Assembly: GCA_020627925.1 (NCBI GenBank)
Contig: JAHDFY010000004.1
Location: 62,001 to 126,000 of the forward strand
Origin: a bacterium
GTDB lineage: Bacteria; Patescibacteriota; Gracilibacteria; Absconditabacterales; Absconditicoccaceae
Length of the DNA: 64,000 nucleotides
Reading direction: 5' to 3'
In this document: in pieces, positions 1-64,000 of the stretch
Layout: each line of letters starts with the position of its first letter
How positions within the stretch are numbered: position 1 is the stretch's first letter
Translations under genes and position numbers: made by a program
The notes under the pieces: model-generated
Seen by the model: the letters and a program-made list of their open reading frames with translations, nothing else
What the model was told of the DNA's origin: nothing
Database searches by the model: none

Positions 1-2
1 TG

Positions 3-209
3 GAAACGTTCAACAACTGTGTAGAAATAAACAAATATGATCAAAAAATTACTGATAGCATGGCTCAATGACAATCGCTTTTTGGTGTAAGATGAACACC
101 AGGAAATGTTATCTTAAATAAAGAAACTGGTGAATATATTTTGATTGCGGGAGCATACCCATACAGTGAGTTTGAAAAAAAGATCAAAGAACTTCTTAAC
201 GAAGAATAA
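3..209 (+). CDS. DsbA-family thiol oxidoreductase, C-terminal part (5' end outside window)
   Basis: The last 68 codons of a gene that begins before the window. The piece matches the C-terminal half of DsbA-like thioredoxin-fold proteins: a short helical stretch (NNCVEINKYDQKI), then a cis-proline loop GVRGTPGNVI, then IAGAYPYSEFEKKI and a charged end. Three in-frame TGA codons must be read as Gly; one of them gives the conserved Gly of the GTP loop, which supports the code. Such proteins form or shuffle disulfides in exported proteins, which fits the cysteine-rich secreted proteins that follow. The redox CxxC would lie in the missing part. The gene ends in TAA and is followed by a hairpin terminator. 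Confidence 0.75.
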
Positions 210-240
210 TTGACACAAGTAGACAAAAATTGTGCCAAAG

Positions 241-270
241 AAAAATACCTTAATAAATAAGGTATTTTTC
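241..270 (+). terminator. Intrinsic terminator after the DsbA-like gene
   Basis: Perfect inverted repeat AAAAATACCTTA / TAAGGTATTTTT (12 bp arms, 5-base loop) 31 bases after the stop. The T-rich 3' arm makes it work as a rho-independent terminator. Confidence 0.8.
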
Positions 271-431
271 TAATTTTAGACAAAAGTAGACAAAAAATTT
301 ATACATACTTTTTGTAACAAAACATATTAACAAACAAGAAGTATCCTATTGTAAAGCCCAATAACACTCTATTACTTAAAAAATATCCACAAATATATAT
401 AAAAACACTGTTTGAATATACTATCTATAGA

Positions 432-3308
432 ATGAGGAATATTATTGTAACAAACATCTGTTTTCTGCTTATTGCAATAATGCCACTCTATGCACAACAA
501 ACACAAGTAGCAATTAATAATACTATTGATACAGCGTTTGTTGAAAATTTAAGAGCGGTTGGTTTTCCTGTTGATGAAATTTTACAACAAAAAACAATTT
601 CACGTTATGATGTGACCAGATTACTTAACGCAGTAGAATGTGTTGATTGCTTGAACCCTGGGCAAAACATGATTGATATATACACACCGTGATTTCGATC
701 AGATTTTGTTATTAGGCCTTGAGAAGATTTTAGAGATATACTGTTTAAAGAAGCATTCTATAGAGAAGGAAGTTATTATTATTGTGTCGCATATGCTGCA
801 GACAATGAATATATGAATGGGTATCCTATTGCAACAAGTCCGATTTGTTGATGATTATTTTGTGGGGCAAAAGATACAACCAAAGCTGAGTTTCTACAAA
901 TAATAATGAATGTTATAGAAAAATATACTTTTCAAAATTATTCCGTCAATTGGTCACAAGTACAAAAATGGAAAGATAATTTAGAAGAATGATGATACGC
1001 AGATAGATATGTATTATCGATCGATGATGATATCATCGACCAATGAGTGCTGCGCTGTGGAACAACCGAATGTCCACTAAAAGATAGACGAGAATACAAA
1101 ACCTACCGTAAATACTGTATGTTTGAGTTAGAAAAATGTGGCAATCAACCCTATGGTTTCCTCAAAGCATGACGATGGCCTATCGCAGAAATTAATCAAT
1201 TGGCAAAAGAATGAATCATCAATGAACCTAATATACAAGATAGCATTCACGATCCAGTGGACGGTGAATATGTTCTTGCTACATTTGGAAGAATGTTTCC
1301 CATCATCTGATGTGAATTTGATAATGACTATGATTGTGACAATATTAGCAATGCATCAGACTCTTGCCCTAATCACTATAATCCACAACAAAGAGATCTT
1401 GATCAAGATGGAATAGGAAATGTATGTGACCCTGATATTGATGGAGACACAGTAACTAACCCTATTGGTATTGTTGATGACAATGATAGTATCATTATTA
1501 GCAAATATGAAGATGATATGGATAATTGTCTTTTTACTCAAAACACCGAACAGCTAGATAGAAACGCTAATAAAATTGGAGATATTTGTGAAGGACTTAA
1601 TGAATCAGTATCTCTTTGGATAAGACCTATTATTGAAGAAGAAAAGTGACCACTTTCTGTTAGCTTTGTTGCAGAAACTGAATGAAACTATACAGAAATA
1701 GAGCGAGATTTTTGATCGAATATAAGCAAAAATGGAAAAGAAGTTTCTCATACATTTGAACAAGCATGAGTATATACAGTAATAGCAAAAGCCTATGGCC
1801 TTCGTAATGACGCAGTGGCAAGGACAACTGTTATTGTTGGTTATAAAGAAGAAACAGCATATGCGATTTCTCCCCAAACCTCTTCTCTTGCATGACCAGC
1901 TCCGTTTGCAACGACAATACAACACAATGTATCATCGGATACTAACTTGGTACAAACAGAAATACTTATCAATGGAACTAAAGAAAAAAAAATCAATGGA
2001 ATCAAACCATTCAATAAAATTTTTAGGGATCCATGAATCTATCCAATTACTACATCGTTAAAACAGGGAGAAAAAATACTTGCAGTAGCACAACATACTA
2101 TCGGAGTGGGAGGCACAGAAATTTGATCGATGATCAACACGGACAGTCTCTTATATAATATTGGAGATGACGTTAATTTTCTTACAATTCTGGGAGGAGA
2201 AAAAGAAAATAATCCAATTGATTCAATAGAGCGAGAGTTTGGTGACGGAGACAAAATCATCACTCGCTCACTATCGCATACCAAACAATTTGATAAAGCA
2301 TGACCAAGTGTTGCTATACAAAGAATTATTTTTGAAGATGGAACAATTCACCAAAACTTTATAACACTCTTTATTTCTGATCCAGATGGTGCCTCATTCA
2401 ATAATCAAAATATTGCACTTGAAGCATCTCCATGATTTGGAAATGGAAAGGATCCAACACAACTGATTATAAATGAGTTTCAAATAAATGATGAAAATGT
2501 TATAAAAAAATTGCTCAGATTGAATGACGCAGAGTCCCAAGAAATAACAGAAAGCCAAATAGAATATCTCTTTTCACAGCAATGAGTACATTACCCCAAA
2601 ATAAGTTATTATCTTGATCAATGCCGCTCTCTTCACTCTCAATCAACAATTGTTGTAAGCAATCCTCATAGCTGCTTAGCTGCAAAAATCAATGGTACAT
2701 TAGGTCAATATAAGTGTGATTTTGATGAAGATGGAATACCTGACGTATGTGACGAAGATATAGATAACGACGGGGTACCTAATCTTGTTGGAGCAATTCT
2801 TTTTGAAAATGATGACTGTAGCTTTTCATGAAACATAAACAAAGGAGTTCTCAATGACCACATTGAATGAGTGTGTAGTATTGATAACTGCCCATTTGTT
2901 AGCAATACAGACCAAATCGATCTGAATAATGATGGACTATGAGATGTCTGTCCTGATTTGATAAAACTAACAGATGCGGAGCTTGACCCAAGTGAAAAAG
3001 ACACCGATGGTGATGGTTATACTGATGATAGGGACGCGTGTCCGACGCTGCCTGAAACATACAACAATGTTGAAGACAGCGATGGCTGCCCCGAAATAGG
3101 TGCTGACGATCCTTGTATCAATGAAATCAACGGAGTCATTACTCCTGAGTCAGAAACGTTCATCAATGCTCTCAATTGTAACGCATGTCCATGTCATTTT
3201 GCCGATTTCGGAGGGATTCTTAAAGAATGAGATAAAGTGAGAGCAATTCTTACCGATAAGCCATGATCCAAAGACTACACAAGATCATTTCCCAAGGTTA
3301 TAGAGTAA
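432..3308 (+). CDS. Secreted SLH/PKD/thrombospondin-3-type surface protein, 958 aa
   Basis: Reads through many TGA codons (Gly) to TAA. A signal peptide is visible (about residues 1-22, ending PLYA-Q). Residues about 115-167 look like an S-layer homology domain: CVAYAADNEYMNGYP followed by TTKAEFLQIIMNVIEKY. Aspartate-rich calcium-binding repeats of thrombospondin type 3 kind occur near residues 295-345 and 760-885 (motifs DLDQDGIGNVCD, DTDGDGYTDDRDACP). Between them, residues about 400-570 contain PKD/Ig-like beta domains. Likely cell-surface and possibly tethered to the envelope by the SLH-like part. It is the first of three similar large genes in one direction. Exact function is unknown; adhesion or S-layer association is inference. 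Confidence 0.8.
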
Positions 3309-3421
3309 CAAATAACAATAGTGTCAATAAATAATAGACAACAACACAAACTAATTAGCACAAACCAAAAATTACCATATAATTGTATTATATATTTATG
3401 CCCATTATGATTATAGCAACA

Positions 3422-6400
3422 ATGAATCGAGGAAAAAAAATAACATGACTAGCCTTGAGCGTTTCGTTCGCATTGACGGGAATTGCTATGGCTGCCCCAG
3501 TCCCTATCAACGGACAATGCTGATCTATAAACGGAACAACCATCAGCTCATTTCCTGTTGGATCCAATCAATATGATTTTCTTTGCTCTCAATGAGAGGT
3601 AACTAATTTTACCAATGGAGGAAATAGCACATCCAGAACACTGACATGGACGTGTGAATGAATTTACGGAGGAAGTAGTCAGGCATGTAGTGCTTTGGGT
3701 AATGCGTCTTTTTGGAATGACATGAACACCAATGGAACAGGATGTGGTATTGCACAAAACCAATCCTATGTGAGTAATGCTCCAGAACTAATTTGATTAG
3801 CAAACTCAAATAACAACAACAATTTTTTATGAAACTTATGCCAATCAAATACTGCCCCAATTTCCTTTACAGAAACAAGCATCGGATGGACACGAACATG
3901 TCCGTGAGTATGGAATAGCGTAAACAACAATTTTGATGCACCTGAAACATGTGCGGCATACTATTATTATGATTCGCAATGTGGTGCTGCAGCAGGGACA
4001 GGTCATTTTACGCAACCAGTTGCTCAATTATGTCAACCAGGAAATGTAGCCTGAATGGTAAGGTTTAACACAGAAACTCAAAAGTGGGAGTGGGAATGTG
4101 AAGGATCTTGATGATGAGCAATTAGTATGTGTAGTGCATGGGCAACAAACACCAATAATATCAGTCCTGCATGTAATAGTTTTGTTATAACAAACAATAG
4201 TGTCGTTGGTTTTCCCGCAACTGATTTATGTGGAATTGGAGACCTTCACGAATGGAATGTAGACTCTATCAACGAAACAGCAACATGGTCATGTGAATTT
4301 AATTGACAAGTAACTCCTCTTTGTGGAAATGTAACAGTAGCCTGATTTGGTAACAACGCAGGAACACAATGTAATGGACTAACTAATGGACAAACATTCA
4401 AGTACCTTTCTGAAGTAGAAGCATTATGATTTTGTAGCAACAATCAAATACCAGATAGCTTTGATAATGATGATGACAAACGGGAGTGGACATGTTGACC
4501 ACAATCATGTGAAGCATTCAAAGACACCCAATGAACACACTGTTGATATGCAATTAATGTTCCAAGTCTTACACCACCAACCCAATGATTATGTGCGTCA
4601 GGACAAGTCGTTTCTTCTGTGATAAAGTTTGCAAATGATTGGAAATGGATTTGTTCAGATATTCAAAACGGAGGTTTTTGTAGCAATACATGATGTCAAG
4701 TAAATTATCCCAATGAGGCTGCTATTTGCGAATGACCAAGAATTGTCGTTGGAGATTGTCAATGGGCGACACAAATCAATCATAATGGTTTTCATACACC
4801 AAATGAAATAATTCAATCAGGGTTATGTAAAGATGGTTACCCAAATCCTTTGGTGCCTTATCAGGATTATACACAAAATAAATGGGCATGGACATGTGAA
4901 TGAACACCAATGTTATGAAGCGATGAACAATGTTATGCTGAAGCAGGAATACCAGATTTAACAATATTATACGATAAACCAAGACCCTACAGTTTCCCTA
5001 CGTCATTGTCTACTGGGGACTTGATTGCTGGTCCTGTCATAGCTTCTCTGACGTGATACGATCCTCTCTATCTATCTTTTACCAGTCCTTATAATCAAGA
5101 CCACAGACTCTTTACGCAAAATGGACATTTCTTATTCAATTATGAAGATTGGGCAGGAAATACATGAGCAACGATGGTATTTGTTGACTGGATAAAGGAT
5201 GCCGGTCCATATGCATATGCTGTGTATTCTGCTACAGAGCCAACCTCATGACACGTTGATGTAAGATTGTCTGGTTATGATAGTTCGCAAAACCCAACTA
5301 CATTTGTGGGGCCTTGTCTTAGTGCAGGTCACTGTCAAATCATTGTTGGTGCTCATCCATATGACCTTACTATAAGATTTACTCACAATAATGAAGGAAC
5401 ATTTACTATTACCGATAGTCAATGAAACACAAAAGACATCGTCGTTAATGTTACTAACATAGACACTGTTATACCAACAGCAACACTCTACTATTCACAT
5501 ACGTCTACAACGAGTGAAGATGTAACGGTAAAAATTATTAGCCCATCAGAACCTATTACAGTAACAAATAATGGATGACACCTTTCTTATACATTTACCG
5601 AAAGTGGTTCGTTTACCTTTGAAATTAGAGATGAAGCAGGAAATGTAAATACTTTACAAGCAACCGTTGATTGGATAGACAAAGATGCACCATCGGCGAG
5701 AGTTTATTACTCAACTACTTGAGTAACCAATGAAAATGTCGTAGCAACATTGACTGATTTTACAGAAACAGGTATCATCATAAAAAACAACAATGGAAGT
5801 AATATGTACACATTTTCACACAACGGAGAATTTACTTTTATCCTAGAAGATCAATCGGGAAATAAATGATCTGTTCGTGCTTATGTAGATTGGATAAATA
5901 AACCTATTCTCAAAAACTTAATAGAACAATACACGGATAATTTATGTGCAAAAATACCCAAGAGACTTCCCGTTGATATCCAAGGAAATGAACATAACTT
6001 GGAAATCATTACTGTCATAAGAAATTGTCTGATGAAATGATATAGAGGACACAACAACCATATGTACTTTTATCCTAGAAACTATATTTCTCGTGCAGAG
6101 TTTATTAGAGTTGTTGGTAGGTTCATAAAAATGACAACTGACTATGATGGCTCATTGCTTTCAGAAGTATCTGATGAGTTCGTCAATGTGATGGCCGAAT
6201 GAAAATTTGCTACTGATATACAAGAGGCAGATGCACGATGATTACTTTTTTATACTCCTCTGTTGCAAGACAATATTCACAAAAAAATCGCTTATGATGA
6301 TCCTATTCCTCAAAGGGAAGCAAAATACATTATCAAAAAAGCTCTCGATATTGTGTGAATGGATGCTCGTATAGCTAATACCTTATTCAATGAAGAAGGA

Positions 6401-6799
6401 AAATTAACAAGAGGAGAAGCTGCATACATATTTGCAAATCTATTAATGAGTTTTGAAGATATTGCAATTGGAAACAATCTCGAATTACTAAAAGCACTTG
6501 AGTGGAGATTACAAAGCATACCTAATTACCAAAAACAAAGAGCTTTTATGACAAAAATATTATTAAGAGTTCTTAAAATACCAGAAACAACACTAAGAAG
6601 AGTTGGATTACATCCTGATTGGCTAAAACAAGATTTCGTTGCAATAATACAATCTAAAATGCCACAAAGAAGGAAAAAAGAATATCTTTCGATAAAAACA
6701 ATTATTGATGATTACCTAAGAGAGTTCCCTGATCCACACAACAATGAAGTGTTCAATGGCACAGAAAATTACACGTACAAAATGTTCGACGATTTCTAA
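3422..6799 (+). CDS. Secreted cysteine-rich surface protein with Ig-like repeats and C-terminal SLH-like domain, 1125 aa
   Basis: Start chosen at the ATG giving a canonical signal peptide (MNRGKKITGLALSVSFALTG, ending near AMA-AP); in-frame ATGs at 3398 and 3407 would add up to eight residues. The N-terminal half (about 30-510) is built from cysteine modules around WTCEG...C motifs. Then come Ig-like units that each end in the same strand: FVDWIKD (about 585), TVDWIDKD (about 750) and YVDWINKP (about 825). Residues 834-1125 hold SLH-like repeats (ISRAEFIRVVGRFI, LTRGEAAYIFANLLM). Its last 200 residues are clearly homologous to the next gene product. It is probably an envelope-attached surface protein; ligands are unknown. 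Confidence 0.8.
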
Positions 6800-6825
6800 T
6801 TATTATTTTATTACAACGGTAACCG

Positions 6826-9012
6826 ATGAAGGAGAAACTACTCCATAAAGACAAAAATAACAAAGCGTGGCTATGATCAATAGTCACTCTACTTTGCTTT
6901 GTTTGTTTTGGATTTGCTCAATTTAATCCCAATGTTTGTAATATCAATGGACAAGTACTTCTTAATGGAGATACTATTGCAGTTTTTCAAAATGACCAAG
7001 TAGCTTTTGGGGGTAATTGTGCCACGATACAAGAGATATTTACTTGTAATCAATGAATTCTCAATGGTGTTAATCCATCAAGCCAACCACAAAATTATCC
7101 CTATACACAATGTCAGGTTGCTGCTCCTCTTTCTTGTTCTCTAGGGCCTACTTATGGTCAACAAACAGTTGTACAGCATGGATCATTAGCAACATGATAC
7201 AAAGACGATATTCTAGAGCCAGGTCAAACATGTGACACTATTGGTCCTTCGGGAAACATGGGAGTATTAGAGTGTAATAATGGAAATTTTGTTCCATCTT
7301 CATGGTGGGTCGCAAATGCTTCTGATTATGTCTATCCTACTTGTGAGGTGAGAGAAACAGATGATTGTGAATTCAATGGAGAAACAGTACAACATGGATT
7401 TAGTGTCACAGGATACCTTATTCCGTTTCCAACAATTGGTCAACAATGTACTTATGAAATAAGAACCTGTGTTGATGGATTTCTCTCATGAACCTATCAA
7501 TTTGATGAATGTAATGAGACAGATGCTGTTTGTGGTTCCGCTGCAGATACCGGTATGGAATTCGCGCAAGCACCACAATATAACCTTTGTGAAGAGGGTT
7601 ATCCTATCGGAAGCGTAGGAGTCAACCCAACCACCAATAGATGGGAATGGACATGTGGAGGATACTGATTAAATCTTACTAGCTGTAGTGCGACAGGAAC
7701 AGCAATTAACACCTGAGTTGCTGCATGTACACCGTTTGTTAATTATGTAAATTATATGACAGGAGCATGGAATAATTTGTGTACTCCTGGTAACGCAACA
7801 TGATTTGTTGCAACACAAACATGATGGACATGGAACTGTGAATACAACAACACATTTTTTACATGATGTACTGCACTCAATACAAAAATTCCATCTGGTA
7901 TCATCGAATATAACCCGGATGAAGAAACGAAATGAACAGTAAGAGCTACACTCACTGGCCTCACAATGACGTGAGCAACTATTATCACCAACAGTGGTCA
8001 GAATTATTACGATTTCAATGAAAATGGTACATTTACATTCATGTTGGAAATTGATGGGAAAATATGATTTGTAAAAGCGGTTGTTGATTGGATATCAAAA
8101 CGTGAAAGTATTTTTAAAGAAATACTCATATGATATGAATCAAATTTGTGTGATCAGTTTGCTTTTGATTTACAAGATGCTCATACAAGCAAATACAAAT
8201 TAGATATAATTACAGCAAAAAATACCTGTATTATGCGTGGTTACAGATTCAAAAAATCACATTTGTTTTTACCAGAAAGACCAATTTCTCGTGGTGAAGC
8301 ATTAGTGACCATGAGAAAATTAGCAGAAAGGTTAGGTGATTATAGATATCAAACCAATGAACCCACAAGATATAAATATTTTAAAATTACCCAATCACAT
8401 TCGTTATTTTCATACATTAGGTGGTGAGAAGATGTAGAGGCAATAAAATACCTCACACACACAAAAAAAGGAAACAATGTTATTATTAATTTTAATGCAC
8501 CTATTACACAAAAAGAGCTAAAAAACATGCTCTATCACGTACTCTACATACACAATTACCATGAACCAATAAGTAAAAGACTTTTTGAAGAAATTGATTT
8601 TGATGATCAACATACCGTAAAAAGAGGAGAGCATGCATTCATTCTGAGAAGAATTCTTGAGTCATACGAACACATCCCTATTGGAAATGATTACAGACTA
8701 CTCTATGTAATTTATCAAAAAATTAAGGACGAACACATTGATGATCAAATAAAAATGCTTGTAGAAATAAATAAAATTCTTACAAGAATGCCTATGGATA
8801 TGATGAACTCATACGCACTGACTAAGCGAAGATTAATCACTGATATCCAAGCAATTATCAACAACAAAAAACCAGAAAGAAATGCCAAAGTAGAAGCAAC
8901 AGTAGATCTTATAAAAGATAGATTGTGGTATATGAAACAACCTGAATACATCATAGATCTACATAATATCGAAGATGTTATTGATGATGATTATTACAAT
9001 CTCGAACGATAA
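6826..9012 (+). CDS. Secreted cysteine-rich surface protein, paralogue of the preceding gene, 728 aa
   Basis: The signal peptide contains a TGA-coded Gly (WLGSIVTLLCFVCFGFAQ, residues about 15-32). Cysteine modules follow, e.g. WEWTCGGYG...SC and WTWNCEY...GC, then one Ig-like unit ending AVVDWISK, and then an SLH-like C-terminal region with ISRGEALVTMRKLAERLG and VKRGEHAFILRRILES. The stretch around SYEHIPIGNDYRLL aligns with SFEDIAIGNNLELL of the upstream protein, so the two are paralogues with fewer Ig units here. It starts 26 bases after the upstream stop, which suggests co-transcription. It ends in TAA before a strong hairpin. Surface location is well supported; function is unknown. Confidence 0.8.
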
Positions 9013-9040
9013 CAACCAAATAAAACAATTTTGTACACAA

Positions 9041-9080
9041 AAAAACAAGGAGGAACGACAAAGCAATCTCCTTGTTTTTT
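9041..9080. terminator. Bidirectional terminator between convergent genes
   Basis: Inverted repeat AAACAAGGAG / CTCCTTGTTT with A-rich and T-rich flanks, between a + gene ending at 9012 and a minus gene ending at 9096. It can end transcription from both sides. Confidence 0.8.
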
Positions 9081-9095
9081 ATATATTATTATTGG

Positions 9096-9740
9096 TTATT
9101 CTCTTAGTTTTTTTGCAAATGATGAACTGTTTTTATTTTTGTCGTCTTTCATTTCTTCAAAAAGAGTGTCCATTTCTTCATCTTTAGAAAACTCAATTGA
9201 TTCATTGATGATATGAAATTGTCTTCACTTTTTGTGTGTTGTTGTTGTTAGGTAGAAATTGTAAAGCAAACCAACAATAAGCAGCAATGTTACTGATGTA
9301 TAACCAATTCCCAAACTCAATGTTGGAATATTTGTTCTCAATACAGCTACGGTAGATCCAATACTGCTATACGTAGCAGTCAGAAAAAATAACAAAACAA
9401 AGTTGAGTAAGTTGGTATTTTCTTTGAATCAAAATAATGCTGACAACAAGCTTTTTGCTCTCATACTTGTATTCCATGCAATAAGAACTCCCAAAGAAAC
9501 TACAATAAGAACCAAAGGAACAAAAAATTGCACACTATTGAGCAAGTAATAATTTGTCGACTCATCTCCCAAACCGCTATCTCCTTTGATAAAGAGTGGT
9601 GTAAAAAAAATGAAGAACGTAAGCAACAAAAGATAAACAATATACAGTCTATCTTGTTTATTATAAAGCATAAATTTTTTGTATAATACACCTCCTTGAT
9701 CTTGCAACCAAGCCAGTATAAATTGAAGCTTTTTTTTCAT
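9096..9740 (-). CDS. Multi-pass membrane protein of unknown function, 214 aa
   Basis: Not recognised. About four hydrophobic helices are visible (IVYLLLLTFFIFFTPLF, FFVPLVLIVVSLGVLIAW, FVLLFFLTATYSSIGS, VTLLLIVGLLYNFYL), followed by a charged cytoplasmic tail of some 45 residues ending at TAA. Two in-frame TGA codons are needed to reach the tail. It lies 52 bases downstream of the peroxiredoxin gene on the same strand, so it may be the last gene of that transcript. Confidence 0.65.
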
Positions 9741-9792
9741 GACACGTAGTCTAATGTGTAAAAATGTCTATTTCACTATAGTATTTTACGTA

Positions 9793-10248
9793 TTATAGTC
9801 AAGTGATATAATCCAAGACCACTTTCGCGTTTCATCTTGCTTTTACGTTTCTCCAGTCTTTCAAGACTTCTCACGATTCGCTCAGCAAAAATGCACTTCT
9901 AACAGTCCCCATATATTTTCTACCATACATACTTTTTTCTACCCAAACACCAAACCTATCATCATTATGAAGAAGTTGTTCTGTGTCACTGATAAGAGGA
10001 AATGAAATAGATTCTTTGGAAATAAAACCACAGTGTGATTTGTGAGGATCTTTACTAACGCCAATTATTTGGGTATCTTTTTGTGCAAAAGCATCATACA
10101 ATTCAGTATACTCATTTGCCTGTATGGTACACCCAGATGTCTTATCTTTGGGATAAAAATAGAGAACGGTATAAGGTTTTTTTTGTAACAGCTCATCAAA
10201 TGAAACAATTGTTTCAGTCAGATCAGGCATTGTAACATGAAGTTTCAT
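9793..10248 (-). CDS. bcp: Thioredoxin-dependent peroxiredoxin, Bcp/PrxQ type, 151 aa
   Basis: AhpC/TSA-family peroxidase that reduces hydroperoxides with electrons from thioredoxin, in the cytoplasm. Visible features are VLYFYPKDKTSGCTIQANEY with the peroxidatic Cys near residue 39, IIGVSKDPHKSH, FPLISD, and a C-terminal end VVLDYI typical of Bcp. The last 26 residues include three TGA-coded glycines. Unusually, the Cys found five residues after the peroxidatic Cys in many PrxQ proteins is absent, while a Cys occurs in the SHCGFISK helix. The trxA and trxB genes elsewhere in the window would supply reducing power. Length is normal for the family. Confidence 0.9.
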
Positions 10249-10291
10249 AGTGGGTATCTAAACAATGAAGTAAAGTATCTGGCACAAAAAT

Positions 10292-10708
10292 CTATAAGCT
10301 ATAATCAGAAACAGAATTTGAATTTGTTTTATAGCCAGGATTAATTTGACCTTTTTGAGAATTTGTAATATCTTTTCCAAAATCCATAGCAGAATCAATG
10401 ATCTCTCCTACTCTTTTAAAAATATTTTTTGCTTCATAGACTTCGTATGATTTAACTTGCATATATCTTAGCAAGGTTGGAAAAAACAACAATAGAATAA
10501 CAGTAAAAATCACTCCCATCATCATAAATCTAATACCATTCCAAGCACTCTTATTTTTTTCAACGTCACCTTTTGAAAAAATAAAAAGGAAAATTGCATG
10601 GAAAAAAGAATAAAGAGCTCCTACAAAAATCGCAATAACAATAAGTGCAAGAATTGTCACAATGACAGATTCTACACTAGTATAGGAAACAACAGCATCC
10701 TGAGACAT
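10292..10708 (-). CDS. VirB2/TrbC-like small membrane protein, 138 aa
   Basis: Two hydrophobic helices (VIVTILALIVIAIFVGALYS and MMMGVIFTVILLLFF) flank a short polar loop, FSKGDVEKNKSAWNGI. This matches the pattern of the pilin-like VirB2/TrbC proteins common in CPR genomes (loop GGDxEKxKxA). The tail of about 45 residues is polar. No TGA codon is used. It ends in TAG. A role in a type IV pilus or secretion machine is possible, but no other such gene is nearby, so the role is inferred from topology only. Confidence 0.55.
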   Translation of the reverse strand: MSQDAVVSYTSVESVIVTILALIVIAIFVGALYSFFHAIFLFIFSKGDVEKNKSAWNGIRFMMMGVIFTVILLLFFPTLLRYMQVKSYEVYEAKNIFKRVGEIIDSAMDFGKDITNSQKGQINPGYKTNSNSVSDYSL

Positions 10709-10801
10709 AATTTCTATTTATACAAAAATAAATAATCACTATTCTATATGTAGTGTTTTTTTTGTAAAATTAAAGTGATAAGCAAATATTTCCTACATAC
10801 A

Positions 10802-10830
10802 AAAAAACATGCTTGTAGCACGTTTTCATA
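10802..10830 (-). terminator. Terminator after rpsP
   Basis: Hairpin AAACATGCT / AGCACGTTT (one A-C mismatch, 3-base loop), followed on the minus strand by a T run, 22 bases after the rpsP stop. Confidence 0.6.
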
Positions 10831-10851
10831 TGATGAGTGAATTGGAAAAGA

Positions 10852-11154
10852 TTACGAGAACTTATCTGGATTTCTCACTGCTTTCGTTCTTTCTCTTTCT
10901 GTGTAGTATCCCTTGAAGAAATCGTCTCCTGTTTTTTTGTAAGCAATTTTTGCTACTCTTTCAGAAGGTTGAGCTCCTTTTGCAATCCATTCTTTGATAG
11001 CATCAACTTTAATTTCAGTGATGTGCTTAATTGGATCGAACCATCCCAATACTAATTTGTATCCTCCTTGAGGAGATTTAGTATGTTCAGTCAAAACAAC
11101 TCTAAAAAATGGTAGTTTTCTTCTTCCAGCTCTTGCTAGTCTAATTTTCAACAT
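10852..11154 (-). CDS. rpsP: 30S ribosomal protein S16
   Basis: Small-subunit ribosomal protein. It starts MLKIRLARAGRRKLPFFRVV and has the characteristic LGWFDPI motif and the C-terminal IKEWIAKGAQPSERVAKI segment. At 100 residues it is slightly longer than the usual 80-90. All seven glycines use GGN codons, none TGA, unlike most neighbours. It lies downstream of rpmG and two tRNA genes on the same strand. Confidence 0.97.
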   Translation of the reverse strand: MLKIRLARAGRRKLPFFRVVLTEHTKSPQGGYKLVLGWFDPIKHITEIKVDAIKEWIAKGAQPSERVAKIAYKKTGDDFFKGYYTERERTKAVRNPDKFS

Positions 11155-11195
11155 ATGAAAATATGTTCTGATAAAATAAAAATCAATGAAAAAAA

Positions 11196-11372
11196 TTATT
11201 TAAGTTTTTCTTTTGACTTATGAATTGTGTGTTTTCTTAATTGACGACAATATTTTTTGATCTCTAGTTTTGGCGTCACTGCTTTATTAATGTACGTTAC
11301 ATAATTTGTTTGTCCACTTTCAGTACAAACCAATACTACTCTCACTTTTTGTCCTTTCTTTTTACTCGCCAT
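11196..11372 (-). CDS. rpmG: 50S ribosomal protein L33
   Basis: A 58-residue protein: M-ASKKKGQKVRVVLVCTES, then GQTNYVTYINK, then PKLEIKKYC and RKHTIHKSKEK. This is the L33 pattern (Thr/Asn-Tyr turn, LELKKYC, KHT). Canonical zinc-binding L33 has two CxxC pairs. Here each pair retains a single Cys (CTES and YCRQL), so the zinc ribbon is probably lost. The gene lies 41 bases upstream of rpsP. No TGA codons are used. Confidence 0.9.
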   Translation of the reverse strand: MASKKKGQKVRVVLVCTESGQTNYVTYINKAVTPKLEIKKYCRQLRKHTIHKSKEKLK

Positions 11373-11415
11373 CTTGGAGATATTATAGTGTAATAAAGAT
11401 TAACATGTAGATAAT

Positions 11416-11489
11416 TAGCACCGGCTGGACTTGAACCAGCGGCCTGAGGGCTATGAATCCTCCGCTCTAACCAGCTGAGCTACGGTGCC
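11416..11489 (-). tRNA. tRNA with CAU anticodon (Met or Ile2)
   Basis: A 74-base cloverleaf on the minus strand: acceptor GGCACCG paired with CGGTGCT (one terminal G-U), D-arm GCTC...GAGC, anticodon loop TTCATAG, T-arm GCTGG TTCAAGT CCAGC. The anticodon is CAU. Whether it is elongator Met or lysidine-modified Ile2 cannot be told from sequence alone. The last pair of the anticodon stem (31-39) is an A-C mismatch. No CCA is encoded. Confidence 0.9.
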
Positions 11490-11511
11490 AAGAAAATAGG
11501 TAATGAAAACT

Positions 11512-11600
11512 CGGTGAGGAAGGGATTCGAACCCTCGAGCCCGATTAATCGGACTAACACCTTAGCAGGGTGCCGCTTTCGACCACTCAGCCACCTCACC
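11512..11600 (-). tRNA. tRNA-Ser (GCU)
   Basis: An 89-base class II tRNA with a long variable arm. Acceptor GGTGAGG pairs with CCTCACC, the anticodon loop CTGCTAA gives GCU (reads AGC/AGU), and the T-arm is GAGGG TTCGAAT CCCTT. It sits 22 bases from the CAU tRNA, in the same direction. Confidence 0.93.
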
Positions 11601-11713
11601 AGGCTAATGCATAATGATGATATTTCACCTGTTTTTTTTGTATAACAACAAAATACAGACACTTGTTTATCTATTTGGGGCGAGATTTCAAGTAATTTAT
11701 ACTATTTTTTAGA

Positions 11714-11746
11714 AAAAAAGCCATGAGATCTCATGGCTTTTTTTTA
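11714..11746 (-). terminator. Strong terminator after the giant surface-protein gene
   Basis: Perfect palindrome AAAGCCATGAGA / TCTCATGGCTTT flanked by A and T runs, directly beyond the TAA of the 9.2 kb gene. It could also act on the tRNA side. Confidence 0.85.
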
Positions 11747-11747
11747 T

Positions 11748-14700
11748 TTAGTGCATATATAGCTCTTTTGATGGTCATGTTTTAGGTAATTCAGGAGGAG
11801 CTAAGAATAACTCTTCCACAGGAACTGGTTCAAATGGCGGAGCACTTGGAAACGTCCCAGTTGTAGTAGGATTTGTTGGAACTGGCGTTGGTCATGGTGG
11901 TGGCGGAGGTGGTGGTGTATCACCGTCATCCGTATCACAGAACAATGCCTGATATTGTTCATGAGTATATGTTGATATAAGATTACCTCATGACGTAATA
12001 ACTGTCGAAGAAGTAATTAATGTCGACGTATCAACAAATCCTGCTGGTGTTTCAAAATAACACATTCTATCATAATAACTTGGTGTTAAGTCTCCACACG
12101 GACATGTATCGGGATTTGGTCCTCTTCCACCTCATCCACTAGTGCTTGTCTGACGGTTGAGTGTCAAATCAATAGTTTCATCACATACTGTTTGACCATT
12201 AGTTGCAAAGAATCTAAACAACTCTGATGATTGTGTAAGGGTAACATTTACCGTAAAGCTACCATCAACTGCAAGACTAACAGGAGAACCATTAACCGTC
12301 ACCGTTGTTGATAAATCTTGTATTTGTCCAGCAATCGTTACATTGTCTGAAGTAACGGTAGCACCATTAGTATGACTTGATATTTGTAAGCCAACAATTT
12401 GTGGACAAGAAAGTGATACTAGCCCAAAGTCATTGTTTTGACTATGTTGATTTGCTCACAATGGAATATTGATAACATTAACGCTACTAGGATTTCATTG
12501 CAAAGATCACTGCCCTACCTGTACAGAGGCAACGTTTCACGCATTCGAAAAGTTTGCATCATAGGAAGTAGTATTAGTATAACGTACACTATAGTTACCC
12601 GGAAGCAATCCTACAAAGCTATAATTTCCATTGCTATCTGTTGAGATACATGGAACAACAACGGTTCCTGTTTGACCAACACTATCTCACGCATAAGTAG
12701 TACCATCAAGACATACTTCAATATTTGTTAATTGAATATCTGATCAAACAGTAAATGATTGATCCTGAATAACATCTACATAAACGTTTCATTCAATAGA
12801 TGCTAAAGCTCCTAATTCAACAATGATCTCGTCATCATCAGTATTATTGGTCAAAATTGCTTCAGGTGTTAGTGTCGTAATAGTTGAGGCAAACGGCAAG
12901 GCAGGACCGCTTACCAAGTTTGGATTATTTTGTACACGTAGCACAAGATTCATGTTTTCTTGGAATCCAGTTGCAGCAGTAGTAAATTGCCCTCATGAAC
13001 AAGAGATTGTGTGCGTCCCACTTATAGCAAATCCTCATGAAAATATCCTGTTATCAGTATAATTACATGACCCTGCTGCATATCAAGTGAGACTAACAAA
13101 GTCAGCATAAATATCTAATTCCATTGTCAAATCCCCCCCTGTTGCTACAACATTTCACAAGTTACCATAAGCAACATTACAAGAAACATTTTGATTAATG
13201 AATCACAAAGTTGGACAATCTATAGTAGTAAAGACATCTGCATAATCTCCTACTATTGATGATGCGCTACTAGAATTATTCGTCAAATCAGCATCAAGCG
13301 TATCCGATGTAATTTGCACACCATTGGTAATAATATCACCTGGCGATGGACAGATAGAAATAGGCCTAGTAATCGATGGATGCAAGTTATAAGTGGCGGT
13401 ATCCAACGATACGTCTACATCAAAACCGATTGCTAACATTTCTGACTGCACCGATGGGTCTACTTGAACGAGTGTAGTAGGGAAAACAGGAACAACATAA
13501 TCAGACAAACAGTGTCATCCATTAGGCACTCACCCTGCACCATTGTCACATAATGCGAAATTTCCCGATCACTGCACTGTACATATTTCACCCGCTGCAT
13601 TTGTCAACACTCCTAACGTATTAGTACACAAAGGAAGGCTTGCTATAGTTTGTGTTGATACACAATATCCATACGGAGAATCTGCCCCTAACCACACACA
13701 AGTATCTCACGAAGTACGTTCATTGAAAAAGTGTAAAACAGGTGAGTATCTATAAGAGAATACTGTAAAATCAACAGCTGGTTGTTGAACAACTCAACAA
13801 GCCATTTGACCGTATAGTTGGATTTCTCCTGTTTGATATGGTGCTAAGTCCCCGATGTTCCAAGTAAGAATAGTACCATTAATACTGTCATACGATGGTG
13901 TTGTTCATGACAGTGAAAATACTCAAGGAAATGTATCCGTTATTACTACTCACGTAGCAGGCTGTGGACCATTATTACCATATTCAATTGTGTATGAAAC
14001 ATAATCACCCGAACGTATAGCTGTTTGCGAAACACTTTTTTCTACATGAACATCTGCTTTGAAAAGAATATGTGAGTAATTAGATTGATTATTGAGATAG
14101 TTTGTTTCTGGAGTAATTGTCGCAATGTTTACCACATTATCCACGGATATTAGCGCTGCTAAGTCGTTGGTATTCTGAGGTCTTGCATACACATCAAACT
14201 CAAAGAAAGGAATTTCATAACCATCCATTACAAAATCCAAACGCCAAGAATTCAATGTTGGCGTAACTGTTACATCTGCCTCCGATCTTGCAAATTGTGC
14301 TTGTAGTTTAATTTGTGGATATGTCACAACATCCAATGAGGACAGATCAATAGAATTACCAATAAGTCCAGTAAGGATAGGCGTGTCAAATGGGTCCAAA
14401 ATATTAACAACTAGTTCAGAGTCACCAGGACTTTCATAATCAAGAGAAAGCGTTCCCCAAGAAATCAAATTACCATTATTTGGATAGAGCGTAGCCGGAT
14501 CAATAACATTTGTTGTTACAAGTCCTGTTCTAGGGTCTCTCACATTACGCCAATAGATATAATCCTCTTGAAGAGGGTTATAATATCCTCCATTCATTAC
14601 GATTACTGCATCAACACTACCATTTTGGTCGATATCTAATGGTTCTGCTTGCCAAGAGTTGTTTTGACCAAAAGCAATAGATCATCCCCAAGAATTAGTT

Positions 14701-17700
14701 GATTCATTATAGGTATAAAGCCAATTTTGTTCTATACTTGAAGCAACATTCCAGTAGTTTGCAACCAAGAGTGATTCTTCTTTTCCGTCACCATCAAAGT
14801 CGGCAAATTTAACATAAGAAGTTCACAATCATTGAATAAATTGTCCTTGTATCCAAGACCCAGATTGGTAGGTCCATATATAATTAGTACCAATAGAAGC
14901 ATTAACTGCATAATCTACTTGCCCATCGCCATCAACATCGGCAAAATCAATCCAATCAGTATAAGTACCATTCATAAAGTTTGATGATGATAAGTTTCAT
15001 CAAGAGTATTCTACAAAGACTTGAGGAGCTCCACTTTTTGAATTCCAAATACTGTCCATATTTCCATCACCATCAAGATCAGCTCATCCAGCGCTTCTAA
15101 TAATTCCTCAAGGAATATCATATCACGTTCCTAGAACCCAAGAAGATCACGAACGATAATCTAAACGTCCTTTTGCAACAGCAACATCAATAATAGTATC
15201 ACCGTCTGTATCCCAGAATGCTTCTCTTGCATAGTCTGAAGATCTTCACAAACCACTAAAATATCATTGTCCTTGATCAACAAATAATCAACCAGTAAAG
15301 AGGTATTGAGAAAGATCAACGTAGATAGAATCTATTTTTCCATTATTAGTTGTATCAACAGCTTGAATCATATTAAGTCTTCCTGCTCCATCTCCTGTTA
15401 ATAATTGGAAGAATTCCAAGCCATCAGGAGTTATTTCATATACATATCCCAATGGACCAGCTCCATAAATCCAAAAATCTAAGTCGTTATCCGCATCAAC
15501 ATCAATCGCTTGTCCCATTCCTTGCTCACTACGTATACCAGTAGAAATCAATTGTTGTTCATACCAGTTGTAAAATTCTAGCTCAACAAAAGAAGTATTT
15601 CCTACCCCATCAACATTCAATGGCGCGTTAAGAGTAAGAGCATTCCAATCATTATTATCAACATCGCTATAATATGTTTCTTGCGCTGATAGTTCATCAA
15701 AGAAAATTTCAACACGATCAACACGACAATCTCTTCCCAATAAATCGGCAACAGGGGTAATAGCAACAGGGTTAGCTCCACTATCATCGTAATAAGAAAT
15801 AGTAGAATTTACAGGCTGATTTGCTTCTATTGTTCCTACCACATAACATGTTCACTCTGGAATAATTTCTTGTATCGTTACATCATCAGCAGTCGCTATT
15901 CCAATGTTTTCATATTCGATTCTATAGGTAATAGTATGATCCAAATCAGTCACTGCATCCGATCAAGTAAGAGAACCAGATAAGTATGACAATCAAGTCT
16001 TTTCTACTCTCACATCGGTTCTATGAATAGTAACTTCTGTTTGATCAGTATTATTGTCTAACACCAATTCAATACCTGGACTATTTTCTCCAATAGATGC
16101 GACTGCAGCTAGTATATCTCATTCTTGAGCGCTAATAGCTACATCTCCATAGAGAGCAAATGTACCTCTTGCTCCAGAAGGTATACAGACATCTGCAGAA
16201 TTAATTCCCAACTGAAAACGATATGAATTATTTCACAAAGAAGTGACTGCAATACCTAAATCATTAATCGATGTGATAGCATTACCACTTCCATCAAGAG
16301 GGCTAATCGGTGATCCAAAGGCGTCAGTTAATGAGATTTCGGTAAAATTACTCATTGGATTTCTTGGAACAAACCCTGAACTAAATGTTACATCAATATA
16401 ATTATCACAACTTGGTAAAACACCAACGTTAGAATAAGTAACATCATATGATTGACTAAACCCTGGGATATTTCCTGGGATTACTCATTGTGGATTTCCT
16501 ATAATATTAATAGCAAGATCAATACCTGGAATGGTAATGACTGTGTTGTCTACATTATTATTTAAGTTATCGTCAGGATCAGTGGTAAATATCTCAACAA
16601 AGTATGGTTTTACTAAACCTACTGGTAGACTATTCGCTGTCACAGAGTTAGTTGCTTGCGCACTTATCAATATAGATTGTGGGCCATCAGTATCACACAA
16701 CGATGGATTAAGAAGTGCTATATGGTTAGGATGAACAAAAGAGGTCGGTGAATACAGACTCCATCCTCATGTTGTTGGATTAAGAGGATCAAAAACAGGT
16801 TGAGAACCAGAGACAATCGATCACGTATGTACATAAAATATTCCTGTCGCACTTGAAATCGAATTTATAATAATATCCGCTTGGCCATCTGGTGTTCCAG
16901 AAGGGAAAGTGTCAGGAAGTGTATGTACTACTGATGTATTCGCCGCACATGCTCTATTGAGGTTTTGGTATACAAGATTGTAATTAAATACCTCGCCTGG
17001 AAGTACCGAAAAAGGAGCATTGATCACAACGGTAGGGTCCGGATGAGGAACTCTTATTTGTTCGTTATCAAAGTTATTTGACAAATCATCTTCGTTATTT
17101 GTGGTGGATACACCTACTCCATTAAGCAAGTCTGTTCCATTAGCAACTACTCAAAGAACAAGCACGTCATACGTGATATACAAATGTTGACTATTTCATT
17201 CAAGGTATCACATAATCGCCCCTGAATATTGTATGGTATTTGCTCCCGTCATGGTCCATGACAATACTTGTCCAGTTGATGCAGAACAAATAGAAGGATT
17301 TTGCGTAGGTTCTCCAATACTTCGGAATGGATCAATAATTGCAGCAGAACCTGTTTGATAACACAACCCCGTTTGCATCATATCAGTAATCTCAACATTA
17401 TAGGCATCGTGTGACCCGATATTTGCCAGATCCAATGTGTAGGTAATTACTTCTCCTGGCAATGGATCAAATCTACTTACATTTTTGATAATTTCAAGAT
17501 CTGCATTTTGGATAAACACAAGATCATCATCAGCAGTAAAACCTGCAGATTGCGCGTTTTGGAAGTAACCCAAAGCGGATGCTTGCAATGTAGAATTAGA
17601 AGTAGCTGAACATGGAACCGCTGTATGAACATAAATAGTTCCTCATTCTAATGTCGACAAGTTTGCTCATCTCAAACCATTAATATCCAAAGTAATAGTA

Positions 17701-20700
17701 TAAGTACCATCTAAATTAGTAGTACCAGTAAAATTAGATCAGGTTGCTAGCACGTATGCCCCTGAATTTGGTAGTGCTCCGCCACTTACAGCGTAAGAAT
17801 TCCATTCATTTTGTACAAGCGTAGGTGAGACTCACTCAGGCAAATCAATCGTCAACGTAGTGATATCATTTGATCACGCAACATCAGTATAGTAGTCAAC
17901 ATACCAAACAAAGCTTTCACATGATTCCAAAATGTCTTTATTAGATTCGATGTCAACCAACAATCATGGATTATCTAATAATGTAGTTTCTACTTGGTTT
18001 GTCACTGACATAAGGTTTTGCTCAGAGAGAATTCACGCATGATTTCTTATCGTGTCTCATGGTTGATAACCAGTATCTTGTACCAGAATACCAAATTTTT
18101 TGAGTACTGAAGTAGGAAATACTCCTCCTGCATCGTCAAGTTCTACTGCAACATATACAGGGTTTGTCATTGTAGGTTCCCATACTCAAGGACTTACCTG
18201 ATTTCCAAGAGAGAATTGAGAAAAAATATCCAATGTAGTAAAAGGCGTTGTTGCAGTAACCGAACTTGGAAGGCTTGGAATTTGCTGCGCAAAATACACC
18301 TTACAAGAATCACAATTATACAAAATATTATTTGAAGAAACTCAAGATGTTACCACGTTGATAAGCTGTGTATTGTCAGGGATTCTATCAACAACAAAAG
18401 CATCTTTTGCAACAACATTCCCAGAATTAAGTGCAAAAATAGAATATTCTAACTGGTCTCATTGACCAATAAATGAAAGATTTCTTGTTTTAAAAGCCGA
18501 AAGCACAGGAGTTCCACTAACCGTAGTAGTTTTTTGTGTAGTAAACAACTGTGGACCACATTCAATATCGTTCGCTTCAACTTGTGCAACAATTGTAAAT
18601 GTTTGTTCGTCTTCTACTCACTCAAATTGATTAAGAGCAAAAGAAATATTTTTAGCTTGACCTGGAGCCAAAATTCCCAAATCAATGGTAAACGAAGCTG
18701 GTAAATTATATGTTACAGCTCCACCACCTGCGTTCAACACTTGTACACTTGGATAAGAAGAAACACCATTTTTGACAATAGAAGGTATTGTAACTGTCAC
18801 TACAGTAGGATTTGAAACGTCTGTTCACACATTAGAAACAGACATGCTATAAATTCCTGATCCTGATGCATCAATAAAAGCTGGTCCATTCAAAGGATTT
18901 GTTACGTTAATTTCTGGTCTAATTGGGTGAAAAATACCTCTTGCTTCCGTAGTTTGGATAATATGAGGAGAGACAATTGATACAATATCAGCATCTGTAT
19001 TTGCTATACTATTTGATGCTTTGTGAAAAGTGGCATTATTAATATTATCTCTTTGTGAGTCCAAACATTGGTTGCCTACAGGCTCTTCCATACGAACAGA
19101 AACAATTGCTTCTGTATATGATGGAGCATTTGAACAATAAGAACTTGATCCAGAAAAAATTGGAGATGAAAGACATTTTATATACACAGCAATCCATCTA
19201 GCATCTGGTGAATACGAAGTAGACCGTCAGGTTCCTAGCATTACCGTATTAGGATTAGCAATAGAAATTCCAGTAATAATAGTGTAAGGCGGTGGTGTCG
19301 TTGCGGAGTAACTGGCAAATCCTGTTGCATAAAATACTTGTCCAATAGTATTAGCGGGCAAACCAACAGGTCCATTAAGGACAATATCATCAGGTAATTT
19401 ATCAAACATAACAACGTCTTCTATTCTAGATACTCCTCTATTAGATGCTTGTAAAAAGTAGTCGAAAGGCTGTTCATAGCTTGTTTCATAAAATGAATCA
19501 AAACGAGTTCCAATATGTTTGCTAAATACACCAATAGGTTCAACATCGGTAGTCATTGTAACAGTGTAAGAATCAGTGACTGGAGCAATATTATTTCCGT
19601 ATCCAGTTACTTGATTGTCCATTTCTAATCATTCAACTGCACATTGAGAGTAGTCAACTTCATAACCAACTGTTATTACACCTCCAACTCAAATCGTAGT
19701 AGGCAATATTGAAGAATCCCACGTAATAGTACCTGCTCATGTATTAAAAACACCACTACCAAATACCGTCACTCTATCAGCAAAGACTGCTCACGAACAA
19801 TGAGTAGTAATTTGTGTTTGGATGTCGCTTAAATCATCAACAATACGAGGAGCAAAAACTGCTTCTGTTGCTTGTGGCAAGTTAGAATATTTTAATTTAT
19901 AGGTAACTACTGGATCTCCCGGAACAAAAACATAATTTGTTGTACCCAAAGAAATAACATTATCCGCAGTTTTCTCAATTGTTGGTAGAGGAGATGAGAT
20001 TATTCTCGAAATAATTGATGTTGAAGAATTTGGATTAGAATTAAAACTTGATGAGTGAGCAGAAAGATTATATTGCAAGTTATTTGCTGTTCCACAAGGG
20101 ACAGCTACTTGTACGTTAAGTACTCATGTTTCTCCTGCATCAATTGATGGCAATATCCAATACACACTCCCTGCAGGAACATTGGTTGTATCACCATTTG
20201 ATCTTGTGTACGTAAATCACGAGGCAGTATATTGCCCACCATTAGTAGCAGAATTAAATACTAATGCAGTACTTTGCGAGTAAGGATTTGTTGTGGTTTC
20301 ATCTAGTTCAACATACAATAATACTTCTTGATCGTCAACATAAGAAACTGAGTATTGTACACTAAGTGTCGTAAGATCACAAGCGTTTACCGATGAATCC
20401 ATAATCAAATTTGCTCCAATAACAGAAAGAGGATCCCAAGTTACACGAATGTTTTCTACCGTTGGTTTTACCACAGAATTATCGTATAAAGAAATTCTTG
20501 GAATAAGACAAATAGATCATGTACCAACATCGGAAATATCTACTACTCCCCCCACAACAGGCCTATCGCTTTGTCATACTGGCAAACCAGAATTACAATC
20601 AGTAACTGTCACTGCTACATCAGCTTCATCTCCTATTGTTAGATCAACAAAAATACTATCCCAGTTATTAAAGGAACTAGGAGTTATAGGAGAAAGAACA

Positions 20701-20936
20701 ATTGCTCACGTACCAGAATTAAGACTAACCGTACCTCAAGCAGGATCATGAGTCATGTTAGGTGTCAACTGTGAAACTCCATTCAAATTATAGAAAAAAT
20801 CTGTTTCTCATTCACCAATATTATCATTCTGATTAAAATCAGCAAAAACGTTTAGAGGCACCATTTGTAGAGAAAAAACTACAACATAACACATATAAAC
20901 GATTGAAACAAATAGAGTTTTAAGCTTTTGATTCAT
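11748..20936 (-). CDS. Giant secreted repeat protein, 3062 aa (DUF11-like, FG-GAP/VCBS, SdrD-B-like, LPKTG end)
   Basis: One uninterrupted code-25 frame of 3063 codons; segments spread over the whole gene share one phase. The signal sequence covers residues 1-34 (FSLQMVPLNVFA-DF). Most of the protein is tandem DUF11/CARDB-type beta units with phrases such as VTYKLKYSN, DKLPDDIVLNG and VISYTIEYGNNGP-like variants. Residues about 1700-2115 form an integrin-like FG-GAP/VCBS block with DLDGDGN, DVDGDGQ and DFDGDGK metal loops. An SdrD-B/Cna-B-like unit (GNYSFVGLLPGNYSV) lies near 2740-2830, then a glucodextranase-B-like unit, then a proline-rich stalk and LPKTGPSKELYMH. Probably an extended adhesin on the cell surface, possibly for host contact (inference). 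A -35/-10 pair sits just upstream. Confidence 0.85.
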
Positions 20937-20950
20937 AACGACCAATCAAT

Positions 20951-20979
20951 GTTATACATTTAAATCATTTCATATTCAA
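20951..20979 (-). promoter_or_regulatory. Sigma-70-type promoter of the giant surface protein
   Basis: Minus strand TTGAAT, 17-base spacer, TATAAC. The -10 ends only 14 bases before the ATG, so the transcript would have a leader of just a few bases (near-leaderless). Confidence 0.5.
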
Positions 20980-21180
20980 TAAAGTGTATTTGAAGAACTA
21001 ATATTACACAATTATCTCCCATAAAATAATAAACAGCAATAGCCATAAAAAAAATTACCTCAATAATTTATTGACAAAAAACAAAAAAACCAAAATAACA
21101 TATACACTAATCTATTATTCCATTGCAAACAAAAAAATATATACTATAAAAATTATATATTTATCAATAAAGAAGCACCC

Positions 21181-22314
21181 ATCAAGCACATACTCTTTGT
21201 CTTAGATTATTACAAGCCACACTTGGGTGGTACCGAAACTGTTTTTTTTAATGTAATCAAAAGATTAAAAAAGCAATGATATACTATTTCTATTATTACA
21301 TCACAACACGACTCAAGTCTTCCTACCTATGAAAAAAACGAAAATGAAACTATACATAGAGTGTGATCTAATAGAATTAATTTTATGCGACATGCATATA
21401 AATTGGGAAATAAAATACTCAAAAAAATTGATGATATACGCCTTATTCATGCAACAACCTATGGAGCAGCTATTCCTGCATCATTATTGGCAAAAAGACA
21501 CAACAAAAAAGTAGTGCTCACCGTCCATGAAATATTCAATAAACTACGAAAAAGATACAAAACACGACCGCAGTCTATGTTGTATCAGTTGTTTGAAAAA
21601 ATTATTTTTTTGTTGCCGTATTCGCATATTCATTGCGTCTCTTATTACACCTACAATAGTTTGAGATTAGTCTATGGAGTAGCTGATCGTGAAATGAGCG
21701 TTATTCACAATGGAATAGATACATTTTGGTCTGAAGAAACCATTAATCACAAGACAATACAAACATTACGCAAAAAATTTGCTATGGATGATTTTACAAA
21801 AAATTATTTGTACTATGGTCACAGTGGAAAATCAAAATGACTTGATTATCTAATCAAAGCGCTCCCCTCTCTTGTGAGCAAACATCACAGCAGTCAGTTT
21901 ATTCTCAATATTATTGACGCCAAAAGGGATAGAGAGGTAAGACAAATGATCAACTCATTAGGTCTAAAAAATAATGTCAGAGTACTCAATGGTTTGCCCA
22001 AGGTCGAGTTAAAACATCTTGTCAAAACCGTTGATGCGGTCATTGCGCCCTCATTATCGGAATGATTTTGATCAGTCCATACAGAAACCGTTAGTATGGG
22101 AACGCCTCTTATTACAACTGCTGTAGGTCCACTTCCGGAAGTATTGTGGTGAGAGGTACACTGGCTACAGCCAAGCTCAACAGAATCAATATTACATACC
22201 ATAGACAATTTTGCACATAATAATAAGCACAAAAAAATCCCAACAAAACACTTTTGCCGGGACAAAACAGTAACCCAAATAACAGCCCTTTATAATGAAC
22301 TGCTTACCGAATAA
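21181..22314 (+). CDS. GT4-family glycosyltransferase with non-ATG start, about 377 aa
   Basis: Transfers a sugar from an activated donor to an acceptor, probably for envelope glycans. It has the N-terminal LFVLDYYKPHLGGTE motif of GT-B retaining enzymes, VIHNGID at the domain junction, and YYGHSGKSKGLDYLIKALP. The donor-site motif is APSLSEGFGSVHTETVSMGT with the catalytic E-x7-E pattern, followed by VGPLPEVL. Eight or more glycines are TGA. No ATG, GTG or TTG lies in frame before the essential GGTE loop. The frame upstream is open, so initiation must use an AUC or AUA codon; ATC at 21181 gives the family-like start IKHILFVLDYY. The first in-frame ATG (21385) would remove the donor loop. Confidence 0.85.
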
Positions 22315-22337
22315 ATTATCGGTAAGCAATTTTTTTT
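22301..22337. terminator. Shared terminator of convergent glycosyltransferase and holB
   Basis: Inverted repeat GCTTACCGA / TCGGTAAGC with an 8-base loop and a T run. The + gene's TAA (22312-22314) and the minus gene's stop (22316-22318) both lie in the loop, so both coding ends form the hairpin. Confidence 0.75.
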
Positions 22338-23233
22338 GCAAGCAATGTCATCACACTATCAGTATTAACATTTCTTTCTATATACTTTTTTGATTGTACA
22401 ATAGCATCGGTTAACAACCAATTATTGTGCTCGACAGATTCGTAGTGCATCAACTCCAAGAAATCTGAAAACATTCACGCTTTGTTGATTTTTTCAAACA
22501 ATTTTGCAAGAGACACAAGACTCTTCTTGTCTAGAATGTTTTGTTTATATTCTTTCCAATATGACAATAGCGAAGACGTTTGTTCTTGCGATGTATCAGA
22601 CAAACGTTTTGCAAAACCAATTTTTCATTGTGACAGCTGAGCTATAACCAAAGCATCATCATGAGTTACTGCTCATTCACGTTGCAACCAATCAGAAATT
22701 TTTTTTGTGGTAATTTCTCTACACGGAATAAGTAAGGCTCTCGATGCAATAGTATCAAGCAATGATGACAAAGAACTTGTTGTTGCTAATATCAGTCTAT
22801 TTTCTCATGGTTCTTCAATAGTTTTTAGCAAAGCATTAGCAGATGAAATAGTCATCCTTTCTATATTTTCAAGTAAGACTACCTTATATGTTCCCAAGGG
22901 AGAACGAGCAATCCATTCTTTTATTTCTCTAACTCCTTTGTCTTCATAGTCATACTCTTTTGCCAAAAGATCACTCACCTCATTCTTTTTTTGTTCTACT
23001 TTGAGGGTGTGTTTTTTTCCTATTTCCAAAGAGAAATCTTGAATATGCAAAAAATCAGCATACATCGTATCACCCAATAAATTTTTGATAAAATGCTGCA
23101 ATATTGTCGATTTTCAACTATGTTTTGAACCGTGAAACAACCAAAAAGGATGACTCACTGTTTGATTGTCATTAATTAATCAAAACAATTTAGTCAGCAG
23201 CTCTTTGGTATGATCATTCATGACTATGTTCAT
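22316..23233 (-). CDS. holB: DNA polymerase III delta-prime subunit (clamp loader), 305 aa
   Basis: AAA+ clamp-loader subunit that helps place the sliding clamp on DNA. Visible: Walker A-like FHGSKHSGKST near residue 36, IKEWIARSPLGTYKVVLLEN, and the conserved helix RMTISSANALLKTIEEP. The sensor-1-like LILATTS follows, and then IASRALLIPCREIT. Of these, SGK and EEP-G-EN depend on TGA read as Gly. The start ATG immediately follows the TAG of the upstream methyltransferase gene. It lies one gene away from tmk; the tmk-holB linkage is widespread in bacteria and supports the call. Confidence 0.88.
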
Positions 23234-23857
23234 CTAGTGTTTTTCAAATCTATAAATTCTTCCTAGCTCAATATTTTTTTCAAAAACTTCTATATAGCTA
23301 TGATCAAAAAAAGCTCGCTCGGCATATTCTTCCAAATCAGAATACGTTCGCTTGTAATGTTTTATTTTAAAATCTCATTGCTTATCTTTAAAAGGGAATT
23401 CTCTTCTATGCAAAAAATGTCAAACGACCCATACACCACCTGGTTTCATGATACGTTGCACCTCTTCAAAAAGATCTCTCAAATGTTGTATATGTTCAAA
23501 AACAAAAAATGTAATCACCAAATCAAATGATTCATTTTCAAAAGGAAGCGTTTGATCCAAATCACACAAAACTGTTTCCACTCACTGTATTCATGGATGA
23601 CGTTTCAAAAGTTCTTCAGACACATCAGCTGCAACAAATCTCGCAAAATTCGTGTTTTTGAAATATTTGAACATTCTTCCATCTCCCGCTCCAATATCCA
23701 ATATTGCAAGACCTTGGAGTGACCTAGGAAGCATTCTTTTAAAGGTTCATTTATCAAAACTATCAAGATGTTTATGATAGTCTGCGTATTTTTTTTTGAG
23801 TCTATTATATCCTTCCTTGGGTTGTAGCACAGGAATGACTGGTTTTTTAAATGACAT
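23234..23857 (-). CDS. SAM-dependent class I methyltransferase, 207 aa
   Basis: Rossmann-type methyltransferase. Motif I is ILDIGAGDGRMFKYF (about residues 62-76), an acidic residue follows in FVAADVS, then CDLDQTLPFENESFDLVITF, and the Methyltransf_11 pattern HIQHLRDLFEEVQRIMKPGG. The substrate cannot be told; the closest general class is ubiquinone/menaquinone-type or small-molecule methylases. Its TAG is directly followed by the holB ATG, so the two are translationally linked. Five or more glycines are TGA. Confidence 0.82.
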
Positions 23858-23902
23858 AATACAATTGATACAAAAATAGATAACAACACTCTAATCAAAA
23901 GA

Positions 23903-24544
23903 TTACCCGTGTAAAGGCAACAACGAAATAATCTGCTGTACGCATGCTTGAATGGTAGTATTATTGTTCACGGTGTATATAGGAATATCCATTTTTTTTA
24001 TCGAAGGAAGAAGGTATTCGTCATATTTTTTGGCCAGTGAATGAAATTTTTCTGCAACAAACACATCATTTCCTTTATCTCATCGCACTCATGTTGTCAT
24101 ACGAAGTTGTTTGTTCCTTTCTTCTTGTCTTTTTTTTGCTGTCTCTACGTCAAGAGAGACATAAAAACTTATTCCATCGTTCTTCAATGCCTGAATGCCA
24201 ATACCGTACAATGCTTGTCTTACTGCCTCAGGAATAGATTCCTGAAAAATAAGACCCGTCGTCACAGAATGTCTATCTAAGACATAAATCACATCATCAT
24301 CCTTTGTTTGAATGTGAAATTTATTGGCAAACGCTGCATACAACGCTCCCGTTATCTCTCGATAATGGACAAGATCCTTATTTGCAACAACACTTCTAAT
24401 AACTTTACCCAATGAATCTTCCTCATCAGGAAAATGATAATATTGAGCATTGATACCACGCGATTGCAGTTCTTTCGCAAGAGCTTTTGCTATCGTTGTT
24501 TTCCCGCTTCCATGAATTCATTCCAATACAATGTATTTTTTCAT
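23903..24544 (-). CDS. tmk: Thymidylate kinase
   Basis: Phosphorylates dTMP to dTDP with ATP. The P-loop is YIVLEGIHGSGKTTIAKALA at residues 4-23, where the first Gly of the loop is TGA. The DR motif is VLDRHSVTT and the dTMP-site region follows. The lid part is ISFYVSLDVETAKKRQEERN. At 213 residues it has the family length. It lies 48 bases downstream of thyA, so synthesis and first phosphorylation of dTMP are encoded side by side, with holB two genes further on. Confidence 0.92.
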
Positions 24545-24592
24545 ACAAAAAGATAAGTGCAAAAATATAAATCTGACTGCTCGCACGACTTG

Positions 24593-25516
24593 CTACAAAA
24601 CAACGTTCGCCTTAATAGGTGGATGTGGGTCATATCCTTCAATTTTGATATCATCAAAGGTGAAATCATCGATATCAGTAATAGCTGGATTAAGCCACAA
24701 TGTTGGCAATCAACGAGGTGTACGACCTAATTGAGTTTCAACTTGTTTGTATTGATTATCATATACATGGACATCCCCAAAAGTATGAACAAATTCGCCT
24801 ACTTTCAATCATGTCACTTGAGCAAACATATGCGTCAACAATGCGTAGGATGCAATATTAAACGGTACTCACAAAAAAATATCTGCACTACGTTGAAACA
24901 ACTGACAACTTAATTTTCCGTTTGCTACATAAAATTGAAACATTGTGTGACATGGAGGCAGGGCCATTTTTTCTACGTATGCAGCATTCCATGCATTGAC
25001 AATAATCCTACGAGAATATGGATTATTTTGTAATTTTTCGATCGCTTTTTGTATTTGATCAATCGTCCCACCGTCCTGAGTTGGCCATTTTCTTCGTTGT
25101 TGACCATATACAGGACCAAGATCTCACCATTGTTGAGCAAAATCATCATCATTTGCAATTTTTTCAGAAAATTCCTTTATAGTTTCTCATTGAAATGATT
25201 CGCTTTTTTTGTAGGTATCATATGGCCAGTCATCCCAAATACGAACACCATTTTTGCACAAATACTGAATATTAGAGCTACCTGACAACAACCACAACAA
25301 TTCATGAACAATTGCTTTATGAAAGACTTTTTTAGTCGTCAAAAGAGGAAACCCATCTTCCAAATTCATACGGATTTGGCGTCAAAACACTCACCTCGTA
25401 CTCGAAGCGGTTAGTCATTCTTGATAAGCACGATCTTCTTTGTCAGTACCATTAACCCTATCAAATCCATTATGGTACACATCATGCAATAAGTCCAAAT
25501 ATTGTTTCATATCCAT
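24593..25516 (-). CDS. thyA: Thymidylate synthase (ThyA type)
   Basis: Methylates dUMP to dTMP using methylene-tetrahydrofolate, producing dihydrofolate that FolA recycles. Landmarks: [31 protein letters not shown] (the Gly of the WG motif is TGA), [10 protein letters not shown], the catalytic-cysteine motif [38 protein letters not shown] and the C-terminal YDPHPPIKA. At 307 residues it is slightly longer than the short bacterial forms because of insertions near residues 85-140. MDMKQYL at 25516 is used; the ATG at 25510 is also possible. folA and alkD lie upstream and tmk downstream. Confidence 0.96.
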
Positions 25517-25605
25517 CCGAAAAAAAACAAAAAATAGTCTGTCTTTGATATACACACTATTTCCTACTCCGCAACAAAAAATAATAATTTATACATGCAA
25601 AGATG

Positions 25606-26334
25606 TTACTTCTTCATGTAATATGCTTTTTTGTTTTTTTCTATTCTTTCAATGGCATACCTCAACATTGTTCTTGGCATCACAGTACAATGAGCATCCA
25701 AAAAATCATACAGCGCATTGATATCTTTTTTACCTGCTTCTCTGAGCATTCGCCCTACCGCTTTGTGTATAAGATCATGAGAATCATGCAACAATATTTT
25801 TGCCAATGCATACGTATCAGCAACCTTTCCTTCACGAATAAACATCCATGTGGCAACAATAGCAATCCTTCTTGTCCATAAATGTTCTGATGTAGCCATC
25901 GTATACAATATCTTTTTGGGTTTATGGAGCAATCGTCTACCCAAGATTTTGTGAGCAGAAACATCAACCAGATCCCAATTATTTACTTGTTGCATATTCT
26001 CTAAGTAAACAGACACAACTTCCTTTTGTCATAATTCATCTGACTGTTTTTGTGCTGCTTCATAACGCAAAACAAGTAACCATAATCAAAAAAATCTTAC
26101 TTCATGAATAGGATCATACAACAAAGAAACAATATCATCCAAGGCAAGATTTTTATATTTTTTTGCCACTTTTTTGATAGAAGGTACTGTTAATCACCAA
26201 AAAAGATCCCCTTCGCCATACTCTCCTTTTCACGTTTTAAAAAAACGACGAGCTTGCATTGCTTTTTGCTCTGATCATAATTCTTTCAATTCTTTTCTGA
26301 TAGCGTGAAGCACTTTAGGTTCTTTTTTATTCAT
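25606..26334 (-). CDS. alkD: DNA alkylation repair protein, AlkD-like, 242 aa
   Basis: HEAT-repeat DNA glycosylase of the AlkC/AlkD family, which excises bulky or cationic alkylated bases. Visible: QKAMQARRFFKTGKGEYGEGDLF, the substrate-entry motif VRFFGLWLLV, the catalytic region VNNWDLVDVSAHKILG (W and D as in AlkD), and WTRRIAIVATWMFI, then VGRMLREAG near the C terminus. Six or so glycines are TGA. Its ATG overlaps the last base of the folA stop (TAATG arrangement), indicating translational coupling. It ends in TAA. Confidence 0.88.
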
Positions 26335-26834
26335 TAATTTCTCTCATAAACAACAAAATCAAAAAATGGTCAGGGCACGCGGGACACTTCATGAAAGTCT
26401 GACTCAAATACAGGGAAAAAAACGTCTCCGTCATAGTGTTCGTGAATCTCCGTCAGGTAAATTCTTTTTGTATAAGGTAAAAACAGCTCATACACCTGCG
26501 CTCCCCCAATCACCATTAGTTCTCCTTGTTGCTGGTAGGAAGAAACAATGTTATCAATAGAATGAACAACCTCTCCTGTCGTATGAGGCTGAGAACTTAC
26601 AGGAAGCTTGTTGATCGATTTACTTAGAACGACTGAATGTCTTTGGGGCAAAAACGGTCATTTTGTCCCCAACAACGAAGCAATAGAATCATGACTTTTG
26701 CGTCCCAAGACAATCGTTTTTCATATTGTCATTTTTTTGAAATAACGCAAATCCTCAGGAAAATGCCATGGAAGCTTATTATCCTTTCCTATTACACGAT
26801 TGTTTTTTGCCATAGCGGCAATCATAGAAATCAT
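26334..26834 (-). CDS. folA: Dihydrofolate reductase
   Basis: NADPH-dependent reduction of dihydrofolate to tetrahydrofolate, replenishing the cofactor consumed by ThyA. Landmarks: [35 protein letters not shown] with the active-site acid, [44 protein letters not shown] and the typical end FDFVVYERN. Three glycines are TGA, one after VP near the end; stopping there would cut off the family's last beta strand. At 166 residues it has the normal length. Confidence 0.95.
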
Positions 26835-26857
26835 GACGTAGTTTGTATATAATAAAA

Positions 26858-27115
26858 CTACTCAACTGGAGCTACATACTCAAATCTTGGTACAAGTTTT
26901 CCATCAAGTATAATATTTTCAAAAAACATCGACTTGGGTCTTACCCACATAGCGTTATTTCAAAACTCTTTCGAGTCATACAAAGACTGATAGACGGCAC
27001 ATTGTTCTAACGTTTCTGTATCATGAGCAAAACCTAATAATTGGTACATTTTTCACGATTTTGTATGCTTATATATTCCCAACAAAGATTGTTCCATCAA
27101 TAATGTATAATTCAT
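26858..27115 (-). CDS. DUF1653 family protein, 85 aa
   Basis: Small protein matching the DUF1653 pattern: [47 protein letters not shown], and [10 protein letters not shown]. The biochemical role of this family is unknown to me. It starts 30 bases after the phosphohexomutase stop and ends 23 bases before folA, so it is part of the same run of genes. Two glycines are TGA. Confidence 0.8.
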
Positions 27116-27145
27116 ATAAATTATGAAAATTCACAGTCACTACAG

Positions 27146-28621
27146 CTACTCTCTATCAATGATATCATCGGCAATGACATTCATCATTTTTTCAAAAATT
27201 TGATTATAACGTTCTATTGTATCTGCTTCCGCAACAATTCTAACAACAGGTTCTGTATTAGATTTTCTGACAGTAACAAAAAAATCTTTTCAGAACACAT
27301 TCACGCCATCAATACGTTTGACGTCCTCATCAGCAAACAAGTCAGCAATCTTATCTAACACCAATTCTTTATCATGAACTTTTACATTGGTAATTTCTGG
27401 TTTATGATACGTTTCGTAAGCGTCCAACATCGCATCAAAGCTTTGATGATTCTCCGCCTCTTTCATAATGTAGTACAACGCAAGCAAAACAAATTCCATT
27501 CCACCAAACTCACCAAACATATAGTGACCACTAATTTCTCCACCAAAAACTGCGTTATGCTTAATAATCGCTTCATTGATATACATTCTTCCCATTCTGT
27601 TGACTATCGCTTTTCCTCACAGAGCATGTGTTTTTTCTGCAATCATACGAGTACACATGACATCATAGATTACTTTTTTATCCATACCATCAAGTGCGTC
27701 ATGAGAGCCAAGTATTTGATTAGCTATAATTGCAAGCGTGATATCTCATTGCATAAACCTTCCTTTATTAGTCATCACACCAATTCTATCTACATCGCCA
27801 TCAAACATAATTCCAAAGTCTAGCTGATGTTTTGCGATCGTTTCTTTGACTTGAGTATAATACTTTGCCTTTGATGAATCAGCAGGATGATGAGGAAACG
27901 ATCCATCTGCTTCATCATTAAGATGGTGAATAGTATGTCCATGTGAAGACAAATATTCCATAAAAAAATCTTTTTCCAAGGAAACTCCCGCTGCATTGCT
28001 ATAGTCAACTACAAAAGAAGAATGCTTAGTCAGTGTTTTGAATCTAGCATCCAATAATTGATTCATTTGCTCTATTTTTTGAACAAGCAGCGGTGATTCA
28101 TTAACTTCGACGGTTACATCCAAAGGAATCTCTCCTTGAAAATTATGATATTCACGCTCAAAAAGCTCTTGCAAAAATGAAGGAGCAACAAAAGCGCCTT
28201 CTTTATTGATAGTTTTAATACCAACATATTCAGAAGGGTTATGTGATGCTGAAACAGCAAATCACAAATCAAAATCACCACGGCCAAGATAGTAAAGAGC
28301 AGAAGAGCTACATACCCCATAGGTAAGCTCTTTTCCTGGCATGTAACCTGATTGCGGATCAAAACTAGCAACATGGATATTGTAGTAACCAGCAGCCTCC
28401 ATTCAGGCAATAAAATAAGTAATGAGATCATTATTAGCAATTCTCGTATCTCATCCAATAACTATTTTTGAATTTTTTTCGTCATATTGTTCTTTTGCAT
28501 AACGACCAATAGCTAATCAAAAAATATAGGCAAATGACTGATCAATAACGTCATGAGCAATAGCTCTAATATCATATGATCAAAAAGCAGTCTTATATAG
28601 GGCTAACGATTGTGGTTTCAT
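27146..28621 (-). CDS. Phosphomannomutase/phosphoglucomutase (alpha-D-phosphohexomutase), 491 aa
   Basis: Interconverts hexose-1- and hexose-6-phosphates for sugar-nucleotide synthesis. The four family signatures are present: the active-site serine loop AVSASHNPSEYVG, the metal-binding loop FDGDVDRIGV, the sugar-binding loop GGEISGHYMF and the phosphate-binding loop TVRKSNTEPVVRI. Residues such as IVIGGDTRI and HALGGKAIVNRM need TGA as Gly. Substrate preference (mannose or glucose) cannot be read from the sequence. Ends in TAG. The product would feed glycosyltransferases such as the one at 21181. Confidence 0.93.
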
Positions 28622-28720
28622 TATAGCAATAGAAGATAAAATCAACTCGTACTCAAAGTAATGTTTTTATAAAAAAGTAGACCCCTATCACAAGAGGACT
28701 CATTATTTTCACGTTTCCAT

Positions 28721-29389
28721 TTATCAAAAACGTAACAAAATATCCGACGACAAACTTACTTGTTGTATTGCTTCGCTAGTGGTACATCAAAGAGAAGAAA
28801 CTTTTTGCAACCACTGCCCTTTCACTTTTTTGACACCATGCGTCAGTTTCTTTCGTTCTGTTCATTTTTTTGCAAAAAAATCAACCTGTAACACTTCTTT
28901 TCATGCTGCACGAAGCATTCAAAAATCAATCATTTTTTTGTATGCTCATGGCAAAAGATCAACAACAAGTGTTGCATCTTCCAAAACACGAGTAACACGC
29001 TTTGACCAAAAAGCATATAATCATTTAGCCGTTATCGGAAGTTTATAATTAACAATACAATCATACGGCTTGAGTGCACCATAATAACCAGACAAAATAA
29101 GTACATGCTCATCAAAATATTGTTGAGCATTCGAGCTCATTTGATGATAACCAATAGCTTTATACATCACTCCAGTATACCTATCTATTGCTTTCATATA
29201 TGGACCTGAGTCAAGAGATTGGTGCAGTTCCATAGCCTGTTGATATCTTACTCATGTACATTTGATATCTTTTTCTGTCACCGATTGAGCAATATTGGTA
29301 GGTTTCTCAAAAGAAAAGCTACATACTTCTGTAGAGCACAAACCTCACAGAGCTTTACCCTCTGAAGGAGGTAGTAAAAAAACAATCAT
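28721..29389 (-). CDS. yaaA: YaaA/UPF0246 family peroxide-stress protein, 222 aa
   Basis: Members of this family (E. coli YaaA) lower intracellular iron during peroxide stress and bind DNA. Visible: MIVFLLPPSEGKALGG at the start, RYTGVMYKAIGYHQM, VLILSGYYGALKPYDCIVNYKLPI, LYAFWSKRVTRVLED, and KGQWLQKVSS towards the end. The C terminus extends some 20 residues beyond the last recognisable family motif to a TAA. Ten or so glycines are TGA. It is the first gene of the run leading to holB, 99 bases upstream of the phosphohexomutase. Confidence 0.88.
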
Positions 29390-29408
29390 ACGTAACCTAA
29401 AAAAACAA

Positions 29409-29432
29409 AAAAAGGCCACAAGGGCCTTTGTG
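29409..29432 (-). terminator. Terminator after trxA
   Basis: Inverted repeat AAAGGCC / GGCCTTT with a short loop, followed on the minus strand by a run of T, 10 bases after the trxA stop and before yaaA. Confidence 0.75.
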
Positions 29433-29441
29433 TCATTACTA

Positions 29442-29840
29442 TTAAGCAGCTTGTGGAGGCATAGAAGCATCCGGAGATGGTTGACCAGCATTTGGTGCAG
29501 CTGTTGCTCCTGCTGCTACCACTGCCGCATCAAGAAGCGCCGTATATGTTTCTTTAGGGTGAGCTCCTACAACAGGTTCTCCGTATTGTTGACCATTAAC
29601 AAAAATGTACACAGTCGGAATAGACATAATACCATATTCTCCAGCAATATCATTGTGTGCGTCAATATCAACTTTGGCAACAGTAGCTCTTCCTGTTTGT
29701 TCTTCAGCAATATTTTCCAAAATAGGAGAAAGCATCTTACAAGGACCACATCGATCTGCAAAAAAATCAACAAGAGTTACTCCGTTTGCAACAGTTTGAT
29801 TAAATTGGTCCATAGATTCAACATGTAGTGCGTTTGTCAT
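29442..29840 (-). CDS. trxA: Thioredoxin with Ala/Pro-rich tail, 132 aa
   Basis: Disulfide reductant of the cytoplasm. Core motif LVDFFADRCGPCKMLSPILE (CGPC near residue 31, normally WCGPC; here Arg replaces Trp), then VAKVDIDAHNDIAGEYGIMSIPTVYIFVNG with the cis-proline. After the last helix there is a tail of about 25 residues rich in Ala and Pro (AAPNAGQPSPDASMPPQAA), which is not part of the fold. None of its glycines is TGA, which suggests high expression. A near-consensus promoter lies upstream and a terminator downstream, so it can be transcribed alone. Confidence 0.95.
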   Translation of the reverse strand: MTNALHVESMDQFNQTVANGVTLVDFFADRCGPCKMLSPILENIAEEQTGRATVAKVDIDAHNDIAGEYGIMSIPTVYIFVNGQQYGEPVVGAHPKETYTALLDAAVVAAGATAAPNAGQPSPDASMPPQAA

Positions 29841-29880
29841 AATAATTAAGCTAATAGGGTAAACATAAATATAATACTTT

Positions 29881-29909
29881 ATTATAATTTATTCATAAGT
29901 TATTGTCAA
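29881..29909 (-). promoter_or_regulatory. Consensus sigma-70 promoter of trxA
   Basis: On the minus strand: TTGACA, exactly 17 bases, TATAAT. The expected start lies about 33 bases before the trxA ATG. This is the best promoter in the window. Confidence 0.8.
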
Positions 29910-29928
29910 AATAATAACACTTTTATCG

Positions 29929-30222
29929 TTAGTTTTTATCAAAAGAAGATGCTGCATGATGCAATGAAAAAATCTTTTGAGAATTTTCATGTTCTTGTAG
30001 CACATCCGAAAGCGAAGAATCAGCATTATCAATACTCATCGATGCTCTGACTTTTTTAAATATGTCTTTTGCTTTTGATTCTTCCGTAGAAAGTTCTTGT
30101 CTTGATTCTACTATTATTTGTTGCTGAGAGATAGGTGTCTTTTTCACACTACGGTTATAGTCCAAAAAAAGAGCCCCTACCACCAAAACGACACAAAGAA
30201 ACAAAATACCTTTTCGAAACAT
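29929..30222 (-). CDS. Small membrane-anchored protein of unknown function, 97 aa
   Basis: Not recognised. MFRKGILFLCVVLVVGALFLD forms one N-terminal transmembrane or signal-anchor helix, followed by a polar, mostly helical domain (SRQELSTEESKAKDIFKKV). No TGA codon is used. It lies between trxB (23 bases upstream) and trxA, so a link to thiol redox is possible but rests on position only. Confidence 0.6.
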   Translation of the reverse strand: MFRKGILFLCVVLVVGALFLDYNRSVKKTPISQQQIIVESRQELSTEESKAKDIFKKVRASMSIDNADSSLSDVLQEHENSQKIFSLHHAASSFDKN

Positions 30223-30245
30223 GATCTTCTTTTTATCTGAGTAAA

Positions 30246-31211
<966 letters not shown>

Positions 31212-31423
31212 TTTTATCGAGTTTCGTCTAAAACGCACTAAAAAAAATACACATTCACAAGCAAAAAACAAATAGAAGATTCCATTCTCATATTGACTGA
31301 TTTTGTATGTATAAAAATTGTCAAACAAGTCAACTACAACAAATATGCAAAGAAGATCTTATTCGCAGAATTATCACAAAAAGATATACTAATATCAATA
31401 AAGTTTATTGCATAGAAACATAG

Positions 31424-33637
31424 ATGACATCAAATATATTTGCTTCAGAAAAAGAAATACAAAAAATCATAGCAACCTATAGCGTGATATACAAAGTATT
31501 TTTTTGATTTGGTAAATACATTGTAGCAGGAGGTGTAGCCTGTATCATAGCAGCTCATTTCATCATAAGCGCTCAGCAACAAAATAGCTTCACAAGAAAT
31601 GGAGATATTATGGAGCAAGAGGCCAAAGCAATTAATCAATACACCACACTCCGTAATTGGGAAGAACAAAACAAAGAAACCAAAGTTCATATACAACAAG
31701 GGATGTTTCTTTATACAGGGAATAGTCTAATTTCTATCGATAATTTTATTACCTACAGGTGATTTGTTTTTCCAAGAAATATTAATGTAAATAAAAATAT
31801 ACCCCTACAAGACAAGGCATACTTTGAAAATTCAAATTACAACATCGAAGAAATTCAGTTATTTATGGATAATTTTATTTATAGCTACAATGATAGCACA
31901 GCACAACAAACAAAAGATAAACAACTATTAACAATTCCTACCCCAACAGTAAAAGAATATTTCACCTTATCCTGTGTAGAAGGGACCTTGCTGTACCAAT
32001 GAATATGTGATAATTTTTTTAGAGAGTTTATTAAGGTCTTTTATGTCTATGACATGACCCAACATTACGAAGAATTGGCAACGCTTTTTTTACAAATACA
32101 ACAAAATCAAGAATACAAAAAATTATTTTGTGAGGCAATTTTTTCGTATGTACAATATAGCAATCACAACGACAAAAAACTTTTGCCTATCATGAATGAA
32201 TGTGGTCCAAATTACAAAGAAAACTTTAATGCATTCTCCCAATTTCTATCTATACAAGATCAACTCAAAAATAACCTAATAAATAGCCAATCGACAGATA
32301 ACAGGGAACTAAATGCCTACAAACTCCTCTCAATACAGCAAGCTATATTTAGTGATTTACAGAGAAAAAAATTCAACGCGACAGCAGTTAATTCTTATAT
32401 TAGATACATCGAAGAATTATTAAAAAAAGAGCAAATAGATCCTTTTTATATGGACGTTATTTATTTGTACAACAACAACTATTTAGAAAAGAACATTATC
32501 AAAAACTTTTTCAATCTACAGGGAGAAAATACAGACAGCGTCAAAAAAGTATTAGAATGATTGAGAACACTTAATAAATGAAACAATTTGCTTGGCTATG
32601 AAGGGCTCAACAAACAGGTACACAACCAAGCGGTTCTAAGAGAAAAAAACACAATCAAAATAGTGGACAACAGCAACCAAGAATCATCCTTAGAATACTT
32701 CAATAGAATATATGGTTTTGATTGATTTACTATTGATCAGACAAACGAACTATCCGACAACAAGATCCAATTACAATGAAATATAAGATACAAAGACGAT
32801 GAAATACAGACCATACCAAAAAAAATCGAAGCCACTATCGTTATTGAAGAACAAGATGGAAATTTTATCGTCACAAACTTTGGCACACAAGACAAACAAA
32901 TTGAGCAATTTATCAGACAAACAATCAGCAACAACCGTTATAGTATTCCTGAAATACATGCTACCATCAAAGAAAATCAAGTCATTATCTATCAAGGGCT
33001 CAACCCTATTGATATATGTAGTAAGCTGGAATGAAGCACTAATGCCGGTAAATTTGTGGAGGAATGCTCGGATACAACAATTCTTATCAAAGCAAAACAC
33101 CCACGAGAATGACAAACTATTTATTACACAATCAACCACACTGAAGGTTTTATAAACACCATAACAACCGACGATCAAGAAGTCAAAAAGGCAATAGACA
33201 AGAATATTGATTTCTCTTCAATTAATTCAGCAACTATCAATAATTTTGTTGCCGATCTTGCGACATACACTACACAGGATCCCAACCAAAGAACTATTGA
33301 TTTATGATGAGCAGTCAATGACAAAATAATAATAGAAACAACAATACAGCAATATCTACAAACCAAAACAACAAATATCCTCGAAAAAGATGGCAGTTTC
33401 CTGGCTGAAATCAACATCAATGACTTGAATATTCTCGTTGGGTATGATATCACGAACAACACTATCTGACCACTCATTCTACGTGGAGAAAGCAATTATT
33501 TGTTTGAATCATTTAGTATTCTATTGGAAGAAGATAATATTGATCAAATTGATGAGTTTCTTAGCAATCCGCAATCATACCTCCAAGCACTCGAACCAGG
33601 TATTTATGCAAGATATGAAAACGCACAACCAAAATAA
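31424..33637 (+). CDS. Large membrane-anchored protein of unknown function, 737 aa
   Basis: Not recognised. A short N-terminal cytoplasmic segment is followed by one transmembrane helix near residues 27-47 (FGKYIVAGGVACIIAAHFII). The rest is hydrophilic and Asn/Gln/Ile-rich with a mixed helical and beta character. No cysteine-module or Ig-like motif of the other surface proteins was seen. Glycines are rare; several are TGA. It stands alone between trxB (divergent) and a convergent terminator. A single-pass envelope protein is the most that can be said. Confidence 0.6.
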
Positions 33638-33658
33638 AACAAAACTCTTACACATACA

Positions 33659-33692
33659 AAAAAGACCAATGCAATTACATTGGTCTTTTTTG
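33659..33692. terminator. Bidirectional terminator
   Basis: Inverted repeat AAAGACCAATG / CATTGGTCTTT with loop CAATTA and T/A-rich flanks, between convergent genes ending at 33637 and 33706. Confidence 0.85.
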
Positions 33693-33705
33693 GTATAAGC
33701 TAGTA

Positions 33706-36700
33706 CTAATTAATCAATTTGGCTGTATCTTTGATCCAGTCATCAAATTCATTCCTAAAGCTTTTGTAACTACTAAATTTTCATGAACGATCAGTCACTG
33801 TGTCTTCTATTTTTTCATAGAAATCCATCCAATCTTGTTCCCAGTTATCATCATCATGAAGCTCAGGATAGAGAGCAACTAATCTATTAATAACCGTTGC
33901 CCATAGCTCATAGTAACCTCTTATTTGATTACGTTCTGATGAACTGAAGCCAGGAATTGAACTATCATAGTTTACATCAGGAATAAAAACATACGAGGCA
34001 CCATAAATATCACTATCATCTTCGTCTTCTACAATAATTTTATAGTATCCTTCTCTATTAAATTTCATGATATCATAGAGTGATTTTTCTCCATCATTTG
34101 AACTAGTAAACGTATATGTTGATAAGTATCTTGAATAATCACCATTATCGGGAGTACTCCAATTTGTTTTACCAGCATCATCTACTTCTTGTACTTTGAA
34201 TTCAACCTTTTCTCTGTAGTTAATTGAACGTTCATTGTCTTCTGTGATTGCAACAACCTTAAGATCGATACGTTCATTTGTTTCAATATCTTTGGTCAAT
34301 AGTTCAATAGCAAATTGATCTGGGTCAGAAGTTGTCGTGTCCAAGTCATCAGCATCTCCTACAGTGAATATTTTTTCACCATCAATACTTGAATCATCTT
34401 TATCTTCTACTACCAACTTGTATTTTCTATCTTTTTTGAATTTAATCCAATTGCTCAATCTTACTTCACCATCATCGCTTGATTCAAAATCATATTCGTC
34501 GTCTGACAGAGTAAAGAAGCTACTACTAGTAGTACGTTTGTAGGTTCCATTGTCATAGTAATACACAAGGAATTCTACTTTATCCGTATAATCCTCTACT
34601 GTATCATCGTCATCATCACGAATCTCAAGAGTAATATCGACATAATCATTAACATCTGGTGTACTATCATTAGTCGAAATTTTGATATTATCTGCATCAC
34701 CATTTGATGAAGAACTTCCACCTAAGTAGATAATTTCTTCTCCATCAATACTAGAATCATTTTCATCTTGTACCTCTACTTTATAATCATAACTATCGTT
34801 TTCAAATTCTATCCAGATTTCTCTATATGCATATCCATCGTCTGAACTAGTGAATGTATAATCATCATCTTCTATATCATAATATGAACTAGAGTTACTT
34901 GTGATTTCTACATAACTACTTCCATTATTGTTTCTTCTGAACACTCTAAATTCTACTGTTCCTCTATACTCTTCTGCTCTATCACCATCTTCATCAAGAG
35001 CTTCTATCGTAAGATAAACTCTATCTCCTTCATCAACCTTATCATCGCTTGCTTTTAATTTAAATGATTCAACATCCTCATTAGTATCCGTTTTTAGGTA
35101 AATGAATTCTTCTCCTTCGATACTACCATCATCATCATCCTCTATAATCAATCTATAATCATATGCATCATTTTTAAATGAAATTTCAAACGCATCATCT
35201 ACTTCTCCATCATCACTCGATGAAAAATTATATTCATGATCATTTACTTTGTAATATGAATTATTATCTGCAGAGCTTGTTATATTTGACCATGAGCTAG
35301 AACTACTTGATCTTCTGTATACTTTAAGGACAACAGTACCGTCATAATCATCAACAGTATCACCATCTTCATCAACAGCTGTTACCGCAATATCAACCGT
35401 TTCATTTTCATCTGGGTTATCATCGTTTGATTTTATTTCAAATTCCTCTACATCACCATTGTTCGTTGATGAAGAACCTTTTAAATAAACAATTTCCTCT
35501 CCATCAATACTAGAATCACTTTCATCTTCTACTTCTACTCTATAATCATAATTATCGCTTTTAAATTCTATCCAAAAGGCATTCGTTGCATCACCATCAT
35601 CCGAACTAGTAAAATCATATTCGTGATCTGATATCCTATAATACGAATTATTGTCACTCGAACTGGTGATGTTTGACCACGAATTTGAACTACTTGATCT
35701 TCTGTATACTTTGATTTCGATAGTATCGGTGTAATCAGTAACCGTATCATTGTCGTCATCACGAGCTTCAACATCAAAATACACTCTATCATCCTCGTCC
35801 GGTTCATCTTCATCTGCAACAACTTTGAAGTTATCTACGTCATCACTAGATGAACTTGACCCACCATTCAAATCGACAATTTCTTCTCCATCAATACTTG
35901 CATCATTTTCATCTTCTACCTCTACTCTATATTCATAGCTATCGCTTTTAAATTCTACCCAAAATGCATTGTCTGCTTCTCCATCATCTGAACTAGTAAA
36001 GTTATATTCATGATCTGATATTCTATAATATGAATTATTGTCACTCGAACTAGTAATGTTTGACCACGAGCTTGAACTACTTGATCTTCTATAGATTTTG
36101 ATTTCTACAGTACCTCTATAATCAGAAACAATGTCATCATCATCATCTTCTGCATCAATATCAAAATACACTCTATCATCTTCATCTGGAGTAGTATCGT
36201 CTGCTTTTACAACAAAATGATCAACATCATCATTTGATGAGCTTGAAGAATTTTTGAGATACACAATTTCGTATCCATCAGCGTTGCTATCATCTTCATC
36301 TTCTACAAAAACTCTATAGTCATAACTATCACTCTTGAATTCTATCCAAAAAGCATCATTTACATCGCCATCATCAGAGCTAGTAAAGTCATATTCATGG
36401 TCTGAGATTCTATAGTACGAATTATTATCACTCGAGCTTGTTATATTTGACCACGAACTTGAACTATTTGATCTTCTGTATACTTTAACTTCGATAGTTC
36501 CTCTATAGTCGTCTAGCGTATCATTATCATCATCACGAGCTTCGACATCAAAATACACTCTTTGGTCTTCATCTGGTTTATCATCACTTGCAGTAACGAC
36601 AAAATTATCAATATCATCGTTATTACTACTAGAGTTTCCTCCCCCATCTTCTATATCAAAATAGACATAATCTTTGATATTAGTGTCATCATCAAGAAAT

Positions 36701-37413
36701 ACTTTGAGTCTATACTCCCCTTCTTTACTAAATCTTGCTAAATCATTCAATGATACATCACCATCATCAGAGTTTTTGAACGTATATGATGTACGATCTA
36801 AGTCATAATCAGATGTACTTGCAGTAAACCACGAACCTCCTGAAGTTTTTGTTTCTACAGTGAAACGAACCTTATCACTAAAGTTTGTTACCGTGTCACC
36901 ATCTTCTAATATTTCGATATCAACATCAATCCACTCATCAAGATCATATTCATTATCATCAGCTTTCGCTTCAATCTCATCAACATCATCAGAATTTGTG
37001 TTACCGCCACTTACTTCATCAAGCGATGTATCCCAATCTTCGTCATCAACATCATAAATAAAGGTTCCATTTTCTCCATTAAGCACCGCATCAATGATAA
37101 ATTGACCATCGTTACGAGTATATCTAAATTCATCCTTACAATCTTGTCCTAGCCTTGTATTGCTTGACGAATGTTTCATCTCACAATAAAGTGTCGGAGA
37201 ACCACTTCTTTCGTAATTGGTTACTCTTACCTCAAATTCGAAATCATTGCTTCCTTCATCAAGCGATGCACAAACCACACCGTCATCGTACTGCATACAT
37301 ACTTGTGAATCATATGCATATACAGAAGAAACTCCCAAACCAGTGAGTAACGATGTAGATAGCAAACTAAAAGTGAGAATGGTAGCAAAAGCTTTTTTTA
37401 TTCTCTTATTCAT
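33706..37413 (-). CDS. Acidic secreted protein of eight Ig-like repeats, 1235 aa
   Basis: ATG at 37413 gives a standard signal peptide (KRIKKAFATILTFSLLSTSL, cleavage near VYA-YD). After a region of about 130 residues come eight tandem Ig-like units of about 125-129 residues, each with a DxVDxF-like start, TPDEDDRVYFDVEA-like strand, YRGTVEIKVYRR, YTFTSSDDGE and YRVEVEDENDSSIDGEE. A conserved-looking C-terminal domain (GYYELWATVINRLVALYP...W) follows, the last 30 residues after a single TGA. About 56 Gly codons are GGN and only one is TGA. The extreme Asp/Ser content suggests calcium binding. Probably an abundant S-layer or adhesin protein (inference). Confidence 0.85.
35085..36625 (-). repeat. 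Four tandem 387-bp coding repeats
   Basis: Repeat units 2-5 of the acidic surface protein are nearly identical at DNA level. The TGACC-containing core segment recurs at 36448, 36061, 35674 and 35287, i.e. a constant period of 387 bp (129 codons). Units 1 and 6-8 are diverged. Such identity points to recent duplication or gene conversion. Confidence 0.85.
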
Positions 37414-37453
37414 GAGCAAAAATGATAGCAATATAAAGTCATAATCATTCTAC

Positions 37454-37482
37454 ATTATATGCTTATAGTGATATATATGCAA
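37454..37482 (-). promoter_or_regulatory. Promoter of the acidic repeat protein
   Basis: Minus strand TTGCAT, 17-base spacer, TATAAT; expected start about 35 bases before the ATG at 37413. Confidence 0.65.
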
Positions 37483-37519
37483 AAAATCCTCCTCTTTTTT
37501 ATTACACAAACAATAGCAC

Positions 37520-37565
37520 AAAAAAAAATAAGCAGACGCATTGACATTCTGCTTACTTTTTTGAT
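37520..37565 (-). terminator. Terminator after elp3
   Basis: Inverted repeat TAAGCAGA / TCTGCTTA with an 11-base loop and an A/T run, 25 bases downstream of the elp3 stop; separates elp3 from the acidic protein's promoter. Confidence 0.8.
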
Positions 37566-37579
37566 TGTTTATTAAGAGA

Positions 37580-39445
37580 CTATGAAAGTGTTTTTACCAT
37601 ATATGTTCATTCTTCATGGTAACCAATTTTTTTGTAATATCATTTTACTCCTATTCCACTAATAACAGATAATTTCGCATATCCCAATGACGCTGCTTGT
37701 CTCTCAGCAAATTGCATCAACTGTGAACCAAATCATTTGTGTTGAGCAGAAAATCTCCTAGTAGAAGCGTCTTTTGTATTAATACCTTTGAGTTGACCAT
37801 ACACATGCAATTCTCTAATCATTGCATATCACTGCCCTATTCCAGCAAAATCAACAACCTTATCATCATCAGGAAGACACAACCTTACAAAACCATACAA
37901 ATAACCTAACTCATCTTCAAAACTTACAAAATATTCCCATCAAATACTGCTTTTATACTTTCTGACAGTAAGAATCGCAACTTGATCTTCAGGCTTTGGC
38001 GTGATAGACATTCAGTTTTCTTTTTTATATCTTTGCCTAATTTCCCTCGTTCTCGTATCAAGAGAAACATACGTCCTAAACGATTCAGTATCTGGTTTAT
38101 TTCCTATATAATACGTTTCAATGTGCTGCTCGTCATCATGAGATGCTTGCTGCGCAAAATAGTCATCAATAGAGTCACAGTAGCGGTAATTTGCATACAT
38201 TCTCTCATACAAAGCTTTTCCTTCATCTGACTGACGAAATTGGTCAAGTATTTCTTTGTGTGTCAACTGAGACAAATTAGTAACATTTGATCAAGCAACA
38301 ATTTCGGTAGAAGGAATATCACGAATAAGTCTCTTAATACGTGTATACGGTGGTATAATTTGCAAAAACGTATGCCTAATGAGCTTTTTGATCATCTCTG
38401 TGTCCAGAGGTTTATATTCACCGTTGCGATAAAGGTCATACAATTCTGTATTAGGAATTACAGAGGTAGGATAAAATTTAATTTCGTCTGGTTTGAAGTA
38501 TGGATCGCTATATATGTCTTCAAATGTTTTCACGTCTTTTTCGTATGTCGACTTGTACAATCCAGGCATAAGATGCACACTAAATTTGAAACCATATTGC
38601 CTTAGTTTATGTACTGCTTCACGACAAGTTTGAATAGTATGCCCCCTTTTGTTCGCCTCGAGCACATCATCATCAGTAGATTGAATTCCCATTTCAAGCC
38701 TTGTTACTCATAGCTTTCTCCAAAATTGACAGTTTTTGTCATTCACATACTCTGGTCTTGTTTCTACCGTCAAACCAATAATTCTATTGTTACTTGTTTC
38801 ATTGATAGTAAGAGACTCCTCGATAGTAGCTGGGACCTCTGGTGAAAAATCACTTTGAGCAGAATAGTGCGATGATTTTTTGTTGTTTTTGGTTAATTCG
38901 ACAGTGTTGTAATACTCAGGAAATGTGTTGCACGCATCATAAAGACCTTTGACAAATTCTTCTTTGTAATCATCAGGATACACATCCCAAGTACCTCACA
39001 AGACAATCATTTCTATTTTGTCTGTTTGGTGTCCTGTCAGCGTCAAAGACAAAAGTCTATTATATACTTGCTTGAGAGGGTCAAAGTTATTCATCAGCGC
39101 TCTCATTGCACCTGGTTCTGTATTGATATAACTTTTTGGCATCGTAAAATCATTAGGACAGAAAATACATTTTCCCGGACACCAAAAAGGTTTAGTAAGC
39201 ACCTGTACCGAAACGATTCACGACATAGATCTAATGGGTCTTTTTTTCATAACATTTTCTAGAGCGATATTTTTTTGGATAGCGCCAGATTTTACTAGTT
39301 CATGGTATGTGTGTAATAACTGCATATTCGAAGGAACACTACTCATTGCATGTTCGCGTGCATACTCCCTTTTTGCTTTCTTCAAAAAATCGAGAGTAAG
39401 CTCGTCAGTCGGTGTATTTGTTAAAGAAATTATAAATTCATTCAT
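37580..39445 (-). CDS. elp3: Elp3-type tRNA uridine-34 acetyltransferase (radical SAM plus GNAT), 621 aa
   Basis: Builds the carboxymethyl modification on wobble U34 of tRNAs from acetyl-CoA by radical chemistry. The iron-sulfur motif CPGKCIFCPND lies near residue 92; MPKSYINTEPGAMRA, LTLTGHQTDKIEMIVLGGTW-like SAM-binding region, RIIGLTVETRPEY and GIQSTDDDVLEANKRGH are typical Elp3 segments. The C-terminal GNAT domain contains GGSQLMQFAERQA-like and GYYKKIGYHEEG motifs. At least eight glycines are TGA. A GTG directly precedes the chosen ATG. Elp3 without Elp1/2 occurs in archaea and some bacteria; no partner gene is seen here. Confidence 0.9.
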
Positions 39446-39592
39446 CACGTAAGTTGTCTAGTAATTAATAGTACCTATATCCTATTTTTTTTATATTGGT
39501 TTGCAAGCTATAGCACAAAAGGCATTTTTTGTACAAAAAAAAAACTTTCGTTACAATAAAAACAGAAAATTATTCATCAAATAAGAGATAAT

Positions 39593-41554
39593 ATGCAAAT
39601 TAAAAATATTAAGATCTCCAATATTTTAAATTATGATTACGTCGAAAATCTCAATCAAGTCGATGGAATATCTTTTAATACGAAAGAAAAATGAGTGACC
39701 AATATTGTCATAGGTCCTAACTGATCAGGAAAAAGTAACTTGTTAGAAATAATTAATCAAATATACAAAGTAGGACTACAAAAAGATTATGTTTATGACA
39801 AAAATCTCAACAAAAAATTACAAGCAGAAATCAAAAGAGAAAAGATAGAAAAAGGACACTACAACCAAAAAAAATACACCAAGCAGCTACAACAAGTAAT
39901 TTGGGATTATGCCACCAAAACACAAAATTTAACAAAACATAAAGACTACAAAGAAAAACCTTCCAAAGTAGTAATGACGATACTACTCCACAAAGGCGAT
40001 TTTGATAATATGCGCTTTCTCAACAAAAACAGAAATGTCATCAATAAGCTCATCAAAAAATATAGCACTATTGATTTTCAATTTGGTGAAATAAATACAA
40101 AATTTCTTACGCTTGAAAATAAGCTAAATCTTTATTTTACTTTTGATGAAAAACAAGAAAAATTCTTTCTAAGAACAAAAAAATTTACCGATATTCAGCA
40201 TTACATTCTCGACTATATACAGAACATAGAGTTGTTACAAATATGTATGCACCTATACAACAAATACGAAAAAAAAGATGACAAACCATGATGGTATTCA
40301 CTCAAAAACACTTTTGCAATTCTCTGACCCAATAGATCATATGGTCAGATAAAAAACAAAACCTATCATCCCAATATGTCATCATACGAGTTAAATAAAA
40401 TAATCAAAGAACAGGACACAAAACGTAGGTCCGAATGGCCACTGTGATATTATTTATGCAAAAGAAAAATCAAAGAACTAACCTACTACAATACCAATTA
40501 TCAAAATCAATTTATACAAAGCATCAACAATATTTTACAACCCTATTTTGGGTTTCAATTAATCGTTCAATCATGACTAGATCGTAATATTAGGTTTTTC
40601 TTTTTGAGCAACCATGACCATCTTTATCATATTGATGAACTTAGCAGTGGTTTACAATCAATAATTTTGATTGTTTTGGCAATGTTTTGACATGATCTGC
40701 ATCATGGTTTATGCATCATTGACGAGCCAGAATTACACCTTCACCCACAACTGCAAAAATCTCTTATTGAGGCTTTACATCATATACAAGAACAACTCAG
40801 CGTTCAATGTATCGTAGCAACGCACTCTCCTCTTTTTATTGATGAAAAGAATATTCACAACGTCATTAGACTTTCTACAGAAAACAATGGAATAGCAATC
40901 AAAACCCCAAAAACAAACATTAGTCAAGACGAAGCAAACATGATACACATGCTCAAATATGAGCATATGACAAAAATATTTTTTGTACCTAAAATCATCA
41001 TGGTTGAAGGAGAAACAGACGCTTATTTTCTCAACTATTACATCGACTATTTAGAAAAAAATAAACTGCTTCAAGCAGGAGAATTTGAAATACTTACCAT
41101 TGGAGGAAAAGGCAGATTTAAAATCCGAAAAAAGTTCCTGACTAAATTTTGAATACAGAGTTATTACATCGGTGATTGGGATAATATACTAGACACCATT
41201 CCTGTCAAAAATATGAGAGAATACAAAAAACTAATGTACTCGGATCAAAACGAAGAATATCACCTAGAGCACAAAACACAATTCTACAAGATACTCATCA
41301 ACATTATACATGACAAAGATCCCATTTTGTATGAAAGAATGAATCGTATGATCAAAAAATATTACCAAGATCAAATTTATTTGTTCGCACAATGAGACTT
41401 AGAAACCTATCTTGGTTTACACAGAAAATGACTTGAAGAAACTATCAACTTTTGCAACAAACACTTTGAAAAATGGCTACATGAAGAAGCCTTCTCTACC
41501 TATAGGCAAGAAATAAACAAAATACTCGGAATAATCTTTCAACAATCGCTTTAG
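39593..41554 (+). CDS. OLD-family ATPase with TOPRIM nuclease domain, 653 aa
   Basis: N-terminal ABC-type ATPase: Walker A IGPNGSGKSNLLEII near residue 43 (its first Gly is TGA), a long coiled insertion, then HIDELSSGLQSII (signature), CIIDEPELHLHPQLQ (Walker B) and VATHSPLF (His switch). The C-terminal TOPRIM domain has IIMVEGETDAYFL, TIGGKGRFKI and IGDWDNILD, providing the acidic metal ligands. This is the OLD (overcoming lysogenization defect) architecture, DNA nucleases often used in phage defence or repair. No UvrD-like GajB partner follows, so it looks like a stand-alone class 1 OLD protein rather than Gabija. Ends in TAG, with its own terminator. Confidence 0.85.
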
Positions 41555-41591
41555 CAAACAAGCTAGCACCTATTGCATCGCACATACAAAA

Positions 41592-41630
41592 AATTATACT
41601 GACTACTATCACATCAGTATAGTTTTTTTA
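41592..41630 (+). terminator. Terminator after the OLD-family gene
   Basis: Inverted repeat TATACTGA / TCAGTATA with an 11-base loop followed by a T run. Confidence 0.75.
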
Positions 41631-41645
41631 CGTTAGAGAGAGACA

Positions 41646-42353
41646 ATGCCCGAAGAATTTGGCTGATCTATAGAATCAGGTCCTAGTATATCCGCAAACA
41701 CTGAATGAAATGAAGGTCTTCGTGAAGAAGATATTTCTCGTGTTGAACAACAAGCCAAAAAAGCAAAACAAATTGGATGATTTATTGCAACAAGCAGAAA
41801 AAACAACAGCATGATTGCTCAGTTTCTTACTATGTTGCTACAAGCGTTGACAAGTGACTCTTTGCTCGTCAAATTTCATCGTGTGTTTTTTAGAATGAAA
41901 GATAAATCATGAAACGCACGTATCAGAAAAAACACCAACAATATGGTCATGGTTGGTATTTTCATTCCTTTTTTTCAACAAGAAGCACATCAGTTAGGTC
42001 TCACTGCTTTTTTTAGCAATATATTTCAATTTGGCACACAAGTAACAATCAACTCATATATCGCATTTCTCAAAAGACTATCATATCACCATCATGACAA
42101 TGTGCCACTAGACAAAAAAGCGCTTATTGAATTAATCGTAGAAGCTATCGTATATTTTAATTTGCTTGATCAATCAACACTGACACAGCAAAAGCAAGAA
42201 GAATATACCTACATTCTTTATAAAGAATTATTTGAACAACATATTGCACCACCTGCAATGTCTCCACAACAACAATTGCCTCACAATCATCACCATCATG
42301 GAAAACACGGACACCATTCTAATCCCTACCCTTCACCCAAAAACCAAGGATAA
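41646..42353 (+). CDS. Protein of unknown function with His-rich C terminus, 235 aa
   Basis: Not recognised. A charged, Gly-containing N-terminal part (residues 1-55, four or more TGA glycines) is followed by a mostly helical region with moderately hydrophobic stretches (MIAQFLTMLLQALT, MVMVGIFIPFFQQ). The C terminus carries a histidine cluster (HNHHHHGKHGHH) in a Pro/Gln-rich tail, which could bind metal such as Zn, Ni or Cu. Its TAA is immediately followed by the ATG of the ABC ATPase, so the two are probably translated together. It may be a partner of that ATPase; this is inference from position. Confidence 0.6.
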
Positions 42354-43079
42354 ATGTTAGCGATCAACAATATTAGCTGCCAGGTAATGCATGGATTTCG
42401 ACAAAAGAAAAAAACCATACTCTCCAATCTGAGCATAACAATAGCTCAAGGAGAAGTTTTTTGATTTTTGTGATCAAATGGTGCAGGTAAAACAACAACA
42501 ATCAAGTGTATCCTGGGATTACTTCCTTTGCAAAAAGGACACATCACACGAAATCAAAAGCCAATTAATCAAAAAAATGTAACAAAGATATGATACGCTC
42601 CAGACCAAACGCGCTACTATCCTCACCTCACAGGGATACAAAACGTGCTAGCAATCTGATATTATAGTTGAATAAAAAAAATTGACCTACACGATCAAGC
42701 TCGTCAATTAGGAAGCATGTTGTGACTAGATCTGTACAGCAACAACAAAGTAAAAAATTACTCAGAATGAATGAAAAAGAAGTTAGGGCTAATTATTTCT
42801 TTGCTCAATGAGCCAGATCTAATTATCCGAGATGAACCAATGAATTGATTGGATCCACTAGGAAGAATTGCCGTAAAAAAACTGATAAATAAACTACACA
42901 AAAAAAACAAAACAATTCTTTTTTCGACCCATATCCTCTCTGATGTAGAAGAAGTAGCAACTAGCTATGGCATTCTCCATCAATGAAAAATTTTGGCACG
43001 TGGCAATGTTTCTCAAATTAAAGAACCATTAGAAGACTTTTTCATCAAAACACTCCAAGAGCACCACACAATATTATAA
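42354..43079 (+). CDS. ABC transporter ATP-binding protein without nearby permease, 241 aa
   Basis: Energises an ABC exporter of the CcmA/NatA-like class. Walker A FGFLGSNGAGKTTTIKCILG (two of its glycines are TGA), Q-loop GYAPDQ, signature NYSEGMKKKLGL, Walker B and D-loop LIIRDEPMNGLDPLGR, and H-loop STHIL. Arg replaces the usual hydrophobic residue before the Walker B Asp; catalytic Glu is kept. Nine of about 21 glycines are TGA. The ribosome-binding site AAGGA precedes the ATG and overlaps the upstream gene's end. No membrane subunit lies next to it; the unknown proteins on either side are candidates. Confidence 0.9.
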
Positions 43080-43123
43080 CACATTTATCAAAAAACGTTA
43101 ACATACTTTCTCAAAAATAGACC

Positions 43124-43129
43124 TATAAT
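43124..43129 (+). promoter_or_regulatory. Possible -10 box before the 1386-aa gene
   Basis: TATAAT in the 115-base gap between the ABC ATPase and the next gene, 65 bases before its ATG. No good -35 at the right spacing, so weak. Confidence 0.3.
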
Positions 43130-43194
43130 TCGCCCTTCTAGATGCTTCTATGTAAAATTTCAAATGAAACCTACATTTTAGCGCGAAAACGGTC

Positions 43195-46100
43195 ATGGAA
43201 ATCAACAAAATCAAGATCCAGGATTATGAAAAAAACAAAGGATGACTCACGAGAAAAGAGGAACTTCCTATGTTTTCTGAGTCTTCACAAAGACAACAGT
43301 TTCACGAATTAATGATCAGACAACTCGATAACAAATCTACCGACTCATTGACTAATAAAATCAATAAGTTTTTTTCGCCAAAAACAAAGTTATACTACAA
43401 AAAAGAGACTAAAAGTTACGTATTAACTCATAATAACGAAGAAATTGCAGGATTTGCAAGTAGGGAAATATTGGAAGAATTCATAAAATTCTACGCAAGA
43501 TACGAACTACAAATGCACAGAATTGATGTAGAAACACAAATTTTTGAATGAAGAGAAGTAGAATTACAAATCACCGAATACGAACTAGAACTAACTAATC
43601 TAAAAACAGAAACAGTGCAAGCCCACGCGAGTGTCACCAAAGAAATGTTCAAAAAACATCTAGATAGAGCTCTTTCTCATATAGGACCTTTGAGAACACT
43701 CAATGTAAGAGAAACGCCAAACGAACGCCTAGAGTACAAAAAATTTCTTAGATTAATTAAAAATATTATTCAAGATATTAATCGTATAGAAAGTAGACTA
43801 GGTGCAAGAAATATTGTCAATGAACCTAAAATGCTCAATGATGCACAGAGGGAACTTGATTTTTTGAGAAATCATCTTGCCGATCAAATGCATGATGCGC
43901 TTAATGACCCTGATGCACTTCATAGATTCATTGATAACATCCCCAAAGATTACTTAGCAAAACAAAGATTATACTCTGTTGAAGATTACAAGGAATGGTT
44001 TGGTAATTCGTTTGAACAAGACGCCAATGATGCAACAAGGGAAGGTATCGAGCACGGATATAATATAGCAACAGCCTTAACAAATGGTCGTGATATGGAC
44101 GAAAGAAATGCTTACATGAGATATGCAGAAGAAGTATGGGATCCAACAACAAGAACATTTATAAGAGTAATCCCGGCAGCAGGTGCTGCAGGAGCTGCAG
44201 TTAGTGGAGCAACAACATGATGAAGCCAGTATCAATGCATACGCTACGATAGAAATGGAAACAAAATACCAGGAAAAACATATACAGACCAAAACTTTGC
44301 TACAGAATTTTTAAGGGATTTTCAACATGGAGGTCTTCTCAGAGCTGGAGGAAAAAGTGCAAAATATGGGCTTGAAAAACTACTGTGACGTAAACTAACA
44401 CCTGGCCAAGAAAAAATTGCAGGACTAGCCACAATCCTTTGATGAGGGTATTTACTCTATAAATTAGCCAAGGCATGATGGGAAGGACTTGAGAAACTAT
44501 GAGGAAAATCAACACTTGGTAAACTATGAGCACTAGCAGCACTAGAAGCATGAACGTATTTGCTGACACCAGGTTGACACACGATCACAGGGACATTGTT
44601 GGGAACATTCTTTGGAGGAAAAGGAGCAAAAGCAATTGTTGATATGGCCGAATATGTCGGTCTAACGAATCCAATAGAAATGGAGGCCGGACAAGCAAAC
44701 CAACCATACAGAGTGTGTGATTGTTTTGGGGATCTCCAAGGAAAAGAATTAGCAAAATATTGTGTTGTTGCTCCTGATGGAAAAGTAACAATCGCATGGG
44801 ACAAAGCAATACTCGCATATCCCGAGAAAGCTGATCGTATCAAAGCAATCAGAAATTCAGAAAACAAAGATATTATCCACAATTTTTTCACAAGATTGTG
44901 AACAACGCCGGATGAAATAGCTAATTCAGACAAAACTATTACCAAACTCACTATGGAGGTAATGGAAAGAGACAACAAAACAATCATCACTGCTCTAACC
45001 AACCATCACTTGCAACCAAAACAACCAGACGAACTGTGAAATTGGAAAAGAATTCTTGACAGCTACGATGAATCAAAAACAATGGACGAAAACATTCGTG
45101 CATGGCAAAGAGAAGGTCTTTTGCAAGAAATCAAAGCAGAAATACCAAGAGAAGCAGACTTAACAAGAGTCAGCAAACTTTTTTCAGGGATGACGCTCGC
45201 TGATATCAAACCATACATATGATCAGGAAATAGTGCAGACGAAATTGATATTACCAAACTTGGAGAACTTCTTACATCAAAAGGGAAAAAAACACAGTTT
45301 GACAATTTTATCAATGAGGTAAAAGCACCCAACGCAGCGAATAGAATTCAATCTGTTTTTGATATTGTTGGGTTGAGCACTACTCCATCACCGTTTGATA
45401 ATCCAACACTTAACGTACAAATGGTAGAAAAGTTCATTCTCGAATTCAAGCACAGAAAAATCAGAGAAAATGCTTATCTCAAATACGTAAGACAACAAGG
45501 ACTTTCTATTGACCCAAGTCATATTGATAAAAAAACAGCATTTATCAATGATGCATCAATCACAACAGAGCTACAAATGAGAGACAAACTCAATGAATAT
45601 CTCAAAAATGGTTACTTCACCTTTGAGCATCGCAATATTGAATATCTTAAAGATCAAAATACCATATCAAGTACTATCAAAACAAGGCTTGATTCACTAT
45701 TTTATCTAAATGAGAAACAAAGAATCGTCATAGCTGCTATGGCCGAAAAACTAAATGCCAATTTTAGTCCACATATCGTAATTGATTTTGTGCAAGCAAA
45801 CAATAATAAACTAAAATTAGTTTGTAAATGATCAAAAGAAAGAAAGGACAAAGATGGAAAAGACATAGGTAAAAACAATGTAGAACTCACGTTTGATCCT
45901 AATAATATGACAATTGATGAGTTTACTGACAGCACAGGAAAAAAAGTGTCATTCAAGGACAGCGTTGCAAAAGACGGTGGACTAACAGGAATGATTCTTT
46001 GGTGAGTAAAATATGCAACAATCAAAGAAGCTTTTGAAGGTCAATCCACCATTGCAGGAAATACAGATGGGACTGCTGGACCATTCTCCGAAGAATTCTT

Positions 46101-47355
46101 TGGCGCAAACGCTCAATTCCATCAGGTATGATTTATGGAAAAATGGAGACAAAAATTAGTCGATCTATCATGGGGAGATCTTTTGCCATGAAATGATTTC
46201 ATCTCTGTACTAACAGAATACTGGTGATCACTGGGAGGAACTTCATTAGGTGGAGACAGATACAAACATGTACCAATTATGAACACAGATAGTGGAATGG
46301 AGGCAACCATCCGTTTTTACAACTCAAGAATGGATGCTTCCGGAAACTCTATTTGGCAATCGGGTCATGAAAGAACAGAACAACAAGAAGCGGATGAAAC
46401 TGTTAGAAAAATAAGAGAAGAATGACTGATCGCTATGGGGTATGAGAAGACTGGTGAAGTTTTTTCTGCCATTGACGCTCAATTATCTACGATGGCTCCT
46501 GAATCTTGGAATAAATTCAAAAAATTCCTAGGAGATCTCAAAGATGCAGGTATCGAAGTAACAGGAACACTTGCATATGGAGCACTCGAATGGATCAAAA
46601 TGTGAGCAGAAATCATTGTCCAAGCAGGAAAACTACTACTCAAAACCGGTTTATGAGCCGTAGAAGTCACAAAAGACTTTCTCAAAGAAGTAGGTGAAAA
46701 AATCAAAAATGGAGAAATAAGTCTCGTAGAAGTAGGTGGTTACATATTGATTGCAGGAGCAACTGTAGGAGGTATCGTTGCTCTGACATCTCTACTTGGT
46801 GGATCAAGTGTATGAGCTGCTGCTGCTGCCCCTTTCGTCTGATATGGAAGAATGTGACGAAGAGGAAAAGTACTTGGATGACTGATCTTTATGGCTGGTG
46901 CTGGCGCTGTTGATCATTACCGAAACGAAGGTAAAATAAGACAATGGGTCACTGGTAATGGAAACAGCACAGATACAGGAACAGACGATAATGAAGACTT
47001 GTCTGATGCAGTACGTAACGCGTTTGTGTGAGAAATCAACGGAATAGCTGCAGAAAAAAATAGTACCTACAGCGATATCAAAGATTTTGAAAAAACAATT
47101 AACGGACAAAGAGTAAACGTCTTTGATCAGCTCATGAAAGACCTTAAAAGATGAGCAAAAGATGGGTGGTTAACAGAAATTACCCATGATAAAACCAATA
47201 AAATATTAAAAATAAAAACAAATATTGATTGAGATGAAAAAGAAGCAAAATTACTAATGTCTCCTCATGATTGATCTCGTACGTCGAACATATTAGAAAT
47301 AAAGGATAGTTCATGAGTCAAAACAAATAGAAATTATCAATTTGTAACATTATAA
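43195..47355 (+). CDS. Very large protein of unknown function with Gly-rich membrane-like segments, 1386 aa
   Basis: One continuous frame under code 25, split by more than 25 TGA codons otherwise. No signal peptide. Residues 1-330 are charged and helical (EFIKFYARYELQMHRI, AQRELDFLRNHLADQMHDAL). Around residues 320-340 there is an AAGAAGAAVSGATTGG stretch; residues about 400-490 and 1180-1240 hold Gly-rich hydrophobic segments (KIAGLATILGGGYLLYKLA, GGYILIAGATVGGIVALTSL) that could insert in a membrane. The rest is soluble-looking, with W-containing motifs near 960-1010. I recognise no family. It might be an effector, a large structural protein or a polymorphic-toxin-like protein; none of these is supported by a motif. 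It is followed by a small anchored protein. Confidence 0.75.
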
Positions 47356-47450
47356 TAAAATTCAGCTTTGCAATACGAACAATAATTTATAAAACAAAAT
47401 AGTAATAGTATATAGCTATTGCTATTTTGAAAATAAAAAAGAAAAAAATT

Positions 47451-48032
47451 ATGAAGTACATGTATGTAATTGCGGTATCTTTATTTGTTTTAGTATTACT
47501 CTATGCTGCTATACCAAAATCTAAAAAGCAGCCCCAAGAAATCAATGTAAAAAAAACAATAATTACCTCAGATCAAACAAATTGGAGCATTCCTGAACTA
47601 GATGAAGACATAATTATCGTAGATAAAGAGGTTTTTGATGGAAACAATGTAAAACTAGGATATGTAGAAAGTACTATGTTCCATGATATCAAAAAAGACA
47701 AACAAGAAAGAAATATATTTTATGTAATCCTCCCATTTCCTGTAATAAGCAATCCAAATTTAGCGAGCAAAGAAAAATTATGCAAACTGGTATATAGTAA
47801 ATTACATGGAAATATGGGTGCTTTTTCATCTGTTATTGCTCCTAAATTATACAAAAAAATTAAAAATTATTACCAATACAGTTTTGATGATTTAATTTTG
47901 CATTTTAAGTTTAAATCATCAATCGATCCATGGGAACCAAGTAAGAATTCACGAGTTTTGCCTGGATATAAAGAAAAAGAATACCTTATAAGTATTGGAA
48001 AAAATGGAAAAATAAAATCTCCTTTATGGTAA
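47451..48032 (+). CDS. Small membrane-anchored protein of unknown function, 193 aa
   Basis: ATG at 47451 gives MKYMYVIAVSLFVLVLLYAAI, a single N-terminal helix, then a hydrophilic extracytoplasmic domain of about 165 residues (YVILPFPVISNPNLASKEKL, KNYYQYSFDDLILHFKFK). No TGA codon occurs. It starts 95 bases after the 1386-residue gene and shares its strand; it may be an accessory or immunity-like partner, but that is speculation. A bidirectional terminator follows. Confidence 0.65.
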   Translation: MKYMYVIAVSLFVLVLLYAAIPKSKKQPQEINVKKTIITSDQTNWSIPELDEDIIIVDKEVFDGNNVKLGYVESTMFHDIKKDKQERNIFYVILPFPVISNPNLASKEKLCKLVYSKLHGNMGAFSSVIAPKLYKKIKNYYQYSFDDLILHFKFKSSIDPWEPSKNSRVLPGYKEKEYLISIGKNGKIKSPLW

Positions 48033-48044
48033 AAATTATAAAAC

Positions 48045-48082
48045 CAAAAACCTCATTATAGATTAATAATGAGGTTTTTTCA
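48045..48082. terminator. Bidirectional terminator
   Basis: Inverted repeat AAAACCTCATTAT / ATAATGAGGTTTT with a 6-base loop, between convergent genes. Confidence 0.88.
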
Positions 48083-48098
48083 TAATAATGATTGTCTA

Positions 48099-48536
48099 TT
48101 ATACATCTAATGTTCTACCAACCATACGGAATGATAAGTTAGCAGCTTCAATGAAAGAAGCAATTAAAAAAAGCATCCAAGAAATCCATGGTAACTGTAA
48201 AATAAAGTCAGCAAAATTAGAAAAAAAATAACCTGTTTCTACTGATGAGATAGTAAATCCAAGAGAAGTAGCAAACAAAGTAAACGATAGAAGCGTTGCA
48301 ATGCCAAACTCAAGCAATGTCCTCTTAATAGAAGCGTTATCTTTGCTCATGTCCATTTTGTCCCATGATGCAAAATAATGAAGCAGTATAGAATGGAAAG
48401 CATTTAGATATACTCCCCAGAGGCCCATCTCAGAAAGAAATAAAGCAATAATAGTAACAATAAATCCACCAAGAGATAACCAAGGCATTTTTTGAAAAAA
48501 AGAGTCGGGTTGTTTCGACGTGTTTGGTAAAGTCAT
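48099..48536 (-). CDS. Membrane protein of unknown function, 145 aa
   Basis: Not recognised. Three or four hydrophobic helices (LSLGGFIVTIIALFLS, FGIATLLSFTLFATSLGF, WMLFLIASFIEAANLSF). No TGA codon is used. Ends in TAA. It lies 84 bases downstream of dprA on the same strand. Confidence 0.6.
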   Translation of the reverse strand: MTLPNTSKQPDSFFQKMPWLSLGGFIVTIIALFLSEMGLWGVYLNAFHSILLHYFASWDKMDMSKDNASIKRTLLEFGIATLLSFTLFATSLGFTISSVETGYFFSNFADFILQLPWISWMLFLIASFIEAANLSFRMVGRTLDV

Positions 48537-48620
48537 TGATTTTTATTTTATTTGTAGTTTAACAATTAGTTTTATTTTGCTAAATCATAATTATTGACAA
48601 GAAAACTACAAACCCAAAAA

Positions 48621-49607
48621 CTATGAAGCAAGCATATATTTTTTTCATTCTCCTTCTAGCACCCGTCCATCCATTTCCAAAATAGATAATTCTGCCATCA
48701 ATGAGGCAGTTGCAACATCAAGTCAAATCACCATCTCTTGGACTGATGCATCTTGGTTTTTTTTAAGAAAAGAAACGATATGTTGCTGTGTTACAGTCAA
48801 TGAAGAATGTTCTTTTTTGTTCGATCAACAAAAACCTAATGTTTCGTGTACAAAAGATTTTATATCCCAGACTGCTTTCACGTCTCCCCTTCCAATTTTC
48901 TCATTAAGACCCATCGATGGCGGTGAATAAATTCCACTTGGTGTTCCATAGACTGGCTTGTTCATTTTACAAGCAAAATCCACCGTAATCAAACTACCTG
49001 ATCACTGTGCAGCTTCAGGCAAAAACACTCGATCAGCCAATCCTGCAATAATACGGTTTCTTTGTGGAAAGGTATAATGAGTAGGTGCTTTATTCAAAGG
49101 AAATTCCGAAAGAACAAGTCCCCCATTAGCAACAATCTGCTCTATGATTGGTGATTGTTTTTTTAAAAAATGAGCTAATCATCATCATAACACTGCGATA
49201 GTAGGAATATTTTTTTCTATAGACAACTTGTGACAAAGCATGTCAACTCACGGGGCCATTCATGAAATTGTTGCTAAATCATGACCATCTAAATGAGCAA
49301 ATAAATCAGATAATACGCGATCTGCATAAGAAGATTTGCGTCTAGGTCAAACAATAGCAAGCAATTGCTTATCTAGTAAAGAAATATTTCATTGATAGTA
49401 AATAACATAAGGTTTACTACGAATAAAATGAAATTTAAAGTGGAATGCAGACATACCATCAACCTGATACTGAACATGATTATCATCAAGCCAACGTGAT
49501 AGCTTGTCTGTAGTAATATTTTTTGTATATTCACCAGTACGAAGCTTTGTTTTTGTAAGAGATTCATCCAGGGAATAAATTAGTCCTTGATAGGCCAATT
49601 CATTCAT
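48621..49607 (-). CDS. dprA: DNA-processing protein DprA
   Basis: Loads RecA on incoming single-stranded DNA during natural transformation. The Rossmann-like DprA/Smf core is clear: LLAIVGPRRKSSYADRVL, ISGMAPGVDMLCHKLS, IAVLGGGLAHF, LSEFPLNKAPTHYTFPQRNRIIAGLAD, and EAAQGSGSLITVDFA, followed by PVYGTPSG. A C-terminal winged-helix-like segment (VQEMVIGLDVATASLMAELSI) follows. Many of these glycines are TGA. At 328 residues the length is typical. It suggests the organism can take up DNA, as proposed for other CPR bacteria. Divergent from rny. Confidence 0.93.
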
Positions 49608-49639
49608 AAGCAAAACAAATTATATAAAATATAGGCCAA

Positions 49640-49667
49640 ATTATAGGCCGAAACATAGTAAATTCAA
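49640..49667 (-). promoter_or_regulatory. Promoter of dprA
   Basis: Minus strand TTGAAT, 16-base spacer, TATAAT, about 33 bases before the dprA ATG. The -10 lies within a short direct repeat (TATAGGCC twice, 49630-49650). Confidence 0.55.
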
Positions 49668-49696
49668 TTGCAATATTAACACCCTTTCTCTATAAA
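49668..49696 (+). promoter_or_regulatory. Promoter of rny
   Basis: TTGCAA, 17-base spacer, TATAAA, directly back-to-back with the dprA promoter; leader of about 50 bases. Confidence 0.55.
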
Positions 49697-49753
49697 AAAT
49701 GACGAAACAAAGTGTACATAAACATCTTTAGATAGATTATCACGCAAAAATAT

Positions 49754-51274
49754 ATGACATCAGACATTATTGGGTATATTGGTGCCCTAATTATTGGTAT
49801 AACGCTAGGATTTTTTTGATACAAAAAATCACTGACTAAAGCCGCACTCGCATTCAAAGCAAAAATAAAAAGGTCAAAAGAAATCGAAGAAGAAATTATT
49901 GAAAAAGCAAAAAAACAAGCAGACACCATTATAGAAAAAGCAGAAAATAGATGACTCAAGATAGAAGAAAATGCACAAAAAGAAATTGATAAAAGACACA
50001 ACAAGATAGACAAAATGGAAGAAAGAATCCTCCAAAGAGAAGAAAAACTAGAAAAAAACAAAGAAAAGCTAGACGAAAATAAAGAAAAATTAGCAAAAGA
50101 ATTCGATGAAGTACAAAAAATAAAAGAAGAGCAAAAAAGTAAATTGAGTGAAATAGCAAAATATTCCACCAATGAAGCAAAAGACGCTCTTTTTGCGCAA
50201 ATAAAAGAAGAAAATGAAAAAGAAATAAGCGTATTCATCAATAAATTTAAAAAAATAACGCAAGAGGAATCAACAAAAGAAGCTCAACAAATTCTTTCGA
50301 GAGTATTGCCAAGAATTGCAACAGACCATAACAGTGAATTTACTACCGTTAGTGTTGATATTCCTGATGAACATTTCAAAGGAAAAATTATTGGTAGAGA
50401 ATGAAGAAATATTGGTTACTTTGAAAAAATTACAGGAGTTGAGTTAATCGTCGATGATACGCCCCTTACAGTGAGAATATCTTCTTATGATCATGAAAAA
50501 CGTTTTGTAGCAAGAGAAACACTGACAAAACTAATCAAAGACACAAAGATAAACCCCCACTACATAGAAAAGACATACAACGAAATAAAAAACAATCTTG
50601 ATGAAATACTTCTAGAAAAAGGAAAAGAAGCACTAAATATGTTAACCATTCCTATGATGAAACCAGAAATCGTAAAAATGATTGGACAATTTCATCTAAG
50701 ATATAGTTATGGACAAAATTTGTGGAATCATAGTATCGAAGTTGCAAAAATATCGGAAGCAATAGCGAGTGAAATGGGAATTGATCCTCTCTTAGCAAAA
50801 AAAGCATGATTGCTGCACGATATAGGAAAAGTTATTGCAACAACAGGACAATCACATACAGCAATAGGTGCTGATGCACTCAAAAAACATGGAATGCATC
50901 CGGTAATTATCAACGCAGCTGCTTCTCATCACTATGATGTGCCTATGACAGATCCAATATCATGGATTGTCACTGCTGCGGACGCAATATCTGCATCAAG
51001 ACCTTGAGCAAGATTCAACACAAAAGATTTGTTCATAGAAAAAATGGTAGAACTAGAAAAACTCATTACTAATGTATGAGGAGTACAAAAAGTGCATATT
51101 ATGCAGGCAGGAAGAGAAATAATGGTATATGCAGACCCAGATACAATCAAAGACAACGAAGTACAAACACTATTCCAATCTATCGCTGATAAAATAGAAG
51201 ATCAACTTGATTATCCAGGGATAATCAGAATAGTCTTATTTAGAGAAAAAAAGCTAGTACAATACTTAAGATAG
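49754..51274 (+). CDS. rny: Ribonuclease Y
   Basis: Membrane-bound endoribonuclease that initiates mRNA decay. Order: N-terminal helix (IIGYIGALIIGITLGFFGYK), a long Lys/Glu-rich coiled coil (residues about 30-175), the KH domain with KGKIIGREGRNIGYFEKITG (canonical form GREGRNIRxFE), and the HD domain with AGLLHDIGKV, GADALKKHGMHP, and SHHYDVP, ending LFREKKLVQYLR. The Gly before LLHDIGK and others are TGA. At 506 residues it is normal for the family. It is followed after 22 bases by a membrane protein gene. Confidence 0.95.
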
Positions 51275-51296
51275 TTTAATTAGTGATTATTAACCC

Positions 51297-52088
51297 ATGC
51301 GACCCTATCTGACCATAGGACAAACTGAAATTTATATGACATGACTATGAATAGTTTTGTCATTTCTCGTGTTTATTTTTTCTGTATACACGCTGAGCAA
51401 AAGATACCATTACTCATTCAAGCGTTTTTTTAATACGCTTCCTCTTCTGATCAGTTTAATATACATTATGGGATCCTATTCGTTTCTCATTTTTGAACAC
51501 AATACATTTCTGCCATGATGGGAAACTATTGCACAAATCATTTCACCATACGGATATAATTTTCACTACATCGGTCTTGTATCATGATTTATTGTCTATC
51601 TCATATTATTTCTCAAATGAGTAAAAAACCCGACTCAAAGAAGAAAACGAATAGATATCTTTTTTTATAGTACTGCATTTAGCGTCATTCCTTTAGGAAT
51701 TTTTCTTCTATTAGGTGATGATTTCATTGGTATCACAACACAAAGCTGAATAGGAATTCAAGCATTTACTGATAATAGTAAATTATCAAAATACTCCAAA
51801 GTAATGCCTGTTGGGTTATTTTTGAGCATCACTTGAGTCATTAGTGTGGTAAGCACTCGTATCATAAAAAGATACTACAAAAAAGCCGGAATTGGATATT
51901 TGGGTTTTGCCATCATGTTTTTTCTTGTCAGTATGGTGTTTTTGTTTCAGCAATATCCTAAACATGGAGTTGCACAATTTTTTTGACTAACAGTAGATAT
52001 TAAACATTATTATTCACGATTGATTACCATTATTTGTGTTTACGCCTACATGTATGCAGGTAAAAGAAATCAGCAATTTACTCACTAG
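51297..52088 (+). CDS. Multi-pass membrane protein, possibly Lgt-like, 263 aa
   Basis: About seven hydrophobic helices. The opening (YLTIGQTEIYMTGLGIVLSF) and the segment IPLGIFLLLGDDFIG recall prolipoprotein diacylglyceryl transferase (Lgt), where the same place reads RxGNFxNxE. Here the Arg, Asn and Glu of that signature are not present, so it may be a degenerate or functionally different relative. Eight glycines are TGA. It lies between rny and the baseplate-J-like gene, 11 bases before the latter. Lgt activity is a guess; the membrane location is solid. Confidence 0.5.
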
Positions 52089-52099
52089 GACAAAAAAAT

Positions 52100-53629
52100 A
52101 TGAAACTATTCTTTCTTAGGAGTGATAGCCTTTATACTATTTTCACGACTATTGAAAAAATTGAACATAAAAAAAACATCGAAATTTTCATAGAAAATGG
52201 AAATCAATTTTTTCTTAATGAATGGTGGTGAAAACAAATAAAAGAGTTGCTTCATGAAAAAAACATGACTGCTACATTCGTGGTAGGGTCAAAAAAAAAG
52301 GAAGAATTTCTCAAAAGCCTATGACTAAAAACAAGGCGAAAAAAACAAGCAAAACGAAAAAAAGCTCTCAAACTACTCTATAGCTTCTTTTTCAATGTCA
52401 AACATTTTCATGCATACTTCTACCACAAAAAACATTACTTTCTCTATTTGATTTTTTGAATAGAAGTCATTGTTATTTTGTTGATATTTTATTTTTTGTA
52501 TACCTTAATACTTCCGAGTACAACAATAAAATTATTTCCTTTTTATCATAGCGAGCCTATTGTATATAACTTCCGCTACATTCCTGAAGATTATAATAGC
52601 AGTGGATCATTAGTTCCACTTGATAGCATTACTATTCCGTATTTTACAGGAAGCATTTCTTATAATGAAAAAGTAACTATTACCAATAATGATTTACAAT
52701 ATCTAAGTGCACCAGCCCAAGGAACAATAAGGCTAGTCAATAAAACAGAAAAAGCAATTTCTTTAGTTCCTGACACGCAAATAATATCAGAAAATTGATT
52801 AATTTTTAAGATAAAAGAACAGGTTACAATACCTGCAAAAGTAGGTAACAGTGCAGGGTATATCAATACTATCGCAAGAGCAAGAACCTATGATATCAAT
52901 GGAAAAATTATAGGAGAAAGAGGTAACGTAAAAAAAGGAGAACTCTTCTACATCAAAAATTTAGCACAAAGTCTATACAAAAAAGAAGTCTACGCAGAAG
53001 TAGTCAAAGACTTTCAAAAAATTGAAGAAAAAAATTTCGTTTCATGAAAAGATAGAGCAATTCTTTTAAAAAAATTAAGTGAAAGCATAGAGCAAAAAAA
53101 GATGAAAATAATAAACGAGTCAGTTGATCAAAAGAAAAAAATATATCTGCCTTTTGAAAAAACAGTTAGTATACAAAATCCAGAATACTCATTTAGCAAG
53201 ACAAGACAAACAACAGGACATCTTGTAAACGGAACTATGGATGTAGAAATTATCTACACCTATATAACGCCACAAGATTTACAAACTGCTGTCGAACAAT
53301 ATCTTGAAGAAAGAAAATCAGAAACAACAGAAATTATAAAAATCAACATATCAAACACCTCTTTTCTCACACTAAAAACTGGAGACTATCAAACATACAA
53401 CATACCGACCAAGGTAAATATTATTGGCGCGTATGATTTTGTTACAGATAAAAATTGAATAAAAAATGAAGTGAAAAATATAGCTCTCTCAAACAAAAAT
53501 ATAGAGAGTATAAAAAAATGAATCATTTCTTTTCAAGAAATTGCAAACGTTTCTATTACCCACAAACCTTTTTGGAGCAATAACATAGCAAATACAAGAT
53601 CAAGAATATTTATTGATGTTGATGAATAA
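52100..53629 (+). CDS. Membrane-anchored baseplate-J-like protein, 509 aa
   Basis: A basic cytoplasmic region (about 1-112) precedes one transmembrane helix (LIFGIEVIVILLIFYFLYTL, about 116-136). The external part has beta-rich segments of the kind seen in CPR proteins annotated as baseplate J-like: SAPAQGTIRLVNKTEKAISL, VPDTQIISENGLIFKIKEQV, TIPAKVGNSAG. The N-terminal placement of the anchor and lack of other phage genes argue against a prophage. The function in CPR is unknown to me; a cell-surface or type IV-like apparatus role has been guessed for similar proteins. Confidence 0.6.
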
Positions 53630-53635
53630 AAAGAT

Positions 53636-53875
53636 TTATTTTTTGTCAGCAACTACTTGCAGTAAATCATTTTCTTGTAATGATAAATAGACAAGGTTTT
53701 TTTTCCAAACACCTACTACATCTTTTCGGGTTTTTAGGTGATTGATCTGTATATCATTATCTATTAATCAACGAAATTTTCATTTGCATCGTATTCATTC
53801 AAATGGTCAAAATGGAGAAGAATTCTTATCTCCAAAAACATAGTAATAGTTATCAATTTTTTGGTAATGTATCAT
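53636..53875 (-). CDS. Small hypothetical protein, 79 aa
   Basis: Not recognised. Reads MIHYQKIDNYYYVFGDKN, then several TGA glycines in SPFGPFEGIRCKGKFRG, and ends VADKK before TAA. No membrane segment. It converges with the preceding + gene with only six bases between stops. The conserved spacing of TGA codons within an otherwise open frame suggests a real gene, but short length keeps confidence modest. Confidence 0.5.
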
Positions 53876-53898
53876 CTATAAAAACTATAGTGTAAATA

Positions 53899-54531
53899 TT
53901 ATTGTAACAATGAATTTTTATCAACAGCTTTTGCTAAAAGGTGAGACATTCGTGATGATAATTCGATCATTAACTCATAACGTCAAACTAAGCTTTTTAT
54001 CATAGGATTTTTTTGTGATAAAAGAAGCGTTGCTTGTGCCTTAAACTCTGCGGGCGTACTCGTCGTTTGAGCAAGATGAAACAATTCATCAGTATTTTTT
54101 TCATGTTTATACAACAAGACAAACATATACATCAATAAATGAACAATATCAAACAACAAATTTTTTATTTCAAAAAAGTATGATTCGTGCTGAGATAATG
54201 TGGCCAAAAAATCAGATTCATTGAGCATATTTTTTTGTTGCAAAACATGTTGCAATGATTGATCAAACACATCAAAAGAAAAATGAAATGAATCTGCTTG
54301 AGTCAATGATGTAAGTGAAATATAATCATTTGCTCACACCACAAAGCACCACTTTCCTCGTCGGCCATTAAGCAGGGGCAAAAAAGAAGTAAATTGGTCT
54401 TGATCCACAAGTCGTAAACGACCACAAATATCTGACCAACAAAAAGGTTTTCATCAATCATTATTGATTGATACTCACGCAAAAGGAACCACATCCAATT
54501 GTCCAATTTTTTCTACCACAATAAGTAACAT
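53899..54531 (-). CDS. Hypothetical protein, 210 aa
   Basis: Not confidently recognised. The N-terminal beta-rich part (IVVEKIGQLDVVPFAGVSIN, WSDICGRLRLVD) is followed by a helical C-terminal part (SLQHVLQQKNMLN, EIKNLLFDIVHLLMYMFVLLY). The two-part plan with a small N-terminal beta domain and helical C terminus resembles RecO in outline, but I see no RecO motif. Five or so glycines are TGA, all inside the frame. It starts 9 bases after the spermidine-synthase-like stop, so it may be the end of that operon. Confidence 0.5.
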
Positions 54532-54540
54532 CAAGCAATA

Positions 54541-56085
54541 TTATAATCCAAATCTTTTCCAACCTTGCAAATAATATTGCAACAAAATATGATTATCCAA
54601 TGTATTTATATGTACCTCTTCAACCACATAATCATCATCAAAATGACGCTGAATACCAAAACGATTTTCATCATTTCGCCATCAATGAGGTCTATCAAAT
54701 AAGCGATATGAAGCAACAAATCACCAATCACCAAAACTAGGAATGTACACATGATATGGCACTACTCAACGTCAAAATCATTCTTGTATTGTTTTTTGAA
54801 TACTAGCAAAAGCTTCCTTCGCAAAAAAAGCACTCGATGCCTGTGTCACAAATACAGATTGTTCTTTACTAAGAGTATCAAGCAGTGAATAAAATTCAAC
54901 ACTATACAATTTGGTTAAACTTACATTTCTAGGATCAGGAAAATCGGCAATAATGATGTCATATTTTTTTTCTTTCTGTGCTGCTTCAAGCACATATTCC
55001 ATAGCATCTTGATGCACAATCGAAACTCTTTTATCATGCAAAGCATCATGATTAAGACTTTTCATCAAATCATGATGCATTGCAAAAGAGGTCATTGCTG
55101 GATCAAGTTCCACCAAATCAACAGCAATATTTTTTTGATCTCAAGCTTTATCGAAAATTGTTCTTACAAGCAAACCATCACCTGCGCCAAGAACTAAAAT
55201 AGACAAATCATCAGACTTAGTAGCATCAATAAATTGTTGAGCCGGATACCAAAGTGCATTGTGATATCTTTCTTCATCCAAAGAAACAAATTGCACTTTT
55301 CCATCAAGGTAAAGCGTTATTTTTTCTCATTTTTTTGTCACAACAATATGCTGATAATCGCTTTGCTGCTGATAAATAATTTGGTCTTTATAAAAAACTC
55401 TATCTCGCACATTTCCCACATAGCGAGAAACAGGAACAAATGATCACAACAAAAACAACAAACTGACTGCTAGCACGCCCCAAGCAAAAAAATATTGTTT
55501 CTTTGTCCATTCACGTTTTACTTGCTTATGCATCAAAAAAAGCCCTGCAGTCACAATATTCAATACTCCAACAAGCAACGCAGTATACAACAAACCAACA
55601 TAAGGCAACAAAACAAAAGGAAACAATATTGTTGCCACCAATGCTCATAAATAATCATACGTAAAAACATCTCCCACTAATTCTTTTATAGAGTGAGTGT
55701 ATTTTTGTTCCTGTTGCGTATACAGCAGATCCACAATTAATGGAATTTCCAACCCAACCAATACAGCAATAAAAACGACGAGAGAATAATATGCCAAAAC
55801 AAAAATTTCTGTATAATTAAGAAAATACACAAACAAAAATTGTAAAATAACGATAGAAAAACCACCTACTACTCATAGTATAATTTCTACTCGAAAAAAA
55901 GCACGCAACAAATGAGTAATTTTTTTTGAAAAAAAAGCTCATAGTCCTAATCAAAACAAAAAAAGACCAATGGTAAGCGAAAATTGCACGATAGTATCTC
56001 ACAATAAATAAGAACTATACGTTGCCAACAAAATTTCATAAACGAGTCAGCATACAGCAAGAACAAATACAAAAAAATATAACAT
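54541..56085 (-). CDS. Membrane-embedded spermidine-synthase-like protein, 514 aa
   Basis: The N-terminal half has about seven transmembrane helices (MLYFFVFVLAVCGLVYEILL, VLAYYSLVVFIAVLVGLEIP, LVATILFPFVLLPYVGLLY). A soluble aminopropyltransferase-type Rossmann domain follows: SILVLGAGDGLLVRTIF, VELDPAM, VHQDAMEYV, IIADFPDPRNVSLTKLYSVEFY. The organisation matches membrane-linked SpeE homologues found in islands with DUF350 and DUF4178 proteins. Whether it makes polyamines is unclear; no AdoMet decarboxylase gene is in the window. It begins 8 bases after the cyclodipeptide-synthase-like gene. Many helix glycines are TGA. Confidence 0.82.
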
Positions 56086-56093
56086 AGAAGTAT

Positions 56094-56405
56094 TTAATGA
56101 GACAAATGTTTTTCTATGAATGAATCAAAAATATTTTTTAATTCAAACTCTCCCCAAGGAAAAGCAAAACAATTTTCATAAATTTTGATAGGAACATCTT
56201 TTACAAAAGATTTTTTTATAAGTAAGTCTTTTTTACTACCTTTTTCTTTGAGAAAATCCTCCGTAAGAGAATCTTCCCAAAATGTCTCAGCAACCATAAT
56301 TGCACATTTTCAAAATTTATGAATGGTTTCTCTCAACAAAAAAGCAACCTCTTTATCTTTGAAATAACTGTTTCATGGACTCATTCAAATAATTGGAAAA
56401 ACCAT
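56094..56405 (-). CDS. Very short cyclodipeptide-synthase-like protein, 103 aa
   Basis: Residues 2-40 match the opening of tRNA-dependent cyclodipeptide synthases (CDPS): PIIGMSPGNSYFKDKEVAFL, then LRETIHKFGKCAIMVAE. The family motif is G-[LVI]-S-x-x-N-S with the catalytic serine; AlbC has GISAGNSYFS at this place. CDPS enzymes make cyclic dipeptides from two aminoacyl-tRNAs. The rest (LTEDFLKEKGSKKDLL, NCFAFPWGEFELKNIF) does not resemble known CDPS, and the whole is less than half the usual 200-250 residues; the tyrosine/glutamate second pocket motif is missing. It may be a shortened, divergent or partial enzyme. Three glycines, including GMSPG, are TGA. Confidence 0.6.
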
Positions 56406-56438
56406 TACACAAAAAAATAATAAAAAAATAGTAAAAAA

Positions 56439-57377
56439 TTACTGTAACAAGTGCTGCCATTGTTGTTTCAATTTTGCTATTTTGGGGTCAATAGTTACTT
56501 GGCAGTATACTCTTTTCGGATGGTTATTGTAGAAATTTTGATGACTACCATCGGCAAGCCAAAACGTTTCTAATGGAACTACTTCCGTGACAATAGGATC
56601 AGGATATCGATTTTCTTGTATTGGTTTTTGTATAACTGTAGCGGCAGTTTCTTTTTGTTGAGACGAGTTATACAAAATGATCGACCTATACTGTGTTCAA
56701 TGATCAGCTCATTGTTGATTAAGTGTCGTCGGATTGTGAACAGTAAAGAAAACCAACAACAACTGTTCATAAGAAATAATTGATGGGTCAAAAAATATTC
56801 TAACCACTTCTGCATGACCGGTATCTTGTTTGGTCACTTGTTCGTATGTTGGATATTGAACATGGCCTCAGGCATAGCCAGACTGCACATCAAGCACTCA
56901 TTGTAATTTTTGGAATACTGCTTCTATACACCAAAAACAACCTCATCAAAAAACTGCAATATCATTCTGAGGAGAAGCAACATGCTCTGGAACAAATTTC
57001 ATACTAAGAGAATTAACACAATGTCTTACATTGCTTTTTGTAAACTGTTCTCCAACAAACGCATGTCACAAATGCGCACCACAACGTTTACAAACAATTT
57101 CTGTCCCTGATGAATGAATATCTTCTTGCCATCTAATTGCTCAAGGTATTGCATCATCAAAAGCAGGTCGCCCACAATGAGCATCAAATTTATTTTGTGA
57201 ACGATACAAAGGAGCATTACATTGCCTACAAAGATATGTTCACTGATCAAAGTGTTGATCATATTCTCACGTTCGTGGATGTTCTGTTCACTTATCAATA
57301 ATAATATTTTTTTCTTCTTGAGACAATTGATTTAATTCTATTTTTTCTCATGTATGGGGATCAAGTACATGTGCCAT
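56439..57377 (-). CDS. Methionine sulfoxide reductase MsrB-MsrA fusion, 312 aa
   Basis: Repairs both R- and S-methionine sulfoxide. The N-terminal MsrB domain (residues 1-145) has two zinc CxxC pairs ([11 protein letters not shown] and [13 protein letters not shown]) and the active-site [11 protein letters not shown]. The C-terminal MsrA domain (about 150-312) has [55 protein letters not shown] and [16 protein letters not shown]. The order B-A is the reverse of the common A-B fusion (the Neisseria type also has an added thioredoxin domain). Key glycines (GGGCFW, SGYAGG) are TGA. It lies within the island of membrane-stress genes. Confidence 0.93.
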
Positions 57378-57417
57378 TATAATAAACAATGAAAAAATAA
57401 ATAATTATTTCTATTTT

Positions 57418-58095
57418 TTAGATGCTATCTGCAACAAGTTTTGTTGTATTATAATAATCAATAATTCTTGAAGTTTTGTTGTTTTCTAATCTGTAATAAG
57501 TGATATGTTTTGATGTATCAAAAGCAAACAAAAGTTGTCATTCCCATCACTCAAGTTGTGCCGTCCCAGAATCTTGGACAAACATTCAATCTAGTAATGT
57601 CGAGTTTTTTTGTACAGCATGATTTGATCATACTTCTGTTATAGATGAAACAGCATACATAGTAATTTGTCACTCATCTTCCTCAAGAAGCAAATCTTTT
57701 TGCTTAGGAATTATTATTTGTGCATCAACGGACAAGGGTCTAACAAATCGTTGTTCCCAAAAACCTCCATCATTCACTAAACGACAATGACCATACACAT
57801 ATAATTCCATCAAAAGTTTATTCGTATTTTGTTGTCAAATTTTTGCCCATTCCTGTTCATTATAATAACGAATATTTTTATTAGCAATCGTATGTAACGA
57901 CGTATTATCAAGAACTACGTAATATTTTTTTCCAATAGCAAACATTGTTGGAAAAGGAAGTACTCATCATTTTACTCAATCAGTTTGTAAAACATCATGA
58001 CGAAAAAACAAAACAGTTTTACAATATGAGCAAACTAATTGTTTCGTTCCAGGCAAAATATTATGTGGCGCACCACAATGAACACAGTTAAACAT
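57418..58095 (-). CDS. Zinc-ribbon protein, likely DUF4178, 225 aa
   Basis: Starts MFNCVHCGAPHNIL, then LVCSYCKTVLFF, a four-cysteine zinc ribbon in residues 1-32. After it comes a beta-rich domain (VLPFPTMFAIGKKYYVVLDN, YVYGHCRLVNDGGFWEQRF, LLFAFDTSKHITYYRLENN) with the general character of DUF4178. No membrane segment. It starts 19 bases after the small Gly-rich gene's stop and is related in plan to the larger zinc-ribbon protein two genes upstream. Role unknown; DUF4178 genes usually accompany DUF350 and spermidine-synthase-like genes, as here. Confidence 0.7.
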
Positions 58096-58114
58096 GAGAG
58101 CATAACATAATAAA

Positions 58115-58354
58115 TTATTTTCCTCCTCCTGATCATCCCCAAGAAGTTCATCATCAGGAATCGGGGTTGTTATTAGTACAATCACCAACACAATATGTAT
58201 GAGTATCAATTGACCATTGCAATTTTACTCAATCGACCGACTTAAGACTTATTTGTTTTGCTAGTGGTTGATAAGTAGTAACCGGAGCAACAGCGCTTAT
58301 AGTAGCACCTATTACAAAAAAGATAATAGCCAACAAAAAATATCCAACATTCAT
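58115..58354 (-). CDS. Small anchored protein with Gly-rich tail, 79 aa
   Basis: N-terminal helix MNVGYFLLAIIFFVIGATIS, a short external segment with two Cys (YCVGDC), and a tail PDSGGGTSWGGSGGGK in which five or so Gly are TGA. In similar islands a small DUF4247-like membrane protein occupies this place; I cannot confirm that family. The tail resembles Gly-rich ends of other exported stress proteins. Confidence 0.6.
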
Positions 58355-58360
58355 GACAAT

Positions 58361-59881
58361 CTAAGGACTAAAAATAAAAGGAGCTTGGTGATAGATAACT
58401 ACAGGATTTTGCAAAAGATAATAATAGACTTGCTTCATGTTTTGCTCATAAGATCACGAATTTAATCGTGTGTGAGTGTCGTAAGATTCTTTCATTGTCT
58501 TATCAATAAGCAAAAGATTCTCATTCAAAAGAGCACGAAGAGCATCTCTATCATCTTTATTGTTTATTGAAAAACGAAAACCATCATAACGAGAGACATG
58601 GAATTCAACTCCTCCACGATCATAAGAAGCTCATTGTTTTTCCCACGAAGGCATAGCTGGAATATCATTCATCATAGACCTAAAATTTCATGTAAGTGAA
58701 CTAGTAGCAACAGCTCCCAAAGACATCTCATCAGAAACAGGTGAATCAGTCACATGAAACAAAAAGATACCCAAAAGAAGCATAACAAAAGCTAGTCAAT
58801 GACGATGGGGTTTTTTATTTTTTTCCAAGAAACTAACAAACAAAACACACAAAGCCAAAACTATTAATGACAAATATGGTCAAAAAGAAGGACCTCACAA
58901 TGTGTGAAAAACGACAACAACAATAAGCAGCAGAATAAATAATGATACTCATCACAACAATCATTGAAAAGAGAATCAAGAAGAAAATACTGATCAATTT
59001 TTATTAATCGATAGTTTTATAGTCGTAGTTTTTTGAATAGCTGACAGTGGTAAGGTTTTGGTTTGATAGATACCTATTTCTTGTTGTGTTGCAGTCGATT
59101 CTTTTTCAAGCACGTATTTTTTTCAATGATAACGAAAACTATATAAGACAACTTTTTCTCCGATAGTATATGACTTTATATTTTCTCCTTGTATCTTTTT
59201 TACTTTGACACGATCAATTTCATAAAGAGGAATAGATCATTTATCGGTTATCAATGCTGTGTCTGTAATTTCTTGAAGAGAAAAAGGAAGGGATGTTTTC
59301 CATGAAAGTTCAACTTCTTTTTCTTCTTTTTCTGTTCGTCATTCCAACCAATTTGCAATTGATTCTGACAAATAAAAAATTTCTCATTTGTTGTTAAGCA
59401 AGGTTCGTTCAAGGTAACGCAATCATCAAGATTCTGCTTGTTCATGTCGCTGTCCTTTATACAAAACACCTCCTGCAATTCTATACTCTTGTTGATCAAT
59501 AGTTTTTGTATGGCCAACACGAAGATCACTAAACAATGTTTTTATATTTTTTTTTGTATAAACAAAAGAAGAATGACAGTGAACACAATCAAGTGTTTCT
59601 CCATCAAAATCTTGCTTTTTTCATGACAAAGAAAAACTTGATCCACAATGAGGGCATGAAAAAGCAACAACGGAAGTATTTGATTGTTTTGCTACAGTTT
59701 TTTGATGTATAGATGACTCCTTAGACAAAATATGTTGATATCTATTGATATAATGACTAGTAGGGTCTTTTTGTTTGAGAAGTGTAATTAGTTTTTTCAA
59801 TGTAACAAAATCTCCTGCCTGATGAGCATCGTACATTTTGGTTAGTAAATCATTCGTAGTAGAGAGATTTTTTTTATCCAT
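58361..59881 (-). CDS. Zinc-ribbon/DUF4178-like membrane protein, 506 aa
   Basis: A helical N terminus (residues 1-65) precedes a zinc ribbon, VVAFSCPHCGSSF and LDCVHCHSSFVY. Next comes a DUF4178-like domain with YRIAGGVLYKGQRHEQAE and GEIFYLSESIANWLEG. A second beta part follows (WKTSLPFSLQEITDT, VLYSFRYHGKKYVLE), then transmembrane helices (LFILLLIVVVVFHTL, YLSLIVLALCVLFVSFL, LAFVMLLLGIFLFHV) and an external tail. Its ATG overlaps the DUF350 gene by eight bases, so the two are coupled. Ends in TAG seven bases before the next ATG. Numerous glycines are TGA. Confidence 0.78.
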
Positions 59882-60086
59882 GAATGGCAGCAGCAATAAT
59901 AATAGCTATTCCCAAAAATATCGCTCAGAACATAATACCCACTGCAATATTTTCATCATCTAGAATTTCTTTATGCAGTGACCAATGAGTCGCTTTTTCT
60001 ACAACAAAAACGCTCAAAGCAAAGAATAAAAGACCAATCACAACATATAGTATAGTTGTTAATAGTAACAAAGAAAATTCATTCAT
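59874..60086 (-). CDS. DUF350 family small membrane protein, 70 aa
   Basis: Two transmembrane helices (LLLLTTILYVVIGLLFFALS and VGIMFGAIFLGIAIIIAAAI) joined by a loop EKATHWSLHKEILDDENIAV. The loop pattern L-x-K-E-I-x-x-x-x-N-x-A-V-G is the hallmark of DUF350 (E. coli YjfL family). The helix-two Gly is TGA. An alternative ATG lies three bases upstream. Overlaps the next gene's start. DUF350 proteins are membrane proteins of unknown activity often placed next to PspA/SpeE/SPFH-type genes. Confidence 0.85.
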
Positions 60087-60118
60087 CATACAAAAAAGTA
60101 ATAAGCTAAAAAAAATAA

Positions 60119-61576
60119 TTAATCAAATTCAATAACAACAACATCATTACTCATGCTGATTTTTTTTACGCGTTCAAAAAGTTTTTTTACCTCTTCTTTT
60201 TGATAATTTGTTGCTCCTCTAGCATCCATTCTTCGTATAACTTCGTCAGCAAAATCCGACCAAAAAAATGAATTATTTCCTATAAAATCATCAACAACAT
60301 CTTTTAAATAATTTCTATCACGACCAACAAAACCTGAATATATTGCAAAGTTTGCTACATCTCAATCCAAAGAGAAACTAAATGAAATAGCTGCATCAAT
60401 AAATTGTTTATCAAAACCTAGATCAGTCACATCTATAACAATTTTTGTTGTTGCAACACCACCACTCAGATCAACTGATGATTTGAAGGCAGTACCCGAT
60501 AAAAGAGAACGAAGTCAAAGATCAAAATATGATGCATCAACAACAAGTTGTCCACTTTGTCCACTTCTAATAAGTTTTCGATTCTGAGCAATTTCCTCTG
60601 TTTTTTGATCAAAAGCAAATTGTTGTTCACTTGTTATAGTATTACCGACAGAATCAATCTGTGTGCTCTGGTGAGTAAGTAAATGAGCAACAGACATTTT
60701 ATAAAACCCATATAACATGAAGAAAAAAACACCCAAGAGAGCAAGAGACAAGAAAGCAAATCCGAAACATCCATATCAGACACAGCCTATTTTTTTTGTA
60801 CTATCACGCATTATTGGTGAAGCATCTTGATATTGTTTATCAAAAGAAACATACAAAATTGTCATACCAGCAATAAAAATTCAATAGTATGATGCAGCAA
60901 ACAATCAATCAAGTAACAAAACAAATTGGGCAAAAAAATCATTGTAAGGATTTCCTCCCGCATCCATTAATGGTCGAGCCAAAAGAGAAGGTAGCGTTTC
61001 ACCAGCAAATGATGAAATAGCTACAAGCAAAACAACAAGAAGAAAAACGAAAAACCAATTATGAAACAAAACAAGTGACACGCTATACTTGATAGCATCA
61101 AATACACTACGTTCCGACGCAAGTGCAATAAGAGGCGCGAAAGCCAAAAAAACAAAAACAACAAATCCTGGCACAATAAAAAGCAAAAACCCAAGATAAA
61201 TCAACAACAAACAGAGAAGACTGACTGCTATCACATGTGGCAAACGTTTTCATAGTATAGCAATACATTCTTGTCCTGTAATTTTCTTACCATACAGATG
61301 TTCTTTGAGTGCAATAAATGAAACTCATAAAGCAACAATCCAAAGAAAAGCATACAACAACAAATAAAACAGTGCAATAAGTGGTTGATCTATCCAAATT
61401 TCTCAAAATTTCACTAAAAGATCTGCATCAAAATAACGCACCAATAAAAGCAAAAACCAAAGAATATAAACAGGGCCAAACACTATCAAAAATTTCTCTT
61501 TAAGTAAATTTCGCAAACAAGAAAAAAATAAACCGACATGTATTGGTGTTCCATCAAGTATCGTCTTTTTTGTCAT
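60119..61576 (-). CDS. Multi-pass membrane protein with C-terminal external domain, 485 aa
   Basis: One continuous code-25 frame. The first 255 residues form about six helices (FLIVFGPVYILWFLLLLVRY, LIYLGFLLFIVPGFVVFVFL, FFVFLLVVLLVAISSFAG) and resemble the general YciC/DUF975-type membrane domain ending in TILYVSFDKQYQDAS. A second part (from about residue 256, MRDSTKKIGCVGYGCFG) has one more helix, then a beta-rich soluble domain (GVATTKIVIDVTDLGFDKQF, DVVVIEFD end). An internal ATG at 60811 could start a separate protein, but no stop separates the halves. Function unknown. Upstream of DUF350, downstream of the SPFH gene. Confidence 0.65.
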
Positions 61577-61597
61577 TGAATTTTTTCTTAGATAAAG

Positions 61598-62623
61598 TTA
61601 TTGCATTTTTTTAAGTATTTCATCTTTTTTTTGATTATAATTTTCTTCGCTAATAATGTTTTTTTCTTTAAGCGATTGTAATTGTTGCAACATAGATTCA
61701 ACTGTTTGGTTGTCATTAGTTTGCATCGCTCCATTCATTACAGCACTTGTTTGTTGTCCCATATTCATACCTACAACAGCGCCCATCATTGCTCAAGAAT
61801 TTCATTCATTTTTTGCAGCTTCTTTTGCTATTTCTAATTGCTCTTTTTGTGCAAATTTTTGCATAGCAGCAGCATCAATGTTTTTTGCTTGATTAATACC
61901 AACTACTTGTGCTCCTTGTGTTGCAATAGAGTTAATTAGTTGTTGTGTCTCTTCAGTAAAGTTAATATCTTCTAGTCTAAAATCATTGATTTCTATTCCT
62001 AAATTTCCAATAGAGTCATTAGCCTTTGCCAAAATAGTAGATGCGATTTCTTCTCTTTTTGCATCAATTTTCGTGTAAGCATATTGTCATTGAGCAAGCA
62101 CATCAGTGATTGTTTGCAAAAGTCTATCAGTCAATAGCGTTGTCATTTCATCAACGGTATATTCATTTTTTGTTGAAACAAAATTTGTCCAAAAATGAGC
62201 AACATCTTTGATCACAAAACTAAAATTACCAAAAGCTCTCAATTGTACAGGAAAATTATATGTTGGTTCCAAATATTTGATTGGGTTTTTTGTTCACCAT
62301 TTTTGATTAGCAATGGTAATCATTTTAACAAAATAGATGGCAGCTTTATCATGAGATTCAAACATACTCATAATATTTTTTAATGAAGTGATAACGGGAA
62401 TATTATCTGTTTGCAATGACCATTTACCCGACTGTGTTTGTACCGCTTCAATAATTCCGTTTTCTACAAGAATAGCAGCAAGTCAAGGGTCAACAATCAA
62501 CGAACTATCATCTTTAATCTCATCTAACGGTCTTTCCCATTTTTTGACTAACAAGAAATCTTCCGGATTTTCCCATCTAATAACATCACGTTTTTGGCTT
62601 CTGAATAAATCCCAGAATCACAT
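61598..62623 (-). CDS. SPFH (band 7) family protein with C-terminal SHOCT-like segment, 341 aa
   Basis: Begins M-G-F-W-D-L-F (codon two is TGA), followed by VIRWENPEDFLLVKKWE and SSLIVDPGLAAILVENG, the pattern of the YdjI/virion-core-protein-like SPFH group. Continues with ITIANQKWGTKNPIKYLEP, FVIKDVAHFWTNFV, and a helical stalk (GNLGIEINDFRLEDINF, EETQQLINSIATQGAQVV). The C terminus (LQQLQSLKEKNIISEENY, QKKDEILKKMQ) matches the SHOCT oligomerisation motif. These proteins scaffold membrane domains and are common next to TelA. It starts 109 bases after telA ends. Confidence 0.85.
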
Positions 62624-62732
62624 TTTTTTTCTACAAAAAAATAAATACTTTATATACAAATCATGATAGCAATATGACAGTAAATTACAAACAATAAAAA
62701 AAAGCAAACAATAAAGTTCGCTTTTATATTTA

Positions 62733-63821
62733 TTATTCACTTTCTTCTTGATCAGCATCAACAAGAACGTCATGAACAAAGTGATAATCTTCTTTTTGCA
62801 CTAGTTGCATTTTTCTCAAATCTTCTGTCGCTTGAGCAAAAATTTTTCTCTCCTCTTCTGCTTCTTTTTTTATAATTTCTCTGTATGACTCAATATCATC
62901 AAAATGTTGTTGAAGTTTTTGGACATTTGCAATAAATTTTTTCTCATCTAAGATTGGTTTTCTCGACAACTCTTCTGATTTTTTGCTTGCCTCAATAGTT
63001 TTGTCAGTCAATTCAGACGAAAGAGAATCAATTGTTGATCCCATTTTTTCTATCACTTTGGCCGATGCATCAAGAGCTTTTTGTCCGCTTACTTCAATAA
63101 TAGCAACACTAAGAAGCGTCTTAAAGATAGGCTTCGAAGCATTCATAGCAAGAGAGAGCTTGGTTGCTGCATCAAGCCTTACTAAGAGTCTCTTTTTTGC
63201 CAACTGAAGGTTTCCTATAAGCACATCCAAATTTCACAAAAAATATTCAATATTTCTTTGAAACATATTATATCTTGCAAGCTCTTTTTCGTCAGAAACG
63301 TTCTCTTTTTTAAAAGAAAACTCTGATAATTTTTCGTTCACAAACTGCCTATACGCAACGACCTTTTCAAGATTTTCGTCCAATCCGTTCAGGAATATTT
63401 TTTGCATATCAATAGACGTATTGAGACTCGTATAAGAAATATCAAATCATTCAAAAATTTGAGCTATTTGCTCGGAAGCAGAATGCATATCAAAGTGAGC
63501 GTTTTTGATATTTTTTTGTAAAGACTTTACTAATTTTCACAACAAAGGTATACTTTTCAACAAAGAAATAATGGCACCGTCATTGGCAATAATTTGTTCG
63601 TAAACAACATTTACATCATTATTTACTTTTGACAGAGTATCAGAAACATCCATGACCGGATCTGTTTCTATAATTTTTTGCACTTCATTGATAACATCAT
63701 CAATAGGAGCTGTAATTGCCTCCCCTACTTCTCTAAAATCTTTTACATCAGAAAATGTTTGAGCAATCGTGTTTTTTTCTTGCTCAGAAAGAATAATTTC
63801 TCTACTATTATCAGTAGTCAT
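62733..63821 (-). CDS. telA: TelA-like toxic anion resistance protein, 362 aa
   Basis: Matches the TelA family (tellurite/toxic anion resistance): mostly long helices, with TSLNTSIDMQKIFLNGLDENL, RNIEYFLGNLDVLIGNLQLA, and RLLVRLDAATKLSLAMNAS, typical of the central conserved block, then ETNQ-like ALDASAKVIEKMG. Length is normal (about 360-400). Few glycines are TGA (e.g. YFLGNL). First gene of the island that runs to the spermidine-synthase-like gene. The role is probably envelope-stress or cell-division related rather than specific to tellurite (inference). Confidence 0.85.
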
Positions 63822-63901
63822 ATATAGCAGTATGGAGAATAAAAAAAAACTTACATAATAATAACAATATAATTCCTATCAGCAAGACAAAAAAAACAAA
63901 A

Positions 63902-63950
63902 AAACTCCCATAAATGCTTTGAACAAAGTAAGCAAGTATTAGGAGTTCTG
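63902..63950 (-). terminator. Terminator before telA (end of an upstream minus-strand gene)
   Basis: On the minus strand AACTCC...GGGAGTT followed by seven T, with an inner helix TGCTT/AAGCA. It ends the gene that enters from the window's right edge and insulates telA. Confidence 0.65.
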
Positions 63951-63958
63951 TTGTATTT

Positions 63959-64000
63959 TTATCGTAAGGTATTGGTTATGATCTTTTTATAATTACCTGG
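63959..64000 (-). CDS. C-terminal end of an unidentified gene (rest outside window)
   Basis: Thirteen codons, PGNYKKIITNTLR, then TAA, on the minus strand just before a good terminator. Too short to identify; called because of the stop-terminator arrangement. Confidence 0.35.
   Translation of the reverse strand, partial: PGNYKKIITNTLR

Follow-up and report, generated by a model that had tools for sequence, protein, structure and literature searches.

A short open reading frame in an Absconditicoccaceae genome is most likely an internally deleted relic of a cyclodipeptide synthase fused to a solute-binding domain

Introduction

The 64,000-nucleotide stretch of contig JAHDFY010000004.1 that was analysed here (hereafter the window) contains a short open reading frame (ORF) that starts like a cyclodipeptide synthase (CDPS), an enzyme that uses charged tRNAs to form cyclic dipeptides. 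A preliminary description, made from the sequence alone, had proposed that its product could be a divergent minimal enzyme, a tRNA-binding regulator or a remnant. The locus thus raises the question of what a protein of only 103 residues with a CDPS-like start can be. We assign a probability of roughly 0.8 to the view that the short ORF arose by internal deletion from a gene fusing a CDPS to an SBP_bac_3 domain, and that it is most likely a non-catalytic relic.

Results and Discussion

The short ORF is a gene that is read with TGA as glycine

NCBI table 25, in which TGA encodes glycine, is the code of Absconditabacteria and Gracilibacteria. With this code, and only with this code, the previously described 103-residue ORF is open, and its product is MVFPIIGMSPGNSYFKDKEVAFLLRETIHKFGKCAIMVAETFWEDSLTEDFLKEKGSKKDLLIKKSFVKDVPIKIYENCFAFPWGEFELKNIFDSFIEKHLSH, beginning with FPIIGMSPGNSYFK. 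Under code 11 the frame is interrupted by three TGA codons (Gly7, Gly11 and Gly32), and both strands of this stretch are broken under the standard code. TGA accounts for 3 of the 5 glycines in the short ORF versus 87 of 227 in the neighbouring genes. As TGA-encoded glycines also occur in the neighbours, the short ORF shares the code of its genome, and the TGA codons for Gly7 and Gly11 in the motif imply that the gene has lived in a recoded genome or came from another genome using code 25. Family searches that treat TGA as a stop codon miss such genes in lineages where it encodes glycine, as seen in the PF16715 search of the genome itself, which returned no match.

Only in this frame was the codon usage gene-like (+0.37 bits per codon, compared to -0.06 to -0.37 for the other five frames), and each of the three parts of the ORF showed host-like usage. 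Furthermore, when the gap was randomised 5000 times, an ORF of 103 codons arose in 11 of the copies. We conclude that the short gene is real, beyond what chance would produce. No Shine-Dalgarno-like site was found upstream of it, which also holds true for most of its neighbours. A single-sequence fold prediction of the protein yielded no confident structure (pLDDT 41.9). The coordinates of the gene, its parts, its neighbours and its relatives are listed in Table 1.

Table 1. Location of the short ORF, its segments and neighbours in the window, and of related genes at other loci (prefixed with L).
Feature	Location	Strand	Remarks
Short ORF, 103 aa	56094-56405	minus	Open only with TGA = glycine (NCBI code 25)
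Residues 1-40, start of CDPS domain	56286..56405	-	Family profile 62.6-66.2 bits; Pfam CDPS 8.6e-4
Putative deletion junction AIMVAE/TFWED	56285..56286	-	Profile jump from position 46 to ~399 of 472
Residues 41-103 and stop, SBP_bac_3-like tail	56094..56285	-	19.1-22.3 bits, reached by 0 of 5000 shuffles
MsrB-MsrA fusion, upstream neighbour	56439..57377	-	Pfam SelR 7e-36, PMSR 1.6e-60; 33 bp from short ORF
7TM-type membrane SpeE homologue, downstream neighbour	54541..56085	-	Pfam Spermine_synth 1.3e-21; 8 bp from short ORF
PSP-partner-like polyamine/membrane operon with MsrBA inserted	53636-63821	-	
Full-length CDPS-SBP examples	L028:224-1603, L069:6461-7885, 12 further loci		
L042, Kerfeldbacterium, 192 aa	L042:64-639		In-frame internal deletion, breakpoints unlike those of the short ORF
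L036, Sungbacterium, 39-aa 5' stump	L036:602-718		First ~30 family residues kept; tRNA-like sequence adjoins

The first 40 residues are the start of a CDPS domain

The motif IIGMSPGNSYF was indeed located at residues 5-15, and it is followed by a predicted helix and strand, as had been proposed. Residues 1-40 consist of a strand, the catalytic-Ser loop GMSPGNSYFK, a helix and a second strand, and they end in VAE where the relatives described below have VAD; the matching elements in a modelled full-length relative are E3-8, H17-31 and E34-38. The first strand, the GxS..N.YF loop, the helix and the second strand are all shared with NYH-type CDPSs (PF16715/TIGR04539; AlbC, YvmC, BtCDPS). Pfam CDPS (PF16715) matched residues 5-46 with an E-value of 8.6e-4 and 19.5 bits, covering 42 of its 220 positions at a cut-off of 27, while NCBIfam TIGR04539 matched residues 5-41 below its cut-off (4.7e-4), and the best solved structure was AlbC (E=0.036). 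On their own, these matches are merely suggestive, because a genome of ~1,200 proteins yields about one chance match at such E-values. A complete Rossmann-type CDPS domain of ~200 aa scoring above the cut-off is not present in the protein.

Stronger evidence for the CDPS-like start came from the family of fusion proteins described in the next section. The N-terminal 40 residues alone scored 66 bits against the profile of this family, where the best of 5000 shuffles reached 9.4 bits, and the identity of the N-terminal 36 residues to 14 full-length relatives was 53-78% (family mean 71%). The GxS nucleophile loop and the N40-equivalent Asn are retained, with IIGMSPGNSYFK being the same as in the full-length relatives.

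Full-length relatives are fusions of a CDPS and an SBP_bac_3 domain

The parent family was identified by scanning 84,980 public genomes with a TGA-aware DNA pattern for [LIVMF]GMSPGNxYF. This yielded 51 stretches, many of which are unrelated; ~20 encode CDPSs, and 14 of these are complete proteins of 454-495 aa. The complete members come from Moranbacteria, Nomurabacteria, Uhrbacteria, Kerfeldbacteria, Obscuribacterales, Melainabacteria, proteobacterial metagenome-assembled genomes (MAGs) and two further bacterial MAGs; the family is found chiefly in Patescibacteria, in Obscuribacterales and in related MAGs. Representatives contain a CDPS domain (E 1e-26 to 1e-31) followed by an SBP_bac_3 domain (E 1e-10 to 1e-19). 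An AlphaFold2 model of the L028 protein, calculated from 14 alignment rows, showed two confident domains (pLDDT 85.4, pTM 0.79), the second of which is similar to amino-acid-binding proteins and to the cyclohexadienyl-dehydratase ancestor AncCDT-1 (5t0w). Since the catalytic Ser, Asn, Tyr and Glu and the YxYH pair are invariant across the complete members, these should be active NYH-type enzymes, judging from their sequences.

No hydrophobic anchor or signal peptide was found between the two domains of the fusions. The fused SBP domain also has standalone relatives (L085, L089 and L090; G868, G981), which occur in the order to which a fusion carrier belongs and have an N-terminal hydrophobic anchor; they are a possible source of the fused domain. 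Because the standalone relatives are anchored and the fusions have no anchor between their domains, we infer that the fused binding domain is cytosolic. A cytosolic enzyme that uses charged tRNA, coupled to an amino-acid-binding domain, suggests a cyclodipeptide synthase that is gated by, or reports on, free amino acids, and the fusion may thus perhaps be an amino-acid-gated cyclodipeptide synthase. The loci of full-length genes that were examined have no neighbours in common. Some NYH CDPSs have been mentioned, in a single phrase, to be fused to a C-terminal 'ABC-transporter domain' (PMC5816076), and the parent architecture is therefore not wholly unknown; the fusions meant there are likely to be the family found here. 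A search of the open-access literature on CDPSs together with candidate phyla, Gracilibacteria or solute-binding proteins returned nothing. The deleted derivative is new but modest.

The C-terminal segment is the end of the SBP_bac_3 domain

The preliminary description had stated that the second half of the CDPS, with its Tyr/Glu pocket, is missing. This loss is real, but the C-terminal half of the 103-residue protein is not CDPS sequence; it is the tail of the fused SBP_bac_3 domain. Two collinear matches to the family profile were obtained in the order CDPS then SBP. One runs from residue 1 to residue 40 and covers profile positions 8-46 (62.6 bits in the whole-protein match); the other, with 17.2 bits, takes in residues 42-100 and positions 399-451 of the 472, where the SBP domain ends. 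Taken alone, the C-terminal part scored 19.1 bits; the best of 5000 shuffles of it gave 5.6 bits, and reversed-sequence controls of both parts did not match the family profile. Nor did the C-terminal part match the CDPS half of this profile. The best block of the tail is VPIKIYENCFAFPWGEFELKNIFDSFIEKH (residues 71-100, about 56106-56195), and in a MAFFT alignment, residues 71-103 likewise fell at the end of the SBP domain. These residues contribute most of the C-terminal score, whereas residues 41-70 align weakly (0.4 bits alone), so that the exact position of the junction is uncertain by up to ~30 residues. The identity of the tail to the family is 20-40% (family mean 39%). With the identities of both ends lying inside or close to the range among the family members themselves, no decay subsequent to the deletion is visible.

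Compared to the fusion proteins, both ends of the short ORF product thus derive from the same architecture in the same order, while 342-354 internal residues are missing relative to each complete member, as are the last ~20-25 residues of the SBP domain. Of the ~240 residues of SBP_bac_3 proteins, ~60 remain, corresponding to the final strands and helix. Two earlier readings were dropped once the CDPS-SBP parents had been found, namely one that aligned the entire short ORF with ordinary CDPSs and one that assumed a pair of internal deletions within a lone CDPS; the CDPS profile gave no match beyond residue 40.

Full-length relatives showing that this copy is a broken one had been named as evidence that would refute a miniature CDPS. 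Such relatives do exist, although the cause is an in-frame internal deletion and not a frameshift. Alternatively, the deletion could have arisen in metagenome assembly, with the living organism carrying a full-length CDPS-SBP gene. The window appears to come from a MAG, assemblers can collapse over short repeats, and the relatives are full length. However, the contig measures 149 kb, the junction is in frame and without a long repeat, and a CDPS profile found no other CDPS-like place in the genome, so that we regard an assembly artefact as highly improbable.

The deletion would leave a protein without synthase activity

With the deletion, the invariant residues Y149, E153, Y173 and H174 (L028 numbering) have been lost, along with the invariant basic stretch A57 R58 K60 A61 ... 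G65 N66 L68 ... N70 (ARxKAxPxGNxLKNR) and the SBP ligand cleft including the TPER motif. The short ORF product thus differs from NYH-type CDPSs in leaving the CDPS fold after residue 40 and in lacking the Tyr, the Glu, the YxYH pair and the basic stretch. Four catalytic residues have been stated to be conserved throughout the CDPS family (PMC7613923), and three of these are missing here. A minimal, divergent CDPS that works with half a fold might be defended on the basis of the weak Pfam match and the retained Ser loop and N40-equivalent Asn of the NYH subfamily, but with the second half of the protein being of other origin, this proposal has next to no likelihood. With the catalytic residues, the basic stretch and most of the cleft gone, the 103-residue product should not make cyclodipeptides. 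Likewise, the loss of the conserved basic region makes a role as a tRNA-binding regulator unlikely. What holds of the earlier proposals is the remnant.

The relic would have originated from an ancestor with an N-terminal tRNA-dependent CDPS and a C-terminal amino-acid-binding (SBP_bac_3/cyclohexadienyl-dehydratase-like) domain. One or more in-frame deletions, and presumably a single one, would have taken out ~340 residues, so that strand 1, helix 1 and strand 2 of the CDPS became joined to the strands and helix that end the binding domain. The resulting protein would retain the nucleophile loop but neither the catalytic Tyr and Glu nor the YxYH pair or the basic stretch, and almost nothing of the ligand cleft; its gene would have been left inside an expressed operon, still open and co-directional. 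A candidate half-size CDPS is hereby removed, being explained by internal deletion in a recoded genome.

Neighbourhood, distribution and the possibility of a selected function

The short ORF lies between the genes for MsrBA and the membrane SpeE homologue, as had been noted, and all three are on the minus strand. The surrounding operon also encodes TelA-like, SPFH/SHOCT (band-7), UPF0259, DUF350 and zinc-ribbon proteins. Among 59 relatives, SpeE was found in only 2. PSP-partner operons are known to include spermine-synthase/DUF350/DUF4178 and band-7/SHOCT variants (PMC11237479), and since the present operon resembles these, the neighbourhood is of a known kind. That the zinc-ribbon proteins correspond to DUF4178 is a guess, and Pfam gives no match for them.

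The intact frame, the host-like codon usage and the lack of any sign of decay argue against a relic. The first two would also suit a functional micro-protein with a new role, for example in regulating the membrane SpeE/DUF350/band-7 operon or as one of its small subunits, and so would the native use of TGA for glycine and the way in which the open frame fills the gap between co-directional genes. Yet no orthologue, of the same length or otherwise, was detected in 353 genomes of the class, neither by the short-protein search nor with a CDPS-domain profile. Furthermore, the SpeE homologues of two same-family genomes (L015, L016) adjoin neither a short ORF nor MsrBA. Full-length CDPS-SBP genes were not found beside SpeE or MsrBA at any of the loci compared, and the single-sequence fold is not confident. 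A functional micro-protein therefore appears unlikely to us, and the relic was probably not kept by selection.

A second internally deleted form, L042, is found in another lineage. In this protein, too, a CDPS N-terminus is joined in frame to an SBP C-terminus, but the breakpoints differ from those of the short ORF, with the CDPS kept up to LKNRVRK and the SBP domain from about TIAGVDFPHNR. As L042 and the L036 stump are broken as well, the CDPS-SBP family has been repeatedly eroded. Two separate in-frame deletions that keep the same two ends might reflect selection. Conceivably, the short ORF and L042 belong to a group of small proteins that has arisen repeatedly and is under selection, in which what is left of a tRNA-using enzyme at one end and of an amino-acid-binding domain at the other serves a non-catalytic role, in the present case beside a polyamine/membrane-stress operon; we consider this distinctly unlikely.

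Searches of the phage and viral collections gave no match. Peptide-pattern searches of close relatives were also empty, because the motif glycines are encoded by TGA and the chosen peptides are not conserved. Short-protein matches in other genomes of the class (G016, G152, G304 and G067) were discarded as chance on account of their low scores and the absence of the motif. The L002 match was rejected because its frame overlaps another gene, and two weak PF16715 matches among relatives were rejected for being antisense to a long RNA-polymerase-like gene (L003) or part of an aspartyl-tRNA-synthetase-like ORF (L081).

Lastly, some other CDPS genes were encountered. In another Patescibacterium (L025/L027; G783:C21:4898-5550), a CDPS gene is apparently split by an in-frame TAA and a frame change. 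The CDPS-domain profile revealed, among the genomes of the class in which TGA encodes glycine, a complete, separate ordinary CDPS of 248 aa from another family (L079:1333-2079), which is XYP-like with a ..LPYPG.. ending. A divergent CDPS-like protein of 231 aa (L022:1426-2118), weakly matched by PF16715, has ISMFNSY in place of GxSxxNSYF.
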